Below, piece after piece: positions 1 to 64,000 of a stretch of 64,000 bases of DNA; position 1 is the first letter of the stretch, and each line of letters starts with the position of its first letter. The stretch is from Myxococcaceae bacterium (lineage in GTDB: Bacteria; Myxococcota_A; Polyangia; Polyangiales; Ga0077539). The translations under genes and the position numbers were made by a program. Where the stretch lies: the NCBI GenBank assembly GCA_004297725.1, contig SCUS01000133.1, forward strand, positions 332,455 through 396,454, in the 5' to 3' direction. The notes under the pieces were generated by a model that had not been told where the DNA came from, ran no database searches, and worked only from the letters and a program-made list of their open reading frames with translations.

Positions 1-1292
1 TGGAAGTCCGTGGAGATCTCCTCCTCGTCCTCGCCAGGCGCCGCGATCACGAGCGCCGTCTGCGGCCCGTGCACCAGCGGCCGCGGCGTGTCGCGCTCGG
101 GCCGGATGGGCGTGTCCGAGGCCACGCACTCGAAGGTGTTCCAGTACCGGGTGGCCACCGCCGAGCCGCCCGGCGGGATGGCCTCGGTCTCCGCGTCGAA
201 GGTGCGCAGCAGCGACTTCACGTGCTCGCTCTCGCGGATGTCGTCGGGGATGTCTCCCCAGGCCGCGACGTGGTGCTGCACCTTCAGGAGCACGTAGTTG
301 CGGTCGAGCTCGGCCCGCTGGTGACCGGTCATGGAGAGCCCGCGGCCGGGCCAGAAGCCCGTGACGGTGCTGCGCCCGTGGCCGACCTTGTTCTCGACCT
401 GCGTCTCCTCGTAGCGGACGCGAGAGCGCCGCTGGCCGTGGTGCGGACGGTACACGTGGGCGTCGTCGTCGTAGGCGCCGAGGGTGAAGCGCGCGGGGTA
501 GTCGTAGACCGGGCGCAGGCCGCCGTCGCCGGGGCTGCGGGGGCTCATGTCGAGCACCGCGCGGGGGTGCGTGAAATCGAAGTCGCGCAGCAGCACGCCG
601 GTGGTGCCCGTGCGGCGGTGCCAGTCGAACCAGAGCACGGTCTCCGAGCCCGCCGTCGAGGAGCCCGCCCCGTCGATGACGCTCACCGCGGCGCCGTCCA
701 TCGTCGGGACCGCCTCCCACGAGTGGCCGTCCTCCACGAGCTGCCAGGTCTCCGCGTCGCCGTCGTGCTTGAAGTAGTAGGAGACGCCCTCCTCCTCGAG
801 CAGCCGCTGCACGAAGTCGAGGTCGGTCTCGCGGTACTGCACGCAGTTCTCGCGGGGCGGGAGCTGATCGAGCGCGCCCTCGAAGGCCAGGGTGCCGTTG
901 CCCTGGTAGACCCCGGCGTCCTTCAGCACCTCCTGGATGATCGTGAGGACGTTGACGTCCTGCCAGATGCGAGAGTTGACCCGCTTCGAGAGCGTCCAGA
1001 GCGAGGGGACCACCACGATGCGCGCGAAGCGGTACATCCCGGTGGAGCCGAGGTCTTCGACCCGGCGCACGATGCCCTTCAACGGTCGGCTCACCGAGCC
1101 GCGCTGGATCTCCAGGCTGACGTTGCGCTCGAACAGCTCCTCGGCGTTGGCCCCGACGTTGCGGTTGGCCAGGACCAACGAGGCCTCGTAGAGGCGGGAC
1201 ATGCCCTCGTCGATGAAGACGTGCACGGGGCGCCAGCCTCCGCCAGGTCCCTCGAAAACAAGCTCCACCTCGGCGCGCGGCGCTTCGCTCAT
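1..1292 (-). CDS. vgrG: Type VI secretion system tip protein VgrG (3' end lies outside the window)
   Basis: Hand translation from ATG at 1292 (minus) gives an uninterrupted MSEAPRAEVELVFEGPGGGWRPVHVFIDEGMSRLYEASLVL...LKGIVRRVEDLG...RLLEEEGVSYYFKHDGDAETWQLVEDGH...VHGPQTALVIAAPGEDEEEISTDF, a VgrG/Gp27-Gp5-like pattern. Missing from the ORF track because no stop codon is reached inside the window. Confidence 0.88.
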   Translation of the reverse strand, partial: MSEAPRAEVELVFEGPGGGWRPVHVFIDEGMSRLYEASLVLANRNVGANAEELFERNVSLEIQRGSVSRPLKGIVRRVEDLGSTGMYRFARIVVVPSLWTLSKRVNSRIWQDVNVLTIIQEVLKDAGVYQGNGTLAFEGALDQLPPRENCVQYRETDLDFVQRLLEEEGVSYYFKHDGDAETWQLVEDGHSWEAVPTMDGAAVSVIDGAGSSTAGSETVLWFDWHRRTGTTGVLLRDFDFTHPRAVLDMSPRSPGDGGLRPVYDYPARFTLGAYDDDAHVYRPHHGQRRSRVRYEETQVENKVGHGRSTVTGFWPGRGLSMTGHQRAELDRNYVLLKVQHHVAAWGDIPDDIRESEHVKSLLRTFDAETEAIPPGGSAVATRYWNTFECVASDTPIRPERDTPRPLVHGPQTALVIAAPGEDEEEISTDF

Positions 1293-1443
1293 GCTCGAAC
1301 TCCGTTCAGGGGGGTCTATCGCTCAGCCGAAGCAGCGCGCTCGGTTCGCTGGACTCATCCAGCGGACACGCTCCGCGTCGGACGGGCGGACGATACACCA
1401 CGCCCCCACGGCCCACCAACAGGCCTCCTCCCGGTATCTGCTT

Positions 1444-2301
1444 TCAGTCGACCGCCAGCAGCGTCTTGAGCTCGCTCACGGGGAAGCGGTACTCGACGTG
1501 GCAGTAGTCGCACTCGATCTCAAGATCCTTGCCCTCGGCGATGAGCGACTCGAGCTCCGCCGGGGGCAGCGTGGAGAGCGTCGCCCGAAGCCGCTGCGAG
1601 TCGCACCGGCACTGGTATCGCACCGCCCCGGAGCCCACCACCGTGTAGGGCATCAGGTACAGCAGCTCGGCCAGCAGGGTCTGCGGCGTCGTCGCGTCGT
1701 CCTTCAAGAACGTCGACATCGGCGGGAAGTCCTCGAGCCGCGCCGTCATCACCGCGAGCTGCCCCTCCCCCAGCTCGGGCAGCAGCTGCACCAGGTAGCC
1801 CCCGGCAGCCACCACCTCGTCGCCGTCCATCACGGTGCACACCGCGATCGCCGAGGCCACCTGCTCGGACTCCTGGAGGTAGGCCATCAGCGACGCCGAC
1901 ACCCCGCCCGATCCGGTGATGCGCACCACGCCCTTGTGGGCGCTGCCCCGTGGGAGGGTGCGGGTCACCTGGAGCACCGCGCCGTCGCCCAGCACCAGCG
2001 TTCCCCCGCGGGTGCGCTGCACCAGCGCCCGGGCGCCTCCGTCGGGGTGCGAGTCCGCGATGAGCGCGTCGCGCCCCACCGCCGACTGCAGCACGCCCTG
2101 CACCCGCAGGTCGGGCGCCATCGTCTCGCGCACCATGATGGTGCCGGTCACCAGCTCGCCGAGCCAGCGGGCCTCGTCGCCCTTCACCCGCTGCGCGGCC
2201 ACGATCGCCTTCACCGTGTCCGTCGTCCGCAGCGCCACCACCCGGAACGACCCGTCGTCCGTGATCGCCCGCACCACCTCGTCCTGTCGCTCGTTCAGCA
2301 T
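1444..2301 (-). CDS. hslO: Hsp33 family redox-regulated molecular chaperone
   Basis: 285 aa; C-terminal CxC...CxxC zinc-thiol arrangement (QCRCDSQRL...IECDYCHVEYRF) and Hsp33-like N-terminal sequence. Confidence 0.9.
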   Translation of the reverse strand: MLNERQDEVVRAITDDGSFRVVALRTTDTVKAIVAAQRVKGDEARWLGELVTGTIMVRETMAPDLRVQGVLQSAVGRDALIADSHPDGGARALVQRTRGGTLVLGDGAVLQVTRTLPRGSAHKGVVRITGSGGVSASLMAYLQESEQVASAIAVCTVMDGDEVVAAGGYLVQLLPELGEGQLAVMTARLEDFPPMSTFLKDDATTPQTLLAELLYLMPYTVVGSGAVRYQCRCDSQRLRATLSTLPPAELESLIAEGKDLEIECDYCHVEYRFPVSELKTLLAVD

Positions 2302-2396
2302 CGTCGAATCTTCATAGCATCGCCCGGGACGGCGGCGTCAGCTCCGGGTGATAGGCTCCGCCGCCCTCGAACGACCGCCCACCAGGAGCGAACCCG

Positions 2397-3797
2397 ATGC
2401 GTCGACCCGATTCCATCGTTGGCCTCACCCTCCACCTCGCCCGCCAGCGCTTCGGCGCCGCCGCCGTACGGCGCTCGGCCCTCCTCGCGGGCGCCCTCGG
2501 GGTCGGCGCCGTCGCCCTCGCCGCGCTCCACCCCTGCGCCCCGACGCCTCCGCCGCCGGTAGCCCGCGCGCAGACCCGCGCCGTCGCGTGGTCGCTCGGT
2601 CACTGCGCCACCAGACGCGTCGCGTGCGTCACCGACGCCATGTGCGGCGCCGGCGATCGATGCGTCGACCCGCTGCGCCTGGGCGCTCGCATCCGCGAGG
2701 TCGCCCCCCGGGACGAGAGCGTCAACGTCTACCCTCACCTCGCGGTCGACGGCGACGGCTACGGCGTCGTGTGGACCGCCGTGAGCGAGGAGACCGCGGA
2801 CATCTGGTTCGCGCGCCTCGACGCCGAGGGCAGGCGCCGCGGCGCCCCGGTGCAGCTCACCCGCGGAGGAGCCTTGCGGCTGCGTCCTCGCCTCGCCCGC
2901 GGCCCGGCGGGCTGGGCCGTCGGCTGGCTCGACGTGAGCGAAGACGGCATCGCCAGCCAGGTGCTGCGCCTCGATCCCAGCGGCCGGCCGCAGGGCGCTC
3001 CGGTCTCGCTCGACGGCGACCTCGCGGTGCTCTCCACCGTCGTCGCCGCGGGGCCGCAATACGGGGTCGGGTATTTCTCCGCCAGCGCGTCCAGCCAGAT
3101 CAGCGTGCGCCTCGCGCGCTTCGGTCAGGATGGCGCGATCGCCGCGCCCGTCACCGTCGCCGCCAACCAGCTCGTGCTCGGCATGGTCGGCCTCGCCCCC
3201 CTCGGCGACGGCTTCTCCGTCGGCTGGAACCACTTCGTGCCCCGCGACGAGCGCGCCGAGACCTTCGTCGCCCGCGTCTCGGCCGGCGGCGCCGTCGCTC
3301 CCTCGGTGCGCCTCGACGCTCACGCGGGACGCAACGGCTCGATCGCCCTCGACGCCGTCGACGGCCAGGTGGGCGCCGTCTGGGAAGACCAGTTCGACGA
3401 CGCCGACGACACCTTCCGCAACGGCCTGGCCTTCGGCGGAGTCTCCAGCTCGGGCGCGGCGCTGCCCCGCAAGGCCGTGACCGACCGCCGCGCGTTGAAC
3501 GTCGAGCCCTCGCTGGTCGCCGCGGGAGCCCAGCACGGCCTGGTGTTCACCCGCCTCGACGACGAGACCCCGACGGTGCAGTTCGGCCGGCTCGACGCCT
3601 CCGGGGCCCTCGTCGGCTCGCTCACCCAGCTCAACGGCCGCGCCTCCCTCGGCGCCCTCGGCACCCTCGCCTGGAACGGCCGGGGCTACGCCGCCGCCTG
3701 GACCCAGCTCGACACCGACGGCATCACCCTGCGCTTCGCCCGCCTCGACGCCAACGGTCGCCGCGTCGGCGCGGAGGTGCCCATCAGCGCGCATTGA
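2397..3797 (+). CDS. Secreted hypothetical protein, probable beta-propeller-like repeats
   Basis: 466 aa; hydrophobic N-terminus, recurrent 'ARLDAxG' blade-like repeats about 50 aa apart; strong GC3 coding signature. Confidence 0.7.
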   Translation: MRRPDSIVGLTLHLARQRFGAAAVRRSALLAGALGVGAVALAALHPCAPTPPPPVARAQTRAVAWSLGHCATRRVACVTDAMCGAGDRCVDPLRLGARIREVAPRDESVNVYPHLAVDGDGYGVVWTAVSEETADIWFARLDAEGRRRGAPVQLTRGGALRLRPRLARGPAGWAVGWLDVSEDGIASQVLRLDPSGRPQGAPVSLDGDLAVLSTVVAAGPQYGVGYFSASASSQISVRLARFGQDGAIAAPVTVAANQLVLGMVGLAPLGDGFSVGWNHFVPRDERAETFVARVSAGGAVAPSVRLDAHAGRNGSIALDAVDGQVGAVWEDQFDDADDTFRNGLAFGGVSSSGAALPRKAVTDRRALNVEPSLVAAGAQHGLVFTRLDDETPTVQFGRLDASGALVGSLTQLNGRASLGALGTLAWNGRGYAAAWTQLDTDGITLRFARLDANGRRVGAEVPISAH

Positions 3798-3821
3798 CCC
3801 CGGTGGTTCACCCCCCGGGGT
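3797..3821. terminator. Candidate hairpin terminator after 2397..3797
   Basis: ACCCCGG (3797-3803) ... CCGGGGT (3815-3821) inverted repeat starting at the stop codon; no U-tract. Confidence 0.35.
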
Positions 3822-3935
3822 AAGCCGTAGTAGCGTCCGCCCCGCCTCTGTCTCCGCCGTCGGGCGCACGCCCGCCGGTCGGGACGCCCGCGCATCGCCC
3901 ACCCAACGTCCCCGTTGAAGGAGCTATTCCTCCCC

Positions 3936-6900
3936 ATGGCCCGTACTCCGGTACTTCGCACCCCCTGGCGCTCGCTCGCGGTGCTCTGCCTCACCGCCCT
4001 CTCGGCCGGTGGCATGGACTGCGCGCAGGAGCGCGACCCCATCAACCGAGTCCGCGAGAACGCGCTGCCGAAGTCGTTCTTCGTCGGCGCCAACTACACC
4101 GACCAGGCCGACGACCCGGAGTTCTACGCGAACAACTTCGTCGTCGACGGCACCGCCGACAACTCGATGATGCCCGTCGGCACCTACGACGACGTCGACC
4201 GCATCCGCTGGGAGGTCCAGGAGGACTTCCTGCTGGCGCGCAAGTCGTACGAGTACGTCGAGGGCAGCGAGGGCCGCGCCGCGGGCGCGCAGCGCACCCC
4301 GCACGGCGTCATCGTCGCGGCGTACCGCATCGAGAGCCACTTCGACCAGCGCCGCGCGTACAACCCGACCACCGGCGAGGAGATCAACGTCGTCGAGGAG
4401 AACGTCACCGACCGGCGGTGGCACCAGCGCGATTTCATCCGCGTCGACTGGTCGCGCAACCTCGTGAACAACCCCGACTGGTCGTGGGTCTGGTACGGCT
4501 CGGTCTTCGGCGAGATGTCCTTCTCCCCGGTGGCCTGGAACGAGACCAACCCCGCCTCGCCGGACGCCAACAACTTCTGCGAGATGACCGCCGGCATGGT
4601 GCGCGACACCACCACCGGCGCCTGCGTGGCCGCGACCAACCCGCGCAACCACCCCGGCGGCTACCTGGACATCACCTCGAAGTGGCTCGTCAACCCGGAG
4701 AACTCCAGCCTCTTCGAAGAGCCGATTCCCACCTGCCTCATCGCCAACTTCTTCGCCAACGGCCCGGTCTACTCCTGCGCCCAGCAGGAGACCGTCATCC
4801 GCACCTCCTTCCGCCGCGTGGAGGATCGCGACTTCGAGCCGCTGGAGCTCACCCGGCAGCCCTACGACCTCGTCGGCGGGCCGCGCGCCGAGCGCAACGG
4901 CTATGACCCCGGATACGGCCTCGTCGACCACAACTTCCACCGCTTCGCGATGATCCACAACCTCTGGCAGAGGTCGCACCTCTCGCCCGCGGTCGAGTGC
5001 AGCGTCAACGCCGACGCCGACAACGACGGCACCGCCGACGCCTGCGGCAGCTCCTCCAGCGCCGAGCGCGCGGGCTCGCAGTGCGACGTCATCATGCACC
5101 GCTGCACGATCCCGTACCGCCGCCGCGAGGTGCGCCCGATCGCCTACTACACCAACACCGACATGCCCCCGGAGATGCAGGACCACGTGGTGGTCCCCGG
5201 CGCCGAGGGCAACGACACGTACCGCTTCCCGACGCCCGCCGAGGTGGCCTCCAACCGCTTCGTCCGCGGCGCCTCGGAGGACATCATCGACTCCTGGAAC
5301 CGCGCGATCATGTCCGCGATCGCCAACTCCCGCGAGGTCGAGTGCCGCCGCACCGGCGGCGACCGCGCGGCCTGCCACGCGCAGTACTTCGACAACGCCG
5401 TCGAGCCCCAGGGCGACGCCGCCTGGCTCGCCGAGCGGCCGAAGAGCAGCAACGGCCCCGCGGTGGTCATCTGCCACAACCCCGTGCGCGCCGACGACTC
5501 CTCCGCCTGCCGCGAGCCCGGCTACGCCGCCCGCCTCGGCGACGTGCGCTTCAACCACATCACGTACATCCCGGGCCGCACCCGCGCGCCCTTCGGCGGC
5601 ATCGCCCACTGGGGCTTCGACCCGCTCACCGGCGAGGTCGTCTCCAACGGCGGCACCAACATCGGCCGCTCGGCCGAGTACGCCGCCGCCCAGCAGCGCG
5701 ACTTCATCCTCCTCGCCCTCGGCGAGCTCGACGTCACGGACTATGTGAACGGCGCCGCCTCGACGCGCTTCGCCAACGTGGTGCGCAACCCCGCGAGCCA
5801 GCAGCGCCGGCGCTTCAGCGACCAGGACATCGCCCAGCGCGTGCTCGCGGTCAACGGCACCAACGCCGCCCGCGACCTCGGGCTCCGCGCCCAGGCGCAG
5901 GCCTCCCCCGCCGCCGCGCTCGCGCAGCACGACCGCACCTTCCAGGACTCCGCCCCGGTTGGGCCCAGCGCCACCCGCACGGCGGCGCGCGTCGAGGCCA
6001 ACCAGGCCGCGCTGCGCAACACCACCCTCGAGGCCGACATGGTCGACGAGAGCTGGCTCGCCAACCTCGGCTTCGACCCCCGCTCGCAGCGCACCCAGTC
6101 GCTGCTCGACCAGGCCTCGCCGCTGCGCCGGATGGACCCGGAGGTCGCCGAGACCACCTGGCACTCGCTGCTGCAGCGCCTCGAGCACCGCGGGTTCTGC
6201 TTCCAGGACATGGGCGCCGCGCCGATGATCGGGAGCGTCGACCTGCAGGGCGTCGCGCGGTACTTCGCGCGCAAGTACGCCGCCGCCTCGCCCGCCGAGC
6301 GCTCCCGGCGCATCTACAACGACCTGCGCATCGAGGCCTACAAGGGCATCGCGCTGCACGAGATCGGCCACTCGCTCGGGCTCTACCACGTGCCCGTGTC
6401 GAGCTACGACTCGATGAACTACAACCCGCAGTACTGGCAGCTGCGCACGCGCAACGGCGCGGCCACGCAGACCTGCACGCCGGTGTGCACTGTGAACAAC
6501 TGCACCAACACCCGCAACGCCGACCAGAACCAGGACAACTGCATGGGTCCGCGGTACCTCGACCCGGCCTCGGACGAGGAGCTCGGCCTCGCGGAGGGCT
6601 CGGAGCCGCACGCGGGCATCGACTACTTCGGCAACACCTCCGTCATGGAGTACCAGTGGGAGCGCTTCGACGAGACCGTCGGCATCGGGTCGTATGACCA
6701 CTACGCGATGGGCATCCTCTACGGCCGCGTGCTCGAGACCATGGAGTCCGACCCCGCCCGCGGCGGCATGACCCCGGAGCGGCAGAACGACTACGGCCAG
6801 CGGCTCGTCACGCAGCTCTCGGACCTCGACCAGATCCGCTGGGACGACCCGGTGCTCGACGGCGGCGCGCAGGTGCTGCCGATCCACTACACCGAGCTCG

Positions 6901-8507
6901 CCCGGCAGATGGCGATCTTCGACCCGGCGCAGTGCCGCGACGCCACCCCCGAGGAGAAGGCCCGCTACGCCTGGCGCCTCGTCGACGGCAAGATCTGCCG
7001 CCTCCACCCGCGCGACCACGCGGCGATGGTCGACTTCGAGACCGGCCCCGTGTCCGCGGGCTCCACCCGCGACGCGCCCTCGTGGCGCACCCGGGCGAAC
7101 GCCAACACCGGCGGCAACCACCTGCGCTGGGGCTACCGCGTCGCCTGGGACATCGGCACGGGCTACCCCCACATCAACTACTTCGACCAGGGCGCGGACG
7201 TCTACGAGGTCACCCAGTCGAGCATCCGCAAGTACGAGCTGACCTACCCCTCGCTCTACTTCCGCCGCAACAACCGCGAGTTCTCGCAGTGGGGCATCCC
7301 CGCGTACCTCTCGCGCAACATCTTCCGACGCCTGCGCGGCTACCACTGGAGCGTGGCGCGCGACTCGGCCTACTACAGCTCGGCGTTCAGCCCGGCGACC
7401 TACCAGCAGGTCGCGCGCGACGACAACTGGATGCGCCCGCTCATCATGGCGGGCACGGACATCTTCGACTTCTTCGCGAAGGTCATCCTCCGCCCCGAGG
7501 CGGGCCTCTTCGAGCAGATGCCCGCGGCCGACGCGCTCCCCGGGCGGCGCCCGCTCTTCGACGCGGCCGAGGCGGGCAGCGACCTCACGCCCGACTTCGA
7601 GATCGGCCTCGTCGACGGCCGCTTCATCGGCGAGGAGTACGACAACCGCGTGGGCGGCTCGTGGGACTACCACTCGTACCTGATCCACGCGGGCTCGTAC
7701 CCGGAGAAGCCCATCGCGGCGATCATGCTGACCGACACGCGGCCGACCTTCTCGTCGATCTCGCGCGGGCTCTACCTCGACGGCCGGGAGTTCCAGGTGA
7801 ACTTCCGCACCGACATGCCGCAGGCCTTCGACCGCCTGCTCGGCGGCGTGCTCGCGGAGGACTGGGACACCGTCGCCATGCACGTCCCGACCGTCCCGGT
7901 CGGCGGCACCGCCGGGCTCCCGGCGCTCGAGCCCAGCGTGCTCCCGCTCTGGACCGTCGGGAGCCGCACCGCCCCCGCGGAGCCCCGCCGCCCCGCCGGC
8001 TCGCGGCTGCTCTTCCCCAACATCGGGTACCGCCAGCAGCTCCCGATGGTCGTGTGGTCGATGCTGTTCTCCTCGCTCAACAGCAACCTCGACACCATCC
8101 ACCGCATGCGCGTCTACACCGAGGGTGGCCCGGAGTCCGTGGACATCGCCGAGAGCGAGCGCACGCGCTTCCGCAACCCCGAGACGGGCATCACCTACGT
8201 CGCTCGGCGCTACGGCCCCGACTCGGTCGACGGCGAGGCCATCGACAGCGGCATCGCGTCGCGCATGATCGCCCACGCCAACGAGCTCCTGGTGGCCGCC
8301 TACCAGGTGCGCGTCGACGAGCGCGACCAGCCGGTCTACAACCCCGACGGCTCGGTCGACGCCGTGCTGCTCCGCGGCCAGCTCGTGCCGGCCAACGCCG
8401 ACAGCCAGCGCCACACCATCGCCGTGACGCGCTTCCGCAACTACGTCGGCCTGATCGACGCCACCCGCTACGCCTCGCGCCTCCTCGGGTACGGCACGCT
8501 CCGCTGA
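3936..8507 (+). CDS. Large secreted zinc-dependent metalloprotease (metzincin-like)
   Basis: HEIGHSLGLYH (HExxHxxGxxH) with downstream Met-turn candidate SVMEYQ; N-terminal hydrophobic signal; AAGGAG ribosome-binding site 12-13 nt upstream of ATG 3936 (the track's start at 3915 is a TTG upstream of this RBS). Confidence 0.8.
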   Translation: MARTPVLRTPWRSLAVLCLTALSAGGMDCAQERDPINRVRENALPKSFFVGANYTDQADDPEFYANNFVVDGTADNSMMPVGTYDDVDRIRWEVQEDFLLARKSYEYVEGSEGRAAGAQRTPHGVIVAAYRIESHFDQRRAYNPTTGEEINVVEENVTDRRWHQRDFIRVDWSRNLVNNPDWSWVWYGSVFGEMSFSPVAWNETNPASPDANNFCEMTAGMVRDTTTGACVAATNPRNHPGGYLDITSKWLVNPENSSLFEEPIPTCLIANFFANGPVYSCAQQETVIRTSFRRVEDRDFEPLELTRQPYDLVGGPRAERNGYDPGYGLVDHNFHRFAMIHNLWQRSHLSPAVECSVNADADNDGTADACGSSSSAERAGSQCDVIMHRCTIPYRRREVRPIAYYTNTDMPPEMQDHVVVPGAEGNDTYRFPTPAEVASNRFVRGASEDIIDSWNRAIMSAIANSREVECRRTGGDRAACHAQYFDNAVEPQGDAAWLAERPKSSNGPAVVICHNPVRADDSSACREPGYAARLGDVRFNHITYIPGRTRAPFGGIAHWGFDPLTGEVVSNGGTNIGRSAEYAAAQQRDFILLALGELDVTDYVNGAASTRFANVVRNPASQQRRRFSDQDIAQRVLAVNGTNAARDLGLRAQAQASPAAALAQHDRTFQDSAPVGPSATRTAARVEANQAALRNTTLEADMVDESWLANLGFDPRSQRTQSLLDQASPLRRMDPEVAETTWHSLLQRLEHRGFCFQDMGAAPMIGSVDLQGVARYFARKYAAASPAERSRRIYNDLRIEAYKGIALHEIGHSLGLYHVPVSSYDSMNYNPQYWQLRTRNGAATQTCTPVCTVNNCTNTRNADQNQDNCMGPRYLDPASDEELGLAEGSEPHAGIDYFGNTSVMEYQWERFDETVGIGSYDHYAMGILYGRVLETMESDPARGGMTPERQNDYGQRLVTQLSDLDQIRWDDPVLDGGAQVLPIHYTELARQMAIFDPAQCRDATPEEKARYAWRLVDGKICRLHPRDHAAMVDFETGPVSAGSTRDAPSWRTRANANTGGNHLRWGYRVAWDIGTGYPHINYFDQGADVYEVTQSSIRKYELTYPSLYFRRNNREFSQWGIPAYLSRNIFRRLRGYHWSVARDSAYYSSAFSPATYQQVARDDNWMRPLIMAGTDIFDFFAKVILRPEAGLFEQMPAADALPGRRPLFDAAEAGSDLTPDFEIGLVDGRFIGEEYDNRVGGSWDYHSYLIHAGSYPEKPIAAIMLTDTRPTFSSISRGLYLDGREFQVNFRTDMPQAFDRLLGGVLAEDWDTVAMHVPTVPVGGTAGLPALEPSVLPLWTVGSRTAPAEPRRPAGSRLLFPNIGYRQQLPMVVWSMLFSSLNSNLDTIHRMRVYTEGGPESVDIAESERTRFRNPETGITYVARRYGPDSVDGEAIDSGIASRMIAHANELLVAAYQVRVDERDQPVYNPDGSVDAVLLRGQLVPANADSQRHTIAVTRFRNYVGLIDATRYASRLLGYGTLR

Positions 8508-8551
8508 GCGCTGCTGCCTCCGACGCATCGCCGCGATAGAGTGTCGCGGCG

Positions 8552-9469
8552 ATGATCCCTCCTGGCGCACGCCGCCGCACCTCCCTGCTCCTCCTCGCCA
8601 CCGCCCTCGGGCTCGGTTGCATCTTCAGCGCCCGCCGGGCCGCCACCGACTCGGCCGACGGCGCGCCCCGCTGGATCGCCCTCCGCGACCGCGCTCCCTC
8701 GGACGGCGGCGTGCCGGACGCGCCCGCCCCCCGCAGCGCGGCCGGGCCTGCGGTGATCGACCGCGCGACGCTGCCCCGCTGCCCCGAAGGGTCGGTCTAC
8801 GTCCCGGGCGGACGCTTCTCCATGGGCAGCCCCGAGGGACAGGGCGCGCCCGACGAGCACCCGCAGCACACCGTGCTGCTGCGCGGGTACTGCCTCGACC
8901 GCACCGAGGTCACCGTCGACGCGTACACCCGCTGCGTGCGCGCGGGCGCCTGCACCCGCCCGGTGGCCACGCTGCCCGAGGGGGCGCAGCCGGTGTCGGG
9001 CGTCGACTGGCACCAGTCCGAGGGCTTCTGCCGCTACGTCGGCGGCAGGCTGCCCACCGAGGCCGAGTGGGAGTTCGCCGCGCGCGGCACCGACGGCCGC
9101 CGCTACCCCTGGGGCAACGACGACCCCGCCAGCTGCGAGCGCCTCGACTGGACCTTCGGCAACGAGAGCTGCGGCGGCGTCGGCCCGAGCGCCGTGGGCA
9201 CGCACCCGACCGGCGCGTCGCCCTTCGGCGTGCTCGACCTCTCGGGCAACGTCTGGGAGTGGACCGCGGACTGGTACGCCCGCTCCTACGACGCCGCGAT
9301 GCAGGAGAACCCCGCGGGGCCCGCCGAGGGCTCGGCGCGCGTCACCCGCGGCGGAGGCTTCAACAACGACCAGGTCGAGCGGCAGCGCGCCACCTTCCGC
9401 GAGGGGCAGCACCCCAACTTCCATGACTACGACCTGGGCGTGCGCTGCGCGTACGACCCGAGCTCGTAG
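8552..9469 (+). CDS. Formylglycine-generating enzyme/SUMF1-like (FGE-sulfatase domain) lipoprotein
   Basis: GGRFSMGSPEG, EVTVDAYTRCV, GNVWEWTADWY, RGGGFNNDQ motifs; lipobox LGLGC. Confidence 0.85.
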   Translation: MIPPGARRRTSLLLLATALGLGCIFSARRAATDSADGAPRWIALRDRAPSDGGVPDAPAPRSAAGPAVIDRATLPRCPEGSVYVPGGRFSMGSPEGQGAPDEHPQHTVLLRGYCLDRTEVTVDAYTRCVRAGACTRPVATLPEGAQPVSGVDWHQSEGFCRYVGGRLPTEAEWEFAARGTDGRRYPWGNDDPASCERLDWTFGNESCGGVGPSAVGTHPTGASPFGVLDLSGNVWEWTADWYARSYDAAMQENPAGPAEGSARVTRGGGFNNDQVERQRATFREGQHPNFHDYDLGVRCAYDPSS

Positions 9470-9481
9470 GCTGACGCCCCG

Positions 9482-10507
9482 ATGGTGCGCCCGGTCTCCA
9501 ACCCCCCGAACCCGTGGAGCAGCACCGCGGTCGAGTACTTCGAGGAGGTCCCGCCGGCGAAGCTGGAGATCTTCGAGGAGGAGGCGCGCTCCATCGTCTC
9601 GGGCAACGACAGCCCGGACATCCCCTTCCGCTGGAGCCTCAACCCCTACCGCGGCTGCATCCACGGCTGCGCCTACTGCTACGCGCGCACCTCGCACCAG
9701 TACCTCGGCTTCGGCGCGGGCACCGACTTCGACCGCAAGATCGTCGTGAAGACCAACGCCCCGGCGCTCTTGAAGGCCGCCTTCGACAAGAAGAGCTGGG
9801 ACGGCGGGACCATCACCTTCTCGGGCAACACCGACTGCTACCAGCCCATCGAGGCGAGCTACCAGCTCACCCGTCGCTGCCTCGAGCTCTGCCTGGAGTA
9901 CCGCAACCCTGTCGCGATCATCACCAAGAGCGCCCTGGTGCAGCGCGACGCGGCGCTGCTCGCCGAGCTCTCGAAGGTCACCATGGTGCGGGTGTTCGTG
10001 AGCCTCGCCTTCGCCGACGAGGCGCAGGCCCGCGCGGTGGAGCCCTGGGCCTCCTCGGTTGCGCGTCGGCTGGAGTCGCTGCGGGTGCTCACCGACGCGG
10101 GCGTCGCCTGCGGCGTGGCGGTGGCGCCGATCATCCCCGGGCTCAACGACGACCAGGCCGCGAGGGTGCTCTCCATGGCCCATGCGCACGGCGCGCGGCG
10201 GGCCTTCATGCAGATGGTGCGGCTGCCCGCGGAGGTGCTGCCGGTCTTCGAGGAGCGCATGGCGGAGGCCTTCCCCGACCGGGCGAGGCGCATCGACCAC
10301 GCCATCGTGGAGCTCCGCGGAGGGCGCAAGAACGACCCGCGTTTCGGCAGCCGGATGCGAGGCCACGGCCCTCGCTGGGAGGCCATCACCGGCCTGTTTG
10401 AGGCGCAGTGCCGACGCCTCGGGATGAACGAGAGCGAGGCGGGGGAGGACGAGGGAGAGAAGACCTTCCGGCGGCCGAGCCGGCAGGGGAGCCTCTTCGG
10501 CGACTGA
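9482..10507 (+). CDS. PA0069/SplB-like radical SAM protein
   Basis: NPYRGCIHGCAYCYARTSHQYLGFGAGTDFDRKIVVK with CxxxCxxC; TFSGNTDCYQPIE. Confidence 0.88.
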   Translation: MVRPVSNPPNPWSSTAVEYFEEVPPAKLEIFEEEARSIVSGNDSPDIPFRWSLNPYRGCIHGCAYCYARTSHQYLGFGAGTDFDRKIVVKTNAPALLKAAFDKKSWDGGTITFSGNTDCYQPIEASYQLTRRCLELCLEYRNPVAIITKSALVQRDAALLAELSKVTMVRVFVSLAFADEAQARAVEPWASSVARRLESLRVLTDAGVACGVAVAPIIPGLNDDQAARVLSMAHAHGARRAFMQMVRLPAEVLPVFEERMAEAFPDRARRIDHAIVELRGGRKNDPRFGSRMRGHGPRWEAITGLFEAQCRRLGMNESEAGEDEGEKTFRRPSRQGSLFGD

Positions 10508-11575
10508 CTAACGGGGGCGAGGCGCCGGGGGCTCGCGGGAGATGCGCATCATCCCGCTCAGGCGGTTCTCGTCCTCGTGCTCACGCTCGGCGTCGGCCCA
10601 GCTCTCTCGGATCTTCGCCGCCACGTAGAGGCTCGGGAAGGAGAGGAACAAGCCCACGAGGCCGAAGAGGTGCTCGAAGAGGATGAGCGACGTGATGATC
10701 ACGAAGCCCGGCAGCTTCACGTGCTGCGCGGTCAGCCGCGGAGAGAGGTAGTAGCTCTCGATCTTGTGCAGCACGAAGGTGCTCGCGAAGAAGACCCCGA
10801 CGCCGACCATCCCCTTGTGCGTGTAGGCCAGCACCGCCATCACGGCGCCCGACACGACCCCGCCCACCACCGGGATCAGGCCCATCACGAAGAGGAACAC
10901 CATCAGCGCCGGGATGCTCGGGAAGCGCATCAGCAGCAGCACCGGGAGCGTGAGCAGCGTGTTCACGAGCGCGACGATCACCTGGAGCTTGGCGGTGATG
11001 GCGATCGCGTCGCAGAGGTAGCTGAAGTACCGCATCATGATGCGCGGCGGGGAGTCTTCGCCCAGCGACTCGCGCCAGCGCTCGAGCTCGCGGTTTTCGA
11101 TGAGGAAGACCACCGACAGGATGAGCCCGATGAGCACGTAGATGGCGCTCTTGCCGACCGAACCGAGGAAGCCCACCACGTTGCCCGCGTAGTGCTGGGC
11201 GCGCTCGAGGCCCTGCGACGCGTGCTCGCTGACGGTGTGCTCCCAGCCTCGCGCCTGGAGCCACTCTCGCAGGTGGTGAAACTGCCCCTCGATCTCCGAC
11301 CGGAGCTGCGGCACCGCCGGGACGACCCGCGTGTATCCGAGGAAGGACAGCAGCGCGAGGGCGCAGACCGCGAGCACCACCTGGCCCAGCACGGCCACGG
11401 CGATGGGCACCTGGAAGCGCGCGTTGAGCCACTTCGCGCCCGCCCCGAGCGCCCGCTCGAACAGCACGAAGAACACCAGCAGCACCGCCAGGTGGCGGAA
11501 GACGAAGAGCAACCCGAGGAAGAGCGCCAGGACGAAGATCCGCCGCACGTTGCGGTCGGTGAACACCATTCGCAT
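10508..11575 (-). CDS. AI-2E family transporter (PF01594-type membrane protein)
   Basis: Multiple TM segments, GLIPVVGGVVSGAVMAVLAYTHKG and YYLSPRLTAQHVKLPGF motifs; ATG at 11575 chosen over the longer track start at 11656. Confidence 0.82.
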   Translation of the reverse strand: MRMVFTDRNVRRIFVLALFLGLLFVFRHLAVLLVFFVLFERALGAGAKWLNARFQVPIAVAVLGQVVLAVCALALLSFLGYTRVVPAVPQLRSEIEGQFHHLREWLQARGWEHTVSEHASQGLERAQHYAGNVVGFLGSVGKSAIYVLIGLILSVVFLIENRELERWRESLGEDSPPRIMMRYFSYLCDAIAITAKLQVIVALVNTLLTLPVLLLMRFPSIPALMVFLFVMGLIPVVGGVVSGAVMAVLAYTHKGMVGVGVFFASTFVLHKIESYYLSPRLTAQHVKLPGFVIITSLILFEHLFGLVGLFLSFPSLYVAAKIRESWADAEREHEDENRLSGMMRISREPPAPRPR

Positions 11576-11703
11576 CACGGCCCGGGAGGGTACACCCCGC
11601 CCCGCGCCGCTCCCCCGCTTTCTCCAGCGGTCCGCACCCACACTGTGGGCCATCACCCGGATGTGCGGCGGGGGCGTCTAAGCCTTCGACATCGACACCG
11701 AAC

Positions 11704-14700
11704 TTGAAGAGACTGCGATCCACTGCGGATCGGCCGCATCGGAGGAGAGTCTCGCCTAGGTACAAATGGATACTTTTCGCTGCGGCGCTGGTCGCTGCTG
11801 GCTGTGACGGCGCCTCGGTCGTCGGCGGCACGGAGCCCCGCGACGCGACCGTCGACGTCACCGCGGACGCCACCATGGACGCGTCGGTGTGCCCGTCGCC
11901 CCTGCTGTCGTGCAACCAGCGCTGCGCCGACCCGCGCACCGACCGGGAGAACTGCGGCGCCTGCGGGCGCTCGTGCTCCACGGGCAACGTCTGTCAGAAC
12001 GGCGCCTGCGTACCGGACTGTGGGACCGGCGAGACGCTCTGCCGCTCGGCCGGCGACGCCGGAGCGGGCCTCGCGTGCGTCTCCCTCCGCACCGACCGGG
12101 CGAACTGCGGCGCTTGCGGGATGGCCTGCGGCACCAACCAGGTCTGCGCCAACGGCGCGTGCACGTTCATGTGCACCGGCACCACGACCGAGTGCACCCG
12201 CGGCGGCGCGGGCATGGACGGCGGCGGCGAGCGCTACTGCGCCGACCTGCAGGCCGACCGCAACGACTGCGGCGCCTGCGGAAACACCTGCACGGACGGC
12301 TACTCCTGCCAGGCCGGCCGCTGCCGCATCCGCTGCCCCGAGCTCTCGGTCCAGTGCCCCGCCCCGGCGACCGACGGCGGCATGCCCGGCGCTGAGGTCT
12401 GCTCGGACACCAGCATCGACATCAACAACTGCGGGAGCTGCGGCAACGCCTGCCCGTTCGGACAGTTCTGCGTCCGCGGCGCCTGCCGTACGACCTGCGG
12501 CGCGGGCTTCACCGACTGCATGGGCGTCTGCCGTGACCTCACCAGCGACCGCCTCGGCTGCGGCGCCTGCGGCAACGCGTGCGGATCCGGCGAGGTCTGC
12601 ACCGCGGGCCGCTGCGTCGTCTCCTGCGGCGGCGGCCTCACGAGCTGCGAGAACGTCTGCCGTGACATCCAGACCGACGTGAACAACTGCGGCGCCTGCG
12701 GCACCCGCTGCATGCCCGGCCAGGTCTGCTCTCGCGGGATGTGTCAGGTCTCGTGCAGCGCGGGCACCGCGGACTGCTCGGGCACCTGCCGCGACCTCCA
12801 GACCGACAACGCCCACTGCGGCGCCTGCGGCACGGCCTGCGCGGCCGGCCAGATCTGCTCCATGGGCGCCTGCGTCGTCTCGTGCGGCGCCGGCACCACC
12901 AACTGCTCGGGCACCTGCCGCGACCTCCAGACCGACAACGCCAACTGCGGCGCCTGCGGCACGGCCTGCGCGGCCGGCCAGGTCTGCTCGCGCGGCGCCT
13001 GCACCGTCACCTGCGGCGGCGGCCTCACCAACTGCAGCAACGTCTGCCGTGACCTCGACACCGACCGCGCCAACTGCGGCGCGTGCGGCACCACCTGCGC
13101 CGCGGGCCAGGTCTGCTCCGCGGGCCGCTGCCAGGTGTCCTGCCTCGAGGGCCTCACCAACTGCACGGGCGTCTGCCGCGACCTCGCGAGCGACGTGAAC
13201 AACTGCGGCGGCTGCGGCATGGCCTGCGCCGCGGGCCAGGTGTGCTCCGGCGGCATGTGCCGCGTCTCCTGTGGCGCCGGCACCACCAACTGCGGCGGCA
13301 TCTGCCGCGACCTGCAGACCGACGTGAACAACTGCGCCTCCTGCGGCATGGCCTGCCCCGCGGGTCAGGTGTGCTCGAACGCGGCCTGCGTGGTCTCGTG
13401 CGGCACCGGCCTCACGGACTGCATGGGCGTCTGCCGCGACCTGCAGACCGACCGCGTCAACTGCGGCGCCTGCGGCACCACCTGCCCCTCGGGCCAGGCG
13501 TGCGCCGCGGGGCGCTGCGTGGTCTCGTGCCTCGCGGGCCAGACCGCCTGCTCGGGCGTCTGCCGTGACCTGCAGACCGACATCAACCACTGCGGCGCCT
13601 GCGGCACCGCCTGCCCCTCGGGCCAGGTGTGCAACGGCGGCATGTGCCGCGTGTCCTGCGGCACTGGGCTCTCGAACTGCGGCGGCACCTGCCGCGACCT
13701 CCAGACGGACAACAACCACTGCGGCTCGTGCGGCACCGTCTGCCCGGGCGGCCAGATCTGCCAGGCCGGCGCCTGCGTCGTCACCTGCCAGATGGGCCTC
13801 ACGGCCTGCGGCGCCACCTGCCGCGACCTCGGCAACGACAACACCAACTGCGGCGCCTGCGGCCGGGTGTGCGCCGCCGGCCAGGCCTGCGTGGCGGGGG
13901 CCTGCTCGGTCACCTGCAGCGCGGGCCTCAGCAACTGCTCGGGCACCTGCCGTGACCTCCAGAACGACCGCACCAACTGCGGCACCTGCGGCACGACCTG
14001 CCCGTCGGGCCAGGTGTGCACCGCGGGCGCTTGCGTGATCACGTGCCCCATCGGCCAGACGGCCTGCGGCTCCACGTGCGTCAACCTCGTGTCCGACCGC
14101 AACAACTGCGGCGCCTGCGGCACCGTGTGCCCCGCGGGCCAGATCTGCGCGGGCTCGGCCTGCGTGACGAGCTGCGCGGCGGGCCTCACGGCCTGCGGCA
14201 CCACCTGCCGCGACATCACGACCGACGTCAGCAACTGCGGCATGTGCGGGCGCGTCTGCACGGCCGGCCAGAGCTGCGTGGCCGGCGCGTGCACCCTGGT
14301 GTGCCCTGCCGGGCAGACCAACTGCTCGGGCACCTGCCGCGACCTGCAGACCGACCTCAACAACTGCGGCGCCTGCGGCACCACCTGCCCGGGCGGCCAG
14401 GTCTGCTCCGCGGGTCGCTGCGTGGTGACCTGCGCGGCCGGCCTCACCAACTGCTCGGGTAGCTGCACCAACGTCGCCACCGACCCGGGCAACTGCGGCG
14501 CCTGCGGCACCGTCTGCCCTGCTCGCGCCAACGCGTCGTCGTCCTGCGCGGGCTCTCGCTGCGGCTTCGTCTGCAACGCCGGCTTCGCCGACTGCGACGG
14601 CAACGCGGCCAACGGCTGCGAGGTCAACACCGGCACCTCGCTCACCAACTGCGGCGCCTGCGGCACCGTCTGCTCCATCAGCAATGGCGTGGGCGTGTGC

Positions 14701-15540
14701 TCTTCGGGCGCGTGCCGAGTGGCCTCGTGCAACACGGGCTTCGGCGACTGCAACGCGATGCCCACGGACGGCTGCGAGACCAACACGCAGACCTCGTCCT
14801 CGAACTGCGGCGCGTGCGGCACGGTCTGCGCTGGCGGCGGCGCCTGCACGGCCGGGAGCTGCGCCCCGCGCTGCAACACCGCGGCGGCGCGCGTGCTGGT
14901 CTACGGGCCGGGCGGCACCTCGGGGACGTCGATGTTCCCGTCTGGGACGGTCGTGACGGTGGCGAGCGACGCGATGTGGCGCTCGATGACCGCCGCGCAG
15001 TTCGAGCAGTACGACCTCATCTGGATCGACGGCGGCACCTGCGGCGGCACCACGTCCTCGCTCTTCGGCACGGCGCAGGACACCCTGGCTACCTGGGGTC
15101 CCGCGGTGCGAGGGCGCATCGTGCTCCTCACGGGTGACCCCGACCTCCACCGCAACAACGACACCCCGGTGCTCTACCGCAACACGGTCAACTGGCTGAA
15201 GGGCCTGGGGCGCACCAGCGACGGCGGCCGCACCGGTCTCTTCTTCTCCTGGGGCTGCACCACGTACACCAGCAGCGTCTTCAGCGTGTCGCGCGGAGCC
15301 CCGGAGGTCTTCACCAGCGTGCTGGGCTCGGGCATCAGCACCCGGGTCTTCAACCCCTGCGAGGCCACCCTCACCGCGGCCGCGGCGAGCCACCCCGTGA
15401 CCTCGGGCTTCACCAGCTTCTGGGACTGCCCGATGCACGGCGCGTTCATGTCGATCCCCACGGGCTACGTGACCCTCGGCGTCAGCGGCGGCTCACCCAG
15501 CCTCATCGCGCGCGAGTCCGCCACCGCCTGCATCCCCTGA
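11704..15540 (+). CDS. Giant Cys-rich repeat lipoprotein with 22 tandem ~43-aa 8-Cys units and a C-terminal alpha/beta-looking domain
   Basis: Repeat consensus CGAGLTNCSGTCRDLQTDNANCGACGTACAAGQVCSRGACVVT; lipobox LVAAGC; apparent TTG start at 11704. Resembles Cys-rich (MXAN_6577-like) myxobacterial proteins as I recall them. Confidence 0.85.
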   Translation: MKRLRSTADRPHRRRVSPRYKWILFAAALVAAGCDGASVVGGTEPRDATVDVTADATMDASVCPSPLLSCNQRCADPRTDRENCGACGRSCSTGNVCQNGACVPDCGTGETLCRSAGDAGAGLACVSLRTDRANCGACGMACGTNQVCANGACTFMCTGTTTECTRGGAGMDGGGERYCADLQADRNDCGACGNTCTDGYSCQAGRCRIRCPELSVQCPAPATDGGMPGAEVCSDTSIDINNCGSCGNACPFGQFCVRGACRTTCGAGFTDCMGVCRDLTSDRLGCGACGNACGSGEVCTAGRCVVSCGGGLTSCENVCRDIQTDVNNCGACGTRCMPGQVCSRGMCQVSCSAGTADCSGTCRDLQTDNAHCGACGTACAAGQICSMGACVVSCGAGTTNCSGTCRDLQTDNANCGACGTACAAGQVCSRGACTVTCGGGLTNCSNVCRDLDTDRANCGACGTTCAAGQVCSAGRCQVSCLEGLTNCTGVCRDLASDVNNCGGCGMACAAGQVCSGGMCRVSCGAGTTNCGGICRDLQTDVNNCASCGMACPAGQVCSNAACVVSCGTGLTDCMGVCRDLQTDRVNCGACGTTCPSGQACAAGRCVVSCLAGQTACSGVCRDLQTDINHCGACGTACPSGQVCNGGMCRVSCGTGLSNCGGTCRDLQTDNNHCGSCGTVCPGGQICQAGACVVTCQMGLTACGATCRDLGNDNTNCGACGRVCAAGQACVAGACSVTCSAGLSNCSGTCRDLQNDRTNCGTCGTTCPSGQVCTAGACVITCPIGQTACGSTCVNLVSDRNNCGACGTVCPAGQICAGSACVTSCAAGLTACGTTCRDITTDVSNCGMCGRVCTAGQSCVAGACTLVCPAGQTNCSGTCRDLQTDLNNCGACGTTCPGGQVCSAGRCVVTCAAGLTNCSGSCTNVATDPGNCGACGTVCPARANASSSCAGSRCGFVCNAGFADCDGNAANGCEVNTGTSLTNCGACGTVCSISNGVGVCSSGACRVASCNTGFGDCNAMPTDGCETNTQTSSSNCGACGTVCAGGGACTAGSCAPRCNTAAARVLVYGPGGTSGTSMFPSGTVVTVASDAMWRSMTAAQFEQYDLIWIDGGTCGGTTSSLFGTAQDTLATWGPAVRGRIVLLTGDPDLHRNNDTPVLYRNTVNWLKGLGRTSDGGRTGLFFSWGCTTYTSSVFSVSRGAPEVFTSVLGSGISTRVFNPCEATLTAAAASHPVTSGFTSFWDCPMHGAFMSIPTGYVTLGVSGGSPSLIARESATACIP
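12754..14459 (+). repeat. Core of 129-bp degenerate tandem coding repeats
   Basis: Successive unit starts differ by exactly 129 bp (e.g. TGC at 12754 and 12883); each unit encodes 43 aa with eight Cys in register. Confidence 0.85.
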
Positions 15541-15560
15541 CGCAGCGCTCCCTCCCCTGA

Positions 15561-15584
15561 GGGCACCCTCCCCCGAGGGTGCCC
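15561..15584. terminator. Bidirectional terminator candidate between convergent genes
   Basis: GGGCACCCTC-CCCC-GAGGGTGCCC: perfect 10-bp stem. Confidence 0.6.
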
Positions 15585-15652
15585 GACTCCCCCCCACGAT
15601 ACCGATCCCGCCAACCCCACTCTGAGCGACCCGCGGGTCGCCGGACGGCGCC

Positions 15653-16383
<731 letters not shown>

Positions 16384-16387
<4 letters not shown>

Positions 16388-18024
16388 GAGAACCGAAGCC
16401 CCTCCACGGGTCGGAGCCGACCCGCGAGCACCGCCGGGAAGGTCGCCGCCAACAGGCAGATTCCCACCGACGTCACGAACACCAGGCTGTAGTCCGCCGG
16501 GGCGATGAGCACCGGCAGCCGGTCGATGTAATAGACCTCCGGATCGAGCGGGATTCCCACGTGCTTCATCACCATCGCGGAGAGCACGGCGGCGCTCGTC
16601 CCGAGCAGCGCGCCCACCACCCCGATGAGCCCGCCCACCGACAGGAACACCCTGGTGATGAACCCGTCGCTCGCCCCCATCGCCTTGAGCACCGCGATCT
16701 CCCGGCCCTTCTCGGTCACCAGCAGCAGCAGCGTCGCCACGATGCTGAAGCTCGCCACGATGATCGCCACCGTGAGCAGCAGCCAGATCAGCAGCTTCTC
16801 CAGCTTGAGCGCCCGAAAGAGGTTCTGGTTGAGCTGCTTCCAGTCGCGCACCCGCAGGCTGCGGGCGTGCGCCGGGGCCTCGACCGCCGCCACCACCTGG
16901 TCGCTGAGGTCGACGTCGCGGAGGCGCACCTCGATCGCCGTGATGGCCCCGTCGCGGTAGTTGAAGAAGCGCTGCGCCACCGGGATGAGCACGTACGCAT
17001 ACTTGGTGTCGTATTCGTACATGCCTGAATAGAAGATGCCCGCGACGCGGAAGAGCTTGGTCTTGGGCATCGGCCCGAGCGGACCGATGGAGCCGAAGGG
17101 CGACACCACGCGCACCTCGTCGCCCACCGCCAGGTGCAGGTTGGTGGCGAGCTCGCGGCCCACCACGATGCCCGGCAGGGGTTCGGTCGGAGCGCCCGGC
17201 GGAGGCGGCCGGAGGGAGCCGGTGTCGCTGAATCCCGAGAGGCCGTCGAGGCGCGTCGTGGGGAGCTCGAGCTCGCCGCGGCCCACCACCGGGCGGCGGT
17301 CGCTCGGGCTCAGGTGATCGAGCCGCGCCGGGTCTTCCAGGTACTCGATGCGGCCTCGGATGAGCTCGCGCCGCAGCCCGATGGCCGCGCCGCCCTGCGC
17401 CGGGTCGATGCCCCGCAGGATCACCCCGGACAGGTTGGTCTGCGAGGTGATCATCACCTCGCCCTGCACCAGCGGCGTCGCGGCGCTCACCTCGGGCAGC
17501 GCCCGGATGCTGCGCAGCAGGGGCTGCCAGTCGGTGAACCCGCCGCGCTCGCGGTCGACCACCACGTGGGGGTTGTTGCCGAGGATCTTGTGCTTCAGGT
17601 CGTTGCCGAAGCCCCCCATGATCGAGATGGTCATGCAGAGGGCGAAGGACCCGAGGCCCACGCCCAGGAAGGCCAGGAAGGAGATCACCGTGAGGAAGCC
17701 GCTCTTGCGGGCGCGGAGCTGCCGGACGGCGATGGTGAGCTCCGCGGCGACCTTCTCCAGCCGGTCGAAGAGCTTGGGCATCCAGAGCAGCGTGGAGAGG
17801 AAGTACGCCTCCAGCGCCGAGACCAGCACCCCCACGCGCAGCGCCACCAGGGCGAGCGAGGGCGTCGGGTCGAAGCCGCGCGGCTCCATCCTCGCGGCCA
17901 GCTTCAAGCAGAGGAACGACAGCGCGACGGCGCCGACCATCCACGCCGCGTAGAGCCAGCGCCGGCGGGCCTGCGAGGCCACCGCGCGAGAGACGATCCA
18001 GAGGATGATCAGGTCAACGGCCAT
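16384..18024 (-). CDS. FtsX-like ABC transporter permease, LolC/LolE-type
   Basis: RKSGFLTVISFLAFLGVGLGSFALCMTISIMGGFGNDL; IAVLKAMGASDGFI; overlaps the ATPase gene. Confidence 0.87.
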
Positions 18025-19627
18025 CCGACTCGGGGCGCAGCTGCGGGAAGAGCACCACGTCGCGGATGCTCTTCTGCCCGGTGAGGAGCATCACCAGGCG
18101 GTCTACGCCGAGGCCGAAGCCCGCCGTCGGGGGCATGCCGTAGGAGAGCGCGCGGATGTAGTCGGCGTCGAAGTCCATCGCCTCCTCGTCGCCCCGCTCG
18201 CGGTTGCCGAGCTGCGCCCGGAAGCGCTCGGCCTGGTCGTCGGGGTCGTTGAGCTCGCTGAAGGCGTTGGCGAGCTCGCGGCCCTCCACGAAGAGCTCGA
18301 AGCGGTCGGTGAAGGTCACCGGGAACCCGTCGCCGTACTGCGCGGCCTGCTTGTCGGCGTCCTTCTTGCGGGCCAGCGGCGACACGTCGAAGGGGTAGTC
18401 GACGATGAAGACCGGCACGCTCTGCGAGCCGTCGTCGGAGCGGTAGTCGTCGACCAGCGAGGACTCGGCGAAGAGCTCGAACATCGCGAAGAGCAGCTCG
18501 CCCGCGGTGGTGCACTTGTGGAGGTACTCCCGGTGCTCTCGCTGGAGCGACGGGGTGGCGAGCACCGCGGCGCGCACCCGGCCCCAGCTCGAGAGCTCGG
18601 CGCCGTCGGCCCACGCGGCGACCAGCTCGGGGTGCCGCTTCGCGATCGCCGAGGTGACCGCGTCGAGCATCCGCACCCGGCGCCACGGGCGCGCCAGCGA
18701 GTACGAGCGCCCGTTCGAGAACCGGGGAAACCTCGCGGCGAGGCGGGCGTCGACGTGGGTGACGAGCTCTTCGGTCTCGTCCATCAGCTCTCGGTAGGTC
18801 GCGTAGGCCTGGTAGAACTCCAGGATCGTGAACTCCGGGTTGTGCCGCGTGGAGAGGCCCTCGTTGCGCCACACCCGGCCGATCTCGTAGACCCGGTCTA
18901 GGCCCCCCACGATGAGGCGCTTGAGGTAGAGCTCGGGCGCCACGCGGAGGTAGAGGTCGAGGTCGAGCGCGTTGTGGTGCGTGGTGAAGGGCTTGGCCGT
19001 CGCGCCGCCTCGCACGGAGTTGAGCGTCGGGGTCTCGACCTCCATGAAGTCACGGTCGTCGAGCCACTCTCGCAGCGCCCGCACGATGATCGAGCGGGCG
19101 CGGAACACCTCGTTGACCTCGGGGTAGTTGGCGATGAGGTCGGTGTAGCGCTGGCGGTAGCGGGTCTCGACCTCGCTGATGCCGAACCACTCGCTCGGGA
19201 TGGGCGTGTAGCTCTTGGACAGCGGGCGCAGCGTCCTGGCGAGCACCGAGAGTTCGAGCAGCCGGGTGCGCATCGGCGGCCCCTCGACCAGCACGATGTC
19301 TCCGAGGTCGATCTCCTTGAGCAGCGAGAAGTCGTCCCCGAGGTCGCGCGCCGAGCAGAAGAGCTGGATCTCCCCGGTGCCGTCGCGCAGCTTGATGAAC
19401 ACCAGCTTGCCGGTGTCGCGCAGCGCCACCACGCGGCCGGCGACGCGGTAGGGCGCGTGCTCGGGGTCGGCGTTGAAGGCCTCCTTCTGGTGCTCGTGCG
19501 CCGCGCGAATACTCGCCACGGTATGCAGGGGCCCCGGGTCGTTGCCGAAGGGGAGGTGTCCGCGCGCCCGCCAGGCTTCGGCCTTGGCGCGGCGCACCGA
19601 TTCGAGGGTGCTCGTCGTGTCGCTCAT
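18014..19627 (-). CDS. lysS: Lysyl-tRNA synthetase (class II)
   Basis: RYRQRYTDLIAN, FMEVETPTLNSVRGGATAKPFTTHHNALDLDLYLRVAPELYLKRLIVGGLDRVYEIGRVWRNEG, GFGLGVDRLVMLLT; start MSDTTSTLES at 19627. Confidence 0.96.
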   Translation of the reverse strand: MSDTTSTLESVRRAKAEAWRARGHLPFGNDPGPLHTVASIRAAHEHQKEAFNADPEHAPYRVAGRVVALRDTGKLVFIKLRDGTGEIQLFCSARDLGDDFSLLKEIDLGDIVLVEGPPMRTRLLELSVLARTLRPLSKSYTPIPSEWFGISEVETRYRQRYTDLIANYPEVNEVFRARSIIVRALREWLDDRDFMEVETPTLNSVRGGATAKPFTTHHNALDLDLYLRVAPELYLKRLIVGGLDRVYEIGRVWRNEGLSTRHNPEFTILEFYQAYATYRELMDETEELVTHVDARLAARFPRFSNGRSYSLARPWRRVRMLDAVTSAIAKRHPELVAAWADGAELSSWGRVRAAVLATPSLQREHREYLHKCTTAGELLFAMFELFAESSLVDDYRSDDGSQSVPVFIVDYPFDVSPLARKKDADKQAAQYGDGFPVTFTDRFELFVEGRELANAFSELNDPDDQAERFRAQLGNRERGDEEAMDFDADYIRALSYGMPPTAGFGLGVDRLVMLLTGQKSIRDVVLFPQLRPESDGR

Positions 19628-19710
19628 CGGATGGGCGCGGGTTATACCGACCCGCGCCCCGGCGGTCACGCGTTCGCGCCCCCGCTCCACGCCCCCACCG
19701 ACGAGCCCCC

Positions 19711-21405
19711 ATGAAGGCCCTCCTCTCCCGACTCCGAGCGCCCGACCCGCGCCGCCCCTTCACCTGGATCGTCGCGCTCTTCGTGCTCGCCTGCCTCGTG
19801 GGATCGACCTGGGGCATCCCCTGCACCGACGCCTGGCACAACGACGCGCTCTCCCCCCGCCCGTGCGGCCTCGGAGCCGTGGTCGAGACCTGGCGCCCGG
19901 GCCACTTCTTCCGCTACCCCCCGCTGCAGCTCACGCTGCTCACCCTGCTCTCGCTGCCGTGGATCGCGCTGGGCGCCCTGCGCGCTCCCGCCGCGACGCA
20001 GGAGGCGCTGCTGCACGAGCTCATCCAGCCCCGGTACATGACCCCCATCGAGGTCGTCGCGCGCGCGGTCACGCTGCTGATGGCCGTCGGGGTGCTCTTC
20101 AACGTGCGACGCCTGGTGGCTCGCGTCTGGGGTGAGCGGGCGGGCGACGCGGCGGCGGCGGTCACGGCCCTCAACCCGGTGCTCGTGTACTTCTCGCACA
20201 GCGGCAACAGCGACATCCCCTGCCTCTTCTGGGTGACCCTCGGGCTCGTCGAGCTCGATCGGGTGCTCGCCGGCGAGGCCCGAGAGCTGCGCGCCCTCCT
20301 CTGCGCCGCCGCCGCCGCCCTCACCAAGGACCAGTCGATCCCGCTCTTCTTCGTCGCCGCGCCGTGGGCCCTGCTCGTCGGCCCCGCGCTCTCCCGCGGC
20401 GACCGCACCCTCCGCGCGGTGCTGCTGCGCCCCGCGCTCTGGCGCGCCCTCGCCGCGTCGGCCGGGCTCTACCTGCTCGCGGCAGGCGCCGTCACGAACC
20501 CCGTGGGCTACGCGCGTCGCATCGCCTGGATCACCGGCCCCGCCAACGCCGACTGGGTGGTCGTCGGTCGAGACCTGCTGGGGGTCGACGCGATCCTCCG
20601 CGAGGTCGTGCAGGCGGTGCCCCTCTTCGCCTCGCGGGCCGTCGCGCTCGCCGCCCTCCTCGGCCTCGGCCTCGCGCTCTCGGGCCGCCGGGGAGTCCCT
20701 CGCGCGCGCGCAGCCCTCCCCGCGGTCGCGGCGCTCTCCTACCTCGCGCTCTTCATCATCCCCTCGCGATGGACCATGGAGCGGCACCTGATGCCGATGA
20801 TGGTCCTGCTGCTCACCTATGTGGGCGTGGCCTTCGACGCGCTGCTCGATCGGCTCTCCCCCGGAGCGCGCCCTCTCGGCGCCGCGCTGCTCGGGCTCGC
20901 GCTGCTCCCGCAGGCGATCGACGTGGCCTCGGTGGACGGCACCCTCGCGCTCGACTCCCGCAACGCCGCGCAGCGCTTCCTCGCCGCGCTGCCCCGCGGA
21001 ACCACCCTGGAGATCTACGGGGGCAACCAGTACCTCCCCAACCTCCCTACGCACCTCCGCATCACCCGCGTGGGCCCCGAGCCCGACCGCGAGCGTAGCC
21101 CCCTCCCCGGCGTCGCCGAGTCGCGCGAGGCCTTCCGCGACGTCACGCAGCGGGCGCCCGACTACGCCCTCGTGGGCGAGGACTTCGCGACCTACTACCT
21201 CCCCACCGACCGACCGCTCGATCCGCATTTCGCGCGGCTCAACCGCGACCCCGACGGGCGGGGCCTCATGACCGGCCTCCTCGACGGATCGCTCGGCTAC
21301 GCCTGGGCCCTGCGCTCGAGGTGCGAGCTCCCCGCGCCGCTGCGCTGCGTGCGCATGCACCGCTCCATCGGCGCCGAGACCTGGATCTTCCGGCGCGCCC
21401 GGTGA
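19711..21405 (+). CDS. Polytopic membrane glycosyltransferase-like protein (GT-C/ArnT-like)
   Basis: Multiple TM segments, GT39/GT83-like arrangement. Confidence 0.65.
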   Translation: MKALLSRLRAPDPRRPFTWIVALFVLACLVGSTWGIPCTDAWHNDALSPRPCGLGAVVETWRPGHFFRYPPLQLTLLTLLSLPWIALGALRAPAATQEALLHELIQPRYMTPIEVVARAVTLLMAVGVLFNVRRLVARVWGERAGDAAAAVTALNPVLVYFSHSGNSDIPCLFWVTLGLVELDRVLAGEARELRALLCAAAAALTKDQSIPLFFVAAPWALLVGPALSRGDRTLRAVLLRPALWRALAASAGLYLLAAGAVTNPVGYARRIAWITGPANADWVVVGRDLLGVDAILREVVQAVPLFASRAVALAALLGLGLALSGRRGVPRARAALPAVAALSYLALFIIPSRWTMERHLMPMMVLLLTYVGVAFDALLDRLSPGARPLGAALLGLALLPQAIDVASVDGTLALDSRNAAQRFLAALPRGTTLEIYGGNQYLPNLPTHLRITRVGPEPDRERSPLPGVAESREAFRDVTQRAPDYALVGEDFATYYLPTDRPLDPHFARLNRDPDGRGLMTGLLDGSLGYAWALRSRCELPAPLRCVRMHRSIGAETWIFRRAR

Positions 21406-23012
21406 CCGCCCTGCGTTCGCACAGGGCGTGGGGTCTCACCCTCGCGGCGATCGTGGCGCTCGGCCTCGCGCTGCGCCTCCCTCACCTCGGCGCGCTGCCC
21501 AACCCCAGCGGCGACGAGGGCAACTGGACCCTCTTCGGTCTCGACGCCCTCGAGGGCCGCGCCCCCCGGATGACGCCCGACGCGCGCTTCGTCAGCACCC
21601 TCTTCGCGCACCTCATCGCCCTCTCGTATCGCCTCGGCGGGATCTCCTTCGAGAGCGCCCGTTCGGTGCTGGTCGCGGGCCTCACCCTCTGCCTCGTGGG
21701 CGCCGCGCTCACCGCCCGTCGCCTCGGCCTCCCCCGCGCCGGGCTCGCCATCGCGGCGCTGCTCGCCGTGCACCCCTGGTCGGTGCTCTGGAGCCGCACG
21801 GTCACGGTCCCCTACGCGCTCGCGCTGGGCCTCGGGGTGCTGGGCCCGCTGCTGTGGATGCTCGCCGCGAGGGGCGCCCCGGCGCTCGCCGTCGTGCTCG
21901 CCGGGCAGTGCCTCGCGCTCGGCATCCACTTCACGCCGCTCTCGCTCCTGCCCATCGCCGCGTCGCTGCTCTGGGTGATCGCCCCGCAGCACCGTGCGCT
22001 GCTCCGCCGCCCCGCGTTCCGGGCCTCGATCGCCCTCGCCTCGCTGCACCTCGTCCCGGTGCTCTACGGCGCGGCGACGGTGGTACGTCAGCGTCACGTC
22101 GAGCCCGCGCGGTGGTTCCTCCACCTCGGCGCCAGGCTCCACGTCTACGTGCTCACCGTGCTCGGCGGCTACACCGGCGAGTCCACCCTGCGGCACTTCA
22201 CCGGCGAGCCCCTCTCCCGCCCGCTGGAGTGGGCCCTCGGGCTCGTCGCCGCCGCGCTGCTCGCCCTCGCGCTCCGCCGCTCCGCCAGCCCGGGGCCCGC
22301 CGACGAGCTCGCCCGCTTCGCCCGCATCCACCTCGCCGTCGCGCTCCTCGGCCTCCCCCTGCTCCTCGCCACGGCGCGCCCCTGGAACCTCCCGGCCATC
22401 GACGCCGAGCGCTACCTCTTCGCCACGCTGGCACCCGCCATCCTCGCGCTGGGAGCGCTCGCCGAGCACCGCTCCGCCCGCTGGCGCCTCGTGCCCGCCG
22501 CGCTCGCGCTCTACCTCCTCTGCGGCCCCACCCTCCGCGCTGCGCGCTTCTTCCTCTCCGGCGGATCACCCGACTCGGGCTTCTTCACCCTCGCCGGCGG
22601 CGGTGGCTACCGCGGCTGGAAGGTCACCCGAGGGGGCGACGCGGTGCCCGTGCTGCTGCGCCGCGAGGTCGACCGCCTCCGCGGCGACGGGCCGGCGCTG
22701 GTGGTGGTCTCCGACTACGCGCTGCACCCGCTGCACTTCGCCAGCCGACGCGGCTTCTGGTGCCACGACCTCTCCAAGGCTCCGCTGCCCGACCGCCCGG
22801 ACGACCTGCACGTCTTCGTCACCTGGAGCGACGGGCTCCTCGCGCCGGGCTTCGGTCCCCCGGAGGAGCTCGCCCACCACCGGGAGCTCCGGTCGCTGAT
22901 GCGCTCCGATCGCTTCCGGTCGCTGCGGCGCGAGCGGGTGTGGGTGCAGCCCGACGGCTCTCCGCTGATCGAGCTCTGGTCGGCGCGGAGAGGCCCGACG
23001 ACGGAGCGCTAG
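21402..23012 (+). CDS. Second polytopic GT-C-like membrane protein, translationally coupled
   Basis: GTG at 21402 overlaps the preceding stop (GTGA); LPNPSGDEGNWTLFG acidic first-loop motif; multi-TM. Confidence 0.68.
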   Translation: MTALRSHRAWGLTLAAIVALGLALRLPHLGALPNPSGDEGNWTLFGLDALEGRAPRMTPDARFVSTLFAHLIALSYRLGGISFESARSVLVAGLTLCLVGAALTARRLGLPRAGLAIAALLAVHPWSVLWSRTVTVPYALALGLGVLGPLLWMLAARGAPALAVVLAGQCLALGIHFTPLSLLPIAASLLWVIAPQHRALLRRPAFRASIALASLHLVPVLYGAATVVRQRHVEPARWFLHLGARLHVYVLTVLGGYTGESTLRHFTGEPLSRPLEWALGLVAAALLALALRRSASPGPADELARFARIHLAVALLGLPLLLATARPWNLPAIDAERYLFATLAPAILALGALAEHRSARWRLVPAALALYLLCGPTLRAARFFLSGGSPDSGFFTLAGGGGYRGWKVTRGGDAVPVLLRREVDRLRGDGPALVVVSDYALHPLHFASRRGFWCHDLSKAPLPDRPDDLHVFVTWSDGLLAPGFGPPEELAHHRELRSLMRSDRFRSLRRERVWVQPDGSPLIELWSARRGPTTER

Positions 23013-25669
23013 GGAGCCCGGGGAGTGATCTCCACCGGGGCGATCTCCAGCCGGGCGTCGGGGGCGTTCACCCCTTCGGGGGCGATGCGCTGCCCGTCGC
23101 CCTCGATCTCCAGGGAGACGAAGGTGCGCAGCCGAACGGGCCTCATCTCCGGGTCGACGCGCAGCGAGACCTCGTCCCGGAGAATCTCCCCGGGCCGCCA
23201 CTCGGTCGTCGGGTAGCGGCCGTAGATGGGCGCGTGGCGGGCGACGAAGAGCGGCCAGATGGGCTGCGCGTCGACCGGGTCGAAGGAGACGACGATGTAC
23301 ACCGGTCGCCGGGTGCGACGGAGCACGCGCCAGTAGAGCACCGCGCGGTAGGTCCCATCGATGGGGACGCTGTCCGCGGGGAGGTCGTAGCCGAGGAGCT
23401 CGGCCACGTCGCCGAAGCGGACGTGCAGCGGGTGCTGTATCGCGGGCTCGGACCGCAGCCGCGCCGCGGCGATCTGCTCGTTGGAGCGGTTGGTGGCGAG
23501 GGCGCCGTGGTCGGTCCACGTGACGAGGCGCTCGCGCAGCTCGGCGGCGAGCTCGGGCCGGTCGTCGTAGAGGTTGCGGATCTCCCCCCGGTCGCGGGCG
23601 ATGTCGAACAGCTCCCAGGTGCCGCGCCGCAGGTCGTGGATGAGCTTGAAGGGCGGCGCGTAGATGGACTTCTGCTCGGAGGGGAAGAGCCCGTCCGGGG
23701 TCACCTCGGCGAAGAGCCAGCGGCGCCAGCCTTCGGGCATGAGCGATCCCGGCGCGGGGTCGTAGAGCACCGGCAGCAGCGAGCGCCCGGACACCGGAGC
23801 GACGGGGGGCCTCCCCGCGAAGTTGAGCAGCGTGGGGTTGATGTCGAAGAGGTTGGTGAGCGCGTGCCGGGGGCCCGGCGTCACGCCCGGAGCGCGCACG
23901 ATGATGGGCACCCGCAGCGCCTCGTCGTGGAGGTCGAAGGAGTGGTGATAGACGCCGTGCTCCCCGAAGGCCTCGCCGTGGTCGCCGAAGACGATCACCA
24001 CCAGCGGTCGCTTCGCGGCAAGCTCCTCGAGCTGGGTGAGCAGCGGTGCGATGGCCGCGTCGGCGCCCGCGAGCTCCTCGTCGTACTGGTCCATCTGCGA
24101 GTGGCCGAAGTCCCGGGGCTCGGTGCGGTCGCGGTAGGGGTCGTGGGTCTCCATGATGTGCGACCACATGAAGAAGGGCTGCGGGTCGTTCTCGTGCTCG
24201 CGCAGGAAGGCCTGCATGCGCGCGACGGCGGGGGCCGCGTCGGGCTTGAACCCGGGCTCCTCCACCACCTGCTGGAAGCCCTGGAAGAAGCCCGCGGTGT
24301 GGGAGAAATAGGCCGTCGCGGGGAAGGCCGCGGTGAGGTACCCGGCGCTCGAGAGCTGCTCGGCGAGGGTGACGTTGGAGGGCTCCAGCGGCGGAAACTG
24401 CACGTCGTTGCCCCAGGAGACGAGCGAGGCGTAGCGGCCCACCCAGAGGCTGCCGAAGGAGCGCAGCGAGCGGGGCGAGGCGCAGTAGGCGTTGGTGAAG
24501 CGGGCCGCGCCGCGGGCGAAGCGGTCGATGTTGGGCGTGGTCGGGCGGCGGTAGCCGTAGCAGCCGAGGTGGTCGGGCCGCATCGCGTCGATGGAGAGCA
24601 GCACGAAGCTCGGCGGCTGCTGCGCGGCCTCCGGAGGCAGCGGGACCAGGTGCCCGGTGCTCTCCTCGGGCTCCAGCCGGGCATCGCGGCCGGAGCAGTT
24701 CTCGTCGCGGCCGTTGCCGGGGACGTCGTGGGCGCGGGGCGAGACGCGCGCGTCGCGGTCGTTGCAGTCGCCGCCGTTGAAGACGGCGGAGTAGCCGTCG
24801 CCGTCGAAGTCGAGGCTGAGCTGCAGCGTGCGGGCGACGCGCTGCGCGAGGAGGCTGCGGTTGAAGAGCGTGGCGGCCACGGTCTGCCGGGCGCCGAGCG
24901 TGAAGGCCGAGGCGACGATCGCCACGATGGAGACGAGGGAGAGCGCGAGCGGCACGCGGCGGCGCAGCGGCGCGGCGCGGCGCACGACGCGTCGGCCCAG
25001 CAGCAGCAGCGCGAGCCCGTTGGCGACGAGCAGCGCGCCGAGGAGGCCGACGGCGCCGAACTCCAGGTTGCGGAACCCGGCCCAGTTGAGGGCGAAGAAG
25101 CGCACCGTCTGCGCCGCGACGACCACGACGGTGGCCGAGAGCACGACGCCGGGCGAGCCGAGCCGGCCGAGTCGGTGGAAGAGCCAGCGCATCGGCCCGG
25201 AGAGGAGCAGCAGCAGCGCCGAGGCGACGGCGGCGAAGGCGAAGGGCGCGAGGAAGATGGCGAGCGCCGCGAGGGACTTCGAGTGGAAGGTGCGCTGGAC
25301 GGTGTACGAGACGGGGTAGAGCGGGCCGAGGGTGATGGCGACGCCGATCGCGAGCGCGGCCAGCCCGGCGGCGCGGTCGGGGTCGCGGGCGAACCATCGG
25401 CGCGGGCCGCCGAGGAGCCACCCGGCGACGCGGCAGAGCCACGGCACGGTGCGGGCGGAGTAGAGGATGAGCTCCTCGACGAGGCCGAGGCCGATGCCGA
25501 GGCTGAGCAGCGTGGCCGCGCACTGGAGCACGACCAGCAGGCCCAGCGACGGCGGCAGCGACCCTCGCGGGGCGCGCGACCAGGCGAGCAGACCGTCCGC
25601 CAGACCGACGCCCCCGAGCGCGACGAGACCCGCCGTTACACCGAGGCCGCGGGTCAGGCGGGGGGTCAC
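23009..25669 (-). CDS. Membrane-anchored sulfatase-like hydrolase/transferase
   Basis: [64 protein letters not shown]-terminal TM segments; GTG start overlaps the prfB stop. Confidence 0.85.
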
Positions 25670-26782
25670 GCGCTCGCGGTCTTCTTCTTCATGGCGCCGA
25701 GCAACGACGACTCGATGAACGGGTCGAGGTCACCGTCGAGCACCGCCGAGATGTTGCCCGTCTCGTGGTCGGTGCGGAGGTCCTTCACGAGCTGGTACGG
25801 CGCCATCACGTAGTTGCGCACCTGGTGGCCGAAGGCGATGTCCGACTTGTTGGACTCGAACTTCCCCTTGAAGGCGTCCTCGCGCTTCTGCTTCTCCAGC
25901 GCGTAGAGCTTGCCCTTCAGGGTCTTGAGCGCGATGCGCCGGTTCTCGTGCTGCGAGCGCTCGCTCTGGCACTTCACCACGATGCCGGTGACCTTGTGCG
26001 TGAGGCGCACCGCGGTCTCGACCTTGTTGACGTTCTGCCCGCCCTTTCCGCCCGAGCGGAAGGTGTCGGTGTCGTAGTCGCCGTCCTTGAGCTCGATCTC
26101 GAAGTCCTCGTCGAGGTCGGGCGTCACCGCCACCGCCGCGAAGGCCGTCTGCCGCCGCGCGTTGGCGTCGAAGGGGCTGATGCGCACCAGGCGGTGCACG
26201 CCGTTCTCGTTCTTCAGGTAGCCGAAGGCGTTGAGCCCGCTCACCTGGATCGAGACGCTCTTGAGCCCGGCCTCCTCGCCCTCGGTCTCGTCGAGGAGCT
26301 TCACCGTGAACCCGCGCTTCTCGGCCCAGCGGCCGTACATGCGCAGGAGCATCTGGGTCCAGTCCATCGCGTCGACCCCGCCGGCGCCGGCGTTGATCTC
26401 GACGATGGCGTCGACCTTGTCTTCGGGCTCCGAGAGCATCTGGTCGAGCTCCAGCTTGCGGGTGCGCTCCTCCAGCCTCTCGGCGACGGTGGCCACCTCC
26501 GCGCCGACGGACTCGTCGTTCTCCTCGGCGGCCATCGCGAGCAGCTCGCCCGCGTCGCGCACCTCCCGCTGGAGCCCCTCCACCGCCTGGACCATCGCGT
26601 CCTTGTCGGCGCGCTCCTTCAGGAGCTTCTGGCTGGTCGGCCGGGTCCAGAAATCCGGGTCGCCGCTCTCGGCATCGATCTCCTCCACGCGCTTCTTCAG
26701 CCTCGGGAGGTCAAAGATGCCTCCCGAGGTTCTCTGCCCGGCGGGCGAGATCCTCTAACTGGTTACGGGTATCGCTGATCAT
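25666..26782 (-). CDS. prfB: Peptide chain release factor 2, expressed by programmed +1 frameshift
   Basis: Body ORF has [23 protein letters not shown] (GGQ). Upstream 0-frame [26 protein letters not shown] starts at 26782; slippery CTT TGA C at 26716-26710 preceded by GGGAGG; +1 frame continues [22 protein letters not shown]. Confidence 0.95.
26710..26725 (-). promoter_or_regulatory. RF2 autoregulatory +1 recoding site
   Basis: 5'-GGGAGG CAT CTT TGA C-3' on the minus strand; same spacing as the E. coli prfB AGGGGG-UAU-CUU-UGA-C. Confidence 0.93.
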
Positions 26783-26865
26783 AGGTGGCGGACGCATTAC
26801 CTCCCACTCCGCACCGGGTCAACGGATCGATTGTGCCAACGGTTGGGTTATCGTCCCGCGCACCT

Positions 26866-28572
26866 ATGGAGACCTCGATCGACGTGCTGGTGGTGGGCGC
26901 GGGCCCGACGGGATTGACCCTCGCGAGCGAGCTCCTGCACCGCGGCCTCAGCGTGCGCGTCATCGACGCGGCGGACATGCCGCTGCCCACGTCGCGGGCC
27001 ATCGGCGTGCACGCGCGCACGCTGGAGGTGCTCCACCGGATGGGCGTCGCCGAGGAGCTCGTCGCGAAGGGCCAGAAGCTCCTCGGGGCCACGTTCTGGT
27101 CCGGCGGCGAGACCATCGCCCGCGTGGACTTCTCCGAGCTGGACACCGCCTTCCCCTACCTGCTCTGCGTCCCGCAGAGCGAGACCGAGTCGGTGCTCTC
27201 GGCGCTCCTCGATCGGCTCGGAGGGAGGGTCGATCGGGGCGTCTCGCTGCGCTCCTTCCGGCAGGACGGCAGCGGGGTCACCGCGGTGCTGACGAAGGCC
27301 GACGCGACGGAGACCGTGCGCGCGTCGTGGATGGTCGGCTGCGACGGCGCCCACAGCACCGTGCGCAAGGGCCTCGACCTGGCCTTCGAGGGCGACACCT
27401 ACGAAGACCGCTTCCTCCTCGCCGACGTGAAGATCGACTGGGACACCCGCGACGACCGGGTCACCACGTACTTCGCCGTCGACGGCGTGGTCGCCTGCTT
27501 CCCGCTGCCCGGCGGGCGGTGGCGGCTGATCGTCTCCGCGCCGGCCGGCGACGACTCCACCGCGGCGCCCTCGCTCGCGGAGGTCCAGGGGCTCTTCGCG
27601 AGCCGCACCGGCAGCGGCGGCGTGCTCTCGGAGCTCACCTGGTCGACGCGCTTCCGCATCCATTGCAGGCAGGTCACGCAGTACCGCGACGACCGGGTGT
27701 TCATCGCCGGCGACGCGGCGCACATCCACTCGCCCGTCGGCGGCCAGGGGATGAACACCGGCATCCAGGACGCGCACAACCTCGCCTGGAAGCTCGCGCA
27801 GGTGCACCGCGGCCTCGCCCGCTCCCGGCTGCTCGACAGCTACCACGACGAGCGGCACGCGGTGGGGCAGGCGGTGCTGCGCGGCACCGACGCCGCCACG
27901 AGGGTCGGAACCATCCGGCAGCCCGCGGCCCGCGCGGTGCGCGACCAGGTCGCGCGGGTGCTCAGCGGCGTCGAGGCGGTGCAGCGCCGGGCGGCGCGAG
28001 AGGTCGCCGAGCTCACCATCGGCTACGAGGGCAGCGCCATCGTCGCGGAGCACTCTCAGGGCATCCTCCAGGGCCGCATCGGCTCGGCCTCCGGGGGCGA
28101 GACGCCGACCGTGTCGTCGATCCGATCCTTCGACGGCGCGGTGAAGGCCGGGCAGCGGGCGCTCGACGGCCACGTGACCCGCGCGGGCGAGTCGGGCACC
28201 CGCGCCCTGCTCCAGACCCTCGACGACCGCCGATGGAACCTCCTGCTCTTCGACGGTCGCAGCGCCAGCGCCGAGGGCTACGCGCGCTTCGCCGCCATCG
28301 CGAGCGCGGTGAGCTCCCGCTACGGGGAGTCCGTCGACGTCACCGTGGTCACGCCCCGCAGCGCACGCCCCGCGGAGCTTCCCGAGTCCATCGCGGTGCT
28401 CCTCGACCCCGACGCCGAGCTCGAGCGGGCCTACGGCGCCGAGACCGAGTGCGCCTACCTGCTGCGCCCGGACCTCTACGTGGGCTACCGCTCGCAGCCC
28501 GCCGACGAGGCTCGGCTGCTGGCCTACCTCCGCCCGCTGCTCCGGGTCACCGGCGAGGCGCCCCCGGCCTGA
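26866..28572 (+). CDS. FAD-dependent aromatic monooxygenase (PheA/TfdB/MhpA-like)
   Basis: VLVVGAGPTGLTLASELLHRGLSVRVID; VGCDGAHSTVRK; FIAGDAAHIHSPVGGQGMNTGIQDAHNLAWKLA. Confidence 0.88.
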   Translation: METSIDVLVVGAGPTGLTLASELLHRGLSVRVIDAADMPLPTSRAIGVHARTLEVLHRMGVAEELVAKGQKLLGATFWSGGETIARVDFSELDTAFPYLLCVPQSETESVLSALLDRLGGRVDRGVSLRSFRQDGSGVTAVLTKADATETVRASWMVGCDGAHSTVRKGLDLAFEGDTYEDRFLLADVKIDWDTRDDRVTTYFAVDGVVACFPLPGGRWRLIVSAPAGDDSTAAPSLAEVQGLFASRTGSGGVLSELTWSTRFRIHCRQVTQYRDDRVFIAGDAAHIHSPVGGQGMNTGIQDAHNLAWKLAQVHRGLARSRLLDSYHDERHAVGQAVLRGTDAATRVGTIRQPAARAVRDQVARVLSGVEAVQRRAAREVAELTIGYEGSAIVAEHSQGILQGRIGSASGGETPTVSSIRSFDGAVKAGQRALDGHVTRAGESGTRALLQTLDDRRWNLLLFDGRSASAEGYARFAAIASAVSSRYGESVDVTVVTPRSARPAELPESIAVLLDPDAELERAYGAETECAYLLRPDLYVGYRSQPADEARLLAYLRPLLRVTGEAPPA

Positions 28573-28578
28573 CGGCCC

Positions 28579-29961
28579 TCAGCGGTGGCCGTCGGTCGAC
28601 CCCGGCGGCAGCATCGAGTCGCGCTCGAGGCGCCCGAGCTGCGCGTCGACCTGGCGGAAGCGCTCGGCGAGCGCCCGCACGAAGGCCCCCGCGTGGGAGT
28701 AGAGCCCGATCTGCTCGATGAGCAGCTCGCGCGTCACCCGCATCACCGTGAGCTCGTCGAGGGCCTCGACGTTCGCCGTGCGCGGCTTCTCGGTGAACAC
28801 CGCGGTCTCTCCGAAGACCTCCCCGGGGCCCATCTCCCGCAGCGTCACCCGGCGCCCGTCGACCTCACGGAAGACCTCGCAGCGCCCCGCGACGATGATG
28901 TACGCCGCCTCGCCGGTCTCGCCCTCGGTGACCACCCTCGCGCCCGGGGCGAAGCGCTCCCGCGGAAACCGGTCGAGGCTTCGCAGGTGGCGCTCCAGCT
29001 CCGAGCGGAAGTCCAGCACGCTCCGGTAGCGGTCGCCCGGCAGCGAGGAGAGCGCCTTCATCGCCGTGAGGCAGAGGCCCTCCGGCAGGTCGAGTTGCGG
29101 CACCTGCTCGCGCGGCGCGACGACCTTGCCGCTGGCCGCCTCCCACACCACGGCCATCAAGCTGTCGCCCGAGTGCGGCGTCTTGCCGGTGAGCATCTCG
29201 TAGAGCACGGCGCCCAGCAGGTACACATCCGTCCGCTCGTCGATCGCGTCGTGGAGCCCGATGGCCTGCTCCGGCGCCATGTACGCCGGCGTCCCGTAGA
29301 TGTGCACCCGCTGGCTGCTCGGCTCCGGCGCGGCGAGGCGCTCTGGAGGCAGCACGTCGTGGCGCCCGAAGGCGGCCGGGTTGATCACCCGCGCGACGCC
29401 CCAGTCCATCAGGTAGACCTGCCCGAACTCGCCCACCATGATGTTCTCGGGCTTGATGTCGCAGTGCACCACGCCGCGCGAGTGCGCGAAGGCCACCGCG
29501 TCGCACACCTTCAGGAGCACCTGCACCAGGTGATCGAGCCGACCCGAGGGCCACGGCAGGCCCGCCGGGTCGAGGATCTCCGCCCTCAGCGTGCGCCCCT
29601 CCACCAGCTTCATCGAGAAGCACGGCAGCCCGTCCGCCCCTTCGCCCAGCAGGTGCACCGGGACGATGTTGGGGTGCTCCAGGGCGCCGGTGATCTGCGC
29701 CTCCAGCACGAAGCGCTGCACCAGGTCGGGCCGGTCGCCGATGGAGTCGTGGAGCAGCTTCACCGCGACGTGCCGACCCAGCGGGCGATCGAGCGCGCGA
29801 CGCACCGCGCCCATGCCCCCGCGCGCCACGAGGCCAAGGTCGGTGTACGGCTCGCAGAGCGAGGGAGCCCGCTGGGTGTCTTCGGTGACCGCCTCGGCCG
29901 ACGCCTCGAGGGCCATCGTGGTCATCGACTCGAAGCCCTCGTCGTTTCGTACCGCGCCCAT
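28579..29961 (-). CDS. Serine/threonine protein kinase with C-terminal cyclic-nucleotide-binding-like domain
   Basis: VAVKLL, HCDIKPENIM, MDWGVARV, GTPAYMAPEQA; then ARVVTEGETGEAAYIIVAGRCEVFREVDGRRVTLREMGPGEVFGETAVF (cNMP-binding fold). Confidence 0.88.
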   Translation of the reverse strand: MGAVRNDEGFESMTTMALEASAEAVTEDTQRAPSLCEPYTDLGLVARGGMGAVRRALDRPLGRHVAVKLLHDSIGDRPDLVQRFVLEAQITGALEHPNIVPVHLLGEGADGLPCFSMKLVEGRTLRAEILDPAGLPWPSGRLDHLVQVLLKVCDAVAFAHSRGVVHCDIKPENIMVGEFGQVYLMDWGVARVINPAAFGRHDVLPPERLAAPEPSSQRVHIYGTPAYMAPEQAIGLHDAIDERTDVYLLGAVLYEMLTGKTPHSGDSLMAVVWEAASGKVVAPREQVPQLDLPEGLCLTAMKALSSLPGDRYRSVLDFRSELERHLRSLDRFPRERFAPGARVVTEGETGEAAYIIVAGRCEVFREVDGRRVTLREMGPGEVFGETAVFTEKPRTANVEALDELTVMRVTRELLIEQIGLYSHAGAFVRALAERFRQVDAQLGRLERDSMLPPGSTDGHR

Positions 29962-30020
29962 CAGGGCGTGGACAGTACGACGATCCCCGAAAGCCGGTCC
30001 AGGGACCACCACGCTTGGAG

Positions 30021-30524
30021 CTACGCCTCGGGCATCACCGTCGCGCCGCCTCGCAGGGTGATGAGCAGCGCCTCGGCGTCCATCCGATCCTCCGCCGAAG
30101 GCCGCCCCTTGAGGAAGCGCTCGAGGCACATCATCGCCTCCACCTTGCGCCCGGTCTCCGCGTAGCTGAGCCCCAGCAGGTGCAGCGCGTCGCCGTCGTC
30201 GGCGCTGATCTCCAGCGCCCGCTCGCCCGCGTCGATGGCCTCCTCGAAGCGCGCCAGCTCATAGAGGCACCAGCCCCGGTAGACCTGCGCGCCGAGGTGC
30301 CCGGGGTCGCGGTCGATGGCCTCGGCGAAGGCCGCCAGCGCCGCGCCCGCCTTCTCCTTCCGCATGAACGCGAGCCCCAGGTAGTAGTGCGCGTGCGCGT
30401 TGCCAGGGTCGGCCAGCAGCACCTCGCGCAGCGCCTTCACGGCGCCGTCGATGTCTTCCTCGTGCAGCAGCTCGATGGGCTCCTCCACCGCCGCCCAGCG
30501 CTCGTCTTCCGTGCGTCCGCTCAT
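30021..30524 (-). CDS. Tetratricopeptide repeat protein
   Basis: AHAHYYLGLAFMRKEKAGAALAAFAEAIDRDPGHLGAQVYRGWCLYELARFEEAIDAGERAL; ATGA overlap with upstream gene. Confidence 0.8.
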   Translation of the reverse strand: MSGRTEDERWAAVEEPIELLHEEDIDGAVKALREVLLADPGNAHAHYYLGLAFMRKEKAGAALAAFAEAIDRDPGHLGAQVYRGWCLYELARFEEAIDAGERALEISADDGDALHLLGLSYAETGRKVEAMMCLERFLKGRPSAEDRMDAEALLITLRGGATVMPEA

Positions 30525-31936
30525 CGTTCCGTCGATCCTCCCTTGCGATCCTCGTCGTCGTCGCCGCCCTGGGCCTCGCCCAGCCAGCGCTGGATCGTCC
30601 TGCGGTCGACGCCCAGCAGCCGCGCGGTGCGCTTCTTGTTGTTGCCCGTGCGCTCCAGGACCCTCCGCACGTAGGCCATCGTGAGCTCGTCGAGGGTCAT
30701 CTCGCGCTCCGCCGCCGCCGCCAGGATGTCCACCGGCGCCGGGTGCTGCAGCGAGCTCGGGAGGTCCTCCGGGGAGATCCACTCCTCGCGCGCCATGGCC
30801 ACCGCGCGCTCGACGGCGTTCTCCAGCTCTCGCACGTTTCCCGGCCAGTGGTAGGCCTCCATCTTCCGCAGCGCCGCGCCGGAGAAGCCCTTCACCGGGC
30901 TGCCCGAGCGCGCCGTCACCCGCTTCAGGAAATGCTCCGCCAGCGGCACCACGTCCTCGGGCCGGTCTCGCAGCGGCGGCACCCCCACCTCGATCACCGC
31001 CAGCCGGTAGAAGAGGTCCTCCCGGAAGCGCCCCTCCTGCACGGCCGTCCGCAGGTCGCGGTGCGTCGCGGCCACCACCCGCGCGTCGATGGGCTCCGAC
31101 TTCGTCGCCCCCAGCGGCCTCACCTCCCGCTCCTGGATCACCCTCAGCAGCTTCGCCTGCAGGGCCATCGGCAGGTCGCCGATCTCGTCGAGGAAGATCG
31201 TCCCCCCCTGCGCCTCGCGGAAGAGCCCCGGGCGGTCGACCCGCGCGTCGGTGAAGGCCCCCTTGCGCACGCCGAACAGCTCGCTCTCGAGCAGCGTGTC
31301 GGGGATCGCCGCGCAGTTGATCGGCACGAAGGGCCCCGCCGAGCGCCTGCTCTCGGCGTGCAGCGCGCGCGCGATGAGCTCCTTGCCGCTGCCGCTCGGG
31401 CCCGTGATGAGCACCGTCGCGCCGCTGTCGGCCACGCGCCGCACCAGGTCGGAGATCTCCGCCAGCGCGGTGCTCCGGCCCACCAGGCCGCCCACGTGGA
31501 AGCGCCCGCCCAGCTCTCCCCGCAGGCGCTTCACCTCCGAGCGCAGCGCCGTGGCCTCCAGCGCGCGGTCGACCGCCACCCGCAGCGTCTGCGGCTCGAA
31601 GGGCTTGGTCACGAAGTCGTAGGCCCCCAGCCGGAGCGCCCGCACCGCCGTCTCGATGCTCCCGAAGGCCGTGATCGCGATCACCGAGACCCTCGGGTCG
31701 TAGGCGCGCACCCGCTCGATGAGCTCGAAGCCGTCCATCCCCGCCATGTTCATGTCGGTGATCACCAGGTCGGGGGCGCGCTCCTCCACCGCCGCGAGCG
31801 CCGAGGCCGCGTCGTGGAAGGTCGTCACCTGATGGCCCGCCGCCGTGAGCAGCTCCTGGAGGAAGGCCGCCAGGTCTTCGTCGTCGTCGACCACGAACAG
31901 CCGCCCCCGGCCTGGCTTCAGCATCGCGTTGGACAT
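30521..31936 (-). CDS. NtrC-family sigma-54-dependent response regulator
   Basis: Receiver LFVVDDDEDLAAFLQELL...VITDMNMAGMDG; AAA+ GPSGSGKELIARALH, GAFTDA, FLDEIGDLP; C-terminal Fis-type HTH. Confidence 0.93.
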   Translation of the reverse strand: MSNAMLKPGRGRLFVVDDDEDLAAFLQELLTAAGHQVTTFHDAASALAAVEERAPDLVITDMNMAGMDGFELIERVRAYDPRVSVIAITAFGSIETAVRALRLGAYDFVTKPFEPQTLRVAVDRALEATALRSEVKRLRGELGGRFHVGGLVGRSTALAEISDLVRRVADSGATVLITGPSGSGKELIARALHAESRRSAGPFVPINCAAIPDTLLESELFGVRKGAFTDARVDRPGLFREAQGGTIFLDEIGDLPMALQAKLLRVIQEREVRPLGATKSEPIDARVVAATHRDLRTAVQEGRFREDLFYRLAVIEVGVPPLRDRPEDVVPLAEHFLKRVTARSGSPVKGFSGAALRKMEAYHWPGNVRELENAVERAVAMAREEWISPEDLPSSLQHPAPVDILAAAAEREMTLDELTMAYVRRVLERTGNNKKRTARLLGVDRRTIQRWLGEAQGGDDDEDRKGGSTER

Positions 31937-31938
31937 CG

Positions 31939-33456
31939 TCACTGCCTCACCGCCCCGTCGCGAGGGCTCTGCGCGTCGTCGCTGCTCATCGAGGGCGCCG
32001 CGGGCAACCATACCGTGAACGCCGCCCCGGGGAGCTCGCTACCGGCCTCACCCTGGTCGACCATCACCCGACCCCCGAGCTCCTTCACGAGCCCCGCCAC
32101 CACCGCGAGCCCGAGGCCCGTCCCGCCGGACCCCAGGCGCGTCGAGAAGAACGGATCGAATACCTTCCCCCGTATTCCCTCCGCCACCCCGGGGCCCGCG
32201 TCGCGCACCGTGACCCGCACCATCTCCCGGTCGGCGTCCCGGCCCCGCGCCACGGTGACCTCCAGCCTGCCCCCCTCGCGCTGCGCCTGCACCCCGTTGA
32301 GGCACAGGTTGAAGAGCACCTGGAACATCTGGTCGTGTGGCGCCGCCACGATCAGCGGCTCGCCGCTGGCGACCCCGAGCGTCGCCCGCACCTTCGCCCG
32401 CCGGCACTCCTGCCCCAGGAAGCCGACGACCTCCTTGGCCACCGCGCCGAGGTCGCTCCGCTCCGAGGCCCCCTTCGAGGACGGCCGGGACAGCGACAGG
32501 AACTGCGACATCACCTTCGCGATGCGCTCGCACTGCGTGGCGATGCTCTGGAGGCTTGCCCTCAGGTCGTCGGGCACGTCCTCCCGCTCCGCCGCGACGC
32601 GCGCCCGCCCGAGGATCACGTTGAGCGGCGACCCGATCTCGTGCCCCAGCGTGGCCGCCACCTGCCCGGCGACGGCCAGCATCTGCGCGCGGTGCAGCTC
32701 GACCTCCAGCGCCGCCCTCGCGGTCTCCTCGTCCGAGAGCTGCTCCCTCGCCCGCTTGAGCGAGCGCGTGAGGGCGTTGAAGGCGTCGCCGAGGCGCTGC
32801 ATCTCGTCGCCGCCGGTCGACACCACCGTCTCCAGGTCGCCCGCGGCCACCCGCGTCACCCCGTCGATGAGCTGCTCTACGGGCCCGGTCATCGAGCGCG
32901 CGAGGCGCGCCGCGAGCAGCGCCATCACCGCCGTCAGCACCCCGGCCATCGCCGCGAGCTGGATGCCCCACGAGCGCAGCGCGTCGCGCAGGTACTCCAG
33001 GTCGCGGATGACCACCACCGCGCCCACCAGCGTCGCCTGCGCGGGGCGCACCAGCTCGACCCGCACCAGCGCGTCGTGGTTGCCGAAGGGGCGCATCTCC
33101 CGCCGGTCGCGGCGCTCTCGGAAGGAGACGCGCACGATGCGGTCGAGGTCGCCCCGGTGCACCCTGGCCACCTGCGAGCCGCCGACCCAGTCGCCGTCGG
33201 GGCCGTAGATGCCGATGCCGAGCACCCTGGTGTCGTGGGTGAGGCGCTCGGCGAGCGCGTGCAGCTCGGCGACCTCGACGTCCGCCGGCAGCGCCGTGAC
33301 CGTCTCGCCCAGCAGCGTGGCCGTCTCGCGCACCTCCGTCTCGGCCTCGGAGAGAAGCTCCTGGCGGTGGTAGCGCGCCCCGAGGACGCCGTATACGCCG
33401 AGGCACACCACCACCGGGGCGGTGAGCATCAACCAGTAGCGATCGACGAGGCGCAT
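31939..33456 (-). CDS. Sensor histidine kinase (HAMP, HisKA, HATPase_c)
   Basis: LGHEIGSPLNVILGRA H-box; RVTVRDAGPGV; GSGGTGLGLAVVAGLVKELGG; two N-terminal TM regions. Confidence 0.92.
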   Translation of the reverse strand: MRLVDRYWLMLTAPVVVCLGVYGVLGARYHRQELLSEAETEVRETATLLGETVTALPADVEVAELHALAERLTHDTRVLGIGIYGPDGDWVGGSQVARVHRGDLDRIVRVSFRERRDRREMRPFGNHDALVRVELVRPAQATLVGAVVVIRDLEYLRDALRSWGIQLAAMAGVLTAVMALLAARLARSMTGPVEQLIDGVTRVAAGDLETVVSTGGDEMQRLGDAFNALTRSLKRAREQLSDEETARAALEVELHRAQMLAVAGQVAATLGHEIGSPLNVILGRARVAAEREDVPDDLRASLQSIATQCERIAKVMSQFLSLSRPSSKGASERSDLGAVAKEVVGFLGQECRRAKVRATLGVASGEPLIVAAPHDQMFQVLFNLCLNGVQAQREGGRLEVTVARGRDADREMVRVTVRDAGPGVAEGIRGKVFDPFFSTRLGSGGTGLGLAVVAGLVKELGGRVMVDQGEAGSELPGAAFTVWLPAAPSMSSDDAQSPRDGAVRQ

Positions 33457-33505
33457 GGGAGGGGGAACGCTTCTTAGCCCCCAGCGGCGGGAGAAGCGAG
33501 CGGGC

Positions 33506-35065
33506 TCAGCGGTGGACGCGGAGCACGTAGCGGAGGCGCACCTGGCTCTCCTTGTAGAGCAGGTACTCCGACTGGGTGAACGAGCTCTTGGCGTGCGCGG
33601 GCACCTTGATGGGCTTGCCCTGCGGCACGACGACCTTCTTGCCGTCGAGGGTGATGGTGATGTCGTGCTGCGGATCGGGCTCGGTGTGGCCGCGCGCCAC
33701 GATGGAGTCGTAGCCCTTCGGCGCCTCCTTGAGGGAGGAGTCGTCCTTCAGGATGGAGTGCTCCTTGCCGAGCGCCGCCTCCGCCAGGAACATCACGCCC
33801 GTGCTGCCCGCCCAGCCCACGTAGTTGACGGACTTGCCGTTCTCCGAGGCGAGGTAGATGCCCTTGCCGACGCGGCCGCCGGAGTGCGGCATGATGCGCA
33901 GCCCCGACCCGAGGATCGCCGCCACCACGGCGACGTTGGTGCCGTGCCAGAGCAGCTTGCGCTCGGCGATGGTGTCGTGCGCCTTGAAGCGATCGTGCTC
34001 CCCGTGGCGGTTGAGGCGGAACACGTCGACCAGCTTGAGGTTGTAGTAGCTGGCCCCGGTGGACTGCAGGTACTTCTGGATCCAGGCGTACTCCTCGGAG
34101 CTCGGGTCGATGTACTCGAGGTCGGCCTTGATCTTCTTGTAGTTCTCGTCGGCCGGGTGCGGCACGGCCTCGGGCTCGGGCCCCGCCGCGGCGGCCTTCT
34201 CCATGCTCAGCGCGATCTCGATGTCGTTGAGCACGTTGAGCATCTCCACCTTCTTGTGGAGCAGCTCCGGCGTGTTGATGGGCGGCGGAATCTTCCGCCC
34301 GAAGCTGTGCGGGATGAGCGTGTAGAACTTCGACGAGATCGTGTTGATCTGATTGGCGTTGGCGGTGTTGATCGCCTGCTCGAGCTCTTCGAGGACGTCG
34401 TAGCCCTTCTTCACCTGGGACTTGGAGATCTGCCCGAGGGGCATCTTCTTCACGTCGATGTCGAAGGACGCCATCGCGCCCTTGAACATGTCCTGGTCGA
34501 AGATGAGCTGCATGAAGTTCTGCACCGAGGTGTGCAGCGCGCTCGGGAGCACCTTCTTGGTGACCTTCGGCTGGAGCGACGCGGCGGCCTTGTCGATCGC
34601 CTTGAGCTTCTCCTCGACCTCCGCGGCCTTGGCGCTGTCGGCCGAGCGCTCGATCTCGATCAGCGCGTACTTGCCCGCCTTGGCGACGAAGTTCTTCCGG
34701 TTGTCCCAGCCGTTGCCGGACTTGTCCTTGAACTTCGCCTCGAAGTCCTTGATGGCGCTCGCCGCCGCCGGGTACGGGCCCTTCAGCGCCGTCTGGCCGA
34801 CCTCGCCCACGCGGCCCCAGCGGTTCCACGCGTAGAACTTGCCGCCCGACTCCAGCACCTGGATCACATAGAACTTGTTGTTGTTCGCCCCGATGTTCGT
34901 CTGGTTGAGCATGCAGTCGTAGTCCTCGTGGACCTTCGCCGTGCTCTTGAGGGGACAGTTGTCGTCGACCGGGATGGTCACCGCGCCCGCGGCCGGCGCC
35001 GGGGCCGCCGTCGTCGTCGCTGCCGTAGCCGTAGCCGTCGTGCCCGTCGTCTTCGCCTTCGCCAT
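33506..35065 (-). CDS. Poly(ADP-ribose) polymerase: WGR + PARP regulatory + PARP catalytic domains
   Basis: KFYVIQVLESGGKFYAWNRWGRVGEVGQ (WGR); LLWHGTNVAVVAAILGSGLRI, GKGIYLASENGKSVNYV, FTQSEYLLYKESQVRLRYVLRV (H-Y-E catalytic pattern); ATG 35065 preceded by an AGGAAAGG-like RBS. Confidence 0.92.
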   Translation of the reverse strand: MAKAKTTGTTATATAATTTAAPAPAAGAVTIPVDDNCPLKSTAKVHEDYDCMLNQTNIGANNNKFYVIQVLESGGKFYAWNRWGRVGEVGQTALKGPYPAAASAIKDFEAKFKDKSGNGWDNRKNFVAKAGKYALIEIERSADSAKAAEVEEKLKAIDKAAASLQPKVTKKVLPSALHTSVQNFMQLIFDQDMFKGAMASFDIDVKKMPLGQISKSQVKKGYDVLEELEQAINTANANQINTISSKFYTLIPHSFGRKIPPPINTPELLHKKVEMLNVLNDIEIALSMEKAAAAGPEPEAVPHPADENYKKIKADLEYIDPSSEEYAWIQKYLQSTGASYYNLKLVDVFRLNRHGEHDRFKAHDTIAERKLLWHGTNVAVVAAILGSGLRIMPHSGGRVGKGIYLASENGKSVNYVGWAGSTGVMFLAEAALGKEHSILKDDSSLKEAPKGYDSIVARGHTEPDPQHDITITLDGKKVVVPQGKPIKVPAHAKSSFTQSEYLLYKESQVRLRYVLRVHR

Positions 35066-35147
35066 GGACTCGCCTTTCCTCCTGCGCGACCCGTCCGTCG
35101 CGGGGCCGCGGTTGTACAACGCCGCGACCCTCCGCGGTACCTTCGCC

Positions 35148-36605
35148 CTAGGACCGACGCACCCTGCGCCAGATCCCCACGCCCAACGCCCCCGCGACCG
35201 CCGCGGCCAGGGCCCACCACACCGCCGCACCCGGCGACTCCGAGGCACCGGTGACCGGCGTCGCCGGGCGACGAGCCGCGACCGCCGCCCCCGCGTCCGA
35301 GGGCTCCTCCTCGATCGACGGGATGGCCGGCACCGCGGGCCTCGCCGCCGCCGCGACAGGCGCGGACACCGCCGCCAGCTCGACCCCCTCGCAGGTGCGA
35401 GCGCATCGCGCCTCCCCGCCGCCCTCCACCACCCCGCAGCGATCGTCGACCGAGCCCCAGCGCGAGAGCGGCCCCGCCACCCGCAGGTCACCCAGGCGAT
35501 TACCGCACAGGGTATTCGAGCGCAGCGCCGCGGTGACGCAGCGACCGCCGCGCCCGTAGCCCTGCCGCCCCGCCGTCCGGCACGCCTCGGAGAAGGCCAC
35601 CACGTCGTTGGGAGAGCCCACGGTGCGGTCGATGGCCAGCTCCCGATCGCCCTCGCGCCGCTTCCAGACCTCGCCGCTCGCCGGGCACGCGTAGTTGGGC
35701 ACGCAGCCAGGGACCCCCAGCGCGTCGACCACCTCGGGCCCGCAGTGCCGGATGTGCGCGTCGAAGCGCGCCTGGTCGACGCCGCCGTCCGCCCCGCCCG
35801 ACCGCGCCCGGATCACCGCCCCGCGCGAGCGCTCCTCCGGCAGCCAGCTCTCGTGCACGGTGCAGCCGCCGCAGCCCGACGAGAAGAGCAGCAACGTCCC
35901 AGGGGCCGTCCCCCCCGGCGCCGGAGCGCACGAGCACGCGTCCCACGGCCCTCCCCGGGCGCCCGCCCCCTGCGCCTGCACCTCGCCCAGCAGCACCCCG
36001 TGGTCGTTGCTGGCCACGGTGTTTCCCGTGAGCACCGGCATCGCGTCGCAGGCCGCCACGCCGACCCCTCCGCCCTCCACCCTCGACCGCACGATCACCA
36101 CCCCGGTGCTCCCGAGCGGCATCGCGCGGGCGCACTGCCCCGCGTCGTCGGCCCCCATGGAGACGCCCACCCGGTTGCGCGCCAGCACCGCGCGCACCAC
36201 CCGCACGTCGTGCGAGCCCTCGATGCGCACGCCCACCCTCGCGTCGCTCACCACGGCGTTGAGCAGGGTCACCGTGCGCCCGCCCGCCACGCGAAACCCG
36301 ACGCCCCCCTCCTGCGCCTGGACGTTGCGTACGACGACGTTCTCCGCCGCGACCTCGACGCCCACCGCCGCGCCCCGCACGGTGTGGCGGTGCCCGTCGA
36401 AGGTCGCCCCGCGCCCGGCGATGCGCACGCAGGTCGCGGCGCTCGACGCGTCGATGTCGCCGCGCAGCTCGGCGAAGGCGTTGTCCCGCGAGAGCGCCGC
36501 GGTGCACGACTCGCACGAGTCGCAGCTCGAACCCGACTGCTGCGCGCTCGCGACCGACGGCAGCGCCAGCAGCCCCGCGAGCGCCCACACCCCGCGCCCC
36601 GTCAC
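35148..36605 (-). CDS. Secreted right-handed beta-helix repeat protein with C-terminal TM anchor
   Basis: Signal peptide [21 protein letters not shown]; repeated VGVxVxxxxVxVRxxxxxxxGVGxxV pattern; C-terminal TM followed by RRVRRS; GTG start overlaps the purD stop. Confidence 0.72.
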   Translation of the reverse strand: MTGRGVWALAGLLALPSVASAQQSGSSCDSCESCTAALSRDNAFAELRGDIDASSAATCVRIAGRGATFDGHRHTVRGAAVGVEVAAENVVVRNVQAQEGGVGFRVAGGRTVTLLNAVVSDARVGVRIEGSHDVRVVRAVLARNRVGVSMGADDAGQCARAMPLGSTGVVIVRSRVEGGGVGVAACDAMPVLTGNTVASNDHGVLLGEVQAQGAGARGGPWDACSCAPAPGGTAPGTLLLFSSGCGGCTVHESWLPEERSRGAVIRARSGGADGGVDQARFDAHIRHCGPEVVDALGVPGCVPNYACPASGEVWKRREGDRELAIDRTVGSPNDVVAFSEACRTAGRQGYGRGGRCVTAALRSNTLCGNRLGDLRVAGPLSRWGSVDDRCGVVEGGGEARCARTCEGVELAAVSAPVAAAARPAVPAIPSIEEEPSDAGAAVAARRPATPVTGASESPGAAVWWALAAAVAGALGVGIWRRVRRS

Positions 36606-37876
36606 GGCTTCCCCCAGGTGCCGACGTCGCTGCGGTGCTGCTCCCCGGGCCAGCCGATCTTCGCGACCGCGGCGTAGGCCCGTCGCGCCGCCGCCTCCAG
36701 CGAGGCGTCCCTCGCGACGACGTCGAGCACCCTCCCCCCGGCGGTGCGCAGCCCCCCGCGCTCGTCACGCCGGGTGCCCGCGTGGAAGACCCAGGTCGCC
36801 TCCGCGGCGGCGTCGCCCGCGCCCGAGATCTCCCCGCCGGTCACGGGGCTCTCCGGGTAGCCGGGCGCCGCCATCACCACGCAGGCCGCGGCCCCCCGGT
36901 GCCACCGCGGCGCTCTCAGGCTCGCGTGCGCCTCGTCCCCGCTCGCCTCGCGGAGGATCTCCCCGAGGTCATCGTCGAGGGCCACCATCAGCGCCTCGCA
37001 CTCCGGGTCGCCGAAGCGGACGTTGTACTCGAGCAGCATCGGCCCCCGCTCGGTGAGCATCAGCCCCGCGTAGAGCACGCCGCGAAACGGCGCCCCTTCG
37101 GAGCGCATGGCGGCCACCGTCGGGCGGATGATGGTCTCCATCACCTGCTCGACGAGCTCCGGGGTCTGCATGGGGTGCGGGGTGATCGCTCCCATGCCGC
37201 CGGTGTTGGGTCCGACGCCTCCGTCGCCGAGGCGCTTGTAGTCCATGGCGGTGGCGAAGAAGCTCGAAGAGAGCCCGTCGGACAGCGCGAAGAAGCTCAT
37301 CTCCGGCCCGACGAGGAAATCCTCCACCACCACGCTCCGCCCCGCCTCGCCGAAGCGCAGCTCGCGCAGCGCCTCATCGACCGCCGCGATCGCCTCGTCG
37401 ACGGTCATCGCCACGACGACCCCCTTGCCCGCGGCCAGCCCGTCGACCTTCACCACCACCGGCGCTCCATGAGCGCGGACGTACCCGCCCGCCTCGTCGG
37501 CGTCGGTGAAGCGCCGGTACGCCGCCGTCGGGATGCCGTGCCTCGCGCAGAGGTCCTTGAGGAAGCCCTTGGAGCCCTCGAGCCTCGCCGCCGCCGCGCT
37601 CGGGCCGAAGACCCCGATGCCCTTCTCCCGCAGCCGATCGGCGAGCCCCGCGACCAGCGGTCCCTCGGGCCCGATCACCACCAGGTCGGCCGCCATCGCC
37701 ACCGCCGCCTCGACGAGCCCGTCGAGCTCCGCGACGCCGATCGGCAGGCAGCGGGCGACCTCCGCGATGCCTGGGTTGCCCGGCGCCACCGCCAGTTCGT
37801 CGACCGAGCGCGACCTCGCGAGGGCCCACGCCAGGGCGTGCTCCCGACCACCGCCACCAACCAGAAGTACTCTCAC
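36602..37876 (-). CDS. purD: Phosphoribosylamine--glycine ligase
   Basis: [68 protein letters not shown]-grasp fold. GTG start at 37876. Confidence 0.96.
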
Positions 37877-37919
37877 CCCTCCCTCGTTACCACCTCCGCC
37901 CCCACAGGGAAGCACCCGC

Positions 37920-38729
37920 TCAGGGCACCCGACCGATGGCCGCGGTCCAGACCGCGACGTCCTCCGGGGTCATGGTGCCGACCGGGGGCAGCCGGGCGTC
38001 GGCGCACCCTCGATCGATGTCCACCAGGTACTGCTGCCTCGAGAGGAAGGTGCCCTTGCAGACCGGGGGGTCGGCCGTGTCCGGACCTTCGGCCACCACG
38101 CGAGCGCAGAGGTCGAACATCACCCACCCCGGCACCTTCGCCCGCTCCGCCGGAAAGGCGTACCCGAAGAGCACCAGGTGCGAGAGCAGCACCCGGGCGT
38201 GCTCTCCGAAGCGGGCGATGAGCCGCTCCCAGTCGAAGCGGTCGCCCCGGGCCAGCAGCAGGTGGTTGACGTCGGCGCCGTCGTAGCGCTCCCGCTCCAT
38301 CACGAAGGCCTTGGAACAGAGGGTCTCCTCCGCAGGGCAGATCCTCACCGGGACGCCCAGCAGCACGTCCGGCTCGGAGTACTCGAACCAGCCGCGGTCC
38401 ACCGCGCCGAAGCCGTTGCCCGCGCCGAAGATCACATCGATGAAGCGGTCGCCCACCCACGCCTTGGCGAGCCAGTGGGAGAAGACCACCTCGGTCCGGA
38501 AGCCCGCGTCCTCCAGCGCCGAGAGCGCCCCGTCGAGCGCCGAGCGCTCCACGAAGAGGTCGACGTCCTTCGTGTCGCGGTTGATGCCGCAGTAGTGCTT
38601 CAGTGCGTAGGCCCCGCCCACGAGGTAGGGCACGGCGCGCTCGTTGAGGGCCTTCAGCGCGTTGGCGAACTGCGCCAGCGTCGCCGCGTTCAGGGCAGGC
38701 TCTTGGGGAAGGAGGGATGCCAGTCTCAT
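37920..38729 (-). CDS. Nucleotidyltransferase-fold protein (AbiEii/DUF6036-like)
   Basis: [26 protein letters not shown] (GG...TxDxD nucleotidyltransferase motif). Confidence 0.75.
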
Positions 38730-38850
38730 GCGCCGTCCTCCGCGATCGTTGCAGCCAGTGACGCCATCTCAGCGTGCAATGGCAGCAAGCGACGCGCCAC
38801 GAAGAGGGGGATGCTGGCGGCCGGGAGCCGGCGTCCCCAGAGAGGCATCC

Positions 38851-39570
38851 ATGCGCATCGCCGCCGTCGGGGACATCCACTGTCGCAAGGACGCCGCAGG
38901 CACCATCGCCCCCCACCTCGCGCCGGTGAACGACCTCGCGGAGGTGCTCCTCCTCTGCGGCGACCTCACCGACTACGGCCTCGCGGAGGAGGCCCACGTG
39001 CTGGCGAAGGAGCTGTCGGTGGTGCGCATCCCGATCATCGCCGTGCTGGGCAACCACGACTGGGAGTCCGGCGCCCAGGACGAGGTGGCGCGCATCCTCC
39101 GCGAGGCGGGCGTCCAGGTGCTCGACGGCGACGCCTGCGAGGTGCGCGACGTCGGCTTCGCGGGCATCAAGGGCTTCATCGGAGGCTTCGGGCGGGCCAC
39201 CCTCGGACACTGGGGCGAGCCCGTGGTGAAGCGCTTCGTGCAGGAGGCCATCGACGAGGCGCTGAAGCTGGAGTCCGCGCTCAGCCGCCTTCGCACCGGG
39301 CGACGTGTGGCGCTGATGCACTACGCGCCCATCCAGGAGACGGTGATGGGCGAGCCCACGGAGATCGTCGCCTTCCTCGGCAACAGCCGCCTCGCCGAGC
39401 CCCTCGGCCGCTATCCCGTCGACGCGGTCTTCCACGGGCACGCGCACCACGGCACACCGGAGGCGCGCAGCCCCACCGGCATCCCCGTCTACAACGTCGC
39501 GATGCCCCTGATGAGGCGCGCCTTCCCCGACTCGCCCCCGTTCCGGGTGCTCGACCTCGACGCGATGTAG
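38851..39570 (+). CDS. Calcineurin-like metallophosphoesterase
   Basis: [34 protein letters not shown] motifs. Confidence 0.9.
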
Positions 39571-39617
39571 CGCCGCTTGCGACCGCGCTCCGATGCGCGC
39601 GATGATGAGCGCCTCCC

Positions 39618-40004
39618 GTGCGACCACGCCCCTCGGCACTGCCCCTCTGGATCCTCGCGCTCGTCGCCCTGCTGCTCGGCGCGCCCGCGGCGGTGGCCTC
39701 GCCCCTCGGCGACACCGCGGTGATTACGCTGGCGCAGCAGACCGGCGGGAGCTTCGGCGGCTCTCGCTGGGGCAGCGGCTCGTCGGGCGGCGGGTCGTCC
39801 TCGTCGGGCAGCGGGTCGTCCTGGAGCGGCGGCGGATCGTCGTCCGGCGGCCGAAGCCACAGCAGCGACGGCGGCGGCTTCGAGCTCGTATGGATCGTCA
39901 TCCAGCTGGTCATCTGGTGCTTCTCCGTGAGCCCCATCCTCGGCTTCGGGGTGCTCGGGGTCGGCCTCGCCTTCCTGCTCTTCGTCTGGTTCTCGAGGAG
40001 CTGA
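39618..40004 (+). CDS. Small membrane protein with Gly/Ser-rich linker
   Basis: GGSFGGSRWGSGSSGGGSSSSGSGSSWSGGGSSSGG linker then hydrophobic segments; start uncertain. Confidence 0.6.
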   Translation: MRPRPSALPLWILALVALLLGAPAAVASPLGDTAVITLAQQTGGSFGGSRWGSGSSGGGSSSSGSGSSWSGGGSSSGGRSHSSDGGGFELVWIVIQLVIWCFSVSPILGFGVLGVGLAFLLFVWFSRS

Positions 40005-40013
40005 AGACACGTC

Positions 40014-40427
40014 ATGGCTGATGCCGCCTCGCACGAGTTCAACGCCGCCGACGACGCGACCTTCCTGTCGCTGGCGAGCTCGGCCGCCCGGGTCGGAGTC
40101 GCGGGCTACGGTCTTGGCGTCAGCCTCGCCGCCGCGGGCTTCCTCGGGCTGATCCACCCGCCCTTCCACCTTCCGCCCCACGCCGCCCCGGTCATCGCCG
40201 CGGTCTGCCTCGTCGGCGCGATCCCACCCTTCCTGGCCGGGCGCCAGCTCCGCGACGGGGCCCGAAGCCTCCGCGCGGTCGCGACCACCGAGGGCGACGA
40301 CGTGGCCCACCTGATGACGGCCACCGACTCGCTCCAGCGAGCCTTCACGACCCTGATCGCCATGCTGGCGGTCTACGTCGTCGGCCTCGCGGTAGTGGTC
40401 GCGGTGATGTTTCCGAGGGGGGGCTGA
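40014..40427 (+). CDS. Small membrane protein, paralog of the next gene
   Basis: HEFNAADDATFLSLA...SLRAVATTEGDDVAHLMTATDSLQRA; four hydrophobic segments. Confidence 0.7.
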   Translation: MADAASHEFNAADDATFLSLASSAARVGVAGYGLGVSLAAAGFLGLIHPPFHLPPHAAPVIAAVCLVGAIPPFLAGRQLRDGARSLRAVATTEGDDVAHLMTATDSLQRAFTTLIAMLAVYVVGLAVVVAVMFPRGG

Positions 40428-40431
40428 CCCG

Positions 40432-40830
40432 ATGGCCGCGCACGAGTTCACCGCCTCGGAGAACCTCCGCTTCGCGACCCTGGCGCACCGGATGCGCGTC
40501 ACGGCGGTGCTGCTGGTCGCCCTCGCCGCGCTGGTGGTCGCGCTCTCCGGCGAGGCGCTCCACTCGCTCTGGTGGACGGGGCCCGCGGGCGCTCGCTTCG
40601 GCATCCTGGCGGTGGCGGGCCTCGTGCTCGCGATGGTGCTCGCCGTGCTCGCCCGCTGGATCCACCGCGCGGCGACCTCCTTCCGGGCGGTGGTCGACAC
40701 GTCCGGGGCCGACGTCTCCCACGCGATGACGGCCCTGCGCGCGCTGGGCCGCTCGCTCCGGGTGCTCGAGGCGGCCGCGCTCGCGAGCCTGGCGCTCACG
40801 GTGCTCGCGGGCATCGCGCACCTGCGCTGA
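40432..40830 (+). CDS. Small membrane protein, paralog of the preceding gene
   Basis: HEFTASENLRFATLA...SFRAVVDTSGADVSHAMTALRALGRS aligns with the previous gene. Confidence 0.7.
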   Translation: MAAHEFTASENLRFATLAHRMRVTAVLLVALAALVVALSGEALHSLWWTGPAGARFGILAVAGLVLAMVLAVLARWIHRAATSFRAVVDTSGADVSHAMTALRALGRSLRVLEAAALASLALTVLAGIAHLR

Positions 40831-40875
40831 GCGGTCTCTCGAATGTCCGCGGCCGGGTCCGCGTACACTCGCGCC

Positions 40876-42336
40876 GTGAGGACCCACCCAGCACTCTTCG
40901 CCCTCCCCCTCCTCCTCGGCTGCGCCCACCGGCTCCAGATCCCGCAGCCTCCGCCCGCCGGTCCGGGCGCCGTCCTGCCGCCGCTCCCGGCGGCCTCCAT
41001 CGACCTCCCGCTGCGCGCCGACATCCGCGGCACCCTCCGCTCCCTGGAGTCGCTCGTCCCCGAGGTCTTCGACACCAACGGCCGCTTCCAGATGATCGGC
41101 CCCACGCCCGTGGGCATCCGCTACCGGGTGCAGCGCGCGCCCTTCCGCTTCGAGCCGAGGGGCGGCGGCATCCACGTGGAGGCCACCCTCTCCATCACCG
41201 CCGAGGCCTGCGTCGGCGCCCCGATGGGGATTCCCATCCCCTTCATGCCGAGCTGCCAGGTGGTCGCCTCGTGCGGCGTCAACGAGGCGCCGCGGCAGGT
41301 CACGGTGAGCGCCGACACCACCATCCGCCTCGACCCGTCGTGGCACATCTTCGCGCAGACCGTCCCCGCGGCGCCGGTGTTTCGGGACCGCTGCGAGCTC
41401 ACGATGTTCCACGTCGACGTGACGGAGTTCGTCGCGACCTACGTCGCCCAGCAGGTGGCCGCGGCCACGCAGCGCATGGACGCCACGGTCAACGCCAACG
41501 GCGACCTCAGCCCGCGCGCCCAGGAACTCTGGTCGAACCTCAACACCCCGATGGACCTCGGTGACGGCTTCTGGCTCACGCTCTCCCCGCAGCGCGTCTT
41601 CGCGGCGCCCTTCGAGCTCACCACCGAGAGCGCCAGCACCCGCGTCGGCATCCTGGCGCAGCCCGCGGTCACCTCGGGCCCCCGCCCGACCCCTTCGCCC
41701 TCACCCCTGCCTGCGCTCGAGCCCCGGGCCCCGGGGTCGCAGGGCGATCGCTTCGGGCTGACCCTCGACGCGAGGGTGAGCTTCGAGGAGACCACGGCCC
41801 TTGTCGCCCAGGAGTTTCGCGGCCGGGTGATGGAGCTGGAGGGCCACCGCGCCCTGGTGCGCGAGGTGCGCGTCCGGGGCAACGGCGGCGCGCTGCTCTT
41901 CGAGCTCGACATCACCTTCCGCGACGGCCCCTTCGACGGAACCCCCGCGACCCTCTTCCTCGCCGGGCTGCCCGACTACGACGCCGCGCGCGAAGCCATG
42001 GTCGTGCGCGACCTCGACTACACCCTCGAGACCCGCAACACCCTCCTCCAGGCGGGCGACTGGCTCCTCCGCGGATCGCTCCGTGACGGCATCGCCCGAC
42101 GCGCGGTGTTCCCTCTGGGCGACCGCATCCGGCGGCTGAGGGACAACGCCCAGCGGGCGCTCTCCCGCCCCCTCGGCGGCGGCTCCACCATGCGCGGCGA
42201 GCTCACCACCCTGCGGCCCGTCGGGGCCTTCGTCGTCGCCGACGGCGTCGTGGTGCGGGTGCAGACCGAGGGCCGCGCCGAGGTCTCCCAGGACCTCACC
42301 GGCCTCGACCTCACCGGTCAGCGCTCGGCGCCCTGA
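40876..42336 (+). CDS. DUF4403-like lipoprotein
   Basis: GTG start followed by LPLLLGC lipobox; SIDLPLRADIRGTLRSLESLVPEVF N-terminal pattern and duplicated beta-rich halves. Confidence 0.65.
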   Translation: MRTHPALFALPLLLGCAHRLQIPQPPPAGPGAVLPPLPAASIDLPLRADIRGTLRSLESLVPEVFDTNGRFQMIGPTPVGIRYRVQRAPFRFEPRGGGIHVEATLSITAEACVGAPMGIPIPFMPSCQVVASCGVNEAPRQVTVSADTTIRLDPSWHIFAQTVPAAPVFRDRCELTMFHVDVTEFVATYVAQQVAAATQRMDATVNANGDLSPRAQELWSNLNTPMDLGDGFWLTLSPQRVFAAPFELTTESASTRVGILAQPAVTSGPRPTPSPSPLPALEPRAPGSQGDRFGLTLDARVSFEETTALVAQEFRGRVMELEGHRALVREVRVRGNGGALLFELDITFRDGPFDGTPATLFLAGLPDYDAAREAMVVRDLDYTLETRNTLLQAGDWLLRGSLRDGIARRAVFPLGDRIRRLRDNAQRALSRPLGGGSTMRGELTTLRPVGAFVVADGVVVRVQTEGRAEVSQDLTGLDLTGQRSAP

Positions 42337-42818
42337 GCCCGCTCCGCGCCCCACGCCGCGGCGCTCGCGCAGGCCAGCGCGACGAACACCGCCCTCGCCG
42401 GGGCCACCCTCGGCTCCGTCGCGCTCCACGCGATCACCACCGCCGACCCGATCGCCGCGGGGAGCAGGGGCCAGCGTCGCAGCCCGCGTTCTCCGGCGTC
42501 CTGGAGCGCGACCAGCATCGCCGCCGCGACCCAGACCTCCCTCCCATCGGCGATCCACCCGAGCGTCAGCGCCAGCGGGATCGCGAGCCTCATCCCCGCC
42601 AGCAGCGCCAGCCCGACGGCCTCCGCCCGCGTCCAGGCCGAGGGGCGAAGCCCGAGCGCGAGGGAGACGGCCCCGAGCGCGAGGCACATCCCCGGCAGCC
42701 ACGGCCCGCCCAGCACGAAGCCCGGCCCGAGGCGACGCACCACGGCCGCGGCGGCCACGGCGCCCAACGCGCCCAGCAGGTACCCGAGGCGTTGGGCGGT
42801 GTTCGGCTTCGGGCTCAA
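42318..42818 (-). CDS. Hypothetical membrane protein
   Basis: 166 aa, several hydrophobic segments; fits the gap between flanking CDSs. Confidence 0.5.
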   Translation of the reverse strand: MSPKPNTAQRLGYLLGALGAVAAAAVVRRLGPGFVLGGPWLPGMCLALGAVSLALGLRPSAWTRAEAVGLALLAGMRLAIPLALTLGWIADGREVWVAAAMLVALQDAGERGLRRWPLLPAAIGSAVVIAWSATEPRVAPARAVFVALACASAAAWGAERAQGAER

Positions 42819-42895
42819 GCCGCGCTTGATACACCGGATCGGCCCGCGCGGCGCCTTGACCGTGTGCGCGGCGCGACCGTACCGTCCCGGCCAAC

Positions 42896-44134
42896 GTGGT
42901 GGCGGCGATTGTTTCGGTCGGGTCGGAGATCACTCGCGGAGAGGTCGCGGACAGCAACGCCGACTGGCTCGCGTCGCGGATGACCTCCCTGGGCTTCGAG
43001 GTGAGCGAGCGGGTCTGCGTGGACGCCAGCCGCCCCCGCCTCGCGGCGACGCTTGCGCGGCTGGGCCAGAGCGCTCGGGTCATCGTGGCCACCGGGGGCC
43101 TCGGCCCGACCGGCGACGACGTGACCGTCGACGCCGTGGCCGACGCGCTCGGCGTGCGGCGCGCGGTCGACGCCTCGCTGGAGGAGGTCTCGCTCCGCCG
43201 GACGAGCGGCACCCTCGACCTCCGCACGCTGGAGCTTCCCGAAGGGGCCCTCTGGCTGGGCCGCGCGGCCCACGAGCGGGCCTTCGCCATCCGCGTCGGC
43301 GGCGCGCAGGCGCTCTTCCTCCCGGGCGATCCGGCGGCGATGGAGGGCGTCTTCGAGTCGACGGCGCTTCGGCACATCATCGGCCTGGCGCAGCCCCTCG
43401 ATGTGAGGGCGAGGCTGCGCACGTGCGGCGTCTCCGAGGCGGCCCTCGAGGCCCGGCTGCGCGACCTCGCGGGGCCGCAGGTGTCCTTCGGCTTCCGAGC
43501 GACGACGCCGGAGGTCACGCTGACCATCCGCGCCCTCGGCCACGACCGCGCCGACGCCAGCGAGCGGCTCGCCCGGGTGGTGGAGGAGGTGCGGGCGCGG
43601 CTCGGCGGGGCGGTCTTCGGCGACGATGACCAGTCCTACGCGGCCTGCGTGGGCCGGGCGCTGCGCTCCCGCGGCTTGACCCTCGCGGTCGCGGAGAGCT
43701 GCACCGGCGGGCTCATCGGCTCGATGCTGACGGCGGTGCCTGGATCGAGCGAGTACCTGCTGCTCGACGCGGTGACCTACTCCAACGCCTCCAAGGAGCG
43801 GGTGCTCCACGTCTCCAACGAGCTCCTCCTCGGGCACGGGGCGGTGTCTCGGGAGTGCGCCCGGGCGATGGCCGCGGGGGCGCGCAGGGTGAGCGGGGCC
43901 GACCTGGCCGTCGCCGTGAGCGGCATCGCGGGCCCCACCGGAGGCAGCGCGGAGAAGCCCGTCGGGCTGGTGTTCCTGGCGCTGGAGGGGGCCGGCGGGG
44001 TGACCGAGCGCGTGGCGCGCTTCGAGGGCGACCGGGCGATGGTGCAGCGGCAGGCGGCGTACATGGCGCTGTCGATGGTGCGCGACGCGTGCCTCGGCCC
44101 GGTGCCCGCGGCGCTCGCCTCCGTGTGCGGCTGA
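42896..44134 (+). CDS. cinA: CinA-like competence/damage-inducible protein (NMN amidohydrolase domain)
   Basis: VSVGSEITRGEVADSNADWLA; ATGGLGPTGDDVT; LAVAESCTGGLIGSMLTAVPGSSEYLLLDAVTYSN. Confidence 0.93.
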   Translation: MVAAIVSVGSEITRGEVADSNADWLASRMTSLGFEVSERVCVDASRPRLAATLARLGQSARVIVATGGLGPTGDDVTVDAVADALGVRRAVDASLEEVSLRRTSGTLDLRTLELPEGALWLGRAAHERAFAIRVGGAQALFLPGDPAAMEGVFESTALRHIIGLAQPLDVRARLRTCGVSEAALEARLRDLAGPQVSFGFRATTPEVTLTIRALGHDRADASERLARVVEEVRARLGGAVFGDDDQSYAACVGRALRSRGLTLAVAESCTGGLIGSMLTAVPGSSEYLLLDAVTYSNASKERVLHVSNELLLGHGAVSRECARAMAAGARRVSGADLAVAVSGIAGPTGGSAEKPVGLVFLALEGAGGVTERVARFEGDRAMVQRQAAYMALSMVRDACLGPVPAALASVCG

Positions 44135-44709
44135 TGGAGACCGTCCGCGCCTTCATCGGCTGCACCCTCGACCTCGGCGCCACCCGCAAGGTGCAGGAGC
44201 TCTCCCGCGCGACCCGCGCGCTCGCCGACGCCGCGGGCTGGGACGTGCGCTGGGTCCCCGCGCCCAACCTGCACTTCACGCTGCGGTTCCTGGGCGACAT
44301 CGACCAGGGGCTGATCGAGCCCGTGGCCGAGGCGATGCGCTCGGCCGCGAAGGCGACCCCGACGCTGCTGGTGGGCGTCGGCGGCCTCGCGAGCTTCCCC
44401 GACCGCGACTCGCCGAAGGTCCTCTACGCCGACGTCTCCCGCGGCCACGAGGGCCTCGCGAAGCTGGCCGAGCGGCTCGAGACGGCGCTCGGGGCCATCG
44501 GCTTCCCGAAGGCCGACCGGCCCTTCGTGGGACACATGACGCTCGGGCGGGTGCGCTCGTCCCGGGGCGGCCTCGGGACGATCACGCCGCCTGCCACCGA
44601 CTGCGGCGTGGGCACCGTCGCGGCGGTCACGCTCTACCGGAGCGACCTGTTTTCCAAGGGCGCGGAGTACATCGCCCTCGCCCGCGCCCCGCTCGGCACC
44701 GACGGCTGA
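44134..44709 (+). CDS. thpR: RNA 2',3'-cyclic phosphodiesterase (2H family)
   Basis: Two HxT motifs HFTLRFLG and HMTLGRVR; TGATG overlap with cinA; the track ORF start (43855) is too far upstream. Confidence 0.9.
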   Translation: METVRAFIGCTLDLGATRKVQELSRATRALADAAGWDVRWVPAPNLHFTLRFLGDIDQGLIEPVAEAMRSAAKATPTLLVGVGGLASFPDRDSPKVLYADVSRGHEGLAKLAERLETALGAIGFPKADRPFVGHMTLGRVRSSRGGLGTITPPATDCGVGTVAAVTLYRSDLFSKGAEYIALARAPLGTDG

Positions 44710-44844
44710 CGGACAGGATATGTCACGGCGACCGGGACAGGGCCTTGTCGTATGTTCAGTGCCGGGGCATACATCGGCTGCGTGACGCGGCGCCGAGAGG
44801 GCGAACGCCACCGCACCCCGTCACAACCCTCAGGAGAGACCACC

Positions 44845-45927
<1,083 letters not shown>

Positions 45928-45934
45928 TCGTCCG

Positions 45935-46918
45935 ATGCGCCGCCTCCGACGAGCCGGGTGGGTGCCGTGGGGACGATGCTTCCTGCTGGCCTCGCTCGGC
46001 GCGACGGGGGGATGCGCCACCCGCCACGCAGCTCCGCGCCCGGCCTCGGCCCGCGCGCCCACTCCCCCCACGGCCACCTGTCCGACGAGCCTGAGCGCCA
46101 TGGCGCCGCCGCACGCCCGACGGTGGCTCTGGCTGCGGCCGCGCGCCCTCTTCGATCACCCCCAGCTCGGGCCGCTGCTCTCCCAGCTATCCCGTGATGC
46201 TGGGGAGAGGGCGCTGCTTGCCGAGGCCGAGCGCGTCGGCGTCGACGTGCGCACCATCGACCGGGCGCTGCAGGTCGAGCACGGCGGCGCCTCGGTGTCG
46301 CTGGCGGCGGGCCCCTTCGACGCCCGTCGCATCATCGACCTGCACTGGGACCGGATGCTCCCGCCGCAACGTCGCGGCGAGGCGGGGCCCGGCATCGCCC
46401 GCATCGAGGGGATGCTCGGGGGCCAGGCCGTGGCCCTCGCGACGGACGCCGCGTGCGGGCTGCTCGCGAGGTCCGAGCGAGACCCGCGCCTGGTCGACCG
46501 GCTCATCGACGACCGCCGGATGGGGCCGCGGCCCGATCCGCCAGAGCTGATCCGGTGGCACCTCGAGGGCGCGCCCGCGGAGGTCGAGAGCCCCGACTCC
46601 GCCGCTCTCACCGCCTCGCTGCGGTGGACCGAGCTGCGCGCCGACGCCGCGGTCGACGGGCTGCGGGTGACCGTCGTGCTGGCGGGAGCGCTGCCCCCGA
46701 ATACACCCGCTCGTATGACCCGGCTGCTCACGACCATGGCCGCGAGCCCGATGGGGCTGGCCGTGGGCGCGGACGACTGGATGCGACCCACGGACGAGGC
46801 GTGGAGCCAGGAGGGCGATCAGTGGCGAGGGGCCTTCTTGATCCCTTGGCGGGGATTGAGGGCGCTCGTGTCGCTCGCCAGGGGCACCGTCGAGGCTCCT
46901 GGTCGCCGTGAACTTTGA
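45935..46918 (+). CDS. Hypothetical lipoprotein
   Basis: 327 aa, lipobox-like ATGGC after hydrophobic N-terminus; strong coding signature immediately after recA. Confidence 0.65.
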
Positions 46919-47035
46919 CGCAACGCGTTCGGCGTGATAGTTCTCGTAGGCTGCGGTGGCGATGAGGCGACCTGCACCTTCGGTCAGCGACGGTGCTCTG
47001 CTTCACCACAAAAGAGGCGCCGCGGTGACCCGGTA

Positions 47036-47061
47036 GCGGTACTCTCCTCGGGGAGTATCGC
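47036..47061 (+). promoter_or_regulatory. Hairpin in the probable leader of the CarD-family gene
   Basis: GCGGTACTCTC-CTCG-GGGAGTATCGC, 11-bp stem with two G-U pairs, 34 nt before ATG 47096. Confidence 0.4.
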
Positions 47062-47095
47062 AGCGATGTTTGGCGCGCGCGGAGGTACAAGCGGG

Positions 47096-47599
47096 ATGCA
47101 ATCGAGCTTCCAGGTTGGAGACAACGCGGTTCACCCGGCCCACGGGCTTGGCGAGGTCACTGGCATCGAGCGACGGGAGATCGCCGGAGCCACGAAGGCC
47201 TTCTACGTCGTGAAGATCCTCGAGACGGGGATGAGGGTGATGGTTCCGACGCAGACCTCGGACTCGGTCGGGCTGCGTGGGGTGATGTCACAGGTCGACG
47301 CCGACGCGGTGATGGACGTGTTCAAGACCGCCGACAAGGCCGTCGGAGCCGGGCCGTGGAACCGTCGGCAGCGCGCCTACAACGAGATGATCAAGAGCGG
47401 CTCGCCGCACGAGGTCGCCAAGGTGCTGCGCGACCTCTACCGCATCAAGTTCCGCAGCGAGAAAGACCTCTCCTACGGAGAGCGTCGGCTGATGGATCAG
47501 GCGCGGGGCCTGCTCTTCAAGGAGCTCGCGATGGCCCGGCACATCACCGAGGCCCAGATCGAGCAGGAGATCGAGGCGATCTTCGCCGAGGCGAGCTGA
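47096..47599 (+). CDS. cdnL: CarD/CdnL-type RNA polymerase-binding transcription regulator
   Basis: MQSSFQVGDNAVHPAHGLGEVTGIERREIAGATKAFYVVKILETGMRVMVP...WNRRQRAYNEMIKSGSPHEVAKVLRDLYRIK. Confidence 0.92.
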   Translation: MQSSFQVGDNAVHPAHGLGEVTGIERREIAGATKAFYVVKILETGMRVMVPTQTSDSVGLRGVMSQVDADAVMDVFKTADKAVGAGPWNRRQRAYNEMIKSGSPHEVAKVLRDLYRIKFRSEKDLSYGERRLMDQARGLLFKELAMARHITEAQIEQEIEAIFAEAS

Positions 47600-47628
47600 T
47601 CGGCTCCTCTCCCTCCCCCCCCTTCTTC

Positions 47629-47886
47629 TCAGCCCCCTGCGACCGGCGGAATCACCGCCACCTCGTCGCCCTCCCTCAACACCCGATCGTCCTTCGCGTA
47701 CTCGCCGTTGACGGCGAAGCGCAGCGAGCGCGCGTGCCCCGCCAGCGCCGGGTAGCGCTCGAACAGCGCCTCGCGGAGCGTCGCCACGGTCGCCCCCGCA
47801 GCGATCGCCCAGGCCAGCTCGGCCTGGCCGACGAGCTCGCGCGCGGCCGCGAAGCACAGCACCTTCAAGGTGATCACGTCGGTCAT
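47629..47886 (-). CDS. moaD: Molybdopterin synthase small subunit
   Basis: 85 aa ubiquitin-like, C-terminal PPVAGG. Confidence 0.88.
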   Translation of the reverse strand: MTDVITLKVLCFAAARELVGQAELAWAIAAGATVATLREALFERYPALAGHARSLRFAVNGEYAKDDRVLREGDEVAVIPPVAGG

Positions 47887-47889
47887 CGC

Positions 47890-49125
47890 TCAGAGGTCCT
47901 GCAGCCGGAGACACCGCACCGGCGAGCCCTCGGGGAGCGAGGTCGCGTCGGCCTCGAGCTCCGCGAGCGCGTCGGCCCACGCGAAGGAGGTGAAGGCCCC
48001 CGACTGCTGGTTGTCGAGCGGCGTCACCGTCGGCAGCGGGCGCGTCGAGGCGTCGAGCCGCACCCTCACGAACTCCTTCCTCCCGGGAGCGCGGGTGATC
48101 GCTCGACCCAGCGCCGCCTCGAAGCGAGGAGCCACCGGCTGCCGGTCGCCCTGCAGCGCCCGAACGAGCGGGGCGCCGAAGAGCGTGAAGGTCAGCAGCG
48201 CCGAGGAGGGGTTGCCCGGCAGCCCCAGCACCCGCACGCCGTCCCGGGAGCGGCCCAGGCACAGGGGCTTGCCCGGCTTGATCGCCACGCGCCAGAAGTC
48301 GAGCGCGACCCCTTCGGCCTCCAGGGAGTCCCGCACCACGTCGCGGTCGCCCACGCTCACGCCGCCCACGGTGAGCACCAGGTCGGCGCCGCGCAGCGCG
48401 CGACGCACCGTCGCTCGCACCGAGTCGCGGTCGTCGAGCACCGTGGGCTCGACGCGGGCGACACCGCCGCACGCGGTCACCAGCGCCGAGAGCCCGGGGC
48501 CGATCACGTCGACGATCTTGCCCCGCCGCGCAGGGGTTCCGGCGTCGCGGAGCTCGTCGCCGGTGAGGACGATGGACACCACCGGGCGGCGCGCCACGGA
48601 GAGACGCAGCGCCTCGACGCCCACCAGGGCGGGGACGTGGAAGGGGGTCACGCGCGTCCCGGCGGGGAGCACCACGGCGCCCTCGGCGAGGTCGCTCCCG
48701 GCGCGGTGGACGCTGGTGCCTGGCTTGACCGCGCGGGTAAAGTGCGCCCGGTCTCCGTCGCGGGTCACCTCCTCCTGCATCACCACCGCGTCGGCCTCCT
48801 CGGGGAGCGGGGCGCCGGTGAAGATGCGCATGGTGGTGCCCTCCGCGAGGGCTTCGGGCCAGGCGCCGCCCGCGGCGGACTCGCCCACCACCGGCAGCGT
48901 GCAGGGCGCGCTCGCGAGGTCGGCGCTTCGCACCGCGTAGCCGTCCATCGTGCTGCGGTCGAAGGCAGGAACGTTCGCCCCCGAGCGCACCTCCGCGGCG
49001 AGCACCCGCCCTACCGCCAGGGCGCAGTCCACGCGCTCCACGCCCGCGACGGCCACGTCGCCGAGCACCCGATCGAGGGCCTCTTCGTAGGTCAACATCG
49101 CCGGCATCCCCTCCACTCCGCTCAC
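47890..49125 (-). CDS. moeA: Molybdopterin molybdenumtransferase
   Basis: DRSTMDGYAVRS, GAPLPEEADAVVMQEE, VLTVGGVSVGDRDVVRDSLE, VLGLPGNPSSAL. Confidence 0.95.
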   Translation of the reverse strand: MSGVEGMPAMLTYEEALDRVLGDVAVAGVERVDCALAVGRVLAAEVRSGANVPAFDRSTMDGYAVRSADLASAPCTLPVVGESAAGGAWPEALAEGTTMRIFTGAPLPEEADAVVMQEEVTRDGDRAHFTRAVKPGTSVHRAGSDLAEGAVVLPAGTRVTPFHVPALVGVEALRLSVARRPVVSIVLTGDELRDAGTPARRGKIVDVIGPGLSALVTACGGVARVEPTVLDDRDSVRATVRRALRGADLVLTVGGVSVGDRDVVRDSLEAEGVALDFWRVAIKPGKPLCLGRSRDGVRVLGLPGNPSSALLTFTLFGAPLVRALQGDRQPVAPRFEAALGRAITRAPGRKEFVRVRLDASTRPLPTVTPLDNQQSGAFTSFAWADALAELEADATSLPEGSPVRCLRLQDL

Positions 49126-49616
49126 GGCGCCTTCCGCAGCAGCGCCACCATGTGACCGAGCACCGGGGCCAGCACCGCGTCGACGGCCAGCGCGACCGCC
49201 TTCGGGCTCCCCGGGAGCAGCACCAGCACCCTCCCCCTCGCCACGCCCGCCACCGCGCGGGAGAGCATCGAGCGAGCGCCCACCTGATCCCAGGAGAGCC
49301 GGCGGAAGGCCTCGCCGAAGCCGTCGAGGGTCTTCTCCAGCAGCGGCGAGAGGGCCTCGATGGTCTGGTCGCGCGGCGCGATGCCGGTGCCTCCGGTGGT
49401 GATCACCGCGTCGATCTCCGGGGCCGACAGCAGCAGCTCCACCGCCGCGCGGATCGCCGCCGGGTCATCGGTGACCCTCGCGTGCGAGACCACCACGGCG
49501 CCTGCGGCCCGGAGGCGCTCGCCCAGAAGCTCTCCGCCGAGGTCGTCGGCGGCGGTGCGCGTGTCGCTGATGGTGACGGTGGCGACGCGAGCGGTGAGCG
49601 CTCCCTGGTGGGTCAT
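49122..49616 (-). CDS. MogA/MoaB family molybdenum cofactor biosynthesis protein
   Basis: VITTGGTGIAPRDQTIEAL; VLLPGSPKAVALAVD; overlaps moeA. Confidence 0.93.
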   Translation of the reverse strand: MTHQGALTARVATVTISDTRTAADDLGGELLGERLRAAGAVVVSHARVTDDPAAIRAAVELLLSAPEIDAVITTGGTGIAPRDQTIEALSPLLEKTLDGFGEAFRRLSWDQVGARSMLSRAVAGVARGRVLVLLPGSPKAVALAVDAVLAPVLGHMVALLRKAP

Positions 49617-49625
49617 CGGCGGCGC

Positions 49626-51521
49626 CTACAGCCCGATGCGCACGGGGCGCGTGGCGGTCGAGGGGCCGAGCTTCACCCAGACCCAGCGCATCGAGGGCTC
49701 CACCCAGAAGCCCTCGGTCGCCGCGTCGAAGGCCTCGCGGGTCGCGTGCTGCGACACCCGGGCGTTGTCGACGGAGACCCTGCGCGCGCCCGGGTCGAAG
49801 CGGACGCGCAGCAGCACCGGCGTCGTGACCGGGCCGATGGAGAGCGTGGCGGAGTCGAGGCCGCGCACGGCGGTGACCGGGCTCGGGGTGTCGCCCTCGT
49901 GAAGGTTGAAGCTCGACGGGTTGGTGTCGGGGTAGACCAGGATCGTGAGCGCCCCTCGGCCGGAGGCGTTGCCGAAGCCCAGCGTGGCGTCCTCCAGGTT
50001 GAGCGGGATGATCGCCCCGGAGCGCACCCAGATCGGGATCTGGTGGATGTTGCTGTAGTCCTGGTCCTCGATGACGCGTCCGCCTGCGAAGGAGGGGGCG
50101 TCCTGGTTCCACCAGCTGTACCAGGCGCCGTTGGGGATGGAGATGTTGCGCCGGCCCGTCGCGTCGAGGATGGGCGCCACCAGGAAGGCCGGACCCAGCC
50201 GGTAGGTGTAGTTGTGAGGCCAGTTCACCATGTCGCCGAAGGGGCGGACGATGGGGGGCCCGCCCGCGTAGGCCTCCTCGGCCAGCGCGTAGAGGTAGGG
50301 CACCAGCGCGTGGTGGAGCTTGGAGTAGTAGCGGTAGATCTCCGCGATCTCCGTCGCCCGCTCGGGCACCGTCCACGGCGTGAAGTTGCCGCGACCGTGC
50401 AGCTGCATGAAGGGGCTCATCGCGCCGACGGCCGTCCACCGCGCGAAGTTGACCGGGTCGAAGGGCACCTCGGTCATCAGGTTGCGGTCGTCGCGGTCGA
50501 GGTAGCCGCCCACGTCCGAGCCGAGCATCACGTAGCCCGCGGCGGCCGAGCGGAAGATGTGGTCGAGGGCGTCTTCGAGGCCGATCCAGTCGCGGCGGTT
50601 GTCGCCCACCCAGGCCACCGGCGCGTGCTCACGGCGAGCGAAGAAGCGCCCGGGAAACTGATACGACTCGTCCCAGGGGCGCACCATGGTCACGAACTCC
50701 CTCCCCCGGCGCTGCACGCCGTAGGAGAGGAAGTCCCGGTAATACGCCTCGCTGTATTCCTGGTGTGGGCGGTCTCCGGCCGCGGTGCTCACCGTGGTGC
50801 CGGTGACGTAGCTCTCTCCGAAGTCGAGCTTCCAGCCGTCGATGCCCGCGTCGAGCACCCGGTTCTGCTGCGCGTGCCACCACGAGCGGGCGCGCGGGTT
50901 GAAGAAGTCCACGCCCGCGCCTCGGCCCTTCCACCAGGTGTAGAGCTGACCGTCGTTCACATAGAACTGGCAGCGCAGCCCCTCGGCGAAGTTGGGCGAC
51001 GGGCCCAGGTAGGTGTCTCCGCCGGTCTCCAGGTCGTAGCCCGACTGGTTCACCATCTGGGTGATCCAGAGCACCACGCGCACCCCGCGGGAGTGCATGT
51101 CGCCCACCATCCGGTCGAAGTCGGGGTAGCGCGAGGGGGAGGGCTCGAAGGTGTTGTAGTGGGTCTCCCAGGGGCTATCGAGCACCACCGCGCCGACGGG
51201 GATGTCGCGCTCCCGGAAGCCGTCGACGAAGGCGTAGGTGTCGGCGGTGGTGGAGATGTCCTTGGAGATCCACGGCTCGAAGGCCCAGCGCGGCGTGTGG
51301 ATGCGCGGCACCGGCACGTCCTCCACCGCCGCGTCCCAGGTGCACGCCCCGGCGTCCTCGGCGGGGGCCAGGTCGACCGACGGGGGCGCGTCGACGACGG
51401 CCCCGAGGTCCGAGGTGGGGACGTCGGCGCCGAGCCCGTCGAGGGTGACGGCGACGGTGTTGTTGCATCCGAGGGCCGCGAGGGCGATGGGGAGGAGAAA
51501 CGGTGCGCGCGTCACGGCCAT
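49626..51521 (-). CDS. Glycoside hydrolase family 31-like lipoprotein
   Basis: DGWKLDFGES nucleophile region, GSDVGGYLD, GDNRRDW; lipobox LAALGC. Confidence 0.88.
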   Translation of the reverse strand: MAVTRAPFLLPIALAALGCNNTVAVTLDGLGADVPTSDLGAVVDAPPSVDLAPAEDAGACTWDAAVEDVPVPRIHTPRWAFEPWISKDISTTADTYAFVDGFRERDIPVGAVVLDSPWETHYNTFEPSPSRYPDFDRMVGDMHSRGVRVVLWITQMVNQSGYDLETGGDTYLGPSPNFAEGLRCQFYVNDGQLYTWWKGRGAGVDFFNPRARSWWHAQQNRVLDAGIDGWKLDFGESYVTGTTVSTAAGDRPHQEYSEAYYRDFLSYGVQRRGREFVTMVRPWDESYQFPGRFFARREHAPVAWVGDNRRDWIGLEDALDHIFRSAAAGYVMLGSDVGGYLDRDDRNLMTEVPFDPVNFARWTAVGAMSPFMQLHGRGNFTPWTVPERATEIAEIYRYYSKLHHALVPYLYALAEEAYAGGPPIVRPFGDMVNWPHNYTYRLGPAFLVAPILDATGRRNISIPNGAWYSWWNQDAPSFAGGRVIEDQDYSNIHQIPIWVRSGAIIPLNLEDATLGFGNASGRGALTILVYPDTNPSSFNLHEGDTPSPVTAVRGLDSATLSIGPVTTPVLLRVRFDPGARRVSVDNARVSQHATREAFDAATEGFWVEPSMRWVWVKLGPSTATRPVRIGL

Positions 51522-51585
51522 GCTCGTCACTGGCCTGGGAGCCCACGCGGGTCGTCGCGTGGGAACGATCGGCCGTTGGAAGGGG

Positions 51586-52899
51586 TCAGTCGTAGTACTC
51601 GACGCCGAGGTGGGTGATGAGCTCGACGCCCTTCATCCACCGCAGGGTGTTCTTGAGCTTCATGAGCTGGATGAAGAGGTCGTGCTCGGGGTAGAGCCCC
51701 GGGGCGGTCATCGGGCTCTTGAAGTAGAAGCTCAGCCACTCCTGGGTGCCCGACATGTTCGCCCGGCTGGCGAGGTCGAGGAAGAGCGCGAGGTCGAGCA
51801 CGATGGGCGCCGCGAGGATGGAGTCGCGGCAGAGGAAGTCGACCTTGATCTGCATCGGGTAGTTGAGCCACCCGAAGATGTCGATGTTGTCCCAGCCCTC
51901 CTTGTTGTCACCGCGAGGGGGGTAGTAGTTGATGCGCACCACGTGGGAGTAGTGCCCGTAGAGCTTGGGGTAGAGCTTCGGCTGGAAGATGTGCTCCAGC
52001 ACCCCGAGCTTGGAGACCTCCTTGGACTTGAAGCTCTCCGGGTCGTCGAGCACCTCGCCGTCGCGGTTGCCCAGGATGTTGGTGCTGTACCAGCCGTCGA
52101 GGCCCAGCAGCCGAGCCTTGAAGCCCGGCGCCAGGATGGTCTTCATCAGGGTCTGGCCGGTCTTGAAGTCCTTGCCCGCGATGGGCATCGACTCTCGCTT
52201 CGCCAGCTCTTGCATCGCCGGGAAGTCGAGCGACAGGTTGGGCGCCCCGTTGGCGTAGGGGACGCCCGAGCGCAGACAGGCGTAGGCGTAGATGGCGCTC
52301 GGGGCGATGTCGTCGGAGCTGTCGCGCAGGCCCTGCTCGAAGGCCTCGAGGCTGGCGTGCACGGCCGTAGGGGCGCGCCAGGTCTCGGTGGAGCCGCACC
52401 ACACGGCCACGCAGCGCTCGACGTTGCGCTCGCGCTTGAAGGCCGCGATGTCCTCCATGAGCTGCTCGGCGAGGTGCATCTTGGAGGTGCCGGTCTTCAC
52501 GTGCGTGCCCTCGAGGCGCTTCACGTAGCCGGGGTCGAACACCGCCTTCATGGGGACGATGCCCTCGAGGAAGTCCTTCACCACCGCGAGGTGCTCCTTG
52601 GAGAGCACGCCGGCCTTGGAGGCCGCGGCGTAGGCGCTGTCGGGGAAGATGTCCCAGGCGCCGAACTCGATGCTGTCGAGCGGGGCCAGCGGGACGAAGT
52701 CGGAGATGCGGGGGGAGGTCGCGTCGGTGCGCTTGCCCACCCGGACGGTGCCCATCTGCGTGAGCGACCCGACCGGCTCGGCGAGCCCTCGGCGGATCAT
52801 CTCGACCCCGGCGATGAAGGTGGTGGAGACGGCTCCGAGGCCCGGCAGCAGGATGCCGAGGCGGCCGGTGACGGGACGAGGTGCGGGCGGTGTCTTCAT
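51586..52899 (-). CDS. ino1: myo-Inositol-1-phosphate synthase
   Basis: GRLGILLPGLGAVSTTFIAGVEMIRRGL; GKDFKTGQTLMKTILAPGFKARLLGLDGWYSTNILGNRDGEVLDDPESFKSKEVSK. Confidence 0.93.
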   Translation of the reverse strand: MKTPPAPRPVTGRLGILLPGLGAVSTTFIAGVEMIRRGLAEPVGSLTQMGTVRVGKRTDATSPRISDFVPLAPLDSIEFGAWDIFPDSAYAAASKAGVLSKEHLAVVKDFLEGIVPMKAVFDPGYVKRLEGTHVKTGTSKMHLAEQLMEDIAAFKRERNVERCVAVWCGSTETWRAPTAVHASLEAFEQGLRDSSDDIAPSAIYAYACLRSGVPYANGAPNLSLDFPAMQELAKRESMPIAGKDFKTGQTLMKTILAPGFKARLLGLDGWYSTNILGNRDGEVLDDPESFKSKEVSKLGVLEHIFQPKLYPKLYGHYSHVVRINYYPPRGDNKEGWDNIDIFGWLNYPMQIKVDFLCRDSILAAPIVLDLALFLDLASRANMSGTQEWLSFYFKSPMTAPGLYPEHDLFIQLMKLKNTLRWMKGVELITHLGVEYYD

Positions 52900-52937
52900 G
52901 GGAGGGCGCGGACCCTAGCAGAGGGCCACGGTCACCA

Positions 52938-54176
52938 TCAACGCGCCTCGACCCCGCCGGAGGCGCTCCTCGGCACCGTCGCCCAGAGCGGGAGCGCCAC
53001 CAGGGCGGGCAGCGCGGCGGCGATGCTCCAGCCGTGCAGCCAGCCCCGGCCGATGAGCGCCCCGGAGAGCAGCGGGCCCATGATCTGCGCCACGGAGGTG
53101 ATCGACTGCGTGAGCCCCAGCACCACGCCCTGCTCGTCGCGCTGGCACTGCTGGGTGATCATCGCCGTGAGCGGCGCGCGGAGGATGCTCTGGGAGACCG
53201 CGGAGATGGAGGCGCTCACCAGCAGGATCGGCAGCGCGTAGGTCACGCCGAGCAGCGCGTAGGCGACGGCGGCGCAGAGGAAGCCGACGCCCACCATCGG
53301 GCGCTCCCCGAAGCGGCGCACGAGGCGACCCACGAGCCCCCCCTGGAGGAAGATGCCCAGGAGGCCCGAATACGCGAACACGTAACCGACCTCCCGAACG
53401 CCCCAGGGGGTGCCGGCGGCGGTGAGCAGCCGACGCTCGGAGAAGAGGGCGAAGCCGGAGCTGAAGAGCGAGAAGGAGAAGGCGAAGCAGAAGAAGAGCC
53501 CGAGCAGGGTGCCGAGGGTGCGGCGCCGGAAGTACGAGGTGTAGCCCGCCCAGGAGAACACGTTGAGCCGGCGCCCTGCGGGGAGCGCGGGGCCGGGCTC
53601 GGCGGAGGGGGCGTGGGCGGCGTCCTTCTGCGCGGCGGTGGGCTCGCGGAGGAGGAAGGCCGTGGCGGCGATGCTGGTCGCGGAGAGCCCGGCGGCGGCG
53701 TAGACGGGCCAGCGGGGGTCGTGCTGCGCCAGCCAGCCGGAGACGGCCGGGCCCAGGAGGAAGCCGACGCCGAAGGAGATGCCGATGACGGCGAAGGCGC
53801 GGGCGCGGTGCGCCGGGGGCGTGACGTCGGTGATGTAGGCCTGGGCGATGGTGAGGTTGCCCGCGGTGGCTCCGTCGATGACCCGGGAGAGGAAGACCAC
53901 CCAGAGCACCTCGGCGCGGGCCAGCATGAGGAAGCCGAAGAAGGTTCCGACCTGGGAGACGAGGAGCAGCGGACGGCGGCCGTAGCGGTCGGAGAGCTGG
54001 CCCAGCACCGGGCCGGAGATGAGCTGGCAGGCCGCGAAGGTCGCCCCGAGCAGGCCCACCATCATCGGCGAGGCCCCGAAATGCTCGGCGTAGAAGGGCA
54101 GTAGGGGGAGGATCAGCGTGAGTCCGAGGACGTCGACGAGGATGACGAGGAAGATGGGAATCAGGGCGGAGGACAT
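52938..54176 (-). CDS. MFS transporter (TetA-like)
   Basis: GQLSDRYGRRPLLLVSQVGTFFGFL; 12-TM-like hydrophobicity; start at 54176. Confidence 0.88.
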   Translation of the reverse strand: MSSALIPIFLVILVDVLGLTLILPLLPFYAEHFGASPMMVGLLGATFAACQLISGPVLGQLSDRYGRRPLLLVSQVGTFFGFLMLARAEVLWVVFLSRVIDGATAGNLTIAQAYITDVTPPAHRARAFAVIGISFGVGFLLGPAVSGWLAQHDPRWPVYAAAGLSATSIAATAFLLREPTAAQKDAAHAPSAEPGPALPAGRRLNVFSWAGYTSYFRRRTLGTLLGLFFCFAFSFSLFSSGFALFSERRLLTAAGTPWGVREVGYVFAYSGLLGIFLQGGLVGRLVRRFGERPMVGVGFLCAAVAYALLGVTYALPILLVSASISAVSQSILRAPLTAMITQQCQRDEQGVVLGLTQSITSVAQIMGPLLSGALIGRGWLHGWSIAAALPALVALPLWATVPRSASGGVEAR

Positions 54177-54279
54177 CGGTGGGCTTGCGGACCGGATGCA
54201 CCGGATGGGTAGGCGGGCGCAAGGGCGGCCCGCTACGTGACCCTGAGGCCCCCGTCGTGGTAACGCTCGCGCCGCTTCG

Positions 54280-55209
54280 ATGGCCGACCTCAGCTTTCGC
54301 GCATCCATCAAACCGCCGGAGGTCGAGGAGCTCATCGACCTCTTCGTCCATCGGCCGCTGGCGCACCTGATCGCCCGCAGCGCCTACCCCACCGCCATCA
54401 CCCCCGACCAGCTCACGATGCTGTCCATGTTCGTGGGCATCGCGGCCGGCTGGTGCACCTGGTCGTCGCTCGCCCGCGGCGACGGGTGGCTCGCGGCGGG
54501 CGGCGCGCTGCTCATCGCCTCCGCCGTGGTCGACTGCTCCGACGGCCAGCTCGCCCGCATGCGCCAGTCGAGCTCCCGCTTCGGCCGCATGCTCGACGGC
54601 CTCGTCGACGCCATCGTGCAGCTCGCGGTGATCCCACCGGTGCTCGCCCACCTCTGGATGGAGCACCGGGCGCACCCCGCCGGGGCCGCGCTCTGGCTCG
54701 CCGTGGGCGTCGTCGCCGTGGTCACCGGCTCGCTTCACACCACCCTCTACGACCACTTCAAGAACGTCTACCTGGTGCACACCCAGCCCACGCGCCGCGA
54801 GGGCAACGACGACCCCGAGGACGTCGAGGCCCACTACGCCGGGCTCCAGTCCCAGGGCCTGCGCCTCTTCGACGCGGTGCGCTTCTTCCTCTACCGCCGC
54901 TACGTCCCGCAGCAGCGCGCCCTCCTCGGCTGGATCGACCCGTCCATCCCCTCGCGCTACCGCGACATGCCCGAGTACTCGGTCGAGCGCGCCGCCCGCT
55001 ACCGCCTCCTTCACCGCGGCGTGATGCGCGCCTGGAGCTTCTACGGCATCGGCACCCACATCTTCGGCCTCGGGGTCGCCATGATGACCGGCCAGCTCGC
55101 CCTGTATGTGTTCTTCCGCGCGGTGGTGTTCAACCTCGCGCTGCTGGCGCTGGTGCCCGCCCAGCGGCGCGCCTCGCGGGCCTTCTTCACCCGCGAGGGG
55201 ATGTCATGA
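54280..55209 (+). CDS. CDP-alcohol phosphatidyltransferase family protein
   Basis: DCSDGQLARMRQSSSRFGRMLDGLVD = DGx2ARx8Gx3Dx3D signature. Confidence 0.92.
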   Translation: MADLSFRASIKPPEVEELIDLFVHRPLAHLIARSAYPTAITPDQLTMLSMFVGIAAGWCTWSSLARGDGWLAAGGALLIASAVVDCSDGQLARMRQSSSRFGRMLDGLVDAIVQLAVIPPVLAHLWMEHRAHPAGAALWLAVGVVAVVTGSLHTTLYDHFKNVYLVHTQPTRREGNDDPEDVEAHYAGLQSQGLRLFDAVRFFLYRRYVPQQRALLGWIDPSIPSRYRDMPEYSVERAARYRLLHRGVMRAWSFYGIGTHIFGLGVAMMTGQLALYVFFRAVVFNLALLALVPAQRRASRAFFTREGMS

Positions 55210-55928
55210 CCACGGCGATCCTGCTGGTGGCGGGCGTCGGGAGCCGGCTCCGTCCGCTCACCGACCACCGCCCCAAGTGCCTCGTCTCCCTCGGCGAGGA
55301 GACCATCCTCGCCCGCCAGGTGCGGCTCCTCTCGGCGGCGGGCGTGACGCGCCTGGTGCTCTCCACGGGCTACGCGGCCGAGGCCGTCCACGCCGCCCTC
55401 GCCGGGTGCCCCCTCCCGGTGACCTTCGTCCACAACCCCGACTACGCCACCACGCAGAACATCGTCTCGCTGCACCGCGCCCTCGGGGCGGTGACCGACG
55501 GGGACGTGGTGAAGCTCGACGGGGACGTGGTCTTCACCGGGGCGCTGCTGCCGAGGGTGCTGCGCCGCAGCGACGGGGCCGTGGTGGCCGTCGACGACCG
55601 GCAGCCCGTCCGTGACGAGGCCATGAAGGTGAGCGCCCGAGGCGGCGTGGCCGAGCGCTTCGGCAAGGGCATCGCGCCGGCCGAGGCCATGGGCGAGTCC
55701 ATCGGCGTCGAGTGGTTCGGCGAGCGGGCGCGAGAGACCCTGTCGGCCGCGGTGGCCTCCGCGGTGAACGCCGGGCGCACGGACCTCTATTACGAAGACG
55801 TGTATGCCGACGTCGTCGCGCGGGGCGTGCGGATGGCCTGCGTGGGCGTCGGCGACCTGCCCTGGACGGAGGTCGACGACCCGGCGGACCTCGCCCGGGC
55901 GGTCGATCTGGTGCGCTCCGCAGGTTGA
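55206..55928 (+). CDS. NTP-transferase domain protein (phosphocholine cytidylyltransferase/LicC-like)
   Basis: AILLVAGVGSRLRPLTDHRPKCLVSLGEETILARQ; HNPDYATTQNIVSLHRAL; VKLDGDVVF; ATGA overlap with the CDP-alcohol gene. Confidence 0.88.
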   Translation: MTTAILLVAGVGSRLRPLTDHRPKCLVSLGEETILARQVRLLSAAGVTRLVLSTGYAAEAVHAALAGCPLPVTFVHNPDYATTQNIVSLHRALGAVTDGDVVKLDGDVVFTGALLPRVLRRSDGAVVAVDDRQPVRDEAMKVSARGGVAERFGKGIAPAEAMGESIGVEWFGERARETLSAAVASAVNAGRTDLYYEDVYADVVARGVRMACVGVGDLPWTEVDDPADLARAVDLVRSAG

Positions 55929-56045
55929 TTGCGACCCCGAGGCCGACCGTGTTAGAGCCGCGCGGTTGAAACGGGACGGCCACAAAGACCGGCTCCGTTG
56001 TGATGTGCGACGAAAGACCGGTGGCTTCGTGAGGCATTTGATTCC

Positions 56046-57971
56046 ATGAGCGGCGCGGCGAAGCGTCGGGTCGAGCGGGCGATCATCCTGGCGGCGGGGC
56101 GCGGCTCGCGGCTCGACCGGGGCGATGCCCTCCCCAAGCCCCTGCGTCCGGTCGCGGGGGTGCCGCTCATCGGCCGCATCCTGCGAACGCTGGCCTCCGA
56201 GGGCATCCGCGAGGCGGTGGTGGTCGTCGGCTACGAGGGCGACCGCATCCAGGCCGCGCTGGCGGACGAGGCCCTGCACGCCGGGGTCACCGTGCACTTC
56301 GTCGAGAACGCCCTCTGGGAGCGCTCCAACGGGCTCTCGCTCCTGGCCGCGCGCGAGTACCTCGACCGCGAGTGCCTGCTCACGATGGCCGACCACCTCG
56401 TCGCCCCGGCGCTGCTGCGTCGGCTGGTGCGCGCGGAGATCCCCGCCGGGGCCTGCGCGCTGGGGGTCGACTTCGACATCGAGCGCTGCTTCGACCTCGA
56501 CGACGCCACCAAGGTGCTGGTCGAGGCGGGTCGCATCGGGGCCATCAGCAAGGAGCTCGACGCCTTCAACGCCATCGACACGGGCATCTTCCGGGTGAAC
56601 AGCGCCCTGGCCGACGCGCTCGACGAGGTGTTTCTCCGAGGCGGCGACGCGTCGCTGTCCGACGGGGTGCGCGCGCTGGCCGCCACCGGCCGCTTCGTGG
56701 CGGTGGACGTCGGCGACGCCCGCTGGATCGACGTCGACACCCCCGAGGCCCAGGCCCGCGCCGAGGCGATGCTCCGGGTCTTCGGCGACGGCCTCGACGA
56801 CGCCGACGGGGACCATGTTCCGGGCCACCCCATCGAGCCCGAGGCCATGGAGATGTTCGCGCCCTCCTGGGTGCGCGGCGCCTCGCCCTACCGGGAGGAC
56901 CACTTCGCCCTCGCCGATCAGGAGTCCCGCAACGGCAACGACGAGTTCGCCCGGCTCATGTCGAACGAGAGCCCCTTCCCCCCTTCGCCGCGGGTCATCG
57001 AGGCGGTGGTGAAGGCCCTCTCCCGTGGGCACCGCTACCCCAACGCCTCGATGGCGAAGGAACTCCGCTCGCGGCTCGCAGGCGCCGTCGCCCTCGACGC
57101 CGAGAGCTGCGTGCTCGGGGCAGGGTCGAGCGAGGTCATCGACCTGCTGGTGCGCGCCTTCGTGGCGCCCGGCGAGGAGGTTGTCATCGCGGTTCCGACC
57201 TTCTCCATGTACGAGGCCCGCACGCGCCTCGCGGGCGGAGTGCCCGTGCTGGTCCCCATGCGCGACGACCTCGAGATCGACGCCTCGGCCGTGATGCGCG
57301 CGGTCACCGAGCGCACCAAGCTGCTCTTCCTCTGCTCGCCCAACAACCCGACGGGCCGCCGGCTGGACGAGGGCACCCTCCGCCGGGTGCTGCGCCCTGG
57401 CATCCCCGTGGTGGTCGACGAGGCCTACGTGGAGTTCAGCGCCGACGACCACTCCGTGGCCTCGATGATCGCCGCGAACCCCAACCTCATCGTCGCGCGC
57501 ACCTTCTCCAAGGCCTTCGGCCTCGCGGGCCTCCGAGTCGGCTACGCCCTCGCGTGCCCTCCGGTCGCCCGCCTCCTCAACCGCGTGAAGCTCCCCTGGA
57601 ACGTCTCCACCGTCGCCCTCGCCGCCGCCCTCGCGGCCCTCGACGACGTGGCGGAGTACGACCGCCAGAGGGTCCTGCTGCGCGAGGAGCGCGACGTGCT
57701 GCGCCGAGAGCTGGGCTCCCTCCCCGGCGTGTCGGTCTTCGACGGCGACGGCAACTTCCTCCTGCTGGACATCCACGACACGGGCTGGAGCGCCGAGGCC
57801 CTGGTGCAGTCGATGCTCGGCGACGGGGTGTTCATCCGCGCGCTGGCGAGCCACCACCTGCGCCGCGGGTGGGTGCGCGTCTCCGTGGGCGCGCCCGACG
57901 CCAACCGCCGCTGCATCGACTCCATGCGCCGCTCGCTCACCCGAGCCCGCAACCGCCCCGCCCTTCACTGA
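56046..57971 (+). CDS. Fusion: N-terminal inositol-1-phosphate cytidylyltransferase-like domain + C-terminal HisC/CobD-like PLP fold-type I enzyme
   Basis: N-term AIILAAGRGSRLDRGDALPKPLRPVAGVPLIGRIL, MADHL, DLDDATKVLVEAGRIGAISKELDAFNAIDTGIF, SLSDGVRAL, DVDTPEAQ; C-term SNESPFPPSP, CSPNNPTGRRL, VVDEAYVEFS, ARTFSKAFGLAGLRVGY. Confidence 0.9.
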   Translation: MSGAAKRRVERAIILAAGRGSRLDRGDALPKPLRPVAGVPLIGRILRTLASEGIREAVVVVGYEGDRIQAALADEALHAGVTVHFVENALWERSNGLSLLAAREYLDRECLLTMADHLVAPALLRRLVRAEIPAGACALGVDFDIERCFDLDDATKVLVEAGRIGAISKELDAFNAIDTGIFRVNSALADALDEVFLRGGDASLSDGVRALAATGRFVAVDVGDARWIDVDTPEAQARAEAMLRVFGDGLDDADGDHVPGHPIEPEAMEMFAPSWVRGASPYREDHFALADQESRNGNDEFARLMSNESPFPPSPRVIEAVVKALSRGHRYPNASMAKELRSRLAGAVALDAESCVLGAGSSEVIDLLVRAFVAPGEEVVIAVPTFSMYEARTRLAGGVPVLVPMRDDLEIDASAVMRAVTERTKLLFLCSPNNPTGRRLDEGTLRRVLRPGIPVVVDEAYVEFSADDHSVASMIAANPNLIVARTFSKAFGLAGLRVGYALACPPVARLLNRVKLPWNVSTVALAAALAALDDVAEYDRQRVLLREERDVLRRELGSLPGVSVFDGDGNFLLLDIHDTGWSAEALVQSMLGDGVFIRALASHHLRRGWVRVSVGAPDANRRCIDSMRRSLTRARNRPALH

Positions 57972-58074
57972 TCCGACGACCGCGGAGGCCGGGATTCGCC
58001 GCACGACCGCGAGGTCGGGAGCGTGGGCGGGTACATCCGTCGCTGCGCTCCGGCGAGGCCGCGCGATGGGGACG

Positions 58075-58132
58075 TGGGCGGGTGCTCCCGATGGGAGCGA
58101 GAACTGGGCGGGCGCCCCCGATGGGGGCGAGA
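58075..58132. repeat. Two 28-nt near-identical direct repeats, each carrying a 6-bp hairpin, between convergent genes
   Basis: TGGGCGGGTGCTCCCGATGGGAGCGAGA (58075-58102) and TGGGCGGGCGCCCCCGATGGGGGCGAGA (58105-58132); the two differences are compensatory within the stem. Confidence 0.75.
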
Positions 58133-58149
58133 GCCGCCCAGGACCGCCG

Positions 58150-60759
58150 TCAGAAGAAGTTGCCGATGGTGAACTCGAAGACCGAGGCCTCTTCGTAGGG
58201 GAGGCGGTTGAGGGGGAAGCCCCACTCGAAGCGCAGCAGGCCGAGGGGGCTCTGCCAGCGGACGCCGAAGCCCGCCGAGAAGCGGAGGTTGAGGGGGTTG
58301 TCCTGGAAGCGGGTGCAGGGGTCGACCACCGACGCGAGCCCGGTGCCGCCCGCGCCGCAGTACTGCGACTCGGAGTTGAACACGTTGCCGCCGTCGCTGA
58401 AGATCACGCCGCGCAGGCCCACCGCGGTGAGGATCGGGAACTCGACCTCCAGGTTGTAGTAGCCCTGGATGTTGCCGCCGATGACCGCGCCGTTGGAGAC
58501 CAGGGCGGCGTTGGGGTCCTGAGAGAGGGGGAGCTGGAGGCGCGGGGCGATGGTGCGGAGGCGGTAGCCGCGCACGTCGAAGATGCCGCCGAGGAAGAAG
58601 CGCTCGAAGATCGGGACGCCCTGCGCGCGGTGGCTGAACACCACGCCGCCCTGGAGGTTCATCTTGAAGACCACGCCCGAGAAGAGCGGGCGGTAGAAGC
58701 GGAACCAGCCCGACACCCGGGTGTAGACGTTCTGGCTGCCGAGCACGCTGTCGGCCATGTCGACGCCGAGGCGGGCGTAGATGCCGTCCGTCGGGGTGAG
58801 CCGATTGTCTCGGCTGTCGTAGGCCATCGAGAGGCCCACCGAGCTGGTGAAGCCCGACTGGAAGATGTTGGCCAGCGGCAGGCTGCGGAAGGCCGACGGG
58901 AGCGTGGTCTGACCGAAGAGCCCGGTGGACGTGCTGGTGTTGGCGCCGACCTGCTCGCCCGTGTAGCTGGCGAAGAGCCGGAGGTCCTGCCCGATGATGG
59001 GATAGCCGAAGGTGAGCGTGCCGCCGGTGCTGGTGCGGCTGAAGTCCGTGTACGCGCGCACCGTGTTGTAGAGGTCGACGGCGAAGGTCCAGTTGGAGTC
59101 GAGGAAGTAGGGCTCGACGAAGCGCAGCGAGAAGATCTGGCGCAGGCCCGAGAGCTGCGCCTGAAGCGTCAGCGACTGGCCGCGGCCGAAGAGGTTGAGC
59201 TGCTGGATCTGCGCCGTCGCGATGAAGTTCTCCACGGAGGAGAAGCCCGCGCCGATCTGGAAGGTTCCGGTGGGCCGCTCGGCGACCTCGACGTTGACCA
59301 CGAGCTGGTCGGGGTGGCCCTCGACGGGCTCGGTGGAGAGGTCGACGCGCTCGAAGTACCCGAGCGCCATGATGCGCCGGCGCGAGTTCTGGTAGTCGCT
59401 CTCGCTGTAGCGCTCGCCCTCGAAGATCTGCATCTCCCGGCGGATCACCCGCTCGCTGGTCTTGGCGTTGCCGCGCACCTCGATGCGGTGGATGGTCACC
59501 ACCGGCCCGCGCACGATGCGCACCGTGAGGTCGACGGTGCGCCGCCCGGTGTCGGGCTGGATGTCGGGGGTGACCTCGACGTTGGCGTAGCCGGCGTCGC
59601 GGTAGTGGGTCTGCACCGCCACGATGTCCCGGCCGATGACGCTGCGGGAGAAGAAGTCGCCCGGCACCGCGTGCACGCGCTCGCGCATCTGGCGGCGGCC
59701 GCCGAGGGGCTCGACCTCGTTGCCGTCCTCGTCGACCTCCTGCACGCGGAGGCGGCCGATGCGGTAGCGCGGCCCCTCGCGGACGGGGATCACGATGTCG
59801 ATGAAGCGGCGGTCGGGAGAGAGCGCGACGCGGGGGGTGGAGATCTCGACGGTGAGGTGCCCGCGGTCGTAGTAGGCCGCCTGCAGCAGGTCCATGTCGT
59901 TGCGAAACGCCTCTTCGCGGTAGGTGCCGCTGGAGGTGATGAACGAGAAGAACCCGCTGGTGTTGGTGCTCATCACGCCGCGGAGCTCGGAGTCCGTCAG
60001 GCTGTGATTGCCGATGAACTCCACGCTCCGCACCTGCACCTGCGTGCCCTCGACGATGTGGAACACGATGTCCACCTCGTTGCGGTCGCCGGGCCGGGGC
60101 TCGACGGTGTGCGTCACCCGGGCGAGGAAGAAGCCCTTCTCCTCGTAGAGGTCGAGCAGCTTCTGGACGTTGCGCCGCACCGCCGACTCGGAGAGCACCG
60201 AGCCGTCGCGGATGTCGATGGTCTCGCGGAGCTTGTCCTCGTCGACGTCGTCGTAGCCCTCGAAGCGCACCGCGTGAACCGTCGGCCGCTCGCTCACCCG
60301 GTAGCGGACCTCGACGCCCCCTTCGGCGGGCTCGACCCCGACGCGCACGTCGCGGAAGAACCCGAGGTCCCAGAGCGTGCGGGCGTCGCGGGAGGCGCGG
60401 GCGCGGTCGAGGCACTCCCCGGTGCGCACCCTGATCGACTGCTGGAGGTCCTCCGCGTTCACGCGGCGAAGGCCCATGAAGCGAATGTTGACCACCCGCT
60501 GGCAGGCCTCGTCGGTGCGAGCCGCGGGCGTGGCCTCGGCGGCCTCCGCAGGGGTCTCGGCGGCGGTCTCCGTCGGGGTCTCGGCCGAGGGCTCGCCCGC
60601 CGTCGGGGTCGCCGGGGCGGCCGGAGGCGCGGGCGGTAGCTGGAGCGCCTCGGTGTCGAGCCGTAGCCTCGGCGGCTGCGGCTGCGCCTCGGCGCGCAGG
60701 GAGACGAGCGCGCACACACACGCAAGGAGACACGCCAGCCGCCGTTGCACAGAACCCAT
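58150..60759 (-). CDS. bamA: Outer membrane protein assembly factor BamA (Omp85, POTRA + beta-barrel)
   Basis: Signal peptide ...LRAEA; POTRA-like repeats; C-terminal barrel [47 protein letters not shown]. Confidence 0.94.
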
Positions 60760-60846
60760 CTTTTGCGCGCGGCGCTATAACCCGGGCTCGCCGACACCGG
60801 CAAGGCTGACCGCAGCAATCTGGCGACGCCCGATCGACGCGGCGCC

Positions 60847-61716
60847 TCAGCCCGCAGGCACCAGCACCCCGTGGAGGTAGGGCCGCGCCCGGATCGTGGC
60901 GACGTAGCCCGCCCCCTCGGCCAGCTCGCCCAGCTCGCGCTCGCTGAAGCGGTAGATGAAGCCCGCGAAGGGCTGGAGGTCCACCGCGTCGGAGAGCGCC
61001 GCGCCGGGCCACCCGAGCCCCTCGGCCAGGCGACGCACCGCGCGGGCAGCGCGGGGGAGCGAAGGCGCCGAGGGGAGGCGGTGCACGCTCAACAACACCG
61101 GGGCCGAGGGCCACGCCCGGCGGAGCGCCCGCAGCAGCGCCCGGTGCTCGGAGGGATCCAGCAGATGCGACAGGCTCCCCCACCCCAGCGCCACGGCGTC
61201 GAAGCGCGTCGGAGGTGCCAGCGGTCGGAGCGGCCCGTCGCCCCCGGTCAGCGCCCGCACCAGCGCGTCGTAGTCTCCTCGCAGCGCGGTGCAGGCGGTG
61301 GGCGCGGAGAGGGCCACCCGGGCGAGGTCGTCGGCCAGCGCCGAGGGCTCGAAGGCCTCGACCTCGTAGCCGAGCGCCGAGAGCGCGGAGAGTTCGCGCC
61401 CTCCCCCGGCTCCGCCCAGCAGCACCCTGCCCGAGCGAGGCCATGCCGGGTGCTGGAGGGCGGCGAGTTCCCAGTCGAAGAGGGCCTCGGAGAAGCGCGC
61501 CCCGCCGGGGGAGTAGGTGGGCTGGCGCGCGAAGACGGCGTCGGTGAAGGGCCCGCGGGCCGAGGCAGGGAGCCCGGAGCGCAGGAGCTCGAGCGTCGCG
61601 GAGGCGCGCTGGTCGTGGAGGCGGTCGAGGGCGCGGTGCGTGGCCAACACCGCCCGGGCCCAGCGGGGGACGGAGACCCCAGGGGCGAGGCGGTGCGTCG
61701 GGTCGGGGTCGCTCAT
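60847..61716 (-). CDS. Putative SAM-dependent methyltransferase-like protein
   Basis: GRVLLGGAGGGRELSALSALGYEVEAFEPS resembles motif I; otherwise unfamiliar. Confidence 0.5.
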   Translation of the reverse strand: MSDPDPTHRLAPGVSVPRWARAVLATHRALDRLHDQRASATLELLRSGLPASARGPFTDAVFARQPTYSPGGARFSEALFDWELAALQHPAWPRSGRVLLGGAGGGRELSALSALGYEVEAFEPSALADDLARVALSAPTACTALRGDYDALVRALTGGDGPLRPLAPPTRFDAVALGWGSLSHLLDPSEHRALLRALRRAWPSAPVLLSVHRLPSAPSLPRAARAVRRLAEGLGWPGAALSDAVDLQPFAGFIYRFSERELGELAEGAGYVATIRARPYLHGVLVPAG

Positions 61717-61809
61717 GGCGGGGCTCGAGAGCTAACGCACCCTCCCCCACGGCGTCGACCGGCCAGACCCTTCCGCGGAGGCCATGCCCCGGGCTACCGT
61801 CGCTCGCAG

Positions 61810-64000
61810 ATGAGGTCCTCCATGCGCTGGGTCGATGCGTTCTCAAGATGGTTGCCCGCCCTCGCGCTCGCCGCGACGGTCGGCTGTTCGACAGGAAGCA
61901 GCGTCGTCGGAGGCCCGGCCGACGCGGGCGTCGACGTCGCGACGGACATGGGTCCGCCCGCCTGCCCGACGGGCCAGTCCCGCTGCGGAGGGCAGTGCGT
62001 CGACACCGCATCCGACCGCGCCAACTGCGGCGGGTGCGCCAACGCCTGCGGGCAGGCCCAGGTCTGCTCCTCCGGGGTCTGCACCCTGAGCTGTCCCACC
62101 GGGCAGAACGCCTGCGGCGGGGTGTGCGCCAACTTCCGCACCGACCTGCAGAACTGCGGCGCCTGCGACCGGCGCTGCCCCGCGGGCCAGGTGTGCAGCG
62201 ACGGCGCCTGCACCACCACCTGCGCGGCCGACCTCGCGACCTGCTCCGTGCCCACCGACGGCGGCGTGCCCGACGGCGGCGCGGCGACCTTCTGCGCCGA
62301 CCTGCGCATCGACCGCAACCACTGCGGCGCCTGCGGGATGATCTGCCCGCCGGGCAACAACTGCGTCAACTCCCGCTGCACCGTCGACTGCCCCTCGGCC
62401 TCGGTGGCCTGCGACAACCGCTGCGTCGATCCGCTCACCGACCGCGCCAACTGCGGCGGCTGCGGCACCGCCTGCCCGGCGGGCCAGGTGTGCTCCGCGG
62501 GCGCCTGCCAGGTCTCCTGCGGCAGCGGCACCACCAACTGCTCGGGCGTCTGCCGCGACACGCAGACCGACAACGCCAACTGCGGCGCCTGCGGCACCGC
62601 CTGCGCCGCGGGCCAGGTGTGCTCCCGCGGCTCGTGCGTGGTGACCTGCGGGGCGGGGCTCACCAACTGCGAGGGCGTCTGCCGCGACACGCAGACCGAC
62701 GTCGCCAACTGCGGCGCCTGCGGGATGCGCTGCGCCGCGGGCCGGGTGTGCTCCGCGGGCGCCTGCACCGTCTCCTGCGGCGGCGGCACCACCGACTGCG
62801 GCGGCGTCTGCCGTGACACGCAGACCGACATCGCCAACTGCGGCGCCTGCGGCACCGCCTGCCCCTCCGGGCAGGTGTGCTCCCGCGGGGCCTGCGTGGT
62901 GACATGCGGCGCGGGCCTCACGGCCTGCGGCGGCGTGTGCCGCGACCTCGACTCCGACCTGCGCAACTGCGGCTCCTGCGGCACCTCGTGCCCGGCGGGC
63001 CAGGTGTGCTCCGCGGGGGCGTGCACCGTCTCCTGCGGCGGCGGCACCACCAACTGCTCGGGCGTCTGCCGCGACACGCAGACCGACAACGCCCACTGCG
63101 GCGCCTGCGGCATCAACTGCCCCTCGGGGCAGGTGTGCTCCCGCGGCTCGTGCGTGGTGACCTGCGGCGCGGGGCTCAGCAACTGCGACGGCACCTGCCG
63201 TGACCAGCAGACGGACAACAACCACTGCGGCGCCTGCGGCCGGGCGTGCCTCGCGGGCCAGGTGTGCTCTCGCGGGGCGTGCGTGGTGACCTGCGGCGTC
63301 GGGCTCTCCAACTGCGACGGCGTCTGCCGAGACCTCGTGACGGACAACGCCAACTGCGGCACCTGCGGGCGCACCTGCGCCGACGGCGAGACCTGCCGAC
63401 TCGGGGCGTGCCTGCTGAGCTGCATGAGCGGCCTCACCAACTGCTCGGGCGCGTGCCGCGACACCCGGACCGACAGCGCCAACTGCGGCGCGTGCGGGGC
63501 AGCCTGCGCGAGCGGCCAGGCCTGCGTGGCGGGCGCCTGCGTGGTGAGCTGCGCCGCGGGGCAGACCAACTGCGGCGGAGTGTGCCGCGACACGCAGACC
63601 GACCTGGCCCATTGCGGCGGATGCGGCAGGGCCTGCGCAGCGGGGCAGGTGTGCTCCGGCGGGGCGTGCCGCGCGTCGTGCGGAACGGGCCTCACGGACT
63701 GCAGCGGGAGCTGCGTCTCGACGCAGAATGATCCCGCCCACTGCGGCGGCTGCGCGACCTCCTGCGGGGCGAGCCAGGTGTGCGTGGCGGGGCGATGCTT
63801 CCTGCTGTGCGCCTCGGGGGAGACCGTCTGCGGGAGCGTCTGCGCCAACCTCCAGAGCTCGTCGACCAACTGCGGAGCCTGCGGCAACGCGTGCGTGGGC
63901 GGCGCTCCCTGCGTGGGCGGGCGCTGCGGAGGCTTCCCCTCCGACGGCAGCGAAGGGGCGTTCAACCCGACGACGAACACCGTGCTCGCCCCGGGCGTGC
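61810..64000 (+). CDS. Second Cys-rich repeat lipoprotein, at least 15 units of ~43 aa (3' end lies outside the window)
   Basis: Hand translation from ATG 61810: MRSSMRWVDAFSRWLPALALAATVGCSTGSSVVGGPADAGVDVATDMG...CGAGLTNCEGVCRDTQTDVANCGACGMRCAAGRVCSAGACTVS...; no stop before the window end, so missing from the track. Confidence 0.88.
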   Translation, partial: MRSSMRWVDAFSRWLPALALAATVGCSTGSSVVGGPADAGVDVATDMGPPACPTGQSRCGGQCVDTASDRANCGGCANACGQAQVCSSGVCTLSCPTGQNACGGVCANFRTDLQNCGACDRRCPAGQVCSDGACTTTCAADLATCSVPTDGGVPDGGAATFCADLRIDRNHCGACGMICPPGNNCVNSRCTVDCPSASVACDNRCVDPLTDRANCGGCGTACPAGQVCSAGACQVSCGSGTTNCSGVCRDTQTDNANCGACGTACAAGQVCSRGSCVVTCGAGLTNCEGVCRDTQTDVANCGACGMRCAAGRVCSAGACTVSCGGGTTDCGGVCRDTQTDIANCGACGTACPSGQVCSRGACVVTCGAGLTACGGVCRDLDSDLRNCGSCGTSCPAGQVCSAGACTVSCGGGTTNCSGVCRDTQTDNAHCGACGINCPSGQVCSRGSCVVTCGAGLSNCDGTCRDQQTDNNHCGACGRACLAGQVCSRGACVVTCGVGLSNCDGVCRDLVTDNANCGTCGRTCADGETCRLGACLLSCMSGLTNCSGACRDTRTDSANCGACGAACASGQACVAGACVVSCAAGQTNCGGVCRDTQTDLAHCGGCGRACAAGQVCSGGACRASCGTGLTDCSGSCVSTQNDPAHCGGCATSCGASQVCVAGRCFLLCASGETVCGSVCANLQSSSTNCGACGNACVGGAPCVGGRCGGFPSDGSEGAFNPTTNTVLAPGV

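What the first reader, a model, noticed from the sequence alone, without database searches (positions are those of the whole stretch)
33506..35065. Bacterial PARP with WGR, regulatory and catalytic domains and an intact H-Y-E triad
Seen: WGR motif WNRWGRVGEVGQ, helical linker typical of the PARP regulatory domain, and catalytic LWHGT / GIYLAS / SEYLLY..QVRLRY. Established: full poly-ADP-ribosylating PARPs of this architecture are rare in bacteria, and DNA-damage-dependent PARPs use WGR for break sensing. No obvious ADP-ribose glycohydrolase (macrodomain) is encoded in this window. Inference: a DNA-break-activated ADP-ribosylation response.
Basis: partly seen in the sequence, partly recalled or inferred. 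Interest (0 to 1): 0.62.

Follow-up and report, generated by a model that had tools for sequence, protein, structure and literature searches.

The report
Bacterial PARP3-type DNA-break enzyme
A bacterium of the phylum Myxococcota carries a near-complete counterpart of the human DNA-break enzyme PARP3, inherited together with a second PARP and an unnamed DNA-binding protein, which suggests that some bacteria run a PARP-based DNA-damage response.

Summary
Observation confirmed. Window 33506-35065 (minus strand) encodes a 519-aa protein with WGR, PARP regulatory and catalytic domains and an intact H374-Y404-E500 triad. The reading needs one correction: it is not a generic poly-PARP but a PARP3-type enzyme. 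It is 53.6% identical to human PARP3 over 457 aa, groups with PARP3 at 100/99 support, shares PARP3's short D-loop, and keeps the PARP3 residues known to be needed for break sensing and catalysis. Human PARP3 mono-ADP-ribosylates, so break-activated mono- or short-chain modification is the better prediction. The wider picture is more interesting than the gene. The genome has two further full-length PARPs: B (PARP4-like, in a PARP-macrodomain-HEAT-SWIM operon) and C. In 318 class-mates every genome with A also has C and a DNA-binding protein D; in one close relative A, C and D have all decayed. B, C and D carry an operator shared with recA, ruvA, ruvB, recQ, priA, ssb, radA and topoisomerases; A carries it in two sister genera but not here. 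Bacterial WGR-reg-cat PARPs are known; the PARP3 orthology, the co-inherited two-PARP module and the repair regulon appear new. No activity has been shown.

The parts
33506..35065 (-). PARP A gene, 519 aa, PARP3-type ADP-ribosyltransferase
34982..35065 (-). N-terminal low-complexity Ala/Thr/Pro tail (residues 1-28); Lys-rich in relatives of another family
   Evidence: pLDDT under 50
34688..34921 (-). WGR domain, residues 49-126 (Y66, W83, R85 = human PARP3 Y83, W101, R103)
34139..34543 (-). PARP regulatory (helical) domain, residues 175-309
   Evidence: fold
33515..34099 (-). PARP catalytic (ART) domain, residues 323-517
33944..33946 (-). catalytic His374 codon
33854..33856 (-). catalytic Tyr404 codon
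33566..33568 (-). catalytic Glu500 codon
35111..35120 (.). palindrome GTTGTACAAC upstream of PARP A, kept (9-10 of 10) in two close relatives; role unknown
28579..30129 (-). Ser/Thr kinase with cNMP-binding domain; a 53% identical counterpart lies directly next to PARP A in G137, and it too has decayed in G147; possible partner
44711..44725 (+). repair-regulon operator GGACAGGATATGTCA upstream of recA, shared with PARP B, PARP C and gene D elsewhere in the genome
44845..45927 (+). recA (context of the operator)

Best explanation
PARP A is a bacterial orthologue of PARP3. Its WGR domain binds 5'-phosphorylated nicks or ends, the helical domain unfolds, and the ART domain uses NAD+ to add mono- (or very short) ADP-ribose to itself, nearby proteins or the DNA end. 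It works in a DNA-repair pathway together with a second WGR-containing PARP (C) and a winged-helix/MraZ-like, probably DNA-binding protein (D), and hydrolases encoded elsewhere (macrodomain, ARH) remove the mark. Shown here: domains, triad, break-sensing residues, PARP3 orthology, co-inheritance and co-decay of A, C and D, and repair-regulon operators at B, C, D and (in sister genera) A. Inferred: DNA-dependent activity, mono product, targets, reversal, and cooperation of A, C and D.
For: Human PARP3 is the best solved relative (catalytic part 400 bits, WGR 122 bits); 53.6% identity over 457 aa, against 37.6% and 34.6% to PARP1 and PARP2. Tree: A + PARP3 100/99. PARP3-specific short D-loop MPHSGGRVGKGIY and ARGHTEPD. 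Residues whose mutation disrupts human PARP3 break response (Y83, W101, R103) or catalysis (H384, E514) are Y66, W83, R85, H374, E500. Predicted fold: PARP3 catalytic domain TM 0.88-0.90 and PARP1 on a DNA break TM 0.88, by target length. Co-occurrence over 318 genomes: A-C 10/10, A-D 10/10, C-D 12 of 13. In G147 A and C are in-situ remnants with syntenic flanks and D is a fragment. A and C are tandem in G042. Operator upstream of B, C, D and recA, 39 sites against 0 in the reversed control, next to ruvA, ruvB, recQ, priA, ssb, radA, topoisomerase III; in G142 the only exact intergenic GTTGAC-N7-GTCAAC sites precede A and the D-C operon.
Against: No biochemistry. The window's own PARP A has no repair-regulon operator, and of the two C genes of this genus that were scored only one has it. 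Co-occurrence is concentrated in three to four families, so the hypergeometric P-values overstate independence; G147 also has a smaller assembly. The two planctomycete genomes with A have B but no C. A-C contact was not modelled. Mono versus poly cannot be read off the triad: H-Y-E is also the polymerase triad.
Confidence: 0.62

Rival explanations
1. It is a PARP1/2-like poly(ADP-ribose) polymerase, making long chains on break binding like the Herpetosiphon enzyme.
For: H-Y-E triad and full WGR-reg-cat architecture; the Herpetosiphon aurantiacus PARP is reported to make long PAR chains and to need DNA (PMC4245714).
Against: Closer to PARP3 than to PARP1/2 by identity, tree and D-loop; the positions of PARP1 M890 and Y986 (numbering from memory) are R and Q as in PARP3; no microbial PARG (PF10021) found, though that search had no positive control.
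Confidence: 0.2
2. It is a horizontally acquired enzyme with a role other than DNA repair, such as stress signalling together with the neighbouring histidine kinase, response regulator and Ser/Thr kinase.
For: Immediate neighbours in this genus are a two-component system and a kinase; the kinase is adjacent to PARP A in G137 and has decayed with it in G147; no repair operator at the window's own copy.
Against: Break-sensing WGR residues are kept; A carries the repair operator in two sister genera; co-inheritance with C and D, whose genes carry the operator.
Confidence: 0.12
3. It is part of an anti-phage defence system that depletes NAD+ or modifies DNA.
For: Patchy distribution; PARP B's operon partners match PADLOC HEAT/WGR and SWIM models labelled XIII.
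Against: No PADLOC match for A, C or D; A and C lie at chromosomal places conserved within the genus, without mobile genes beside them; only distant phage relatives.
Confidence: 0.05

Closest known systems
Human PARP3 (ARTD3)
   Same: WGR-reg-cat architecture, 53.6% identity, short D-loop, the tested break-sensing and catalytic residues, 100/99 grouping
   Different: Bacterial host; Ala/Thr-rich tail; in Myxococcota co-inherited with a second PARP and a wHTH/MraZ-like protein; no histones as substrate
Bacterial WGR-reg-cat PARPs (Herpetosiphon aurantiacus; Clostridioides difficile CD160; Deltaproteobacteria of clades 2.1 and 2.2; PMC5966428, PMC4245714)
   Same: Architecture and H-Y-E triad; rare and scattered in bacteria
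   Different: Those were described as Clade 1-like in general and, with one exception in the 2014 survey, as single copies; here a PARP3 orthologue with two paralogues. Their sequences were not on hand for direct comparison; plasmid-borne bacterial PARPs are only 22-28% identical
Human PARP4 (for paralogue B, not for A)
   Same: B groups with PARP4 at 100/99 and matches it best among solved structures
   Different: B has a WGR domain and a macrodomain-HEAT-SWIM operon; PARP4 has BRCT, VIT and vWA domains; long branches make the join less sure

Membership tests
PARP (H-Y-E ADP-ribosyltransferase) | ART fold with PF00644 match | tested here: met
   165 bits, E 2e-48; TM about 0.89 to the PARP3 catalytic domain
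PARP (H-Y-E ADP-ribosyltransferase) | His-Tyr-Glu triad | tested here: met
   H374, Y404, E500 invariant in 18 relatives
DNA-repair PARP (Clade 1) | WGR plus regulatory helical domain | tested here: met
   PF05406 and PF02877 above cut-off
DNA-repair PARP (Clade 1) | activation by DNA breaks | not testable with these tools
   conserved residues only
PARP3 | groups with PARP3 rather than PARP1/2 | tested here: met
   100/99 support; only human sequences were on hand for eukaryotes
PARP3 | short D-loop and WGR residues Y83/W101/R103 | tested here: met
PARP3 | mono-ADP-ribosyl product | not testable with these tools
   inferred from orthology
Poly(ADP-ribose) polymerase with reversible PAR metabolism | a PARG in the same genome | tested here: inconclusive
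   PF10021 absent but without a positive control; eukaryote-type PF05028 not searched; 3 macrodomains and 4 ARH found

The most novel reading that the evidence does not exclude
A, C and D form a dedicated bacterial DNA-break signalling module: two different WGR-containing PARPs and a winged-helix/MraZ-like DNA-binding protein, wired (in some genera all parts) into the recA repair regulon, with PARP3 and PARP4 lineages both present in bacteria. That would be a bacterial ADP-ribosylation DNA-damage response approaching eukaryotic complexity.
Probability: 0.45. Interest if true: 0.82.

Novelty: new variant of a known kind. Interest (0 to 1): 0.62.

Why it matters
Whether PARP signalling does anything in bacteria has been open since their PARPs were found (PMC4245714 says it is not known whether bacterial PAR metabolism is truly functional). 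A PARP3 orthologue that is inherited and lost together with a second PARP and a DNA-binding protein, some of them under the operator of recA and ruvAB, gives a specific, testable system. It also bears on the origin of the eukaryotic PARP3 and PARP4 lineages.

Tried and rejected
A common palindrome GTTGTACAAC for A, C and D: found only upstream of A in one genus. D as the regulator of the repair operator: the operator is abundant in all 13 genomes of the family, including six without intact D, and not enriched in D-bearing genomes of most other families. Contamination: rejected by synteny, contig size and GC3. Defence-system annotation of A, C, D: no PADLOC match. Phage or plasmid origin: only distant relatives. 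NCBIfam has no model for A, B, C or D. Literature on retron type XIII or on a LexA box of this group: nothing found in the held papers.

Full report
What is there. [quoted passage not shown] H374, Y404 and E500 form the triad and are invariant across 18 aligned relatives. The AlphaFold model (mean pLDDT 77.8, pTM 0.59) matches the human PARP3 catalytic domain (TM 0.88-0.90 by target) and PARP1 bound to a DNA break (TM 0.88 by target). The best structural matches are inhibitor-bound catalytic domains, so nothing suggests a blocked NAD+ pocket, but the pocket itself was not examined.

Which PARP. Human PARP3 is the closest solved protein in both the WGR and the catalytic part. The bacterial protein is 53.6% identical to it over 457 aa, while human PARP3 itself is only 36-38% identical to human PARP1 and PARP2. 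In the tree all 11 bacterial A proteins group with PARP3 at 100/99. The PARP3 short D-loop (MPHSGGRVGKGIY) and ARGHTEPD are shared. Human PARP3 needs Y83, W101 and R103 to respond properly to breaks and H384 and E514 for catalysis (PMC4992063); these are Y66, W83, R85, H374 and E500 here.

Two more PARPs. The genome holds PARP B (L053:9286-10749) and PARP C (L054:8918-10399), both WGR-reg-cat with H-Y-E. B groups with human PARP4 (100/99, long branches) and lies in an operon with a macrodomain protein (10 of 12 loci), a HEAT-like protein (9) and a SWIM protein (4; limited by locus ends) in Myxococcota and Planctomycetes. The genome also has two more macrodomains and four ARH-type hydrolases, so candidate removers of the mark exist.

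Co-inheritance. Over 318 Polyangia genomes, A occurs in 10, C in 13 (one a contig-end fragment), and D, a 213-226 aa protein first seen next to C, in 12. All 10 A genomes have C and D. The exceptions are a 64% complete assembly (C and D, no A), G084 (C and D) and G136 (C fragment). In G042 A and C are tandem genes. In G147, of the window's genus, A is a 52-residue remnant and C a fragment with three stops, each between its normal neighbours, and D is a 45-residue fragment. The kinase gene near A is a 47-residue remnant there too. The genomes fall into three to four families, so the P-values (1e-16 and below) overstate the independence, but the in-situ co-decay is separate evidence. Planctomycetes with A have B and no C, so the coupling is a Myxococcota feature. 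D has a winged-helix-like N-terminal part and a C-terminal part resembling MraZ (Foldseek probability 1.00 but E 0.003): probably DNA-binding, role unknown.

Regulation. An operator KGACAGGnTATGTCM was noticed upstream of D, B and recA. The own genome has 39 sites at up to one mismatch and none for the reversed control. Genes beside them include recA, ruvA, ruvB, recQ, priA, ssb, radA, a DinG/YoaA-type helicase, topoisomerase III, a topoisomerase VI B subunit, PARP B and PARP C, and the D site. The regulon is family-wide: all 13 genomes of the family carry 19-43 sites, including ones without A to D, so D is not its master regulator. D sites sit at -61 to -63 in all six D genomes of the family tested. 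For A, the site is present in G142 and weaker in G137, absent in the window's genus. In G142 three exact GTTGAC-N7-GTCAAC matches exist: before A, before the D-C operon, and one inside a coding gene. That this is a DNA-damage regulon is inferred from its members; induction was not shown.

Known or new. Bacterial WGR-reg-cat PARPs, including deltaproteobacterial ones, are described (PMC4245714, PMC5966428). In the 2014 survey only one bacterium had two PARP genes. I found no report of a PARP3 orthologue, of three full-length PARPs, or of a co-inherited PARP module in bacteria, within the open papers searched. I therefore rate it a new variant of a known kind.

Limits. No experiment; genomes are mostly metagenome assemblies; only human sequences for eukaryotes in the tree; Ku/LigD and PF05028 not searched; A-C-D contact not modelled; the taxonomy of the window (class Polyangia, Myxococcota) is inferred from named relatives such as 'Myxococcales bacterium' and 'Kofleriaceae bacterium' records.

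Noticed in passing
L053:4214-10749 (own genome, contig C118): PARP4-like WGR PARP in a conserved operon with a divergent macrodomain protein, a HEAT-like protein and a SWIM protein, also in other Polyangiales and planctomycete genomes; the last two match PADLOC models WGR_XIII/HEAT-ARM_XIII and SWIM_XIII (possibly retron type XIII accessory proteins, from memory).
   Followed up: partly
window 44711-44725 and 38 further sites in the own genome: Family-wide operator KGACAGGnTATGTCM beside recA, ruvA, ruvB, recQ, priA, ssb, radA and topoisomerases: an apparently undescribed repair regulon whose regulator is unknown.
   Followed up: partly
L102:1492-2160 (own genome, contig C192): Unnamed 222-aa protein D with winged-helix-like and MraZ-like parts, found only with PARP C in 318 genomes.
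   Followed up: partly
L050:9157-10833, L051:8447-10162, L052 (N-terminus of PARP A): In another family PARP A carries a long Lys-rich, histone-H1-like N-terminal tail instead of the Ala/Thr tail.
   Followed up: no
L053:10939-12207: A deoxyhypusine-synthase-like gene (PF01916, 182 bits) stands divergently next to PARP B, unusual for bacteria.
   Followed up: no
window 11994-15083 and 61794-63980: Minus-strand ORFs with repeated Pro/Gln-rich units (PQAPQL, SRQT-like), possibly a repeat protein or the antisense of one.
   Followed up: no
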